Shown: positions 1 to 14,753 of the stretch, piece after piece
Layout: each line of letters opens with the position of its first letter
Numbering within the stretch: the first letter of the stretch is position 1
Assembly: GCA_003447895.1 (NCBI GenBank)
Contig: DLYC01000249.1
Location: forward strand, 7,836 to 22,588
DNA length: 14,753 bases
Direction: 5' to 3'
Source of the DNA: Lachnospiraceae bacterium
GTDB lineage: Bacteria > Bacillota > Clostridia > Lachnospirales > Lachnospiraceae
Made by a program: the position numbers and the translations under genes
The notes under the pieces: model-generated
Database searches by the model: none
What the model was told of the DNA's origin: nothing
The model's input: the letters and a program-made list of their open reading frames with translations, nothing else

Positions 1-105
1 AGCCGGGAGGAAGTGCTCTCCACCTACGAGACGATGAAGAAGAATCAATACGGACAGTATCTCAAGGATGTACTGGACGGCAAATATATTGATGAACTCC
101 GGTAA
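1..105 (+). CDS. C-terminal fragment of an unidentified protein
   Basis: An open frame enters from the left edge and ends at a TAA at 103-105, leaving the last 34 residues (ending KYIDELR). The tail is hydrophilic, rich in Lys, Asp and Tyr, with no membrane segment. I do not recognise the family. It ends about 100 bases upstream of the first glycosyltransferase and on the same strand, so it is probably another gene of the same polysaccharide locus, but that is context only. It is called coding because the frame is in phase with a plausible stop and the gene-like composition stops there. Confidence 0.6.
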   Translation, partial: SREEVLSTYETMKKNQYGQYLKDVLDGKYIDELR

Positions 106-150
106 GAACCGGGCTTAAGCAGGAACCTGACCTGCATAAGAACCGGACTT
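103..150 (+). repeat. Short imperfect direct repeat in the first intergenic gap
   Basis: TAAGAACCGGGCTT at 103-116 recurs as TAAGAACCGGACTT at 137-150 (13 of 14 bases), with a small inverted repeat GCAGG/CCTGC (119-123/131-135) between the copies. The first copy includes the stop codon of the upstream gene. No T-run follows, so it is not an intrinsic terminator. It may be a small duplication relic; no function is evident. Confidence 0.5.
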
Positions 151-205
151 TCATGAAGAAACAGACTATAACGGAGCAAAGAATTAAGACAAGGATGTGA
201 GACAG

Positions 206-1156
206 TTGGACAAGATAGCAGTACTGATTCCGTGTTACAATGAAGAGAAGACGATCCGGAAGGTCGTCACGGACTGGAAGAATTCCCTTCCGGAGGCCGT
301 AATCTATGTGTATGACAACAATTCCAAGGACAACACGGCGAAGATCGCCGCGGAGTGCGGCGCGGTCGTGAGGCACGAGTACCAGCAGGGAAAGGGAAAC
401 GTGATCCGCAGAATGTTCAGGGAGATCGACGCGGAGTGTTATATTATGGTAGACGGCGACGACACTTACCCGGCCGAATACGGAAGGCAGATGGCCGATC
501 TGGTCCTTCATAAGGGCGCGGACATGGTAGTCGGTGACAGGCTGTCCTCCACCTATTTCGAGGAGAACAAGCGCCCCTTCCACAATTTGGGAAACAGTCT
601 TGTGAGAGGGAGCATCAACCGCCTGTTCGGGACCAATATCCGGGATATCATGACCGGCTACAGAGCTTTCAGCTTTCTCTTTGTAAAGAGCTTCCCGGTG
701 CTCTCGAAGGGATTTGAGATCGAGACCGAGATGAGCATCCACGCGGTCGAGAAGAACATGAGAATTGAGAACGTCGTGATCGAGTACCGGGACAGGCCGG
801 AGGGAAGTGAATCCAAACTGAACACCTATTCGGACGGCGCCAAGGTCCTCAATACGATCTTCAGGCTCTATAAGAACTACCGCCCCATGGGCTTTTTCAT
901 GGGACTGGCTGTTTTCCTCTTTATTTTAGCTCTGATCCTGTTTGTGCCGGTCCTGTTTGACTTCGCCAGAACCGGGCAGGTTCCCAGGTTCCCGACCCTG
1001 ATCGTCTCCGGATTTATCGCGCTTGCGGGGATCCTGTCCCTCTACGCGGGGCTCATTCTGAGCACGATCGTGGAGAAAGAGAGGCAGGAGTTTGAGTTCA
1101 GGCTGATCACAACGGATCATATTTATAAAGAACTGATGTGGAAAAAGACAGAATAA
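206..1156 (+). CDS. DPM1-like family 2 glycosyltransferase with two C-terminal membrane helices
   Basis: An inverting GT-A glycosyltransferase, probably moving a sugar from a nucleotide donor to polyprenyl phosphate or a lipid-linked glycan at the inner membrane face. Numbering from TTG 206: the nucleotide-binding start reads VLIPCYNEE (residues 6-14), the metal-binding DGDD is at 83-86, and a MTGYR motif lies in the acceptor region. Two hydrophobic segments follow at about 228-250 and 262-286, then a basic amphipathic tail (VEKERQEFEFRL), the layout of DPM1/GtrB-type enzymes. A longer start, GTG at 197, is possible. I prefer TTG 206 because AAGGATGTGA at 191-200 matches the ideal Shine-Dalgarno at 9 of 10 bases, is correctly spaced for 206, and overlaps the GTG. 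The acceptor and sugar cannot be told from sequence. Confidence 0.88.
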   Translation: MDKIAVLIPCYNEEKTIRKVVTDWKNSLPEAVIYVYDNNSKDNTAKIAAECGAVVRHEYQQGKGNVIRRMFREIDAECYIMVDGDDTYPAEYGRQMADLVLHKGADMVVGDRLSSTYFEENKRPFHNLGNSLVRGSINRLFGTNIRDIMTGYRAFSFLFVKSFPVLSKGFEIETEMSIHAVEKNMRIENVVIEYRDRPEGSESKLNTYSDGAKVLNTIFRLYKNYRPMGFFMGLAVFLFILALILFVPVLFDFARTGQVPRFPTLIVSGFIALAGILSLYAGLILSTIVEKERQEFEFRLITTDHIYKELMWKKTE

Positions 1157-1174
1157 TATATTATAATTAGTCGG

Positions 1175-1205
1175 TTGCGTAACTTTTGCGCTTTTATGAT
1201 ATAAT
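1175..1205 (+). promoter_or_regulatory. Extended -10 sigma-A promoter for the GT4 gene
   Basis: TGATATAAT at 1197-1205 is a perfect TATAAT preceded by the TGn extension. A weak -35 candidate (TTGCGT, 1175-1180) lies 19 bases upstream, longer than ideal, but extended -10 promoters depend less on the -35. Transcription would start near 1212, giving a leader of about 35 bases before GTG 1247. It sits in the AT-rich gap between two GC-rich genes. Confidence 0.65.
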
Positions 1206-1246
1206 AGTTTTGGTTTTTTTAGTTGCATTGACACAGGAGAAGGATA

Positions 1247-2404
1247 GTGGCAAGGAAGATACGTGTTTTACATATCGCGGAAGCGCCCGGAGGTGTGGAG
1301 CGGTACTTGGTCGCGCTATTGACTAAGCTCAAACAGAATTATAGTGATCAGTTGGAGCATATCCTCTTGTGTTCTGATTCTTTTGACGCAGGTAAGTTTA
1401 AGGATATCACTTCCAGGGTCGAGCATGTGCCGGATATGCACCATGCGATCAGCGCAGCCTCCGACTGCAGGAGCGTCATGGCTGTGAGAAGACTCATTGC
1501 CAAATACAAACCCGACGTTGTGTACTGTCACAGTTCCAAGGCGGGCGCGATCGGACGTCTGGCCAACGTGGGCATGAAGAACCGATACGGGAAGAAGAAT
1601 CTGTGCATTTACAATGCGCACGGCTGGGCATTCAACATGAAGGGCGCGACAGGAAATATGATCCGCTCCTATATCATGATCGAGAAGATGCTCGCGCCTA
1701 TGACCGATAAGATCGTCTGCATCTCCGAGTTTGAGAAGAACTCGGCACTGGAGTACGGAATCTGCGCACCCTCGAGACTCAAGGTCATCTACAACGGGAT
1801 CGATCTCGACGAGATGGAGAGGGCGGAGAGCATTCCGCGCAGCGTGCTGAATATCCCCGAGGACGCTTTTGTCGTGGGAATGGTGGGCAGGCTTGCGATG
1901 CAGAAGGCGCCGGATGTATTTGTCCGGGCGGCTTCGGAGATCAAGAGAAAGATTCCCAAGGCGTTCTTTATGATCGTCGGAGACGGCCTGAACCGCGATG
2001 CGACAGAGAAACTGATCGCGGAATGCGGACTTACGGACTCCTTCCTGATCACCGGCTGGGTCTCAGACCCGCTCGACTATATCGGAAACTTTGATGTCGC
2101 AATGCTTCTTAGCAGATGGGAAGGGTTCGGACTTGTCCTTCCGGAATACATGCTGACAAGAAAGCCGATCGTAGCGGCCAGGGTCGACGCGATTCCCGAA
2201 ATCGTCCAGGACGGGGTCAACGGGCTCCTTGTAAACCGCGAGGACTTCCGGGGCGCCGCGCAGGCTGCGGTCAGGATCTATCACGACGAGGAACTTTGCG
2301 GGAGGCTGGTAGAGAACGGCTACAAGATCGTGAGAGAGAGGTTTGATGTAGAGCGCACCGCGCGTGAGCACAGAGATCTGTTCATGGGCATGTCCACTAA
2401 CTGA
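1247..2404 (+). CDS. Family 4 glycosyltransferase (GT-B fold)
   Basis: A retaining cytoplasmic glycosyltransferase of 385 residues, usual for the family, likely extending the lipid-linked repeat unit from a nucleotide-sugar donor. The N-terminal acceptor domain starts with VLHIAEAPGGVERYL, whose GGVER loop is typical of GT4. The C-terminal donor domain has VGMVGRLAMQKAPD, then VGDG, and the EX7E signature EGFGLVLPE at 292-300. The start is GTG 1247 with AGGAGAAGG ending four bases before it. No membrane segment is seen. It has its own extended -10 promoter, and the next gene begins 22 bases after its stop, so the two are probably co-transcribed. Donor and acceptor are unknown. Confidence 0.9.
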   Translation: MARKIRVLHIAEAPGGVERYLVALLTKLKQNYSDQLEHILLCSDSFDAGKFKDITSRVEHVPDMHHAISAASDCRSVMAVRRLIAKYKPDVVYCHSSKAGAIGRLANVGMKNRYGKKNLCIYNAHGWAFNMKGATGNMIRSYIMIEKMLAPMTDKIVCISEFEKNSALEYGICAPSRLKVIYNGIDLDEMERAESIPRSVLNIPEDAFVVGMVGRLAMQKAPDVFVRAASEIKRKIPKAFFMIVGDGLNRDATEKLIAECGLTDSFLITGWVSDPLDYIGNFDVAMLLSRWEGFGLVLPEYMLTRKPIVAARVDAIPEIVQDGVNGLLVNREDFRGAAQAAVRIYHDEELCGRLVENGYKIVRERFDVERTAREHRDLFMGMSTN

Positions 2405-2426
2405 TCGGCCGCACCGGCCTTTATCG

Positions 2427-4802
2427 ATGAATATGAAAGATGCATGCATACTGACGAAATTTTATAAGAATTACAACTATGGCGGAATGCTTCAGGGGTA
2501 CGCCCTTAAAAGGGCGGTCAGAGATCTGGGGTATTCCGTCGATCTCATATCATACGATGTGAACGCAAATCCCAACCCCGTCTATCCGGGGCTTCGGCAG
2601 CAGATCGAGCAGTACGGCCCGTTCTCCGCAGTGGAGAAGGCGGGAGAGAAGGCGGTTGCCAAGGGGAGTTTTCTGATCTCAGACATCCTTGCGCAAAGAA
2701 AAGAACGCTTCGAGGCGTTCATGGAGGAAACACAGCCTTCCGAGAAACTCTATGACGACAAGTCGGCGGAAGAGCTGTGCCGCAGATACCGGGCGCTGAT
2801 CAGCGGCTCAGACCAGGTCTGGAATCCCAACGCGGTCAGGAATCTGTACCTGCAGACATTTGCGGAGGATCCGGCCAGAAAGATCGCCTATGCCGCCAGT
2901 ATAGGGAGAGATTCCTTTTCGGAGAGAGAAGCCTCCGTCCTGATCCCCGCGATCAGGGAATTCGGGTCGATCAGCGTCAGGGAGCGCACAGCGAAGAAGC
3001 TCCTGAAAAGGTATATCGAGGCGCCGATCGAGACTTCGCTCGATCCCACCCTTCTTCTTAGCGCGGAGGAGTGGTCGGAAGTGGCCTCGGATCCGCTCGT
3101 CGAGGGGAAGTATGTTTTGGTGTACTTTTTCTCGGACAGCCTGAACGTGAGAAGAAGAGCCGAACAGCTCTTTGCAAAGCGCGGCATGAAGATGGTCTTT
3201 ATTCCCTATGCCAAGCAGGAGTATAATCTGACAGACGCTTCCGGACCCGGCGAGAGGATGGAGGATGTGGGCCCCAGGGAGTTTGTATCCCTTGTCCAAA
3301 ATGCCTCCTTCGTACTGACGGATTCTTTCCACGGGGCAGTCTTTTCCCTGATCTTTAAGAAGCCCTTCGCGGTATTTGAGAGAAACAGGAACGGGCATGT
3401 GTCCATGAATTCCAGGCTCTACGATCTCTTGAACCTCTTCGATCAGTCCCATCGGCTGGTCAACGCGAAGACGGGCGTCGAGCCGGACTATCTGTTTGAA
3501 GTGGACCGGGAAAAAATAGAGAGCATCTGGGCCTCTGAGAAGAAGCGGTCACTTGAGTATCTCTCCGGAGCGCTTAAGAGAGCCATCCTTGCGGCCGGAC
3601 ACAGTGAGCGCATGGTCACGGTATCCTCCGACGAGGAGCGGTGCACGGGATGCGGCGCCTGCGCGGCGGTGTGTCCCACAGGCTGCATTTCCCTGGAGAG
3701 CAACCGAAACGGATTTATTGTCCCCGTGATCGATGCGGACAAGTGCATCAAGTGCGGGCGGTGCCTTGCGACCTGCCCGGTACAGGGAAAAAGGCCGGAG
3801 ATGTTCACGCCGGTGCGCTGCCTGGGCGCATATGCGATCTACGAGGACAAGGAGAGCGCTTCCGGCGGAATCGGCGGCATACTCTGCCGTCTGTTTGCGG
3901 AAACGGGCGGAGTGGTCTACGGAACAGCCTATACAGAAGGAATGAATGTCTGCGCGGTGAGAGCGGACAGCCCGGAGGAGACAGAGGCCTTCAAGGGCAC
4001 CAAATATGTACAATCCTATATGGGAGATTCCGCGGCCAGGGTGGTCATGGACCTCGCGGCGGGCCGAAAGGTCCTGTTTACGGGAACTCCCTGCCAGATC
4101 GCCGGTGTGCGCGCAGCCGTGAAGACGCGCTGTCCTTCGAAGGCGCAGAACCTGTATACGGCGGAGATCATCTGCCACGGCGTTCCCTCTCCTTTGATGT
4201 TTAAACGCTATCTCAACTGGCTGTGGGAGAAGCACGGACAGAAAGTGGAAGAATACCGTTTCAGGGTCAAGGAGCGGGACACCGATCCGGATTATATGGT
4301 CAGGATCGGCCTTGAGAACGGAAGCAAAGTGATACAGACCGGCTTCAGGGATCCCTATTACAGGCTGTTTCTCTCTTCCAAGTGGTTTCGAAAGAGCTGC
4401 TATGAGTGTCCCTTCGCATCCCAGAAGAGAGCGGCCGATCTTACGATGGGCGATTTCTGGAATGCCGAGATACTCCCCGAGGAGTTCGGGAAGGACAGGA
4501 GAGTTTCCGTGGTCCTGATCAACAACCGGCGCGGGGAGGAACTTCTAAGGCTCATCTTCGGCGAACTGGAAGCCGTGGATATTTCCTGGGAGACGGCCGC
4601 GGAAGGAAACGCGAACCTCCGGCGCCCGACGCCCAAACCCTCCGTGTACACGGAATTTGGGGACGTCAGGGATACGGGTGCTTTCTTCGACCATGAGGCC
4701 ACAGGCAAGGTGAACCGGGGCAAGTACTGGTTCAGCAAACTTACGCCCGGCGTAAGACGCGCGGTCAAAAAAGAGATTCATCTGTGGAGACACAAAGATT
4801 AA
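2427..4802 (+). CDS. Polysaccharide pyruvyltransferase fused to a ferredoxin/FrhB-type redox module
   Basis: A 791-residue fusion. Residues 1 to about 380 are a polysaccharide pyruvyltransferase (CsaB/PssM-like) domain: ILTKFYKNYNYGGMLQGYAL near the start, SGSDQVW at 126-132 and DSFHG at 299-303. Then come two ferredoxin clusters, CTGCGACAAVCP (C406, C409, C412, C416) and CIKCGRCLATCP (C440, C443, C446, C450). The rest is FrhB N- and C-domains: SASGGIGG, GTPCQ (C556), EIICHGVPSP, CYEC (C658, C661) and TMGDFW at 673-678. FrhB relatives are flavin and [4Fe-4S] enzymes moving electrons to or from F420 or other substrates; most Clostridia lack F420, so the acceptor here is probably the glycan or its precursor (inference). 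The frame opens upstream at GTG 2364 inside the GT4 gene, but homology begins at ATG 2427 or 2433. No good ribosome site precedes either, so coupling to the GT4 stop is likely. Confidence 0.88.
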   Translation: MNMKDACILTKFYKNYNYGGMLQGYALKRAVRDLGYSVDLISYDVNANPNPVYPGLRQQIEQYGPFSAVEKAGEKAVAKGSFLISDILAQRKERFEAFMEETQPSEKLYDDKSAEELCRRYRALISGSDQVWNPNAVRNLYLQTFAEDPARKIAYAASIGRDSFSEREASVLIPAIREFGSISVRERTAKKLLKRYIEAPIETSLDPTLLLSAEEWSEVASDPLVEGKYVLVYFFSDSLNVRRRAEQLFAKRGMKMVFIPYAKQEYNLTDASGPGERMEDVGPREFVSLVQNASFVLTDSFHGAVFSLIFKKPFAVFERNRNGHVSMNSRLYDLLNLFDQSHRLVNAKTGVEPDYLFEVDREKIESIWASEKKRSLEYLSGALKRAILAAGHSERMVTVSSDEERCTGCGACAAVCPTGCISLESNRNGFIVPVIDADKCIKCGRCLATCPVQGKRPEMFTPVRCLGAYAIYEDKESASGGIGGILCRLFAETGGVVYGTAYTEGMNVCAVRADSPEETEAFKGTKYVQSYMGDSAARVVMDLAAGRKVLFTGTPCQIAGVRAAVKTRCPSKAQNLYTAEIICHGVPSPLMFKRYLNWLWEKHGQKVEEYRFRVKERDTDPDYMVRIGLENGSKVIQTGFRDPYYRLFLSSKWFRKSCYECPFASQKRAADLTMGDFWNAEILPEEFGKDRRVSVVLINNRRGEELLRLIFGELEAVDISWETAAEGNANLRRPTPKPSVYTEFGDVRDTGAFFDHEATGKVNRGKYWFSKLTPGVRRAVKKEIHLWRHKD

Positions 4803-4860
4803 CTGATAAGCAGAAGGGATTGGATGGATTTCCGGTCTTGAACGGATAGGCAGGTGTGTA

Positions 4861-6027
4861 ATGAAAAAAGCAATTGTAATAGGCGGCGGAAACGGAATGG
4901 GTCTTGCGATCTCCCTGGACCTGATCGGAAGGGGCTACATGGTCGCGGTGTTGGATATCAAGGCGCCGGAAGAGGGGGTGCTCCCCGAAGGAAGCTATTC
5001 CTATGAGTATATTGACCTCTACTACCTCGACGAAGAGAGACTGGCGGAGCTGGCAAAAGACGAGGACCTGGAGGTCCTTATGATCACAGCCGGCATCGGC
5101 CGGGTGGCGGAGTTTGAACTCTTTAAGACTTATGAGATCGAAAAGATCATGACGATCAATGCGACATCGACGATCAAGATCCTCCGCCTGTTCTACGACA
5201 GGATCAATAGCGACCGGGACTTCTATGCGGGCGTCATGGGATCGATCTCGGGCTGGATGTCCTCGCCGATGACGGCGGTATACGCCTCCTCCAAGGCGGC
5301 AGTCTGCAGGCTGATCGAGAGCGTCAACATTGAGTTGGAAGTGGCGGGACGGGCAAACCGGATCCTCAACGTATCCCCGGCCTCCTTCAAAGGCTCCAGG
5401 TTCTACGGCGGACCCAACAATATGGACCTGCTCTCAGGACCTGCCGGCGAGATCACGGACCGCCTCTTTGAGAGGGAAACCCTCTATATTCCGCAGTACG
5501 AGGAGACTTTCAAGGGAGTTCTTGAGAGATACCACAGAGACCCGCACGAATACGGCCTTCACAGCTATCAGTACAAGAAGGACTCCGGGCGCGCCGCGGA
5601 CAAGAGCCGCATGCGCGTGGGATACCTGTCGGGAACCTTTGATCTCTTCCACGTGGGGCATCTCAATCTTTTGAAACGGGCCAAGGAAAAATGCGATTAT
5701 CTGATCGTCGGCGTACACAACAACGGAAAGTGGAAGGGCAAAGAGACCTTTATCCCGCTCGACCAGAGAAAGCAGATCGTGGCGGCCTGCAAATATGTGG
5801 ACCGGGTCGTGGATTCCTGCCCGGAAGACGCGGACGCGTGGGACCTGTGGCATTACGACAGACTTTTCGTCGGATCCGACTACAAGGGGACCGAGCGCTT
5901 TAACCGCTATGAGGAGTACTTCAAGGACAAGGGAGTGGAGATCATCTACTTCCCTTACACGAAGAGCACCAGCAGCACGGCGATCCGAAAAGCGATCCAC
6001 GAGAGCGCCAAGAGGGAAGAGCAGTAA
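4861..6027 (+). CDS. Fused short-chain dehydrogenase and TagD-like cytidylyltransferase
   Basis: A bifunctional 388-residue protein. Residues 1 to about 235 are a short-chain dehydrogenase/reductase: the NAD(P)-binding turn GGGNGMG at 8-14, and a full catalytic set N100, S128, Y141 and K145 (YASSK). From about 251 a cytidylyltransferase of the glycerol-3-phosphate type follows: GTFDLFHVGH with HVGH at 264-267, a QRKQIV segment, VGSDYKG, and KSTSSTAIR near the C-terminus, matching the RTSGISTT-like motif of TagD. A reductase coupled to a CTP-using transferase suggests that a keto- or aldose-phosphate is reduced to a polyol phosphate and activated as a CDP-polyol, as separate enzymes do for CDP-ribitol, CDP-arabinitol or CDP-mannitol. 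The polyol cannot be named. The start is ATG 4861 after AGGTG. The next gene, though behind a new promoter, is a CDP-alcohol transferase. Confidence 0.87.
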   Translation: MKKAIVIGGGNGMGLAISLDLIGRGYMVAVLDIKAPEEGVLPEGSYSYEYIDLYYLDEERLAELAKDEDLEVLMITAGIGRVAEFELFKTYEIEKIMTINATSTIKILRLFYDRINSDRDFYAGVMGSISGWMSSPMTAVYASSKAAVCRLIESVNIELEVAGRANRILNVSPASFKGSRFYGGPNNMDLLSGPAGEITDRLFERETLYIPQYEETFKGVLERYHRDPHEYGLHSYQYKKDSGRAADKSRMRVGYLSGTFDLFHVGHLNLLKRAKEKCDYLIVGVHNNGKWKGKETFIPLDQRKQIVAACKYVDRVVDSCPEDADAWDLWHYDRLFVGSDYKGTERFNRYEEYFKDKGVEIIYFPYTKSTSSTAIRKAIHESAKREEQ

Positions 6028-6100
6028 AGAAAGATTCGCGCAAAGTTCTGTAAAATGAGTCCCGCAGGTAAAAGGGACTTGAAGAGAGAAGCATGAGAAC

Positions 6101-6145
6101 GGGCCTCTGACAACCGCCGAAAAGGCAGTGTCAGGGGCCCTTTTT
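6101..6145 (+). terminator. Strong intrinsic terminator after the SDR-cytidylyltransferase gene
   Basis: GGGCCTCTGACA (6101-6112) pairs with TGTCAGGGGCCC (6129-6140) through 12 base pairs with one G-U, followed at once by TTTTT. The loop holds a secondary GCC/GGC mini-hairpin. It should end most transcripts from the first block. Confidence 0.9.
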
Positions 6146-6183
6146 ATGCCTCCCGGCAATCTTGCGCCTGTTCGGGCTCAGAC

Positions 6184-6212
6184 TTGACACGAAATACAAA
6201 TTAGTATATAAA
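6184..6212 (+). promoter_or_regulatory. Near-consensus sigma-A promoter of the second block
   Basis: A perfect -35 TTGACA (6184-6189), a 17-base spacer and a -10 TATAAA (6207-6212). The predicted start is near 6219, giving a leader of about 32 bases with AAGGA (6241-6245) ahead of ATG 6251. It comes straight after an intrinsic terminator, so the downstream genes form an independently driven transcription unit. Confidence 0.88.
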
Positions 6213-6250
6213 GAAAAAAGACTTTAAATAGAAAGAGTTTAAGGATTTAT

Positions 6251-6985
6251 ATGATTACCTACAAAGATGTTGCGGAAAAATCAATGACTTCGGACAAAAA
6301 GGCATCGGCTCAGTCGGATCTGTTTGCTTTCTATGTGATCAGACCGATTTCTTTTTTTGTGACGATCCCGTTTTTGCATACGAGCCTCACACCGAATATG
6401 ATCTCGGTGATCTCCATCATACCGGTCATGATCGGCTTTGTGCTCTCGTGGTACACCTACTCGAAGACCGGGATGCTGGTCAGCTGGCTGATGTTCTTTA
6501 TCTGGGATATTCTGGACAGTGTGGACGGCAATGTGGCAAGGTACAGAAGGCAGCTTTCAAGGCTCGGGAGCGTGTATGACGCGATGAGCGGATACCTGGA
6601 GGCCTCCTTCGTATTCTTCTCAGCCGCCATCATGGCGGCCCACAGCAGCGGCCCTCTGGTCCGCGCGGGAATGCTTACGGCTGAGCGTCTTGTGATCTTT
6701 GGCGGGATCACGGCCGTGATGAACATGTATCCCCGTCTCGTTATGCATAAGACAGTCACCACGCTTATGGATAAGGGACAGGTGAAGGAGATCAGCGAGA
6801 AGAAGGAATACGGGATCGTGAAGATCGTTGCGCTCAATCTCAAGTCCTGCGCGGGCGGGGCTCTGGTTCTGATGCTTCTGGCGATCCTCTTTAATCTTCT
6901 GGATCTCTATACGGTGTTCTATCTGGTCTTCAACCTGGCGGTAGCGGTCGCGACGATCGTCTCTATCTTAAGAAAGAACGCCTGA
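6251..6985 (+). CDS. CDP-alcohol phosphatidyltransferase-like membrane protein
   Basis: A 244-residue integral membrane protein of the CDP-alcohol phosphotransferase superfamily, which moves a phospho-alcohol from a CDP-alcohol to an acceptor hydroxyl with loss of CMP. The signature lies at D89, D92, G93, A96, R97, G106 and D110, in the pattern DxxDGxxAR(x8)GxxxDxxx. The fourth aspartate, expected at 114, is glycine (DAMSG). Several hydrophobic segments flank it, around 25-45, 50-85, 115-135 and 195-240, and TPNMIS at 47-52 is the usual entry helix sequence. The upstream SDR-cytidylyltransferase could supply its CDP-alcohol, so its product may be a polyol-phosphate-decorated lipid or glycan rather than a housekeeping phospholipid (inference). 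The missing acid residue casts doubt on normal catalysis. Confidence 0.82.
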   Translation: MITYKDVAEKSMTSDKKASAQSDLFAFYVIRPISFFVTIPFLHTSLTPNMISVISIIPVMIGFVLSWYTYSKTGMLVSWLMFFIWDILDSVDGNVARYRRQLSRLGSVYDAMSGYLEASFVFFSAAIMAAHSSGPLVRAGMLTAERLVIFGGITAVMNMYPRLVMHKTVTTLMDKGQVKEISEKKEYGIVKIVALNLKSCAGGALVLMLLAILFNLLDLYTVFYLVFNLAVAVATIVSILRKNA

Positions 6986-7000
6986 AGAAAGAACGCCTGA
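6971..7000 (+). repeat. Perfect 15-bp tandem duplication across the stop codon
   Basis: AGAAAGAACGCCTGA at 6971-6985 is immediately repeated at 6986-7000. The first copy encodes the last four residues (RKNA) and the stop of the CDP-alcohol transferase gene. The second repeats them in frame behind the stop, so the duplication is protein-neutral. It looks like a recent replication-slippage event. Confidence 0.9.
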
Positions 7001-7072
7001 AACAGGACGGACGGGGGAAAGCCCCGGCCATTGTCGAACATACAGAAATCTTACAGTGAATGTAATCGGGGA

Positions 7073-7103
7073 AAGAGCGGAGTAACAATCCGCTTTTCTC
7101 TTT
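7073..7103 (+). terminator. Possible weak terminator or attenuator hairpin in the Stealth leader
   Basis: AAGAGCGGA (7073-7081) pairs with TCCGCTTTT (7089-7097), nine pairs including one G-U, with a 7-base loop, followed by CTCTTT. The stem is modest and the T-tract interrupted, so termination would be partial at best. The hairpin shares its core with the next one downstream and can form alternative pairings with it. Confidence 0.4.
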
Positions 7104-7144
7104 ATGTGTCGTTTTTGGGAAAGAAGCGCTTCGCGGGCAGGTGC

Positions 7145-7173
7145 GGAAAGCGGACCGCGAATGTCCGCTTTCC
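7145..7173 (+). other. Perfect 11-bp hairpin in the leader of the Stealth gene
   Basis: GGAAAGCGGAC (7145-7155) and GTCCGCTTTCC (7163-7173) are exact inverse complements around a 7-base loop. No T-run follows on either strand, so it is not a simple terminator. It lies about 35 bases before the start codon of the Stealth protein, between two genes presumed co-transcribed, so it could affect mRNA stability or expression of the downstream gene. Confidence 0.75.
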
Positions 7174-7208
7174 TGTATGCGCTAAAAAAACAGAGGGAGA
7201 GAGCAGCT

Positions 7209-8255
7209 ATGTCTAAAAAGGCGGGAGCCGGTTATCCGATCGACTTTGTGATGCTGTGGGTCGATGACACTGACCCGGAATGGAGAAAAGAGAGAAACCG
7301 TTACTCGGGAAAAGACGAGGCCATGGTGGACAACCGGGAGGCCAGATACAGAGACTGGGATACGCTCAAATACTGGTTTCGCGGCGTGGAGAAATTTGCG
7401 CCCTGGGTCCACAGGATCTATTTTGTGACCTGCGGACACCTGCCGGAGTGGCTCAATGTGGAGGCGGACAAGCTGGTCCATATTAAGCACTCGGACTACA
7501 TCCCCGGGGAGTATCTTCCGACGTTCAGCTCCCACACGATCGAGCTCAATCTGAACCGGATTCCGGAGCTGGCTGAGCACTTTGTCTATTTTAACGACGA
7601 CACGTTCATCCTAAAGCCCATTACGGAAGATCTGTTCTACCGCGGAGGAAAGCCCGTGCACCAGGCAAGGCTTCACGCGATCCGTGCGGGAAAAATGGGT
7701 GAAATGATGCCGCACATCTATCTCAATACGACGGAAGTCATCAACGAGCATTTCGACATGCATAAGGTGCTCAAGAAGGACGCTGCCAAATGGTTCTCGG
7801 TCTCAAAGAACGGGCCGGGCGTCGTATTTGAGAACCGCTTCTGCAGCCGATACGATATGTTCCCCGGGTTTGGCAATGAGCATCTTCCCACGCCGATCCT
7901 TAAGAGCACGATGGACACGATCTGGAACCTCGAAGGAAAGAGGCTGGACGAGACCTGCAGGCACAGGTTCCGGGATGTGAGGGACGTCAGCCAGTATGTA
8001 TTCCGTTACTGGCAGCTTGCGAGCGGGAACTTTGTCCCGGAGAAGCTGTCCAATATCGGTGTCAAATACACGATCAAGTCAGACAGGGAATATGTAAAGA
8101 AGGTGTGCGAAGTTGTGAAGTCGGGAAAGCACAAGCTGGTCTGTCTCAACGACGCGGACGCCCTTGATTCGCAGGAGGATTTTCTCTGGGCCAAAAAAGA
8201 GCTGGTCAGGGCATTTGAAGTGCTCCTTCCGGAGAAATCGTCATTTGAAAAGTAA
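7209..8255 (+). CDS. Stealth-type capsular polysaccharide phosphotransferase
   Basis: A 348-residue cytoplasmic enzyme of the Stealth family, whose characterised members transfer hexose-1-phosphate from a nucleotide sugar to build phosphodiester-linked capsules. Conserved blocks are visible in order: CR1, IDFVMLWVDDTDPEW (11-25); CR2, beginning RYRDWDTLKYWFRGVEKFAP and ending FVYFNDDTFILKP from 125; CR3, with NGPGVVFENRF and NEHLPTPI; and CR4, RFRDVRDVSQYVFRYW. ATG 7209 is chosen over an upstream in-frame start at 7104 because GGGAGA sits eight bases before it and CR1 starts eleven residues in. The longer frame would run through the leader hairpins. The family predicts a sugar-phosphate backbone or side group in the polymer, consistent with the CDP-alcohol genes nearby. 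Confidence 0.9.
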   Translation: MSKKAGAGYPIDFVMLWVDDTDPEWRKERNRYSGKDEAMVDNREARYRDWDTLKYWFRGVEKFAPWVHRIYFVTCGHLPEWLNVEADKLVHIKHSDYIPGEYLPTFSSHTIELNLNRIPELAEHFVYFNDDTFILKPITEDLFYRGGKPVHQARLHAIRAGKMGEMMPHIYLNTTEVINEHFDMHKVLKKDAAKWFSVSKNGPGVVFENRFCSRYDMFPGFGNEHLPTPILKSTMDTIWNLEGKRLDETCRHRFRDVRDVSQYVFRYWQLASGNFVPEKLSNIGVKYTIKSDREYVKKVCEVVKSGKHKLVCLNDADALDSQEDFLWAKKELVRAFEVLLPEKSSFEK

Positions 8256-8265
8256 ACTCAGTAAA

Positions 8266-8294
8266 TTCGATTTTTTAAGTATATTTAATATATT
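8266..8294 (+). promoter_or_regulatory. Weak candidate promoter in an AT-rich gap
   Basis: The 81-base gap before the second pyruvyltransferase is strikingly AT-rich. It contains TATATT (8289-8294), 17 bases after a poor -35 (TTCGAT, 8266-8271). Only the -10 is convincing, so this could equally be just an AT-rich spacer within a longer transcript. Confidence 0.25.
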
Positions 8295-8336
8295 CAGTAT
8301 GTCCAGAAAACCTGAACACTACGAAAAGGGAAGACA

Positions 8337-9440
8337 ATGAGCAGTTCAATCGGAATCTTAACCTATCACAGAGCAGCGAACTACGGAGCTGTCCTTCAGG
8401 CCTATGCGCTTCAGACGGCGTTTTCCAAACTCGGCCGCAGGACGGAGATCCTTGACTACTACTGCCCGGCCGTCGAAGAGGACCACAGGCCTTTCGGAAG
8501 ACTCGGGAAGAAAAAGAACGTTTTCCAGACGCTCACGCACTCGCCTGTCAAGATCAAAAAGGACAAGGTCTTCGGCGCGTTCCGCGAGAGAAAGCTGAAG
8601 CTGAGCGAGCCGATGAAAAAGGGCATTGCGCCCGGCACCGCGGACCGCTACGACCTCTTTGTGACAGGCTCCGACCAGGTCTGGAACGACAGGCTCTCCG
8701 GAATGGACCCCGCCTATATGCTGGACTTCGCGCGGGAGGAGCAGCGGTATTCCTATGCCTGCAGCTTCGGCTTCGACACATTTCCGGAAGGGAAAGAGGC
8801 GTTATACACAGAGCGGCTCAAAGGCCTCCGCTGCGTCTCCCTGAGGGAGAAGAGCGGCGTGAAGATGCTGGAAGAAGCGGGGATCTCCGCCAGAGTCGAC
8901 CTGGACCCGACACTTCTTCTTACGGCGAAGGAGTGGAGCCCTTTCAGCGTAAAGCCCAAGGACACAGAGCCCTATATCCTCCTCTATACGGTCAACGGCG
9001 CAGTGCACCTTCTGGATTTTGCAAGGGAATTGTCTGAGAAGACGGGGTGCCGGATCCTCTATCTCAACAATCAGTACAAGACAAACCGAGACCTTACCCG
9101 CATTCGTTACGCCGCGCCGGAGGAGTTTACGGGGTGGTTTGAGAATGCTGCGTATGTCCTCACCAATTCTTTCCACGGAACCGTTTTCTCGATCCTGTTC
9201 CACAAACAATTCAAGATCGAGCTGGAGACGGTGAAGTCCTTCAATGTCAGGAGCAGGGATCTACTCACAAGCTGCGGACTGGAGGACTGCATCCTTCGAA
9301 ACGGGCCGGAGGACTTTACGTTCCGGCAGGATTTTGAGGAGCCGGACCGGCTTCTTTCACAGATGAGAGAGCGGTCTTTCTCTTATCTTCAGAGCATCTG
9401 CGACAGCGCGGAGAAGATGGGAAAGACTAAAGACAGGTAA
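8337..9440 (+). CDS. Stand-alone polysaccharide pyruvyltransferase family protein
   Basis: A 367-residue cytoplasmic protein of the CsaB/PssM-type family, which uses phosphoenolpyruvate to place pyruvyl ketals on sugar units, giving the polymer negative charge. It opens with IGILTYHRAANYGAVLQAYA, typical of the family, then has TGSDQVWND from 110, LDPTLLL, and NSFHG at 277-281 with the expected histidine at 280. Unlike the paralogue at 2427-4802 it has no ferredoxin or FrhB extension. The start is ATG 8337 with AAGGGAAG six bases or so upstream. The stop at 9440 lies four bases from the next start, so the two are tightly coupled. Some members of this family are not pyruvyltransferases, so the exact reaction is unproven. 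Confidence 0.88.
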   Translation: MSSSIGILTYHRAANYGAVLQAYALQTAFSKLGRRTEILDYYCPAVEEDHRPFGRLGKKKNVFQTLTHSPVKIKKDKVFGAFRERKLKLSEPMKKGIAPGTADRYDLFVTGSDQVWNDRLSGMDPAYMLDFAREEQRYSYACSFGFDTFPEGKEALYTERLKGLRCVSLREKSGVKMLEEAGISARVDLDPTLLLTAKEWSPFSVKPKDTEPYILLYTVNGAVHLLDFARELSEKTGCRILYLNNQYKTNRDLTRIRYAAPEEFTGWFENAAYVLTNSFHGTVFSILFHKQFKIELETVKSFNVRSRDLLTSCGLEDCILRNGPEDFTFRQDFEEPDRLLSQMRERSFSYLQSICDSAEKMGKTKDR

Positions 9441-9444
9441 AGCT

Positions 9445-10824
9445 ATGAGAATACGATCCTACGACATTCAGCATATAGGGTGCATACTTTTTCTGGTCTA
9501 TATCTTTCTGTACGACCTGTCCAATGCCCTGCTGGGGAACTGGGTCTCGCTGATCGTCGTCATACTGGCGGAGGCGCTGTGTTTTGCCTCGATCCAGAAG
9601 GGCGAACAACGGTACAAGGTGCCCAAGATCTATTTGAAAAAGATCCTTCCCTGGCTCTTTTTTGCCCTGCTGTTTGTCATACCGAGAAACCAGCTGGCAG
9701 CGCGGAACATCTACTTTTCGACGATCCGATGGCTGATGGCTGTTCTTTTGATGTGCATGATCGCGTACAAGAATGAGGAATACGAGCACATCACGCGGAG
9801 CATCTGCGTCATCGGGTTCCTCCATGTGCTTGCAACCTGGGTCCTGTACTTTGTCCCCTCTCTGTACAAGGGGCTCTACAAGATCTGGGGAGAGTGGCCG
9901 GTCGGGACGGCGAAGGGACAGCTTGTCTACAAGGCGGGGCTGACAGGCCATTATTCCAGAAGCGCGATCGCCCTGATCTCAGTCCTTCTGATCCTGACAG
10001 CGGCCGTGACCGTCTACCTGCAGAAAAAGGAGATGGCCACGCGCTTTACGTTTACAAGGACCGCGGTGACCGCGGCGCTCTTTGTCCTCACTCTGGGGGC
10101 TCTGTTTCTGACGGCGAAGAGATCGGCCCTTCTGTTCGGCCTCGGCGCCATGGTGCTCGGCTATGTGGCCTACGGAAATAAAAAGAACAGTTTCCTGAGA
10201 CTGGTGGTGATCATGGCCGCGATGCTGGCCGCAGTGCTGATCCTGTCGAGGTTTCTTGCGCCTGTCAGGATCGTCATTGACCGCTTCCTGGAGCTGGGAT
10301 CCGACAGTTCCACGATCAACCGCCTGAAGATGTGGCGGATCGCGCTGGAACTGTTTGCGGAGCACCCGGTCATCGGAATCGGGTGGGAAGGATTTAAATA
10401 CCAGTACTATCTCAAGATCGGCGCGCAGTCTGCGGGAGCCTATGACTTTCTGGACGCGCACAATGTGTACCTGCAGGTCCTCGCGGAGACGGGGATCACG
10501 GGCTTTGCCCTGTACTGCTTCTGCGTGTTCTCCACCTTTATGACGACGCTGAAGCTCCTCAAGGCGAAGGACCGGATCGCGCGCGACGCGGACAAGATCG
10601 CGGTCCTGTACGCGTTTATGTACCAGGTATACTATATTTTGTACTGCGTTACGGGCAACTGCCTGTATGACATCACGTTCGTACACTACGCCATCGCGAA
10701 CGGCCTGGTCTACGGCGTCTACACGAAGACGGTCATGGCCGGGAAGACCGATCCTTACCGGGTGAAAGCCGCCGCGTTCCAAAATGCGATGAAAACAAAT
10801 TCGATCAAAATAAATGCGATGTAA
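9445..10824 (+). CDS. O-antigen ligase/Wzy-like polymerase membrane protein
   Basis: A 459-residue polytopic membrane protein with about ten hydrophobic segments. Its main signature is the large loop before the C-terminal helices, PVIGIGWEGF followed by DAHNVYLQVLAETGITG (from 337, with H339), which is the Wzy_C/O-antigen ligase motif region. A further conserved-looking feature is the basic TAKRSALLFG segment. Next to a Wzx-type flippase it is most likely the polymerase that joins lipid-linked repeat units outside the membrane. A ligase role is possible but less likely in a Gram-positive organism. The start is ATG 9445, and the weak ribosome site AGG at 9435-9437 overlaps the end of the preceding gene. 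Confidence 0.85.
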   Translation: MRIRSYDIQHIGCILFLVYIFLYDLSNALLGNWVSLIVVILAEALCFASIQKGEQRYKVPKIYLKKILPWLFFALLFVIPRNQLAARNIYFSTIRWLMAVLLMCMIAYKNEEYEHITRSICVIGFLHVLATWVLYFVPSLYKGLYKIWGEWPVGTAKGQLVYKAGLTGHYSRSAIALISVLLILTAAVTVYLQKKEMATRFTFTRTAVTAALFVLTLGALFLTAKRSALLFGLGAMVLGYVAYGNKKNSFLRLVVIMAAMLAAVLILSRFLAPVRIVIDRFLELGSDSSTINRLKMWRIALELFAEHPVIGIGWEGFKYQYYLKIGAQSAGAYDFLDAHNVYLQVLAETGITGFALYCFCVFSTFMTTLKLLKAKDRIARDADKIAVLYAFMYQVYYILYCVTGNCLYDITFVHYAIANGLVYGVYTKTVMAGKTDPYRVKAAAFQNAMKTNSIKINAM

Positions 10825-10842
10825 AAAGCTGCGGGGAGTTCA

Positions 10843-13575
10843 ATGAGCCGAGAGGGAAAACTTGCCAAAAATACACTCATATTATCTATAGGAACCTTTT
10901 TGCCAAGATTTGCGTCATTTATCACGCTGCCGATCCTGACGGGATGCCTCACCAAGGCGGAAATGGGAACCTACGACCTGATCACGATCCTGGAGTCTCT
11001 CTTTCTTCCGACGGCGACGCTCCAGATCCAGGCGGCGGCTTTCCGCTTTCTGATCGACGCGAGAGAAGACGCGAAGAAAGTCCGGGAGATCATCACCAAT
11101 ATCGCGCTGTTTATCATCCCGGTCTCCCTGGCGTCCCTCACGATCCTGTACTTTTGTCTGTACATGGCGGATGGGCCGATCAGGATCCTGATCTGTCTCT
11201 ATTTTATGTTTGACATCCTCTCGAGCGCGGAGAGGCAGGTCTGCAGGGGACTTACCCGCAACCTGTATTATTCGATCAGCGCGATCATCTCTTCTCTGGG
11301 AAAGATGATCTTTATCGTGATCTGTGTCTACTGGCTGAAGACCGGACTTCTGGGAACGGTCGTCGCGCTCTTTGTGGCGTCCCTGTTTTCTTTTCTTTAT
11401 CTGTTCTTCTTTGGCGGAATCTATAAGTACATCGATCCGAAGTGCTTCAACAGGGAGCTTCTCGGGGAGATGCTCCGGTATTCCTGGCCCATGGTGCCGA
11501 ACAGCATGTCGGCCTGGGTCATGAGGGTCTCAGACCGTATCGTGGTCACCGCCTTTATGGGCGTTGCGGCCAACGCGGTCTATGCGGTGGCCAATAAGAT
11601 CCCGAGCCTTCTCAATATCGCGCAGGCGACATTTACCATGGCCTGGCAGGAGAACGCGTCTGTGGTCTCCAAAGACCGGGACGCGAGTGAGTACTATTCC
11701 TCCATGTTCAGGGTCATGTTTGACCTGATGGCCGGTTTCTTCGGCCTTCTGATCGCGGCAACCCCGATCCTGTTCAGACTCCTGATCCGGGGCGACTACG
11801 CGGAGGCCTACAACCAGATTCCCATCCTGTTTGTCGCCATGTTCTTCTTCAGCATGTCGACCTTTCTGGGCGGGATCTATGTGGCCTACAAGAGGTCAAA
11901 GAGTGTCGGCATCACGACAATGGCCGCCGCGGCCTGCAACCTGATCGTCGACCTTGCCCTCATAAGGTTCATCGGGCTCTATGCCGCTTCCGGCTCCACC
12001 CTGGTCAGCTATCTCTTCCTTTTTGTCTACCGCTGCATCGATGTACAGCGCATCGTCCGGGTCAGGTACAGCGTCCGCCATATCGTCATGATGCTGGCGA
12101 TCATGGTGACGGAGAGTGTCCTGTGCTTTAAGCAGAAGCCGGTCCTGAACGTGATCAATCTGCTGATCAGTGTTGTCGTCTTTTTTGTCTTTAATAAGAC
12201 TTTTGTGCTCGCTGTGGTCAAAAAAGGGAAGGCGGTTATGAGAAAGTTCCTCAAGAAAAATAAGGCGAAAAGTGCCGGGCAGGCAGACAATACAAAGGCT
12301 GCGCAGACGGCTCCTCATGAAAGCGGCGCGCCAAAAGAGACAGACGAAAACGGAGTTCCCCTGCTCGCGGAAGACCGGAGCAGCTGCTGCGGATGCTCCG
12401 CCTGTTACACCGCATGTCCCGTGGGCGCCATCACAATGAAACCCGACGAGGAGGGCTTCCTCTATCCGGAGATCGACCCGGAGACCTGCATTCACTGCCG
12501 CAGGTGCCTGAAAGTCTGCGCGTTTAAGAGAGACCGCGCGGCGCAGAGCGCGCCGAAGGCGGAGACCGGCAGCGGGCAGAAAGCGGGCGAGAGCGTTCAG
12601 GCAAAGCCCGAGAGCGCGCAGAAGGCGGAGGGCAGGCTTCCCGGGACGCTTGCCTACGCCTGCAGGGCAAAAGACAGAGAGATCCTTAACACCAGCTCGT
12701 CGGGAGGCCTGTTCACCGTCCTCTCAGACCAATTCCTTTCCAAGGGAGACGCTGTCCTGTGCTCTTTTTATGACTATGAGGAGCACTGCGCCCGCTTCCG
12801 CCTGATTCGTTCAGTCGGGGAGCGCGACGAGTCCCGCGGCTCCATGTATATGCAGAGCTATGCGCGCGATTCCTGGAAAGAGGCGCTTACCTGGCTAAAG
12901 GACAATCCGGACAGGAAACTCCTCTACACGGGTCTTGGCTGCCAGGCGGCCGCCTTTATGGAATTTGCCCGCCTGAGCGGTGTCCGGGACAGAGTGGCTG
13001 TGGTCGACATTATCTGCCACGGCGCGCCGAGCCCCCTGATCTGGAAGGAATACGCGCAGTCTCTCGAAAAAGGAGGGAAGCTGAGCGGCCTCAATTTCAG
13101 GGACAAGAAGACCGGCTGGTCCCGCTCAAGGGGAATCGTCTTCATTGACGGCAAAGAGACCTCGATCCGGCAGTACCGGAAGATCTACTCCGACCGATAT
13201 ACGATCCGGCAGTCCTGCTCCTCCTGCCCCTACACGAGAGTGGACAGGGAGACGGACATGACGATCGGCGATTTCTGGAACATGGAGAAATCCATGCCCG
13301 ACTTCGTGGACGAGATGGGAACTTCCCTGGCCCTTGTCCACACCGAAAAGGGACGGGAACTGTTCGAGAGTATCCGGGGCGTCCTCGATGTGCGGGAGAG
13401 CAACACCAGGGACTGCCTTCAGATGAACCTTCAGCGGCCCACAGAGCACTCGGAGCACAGAGACCGGTTCTGGGCGGATTACCGCAGGGAAGGCATTGAA
13501 TACGTGATGAAGAAATACGGAGAGGTCACGCTGGCGGGCCGGGTCAAAAGACGGATCAAAAAGATATTGGGATAA
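10843..13575 (+). CDS. Wzx-type flippase fused to a ferredoxin/FrhB-type redox module
   Basis: A 910-residue fusion. Residues 1 to about 465 are a polysaccharide flippase (MOP superfamily) with a dozen or so hydrophobic segments and the N-terminal GKLAKNTLILSIGTFLPRFA typical of Wzx relatives. A basic linker follows, then two ferredoxin clusters, CCGCSACYTACP (C515, C518, C521, C525) and CIHCRRCLKVC (C549, C552, C555, C559). A 40-residue Ala/Lys/Glu-rich linker leads to an FrhB module: SSSGGLF, GLGCQ (C700), DIICHGAPSP, CSSC (C792, C795) and MTIGDFW. The redox part would sit on the cytoplasmic side, beside lipid-linked glycan awaiting export. The frame is uninterrupted, so this is not a frameshift artefact within this sequence. 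ATG 10843 follows GGGGAG. A good internal start exists at 12238. The substrate of the redox half is unknown. Confidence 0.88.
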   Translation: MSREGKLAKNTLILSIGTFLPRFASFITLPILTGCLTKAEMGTYDLITILESLFLPTATLQIQAAAFRFLIDAREDAKKVREIITNIALFIIPVSLASLTILYFCLYMADGPIRILICLYFMFDILSSAERQVCRGLTRNLYYSISAIISSLGKMIFIVICVYWLKTGLLGTVVALFVASLFSFLYLFFFGGIYKYIDPKCFNRELLGEMLRYSWPMVPNSMSAWVMRVSDRIVVTAFMGVAANAVYAVANKIPSLLNIAQATFTMAWQENASVVSKDRDASEYYSSMFRVMFDLMAGFFGLLIAATPILFRLLIRGDYAEAYNQIPILFVAMFFFSMSTFLGGIYVAYKRSKSVGITTMAAAACNLIVDLALIRFIGLYAASGSTLVSYLFLFVYRCIDVQRIVRVRYSVRHIVMMLAIMVTESVLCFKQKPVLNVINLLISVVVFFVFNKTFVLAVVKKGKAVMRKFLKKNKAKSAGQADNTKAAQTAPHESGAPKETDENGVPLLAEDRSSCCGCSACYTACPVGAITMKPDEEGFLYPEIDPETCIHCRRCLKVCAFKRDRAAQSAPKAETGSGQKAGESVQAKPESAQKAEGRLPGTLAYACRAKDREILNTSSSGGLFTVLSDQFLSKGDAVLCSFYDYEEHCARFRLIRSVGERDESRGSMYMQSYARDSWKEALTWLKDNPDRKLLYTGLGCQAAAFMEFARLSGVRDRVAVVDIICHGAPSPLIWKEYAQSLEKGGKLSGLNFRDKKTGWSRSRGIVFIDGKETSIRQYRKIYSDRYTIRQSCSSCPYTRVDRETDMTIGDFWNMEKSMPDFVDEMGTSLALVHTEKGRELFESIRGVLDVRESNTRDCLQMNLQRPTEHSEHRDRFWADYRREGIEYVMKKYGEVTLAGRVKRRIKKILG
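12224..12240 (+). promoter_or_regulatory. Possible internal ribosome binding site and in-frame start at the flippase/FrhB junction
   Basis: AAGGGAAGG (12224-12232) lies five bases before an in-frame ATG at 12238 (codon 466), exactly where the last membrane helix ends and the redox half begins. Initiation there would give a separate soluble Fe-S/FrhB protein of 445 residues alongside the fusion. The purine-rich run also encodes Lys-Gly-Lys, so it may be chance. Confidence 0.35.
12545..12630 (+). repeat. In-frame direct repeat encoding the inter-domain linker
   Basis: A 20-base element at 12545-12564 recurs at 12611-12630 with one mismatch, offset by 66 bases (22 codons). The copies encode QSAPKAE and ESAQKAE within an Ala/Lys/Glu/Gln-rich spacer between the ferredoxin and FrhB parts of the flippase fusion. 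Linker expansion by duplication is a reasonable explanation. Confidence 0.75.
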
Positions 13576-13605
13576 ATAAGATATTTGTATAAAGGAGAGG
13601 ACAGC

Positions 13606-14418
13606 TTGTCGACATATGTGATCAGTGACATACACGGGGCGCTGCCCCAGTTCCAAAAGCTCTTGAGAAAGATCCGGTTCGCGCCGGAAAAGGGCGATGA
13701 GCTCTACCTTCTCGGGGATTATATAGACTGGGGAGAATACCCTTTGGAGACGCTTCTCTTTGTCATGCATCTTGACCGCTCCAGCGACAGGGTGCACTGC
13801 CTTCTGGGAAACCACGAGGAGATGTTCCTCTCACTGATCGAGTGCGGATACAGGCAGGGAGAGGACAATCCGATCGCGGACAACTGGCTTTTGAACAACC
13901 GCGGCGCGGGCACCTGGCGCGAATTCAGCCGCCTGGACCGGTACCACCAGTATGAGATCCGGAAGTGGCTGTCGGACCTTCCTCTCAGTTTCGACGTGTA
14001 CGACGGGGAAAAGCACTATATGCTGGCACATGCGTACCCGTATTACTACGACGTGCAGTATGAGAAGCGGGAAGTGAGGCGCCGGAGAAAAGACGCCGTG
14101 TGGAGACGGCTCATGCTGAGGGAGGATCCCTTTGCGGAATATCCCGGCGACCGGGTCTACCACTGCCTCATCTGCGGCCACACGATCACGAACTATTTCT
14201 TTGACCAGATGAAAGCGGAGAAGAACTGGCCTTTTAGAAAGCCCAGGGTGACCAAAAGGAACCGGATCTTCTACGGCGAGAAATACGTAAATCTTGACTG
14301 CGGCGCCAAACTCCTTTCCTGCACGGCCGATGAGGACCCCAAAGTCAGAAAGGCGGCGGAGAGAGCGCAGCTGTCGTGCCTTAGGCTCGAAGATGCGGAA
14401 GAGTTTTATGTCCGGTGA
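13606..14418 (+). CDS. PPP/ApaH-like metallophosphoesterase
   Basis: A 270-residue cytoplasmic metal-dependent phosphatase of the calcineurin-like fold. The metal-site motifs are DIHG (D8, H10), GDYIDWG (D38, D41), GNHE (68-71), H142 in LAHAYPYY, and GH at 191-192. Members include PrpE/ApaH-like enzymes and Ser/Thr protein phosphatases. The usual GDxxDRG arginine is tryptophan (W42) here, so the substrate may differ. TTG 13606 is chosen because AAAGGAGAGG ends five bases before it; the frame can be opened at TTG 13585, but that lies upstream of the ribosome site. It follows the flippase fusion by 30 bases with no terminator between, so it probably belongs to the same transcript. Whether it acts on the polysaccharide pathway, for instance as a regulator or phosphate remover, is unknown. 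Confidence 0.83.
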   Translation: MSTYVISDIHGALPQFQKLLRKIRFAPEKGDELYLLGDYIDWGEYPLETLLFVMHLDRSSDRVHCLLGNHEEMFLSLIECGYRQGEDNPIADNWLLNNRGAGTWREFSRLDRYHQYEIRKWLSDLPLSFDVYDGEKHYMLAHAYPYYYDVQYEKREVRRRRKDAVWRRLMLREDPFAEYPGDRVYHCLICGHTITNYFFDQMKAEKNWPFRKPRVTKRNRIFYGEKYVNLDCGAKLLSCTADEDPKVRKAAERAQLSCLRLEDAEEFYVR

Positions 14419-14452
14419 GCGCAGCATATTCGAGAGGATTCCGAGGATCTGG

Positions 14453-14495
14453 GGAGACCGTGAAGTCAGAAACTCTGACGCGCGGCCTCCTTTTT
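14453..14495 (+). terminator. Intrinsic terminator closing the polysaccharide block
   Basis: GTCAGA/TCTGAC (14465-14470/14474-14479) forms the top of a stem. It extends downward, with a small bulge and one mismatch, through CCGTG/CGCGG to GGAG/CTCC (14453-14456/14487-14490). TTTTTGTCTTT follows directly. This is a good terminator 35 bases after the phosphatase stop. Confidence 0.8.
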
Positions 14496-14521
14496 GTCTT
14501 TCGCCCGGGAGGCACGCGTTC

Positions 14522-14550
14522 TTGACAATTGAGGTAAAAAAATTCATACT
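14522..14550 (+). promoter_or_regulatory. Sigma-A promoter for the methionine aminopeptidase gene
   Basis: A perfect -35 TTGACA (14522-14527), a 17-base spacer and a -10 CATACT (14545-14550). Transcription would begin near 14557. The leader carries a small TGGCC/GGCCA inverted repeat (14559-14575) and the overlapping direct repeat TGATGGCC. The promoter follows a terminator, so the aminopeptidase gene is independent of the polysaccharide operon. Confidence 0.72.
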
Positions 14551-14612
14551 TGAAGTGATGGCCTCATGATGGCCACAATCCCCATCAATTTAAGGAAAGA
14601 AGAGTTTACAAG

Positions 14613-14753
14613 ATGATCCATTTTGCAGCCAAAATAGAGAGAAATGATCCGTGCTGGTGCGGAAGCGGAAAGAAGTATAAAAACTGCCATATGCGGTTTG
14701 ACGACAAGATAAAGAGCTATGCGCTGAAAGGGGTGATCACCCCGGACAGGAGC
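14613..14753 (+). CDS. map: SEC-C-tagged type I methionine aminopeptidase (N-terminal part)
   Basis: The first 47 residues of a gene that runs off the right edge. The N-terminus carries a SEC-C zinc motif, [17 protein letters not shown] (10-26), with the CxC...C/H metal ligands C14, C16, C25 and H26. In Clostridia this motif, followed by a short [12 protein letters not shown] helix, commonly heads the methionine aminopeptidase that removes initiator methionine from new proteins. The catalytic domain is outside the window, so the assignment rests on the tag alone; other SEC-C proteins such as SecA carry it at the C-terminus instead. ATG 14613 is preceded by the purine-rich AGGAAAGAAGAG. It has its own promoter and marks the end of the polysaccharide locus. 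Confidence 0.75.

What the first reader, a model, noticed from the sequence alone, without database searches (positions are those of the whole stretch)
10843..13575. Polysaccharide flippase fused in one frame to a ferredoxin/FrhB redox module
Seen directly: a Wzx-like membrane half (1-465), eight ferredoxin cysteines (C515-C559), and an FrhB-like half with GLGCQ, CSSC and MTIGDFW motifs, all without a frame break. Flippases normally stand alone. Covalently tethering a flavin/Fe-S enzyme to the exporter suggests that a lipid-linked glycan is reduced, or checked for reduction, immediately before or during flipping. I know of no characterised protein with this layout.
Basis: partly seen in the sequence, partly recalled or inferred. 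Interest (0 to 1): 0.78.

Follow-up and report, generated by a model that had tools for sequence, protein, structure and literature searches.

The report
Sugar-exporter protein carrying a built-in reductase
A protein that moves sugar building blocks across the membrane of an anaerobic bacterium is joined to an iron-sulphur/flavin reductase, and comparison with relatives suggests that the reductase finishes a lactic-acid decoration on the sugar before export, which can be tested directly.

Summary
In detail: window 10843-13575 is one 910-aa frame, a PF01943 flippase, a 2[4Fe-4S] ferredoxin and FrhB. Eleven other full-length fusions, 54-83% identical, exclude an artefact. It is one state of a fluid gene string, PF04230 'pyruvyl transferase' - flippase - ferredoxin - FrhB; the ferredoxin sits on the flippase, on FrhB, on PF04230 or alone. 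The fused state changed at least four times in the tree.

FrhB's main partner is PF04230, not the flippase: 23 of 27 FrhB genes in the window's order lie within 10 kb of PF04230, against 0 of 31 printed control flippases; 63 of 85 fused FrhB proteins carry PF04230.

Best explanation: PF04230 transfers enolpyruvyl from PEP to a sugar, and ferredoxin-FrhB reduces it to a lactyl ether, as MurA/MurB do. Support: the pair lies in an E. coli O58-annotated O-antigen cluster (O58's lactyl-rhamnose is recalled). Klebsiella K22/K37 make a lactyl ether and hold an unexplained pyruvyltransferase, though probably without FrhB. The chemistry is inferred; coupling to flipping is plausible and untested.

The parts
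10843..13575 (+). 910-aa fusion: PF01943 flippase + 2[4Fe-4S] ferredoxin + FrhB (PF04422/PF04432)
10843..12237 (+). flippase half, about residues 1-465; hydrophobic stretches within 11-462
12385..12519 (+). ferredoxin cysteines C515-C559, two CX2CX2CX3C motifs
12652..13572 (+). FrhB half, residues 604-910, with C700, C725, C792, C795 invariant in 38 of 38 aligned proteins
2364..4802 (+). second FrhB module: PF04230 + ferredoxin + FrhB in one 812-aa frame
8337..9440 (+). free-standing PF04230 protein, putative enolpyruvyl donor enzyme paired with the flippase-FrhB fusion
9445..10824 (+). Wzy_C (PF04932) O-antigen ligase/polymerase-like protein
197..2404 (+). two glycosyltransferases (GT2 197-1156; GT4 type 1247-2404) of the same glycan locus

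Best explanation
The protein is a Wzx-type flippase whose cytoplasmic tail is a ferredoxin-FrhB reductase, in a cell-surface glycan locus. Shown here: the domains, their recurrence, the gene string PF04230 - flippase - ferredoxin - FrhB, and the tight link of FrhB to PF04230. Inferred: PF04230 transfers an enolpyruvyl group from PEP to a sugar hydroxyl of the lipid-linked unit; ferredoxin-FrhB (a flavin and three 4Fe-4S clusters) reduces the C=C to a 1-carboxyethyl (lactyl) ether; the fusion keeps the reductase at the flippase so that the finished unit is exported. The electron donor is not known. The window has two such pairs, so two lactyl groups are possible.
For: Gene string and roaming ferredoxin. 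FrhB near PF04230: 23 of 27 in 116 genomes of the window's order, 0 of 31 printed control flippases, about 1% by position alone. Of 85 fused FrhB proteins 63 carry PF04230. Same neighbours in the 4 of 6 plasmid records opened. E. coli: pair inside the O-antigen cluster annotated O58, and in a second cluster type. Fold of an Fe-S flavin reductase, HCAR among the matches. PEP-binding Arg and His kept in 21 of 21 window-like partners (residue roles from PMC10435577 passages). Klebsiella K22/K37: lactyl ether (cited title) with a pyruvyltransferase gene though not pyruvylated (PMC4616057 passages).
Against: No glycan structure is known for this organism. O58's lactyl-rhamnose is recalled and was not found in the library. 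K22 and K37 have near-identical clusters, while only one F420-hydrogenase gene was counted among 79, so those two types probably use another reductase. The E. coli FrhB and PF04230 proteins are remote from the window's: FrhB 21-24% identical, no BLAST match between the PF04230 proteins. 4 of 27 FrhB genes lack a PF04230 nearby, 7 of 40 loci likewise, and only 4 of 17 Gammaproteobacterial genomes with FrhB have it adjacent. 14 of 34 loci without FrhB also have PF04230.
Confidence: 0.5

Rival explanations
1. FrhB acts on another group of the same glycan, for example a keto or unsaturated sugar or the lipid carrier, and travels with PF04230 because both modify the same unit.
For: FrhB is also fused to GtrA-like, GT2, hexapeptide and other domains without PF04230 in 9 of 85 proteins, 2 more having no other domain. 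Two FrhB genes without PF04230 nearby stand beside cytidylyltransferase-like genes and a flippase (L103, L104).
Against: PF04230 is by far the commonest partner, by fusion (63 of 85) and by neighbourhood (23 of 27).
Confidence: 0.3
2. The fusion is passive: neighbouring genes lost a stop codon, and flipping and reduction are not coupled.
For: The fused state changes at least four times in the tree; in L003-L005 and L022 the split genes are already in the same frame; other members fuse FrhB to PF04230 and leave the flippase free (L025, L027).
Against: Nine loci put the only nearby ferredoxin on the flippase, beside a FrhB that needs one; a flippase of another subfamily is fused in the same order. 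This rival concerns the coupling only and is compatible with the chemistry proposed.
Confidence: 0.45
3. FrhB uses coenzyme F420, as the family name says.
For: Best fold matches are F420-reducing enzymes. 34 of 116 genomes of the order have a PF01996 match.
Against: The own genome has no PF01996 match, but it is 71.6% complete and PF01996 alone is a poor marker of F420 synthesis. HCAR, of the same fold, does not use F420 (recalled).
Confidence: 0.1
4. Assembly or sequencing artefact.
For: The source genome is fragmented: 301 contigs, 71.6% complete.
Against: Eleven other full-length fusions at 54-83% identity.
Confidence: 0.01

Closest known systems
FrhB/FdhB family (F420-reducing hydrogenase beta subunit, F420 sulfite reductase N-part, 8riu_B)
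   Different: Fused to a flippase, in a glycan locus; F420 use not shown
HCAR, plant 7-hydroxymethyl chlorophyll a reductase (5dqr)
   Different: Substrate; 17% identity
MurA/MurB
   Same: Proposed logic: enolpyruvyl transfer from PEP, then flavin-dependent reduction to a lactyl ether (recalled)
   Different: PF04230 and FrhB are other families; analogy only
CsaB/WcaK ketal pyruvyltransferases (PF04230)
   Same: Family; PEP-binding Arg and His conserved
   Different: CsaB R207-type Arg missing in 21 of 21 window-like partners, but also in the 14 relatives without FrhB
Glucolactilic-acid genes of Shigella boydii type 17 (Senchenkova 2006)
   Same: Two genes for a lactyl-ether sugar in an O-antigen cluster (title only, seen in PMC5643014)
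   Different: What those two genes are was not seen; the chemistry proposed here may already be in print there

Membership tests
MOP/Wzx flippase (PF01943) | Profile match | tested here: met
   87.2 bits, cut-off 28.2
MOP/Wzx flippase (PF01943) | 12-14 membrane helices | tested here: inconclusive
   Hydrophobic stretches within 11-462 by a simple hydropathy scan; helices not resolved
MOP/Wzx flippase (PF01943) | Flips a lipid-linked sugar | not testable with these tools
   -
2[4Fe-4S] ferredoxin | Two CX2CX2CX3C motifs | tested here: met
   C515-C525 and C549-C559; all eight invariant in 17 aligned relatives
FrhB/FdhB | Profiles PF04422 and PF04432 | tested here: met
   24.3 (cut-off 22) and 66.3 (23.3) bits
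FrhB/FdhB | Fold | tested here: met
FrhB/FdhB | Flavin bound and F420 used | tested here: inconclusive
   Flavin not tested; PF01996 absent from an incomplete genome
Ketal pyruvyltransferase (CsaB), for partner 8337-9440 | PF04230 and PEP-binding Arg/His | tested here: met
   108.9 bits, cut-off 25.3; R170 and H280 aligned to CsaB R148/H308 by motif and spacing
Ketal pyruvyltransferase (CsaB), for partner 8337-9440 | Loop Arg (CsaB R207), needed for activity in CsaB | tested here: not met
   V219 in the window protein; Arg in 10 of 10 CsaB-like and in WcaK; loop alignment is uncertain
Lactyl-ether module | Lactyl ether in the glycan | not testable with these tools
   Structure of this glycan unknown
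MurA/MurB | Homology to MurA or MurB | not tested
   Filed as an analogy only

The most novel reading that the evidence does not exclude
Reduction of an enolpyruvyl to a lactyl ether licenses export: the flippase is itself the electron-transfer subunit of the reductase, by fusion or by its ferredoxin tail, so that only finished lipid-linked units are flipped. PF04230-FrhB would be a second, MurAB-independent route to lactyl ethers, present in Bacillota, Bacteroidota and Gammaproteobacteria.
Probability: 0.2. Interest if true: 0.8.

Novelty: new variant of a known kind. Interest (0 to 1): 0.6.

Why it matters
If true, it gives a function to genes called 'coenzyme F420 hydrogenase beta subunit' in bacterial polysaccharide loci, explains pyruvyltransferase genes in unpyruvylated capsules, and offers a flippase physically tied to the enzyme that finishes its cargo, a handle on how export is coupled to completion of the glycan unit.

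Tried and rejected
Artefact: rejected by 11 other fusions. F420 enzyme: PF01996 absent from the own genome but a poor marker; left open. Loss of the R207-type Arg as a mark of FrhB pairing: window-like PF04230 proteins lack it with FrhB (0 Arg of 21, two of them gaps) and without (0 of 14, three gaps); among ten other FrhB neighbours, mostly WcaK-like, one has it; not used as proof. My first count put three proteins from loci without FrhB (L039, L041, L068) among the partners; corrected. Pvg1p as fold neighbour of the PF04230 model: not among the 50 rows shown, which are GT-B epimerases and glycosyltransferases. PDB sequence search with that protein: one chance row. L118 DNA against E. coli: no match. 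Gammaproteobacterial FrhB: 17 of 370 genomes over cut-off, PF04230 adjacent in 4 of the 17; one other (L117) stands beside a gene that looks like a phytoene desaturase by eye.

Papers: three searches for FrhB or coenzyme F420 hydrogenase, pyruvyl transferase, flippase or carboxyethyl gave none, none, one (PMC4616057, passages read), three (of which only PMC4616057 was read, in passages). No claim is made beyond these searches. The O58 structure was not found and is recalled; Butyrivibrio 1-carboxyethyl sugars are recalled too.

One of them (G028:C21) lies 7.9 kb from a FrhB and 12.8 kb from a PF04230, just outside the 10 kb limit. Of 28 non-own FrhB matches one (G100) was under cut-off and dropped. 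The profiles are my own, built from these same loci; the pyruvyl profile was contaminated by ferredoxin and rebuilt. Frames cut by contig ends were left out. L006 (two flippase frames) and L075 (none) were left out of the tree.

Full report

IT IS REAL AND RECURS. The protein search lists 79 proteins: 12 full-length fusions, this one included (P0002-P0013), the others 54-83% identical. Of the next 52 rows (P0014-P0065), which match the flippase half, 43 carry a precomputed ferredoxin Pfam. In P0066, P0068 and P0070 an acyltransferase PF01757 follows the flippase, and in the last two a ferredoxin follows that. A search with the redox half adds P0081, a PF01943-FrhB fusion whose flippase half has no significant BLASTP match to this one while the redox half is 35% identical: a separate fusion.

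THE GENE STRING. 73 loci from named records were fetched. With my own profiles, 40 of 74 stretches (window included) have FrhB; 33 of these 40 also have PF04230 in the stretch held; of the 34 without FrhB, 14 have PF04230. The joints fall anywhere: flippase-ferredoxin | FrhB, flippase | ferredoxin-FrhB, flippase | ferredoxin | FrhB, PF04230-ferredoxin-FrhB | flippase, PF04230-ferredoxin | FrhB. Of 75 FrhB frames, 42 carry the ferredoxin themselves, 27 have it in another frame within 2.5 kb (9 of them at the flippase's C-terminus) and 6 have none found. A flippase that bears the ferredoxin beside a FrhB that lacks one is thus a repeated state and argues for contact between the two (inference). 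A tree of 90 flippases needs 4 gains or losses of the fused state, and well-supported branches force all 4. In L003-L005 and L022 the split genes are in the same frame; in the other five split loci they are not. The fusion is a gene-fusion clue to association, not a unique invention.

THE MAIN PARTNER IS PF04230. The tool does not name the genomes of the window's order; from the nearest named loci it is probably Lachnospirales (inference). In 116 such genomes, 23 of 27 non-own FrhB matches over cut-off lie within 10 kb of a PF04230 match; position alone would give about 1%; of 31 printed control flippases none does, though one misses by 2.8 kb. Of 85 proteins of about 500-1592 aa with a FrhB domain, 63 also have PF04230, 11 the flippase, 9 another domain (GtrA three times, GT2, hexapeptide, CotH, nitroreductase and others; names recalled from accessions) and 2 no other; free-standing FrhB falls outside that size range. 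The 4 plasmid records opened, of 6 found, show the same neighbours in Ruminococcus, Pseudobutyrivibrio and Bacteroides. The window holds a second module, PF04230-ferredoxin-FrhB, at 2364-4802; the own genome, as held, has no FrhB match beyond these two.

WHAT THE PAIR MAY DO. In the E. coli collection 8 of 5426 genomes match the pair by DNA: 7 at 99% identity or more (in one, strain C9, an insertion sequence lies within the match) and one at 68% over 22% of the query. Three were opened. Two of the seven have the pair between galF and gnd with wecB and rml genes. The divergent one has wzx and wzy annotated as O58 family, both flagged frameshifted, with rml and GDP-mannose genes and an acetyltransferase. 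I recall that E. coli O58, like Shigella dysenteriae type 5, has 3-O-[(R)-1-carboxyethyl]-L-rhamnose; the library did not confirm it. In Klebsiella, PMC4616057 (passages) reports pyruvyltransferase genes in four types without pyruvylation, K8, K22, K37 and K66, and counts nitroreductase 2 and coenzyme F420 hydrogenase 1 among 79 clusters. K22 contains 4-O-[(S)-1-carboxyethyl]-D-glucuronic acid (title of a cited reference), and K37 differs only by an acetyl group (PMC3857182, passages). As K22 and K37 have near-identical clusters, the single F420 gene is probably in neither, so another flavoenzyme, perhaps the nitroreductase, may do the reduction there (inference). The reading: a PF04230 enzyme can deliver an enolpyruvyl group that a flavoenzyme, FrhB here, reduces to a lactyl ether. 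I also recall 1-carboxyethyl galactose and rhamnose in Butyrivibrio exopolysaccharide.

THE PF04230 ACTIVE SITE. Set against ten CsaB-like proteins, the 21 window-like proteins from loci with FrhB keep the Arg and His that bind PEP in CsaB (R148, H308; PMC10435577, passages) in 21 of 21 cases. CsaB R207, whose change to Asp inactivates the enzyme, is Arg in 10 of 10 CsaB-like proteins and in WcaK but in 0 of 21 of these and in 1 of 10 other FrhB neighbours, O58 included among the nine without. The 14 relatives from loci without FrhB lack it too, so this fits altered chemistry but does not prove it. P. alvei CsaB itself was not aligned; numbering was mapped by motif and spacing.

HOW IT LIKELY WORKS. 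PF04230 and ferredoxin-FrhB act in turn on the cytoplasmic face on a lipid-linked sugar, the attached flippase then moves it, and the Wzy-type protein (9445-10824) polymerises it. Shown: domains, order, linkage. Inferred: substrate, direction, donor, coupling.

LIMITS. The genome is incomplete, my profiles come from the same loci, near copies inflate some counts, the E. coli proteins are remote relatives, and the link to lactyl ethers rests on one recalled structure and one cited title. The 2006 Shigella boydii 17 paper (title only) may already describe the same chemistry.

Noticed in passing
window 2364-4802: Second redox fusion in the same locus: PF04230 + ferredoxin + FrhB in one 812-aa frame.
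   Followed up: yes
window 4861-6027, 6251-6985, 7104-8255: Short-chain dehydrogenase fused to a cytidylyltransferase, then a CDP-alcohol phosphotransferase and a Stealth protein: perhaps a CDP-polyol branch of the same glycan.
   Followed up: no
window 197-1156: GT2 protein that scores 210.7 bits with the archaeal AglJ model TIGR04182, under its cut-off of 325.
   Followed up: no
L026:8874-11621; P0068, P0070: Flippase - acyltransferase (PF01757) - ferredoxin in one chain; in L026 a FrhB gene follows.
   Followed up: partly
P0152; L085:1677-3425: FrhB joined to a nitroreductase domain in P0152 (PF00881) and, by eye only, in L085; another flavoenzyme pairing.
   Followed up: no
L103, L104: FrhB genes without PF04230 in the stretch, beside frames that look like cytidylyltransferases and a flippase.
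   Followed up: partly
L140:7312-19763: E. coli O-antigen cluster with wecB, rml, PF04230 and FrhB; the pair is in 7 of 5426 genomes at 99% or more; serogroup not identified.
   Followed up: partly
116 genomes of the window's order: PF01996, named F420_ligase, matches in 34 of 116 genomes, mostly frames near 400 aa, of unknown role.
   Followed up: no
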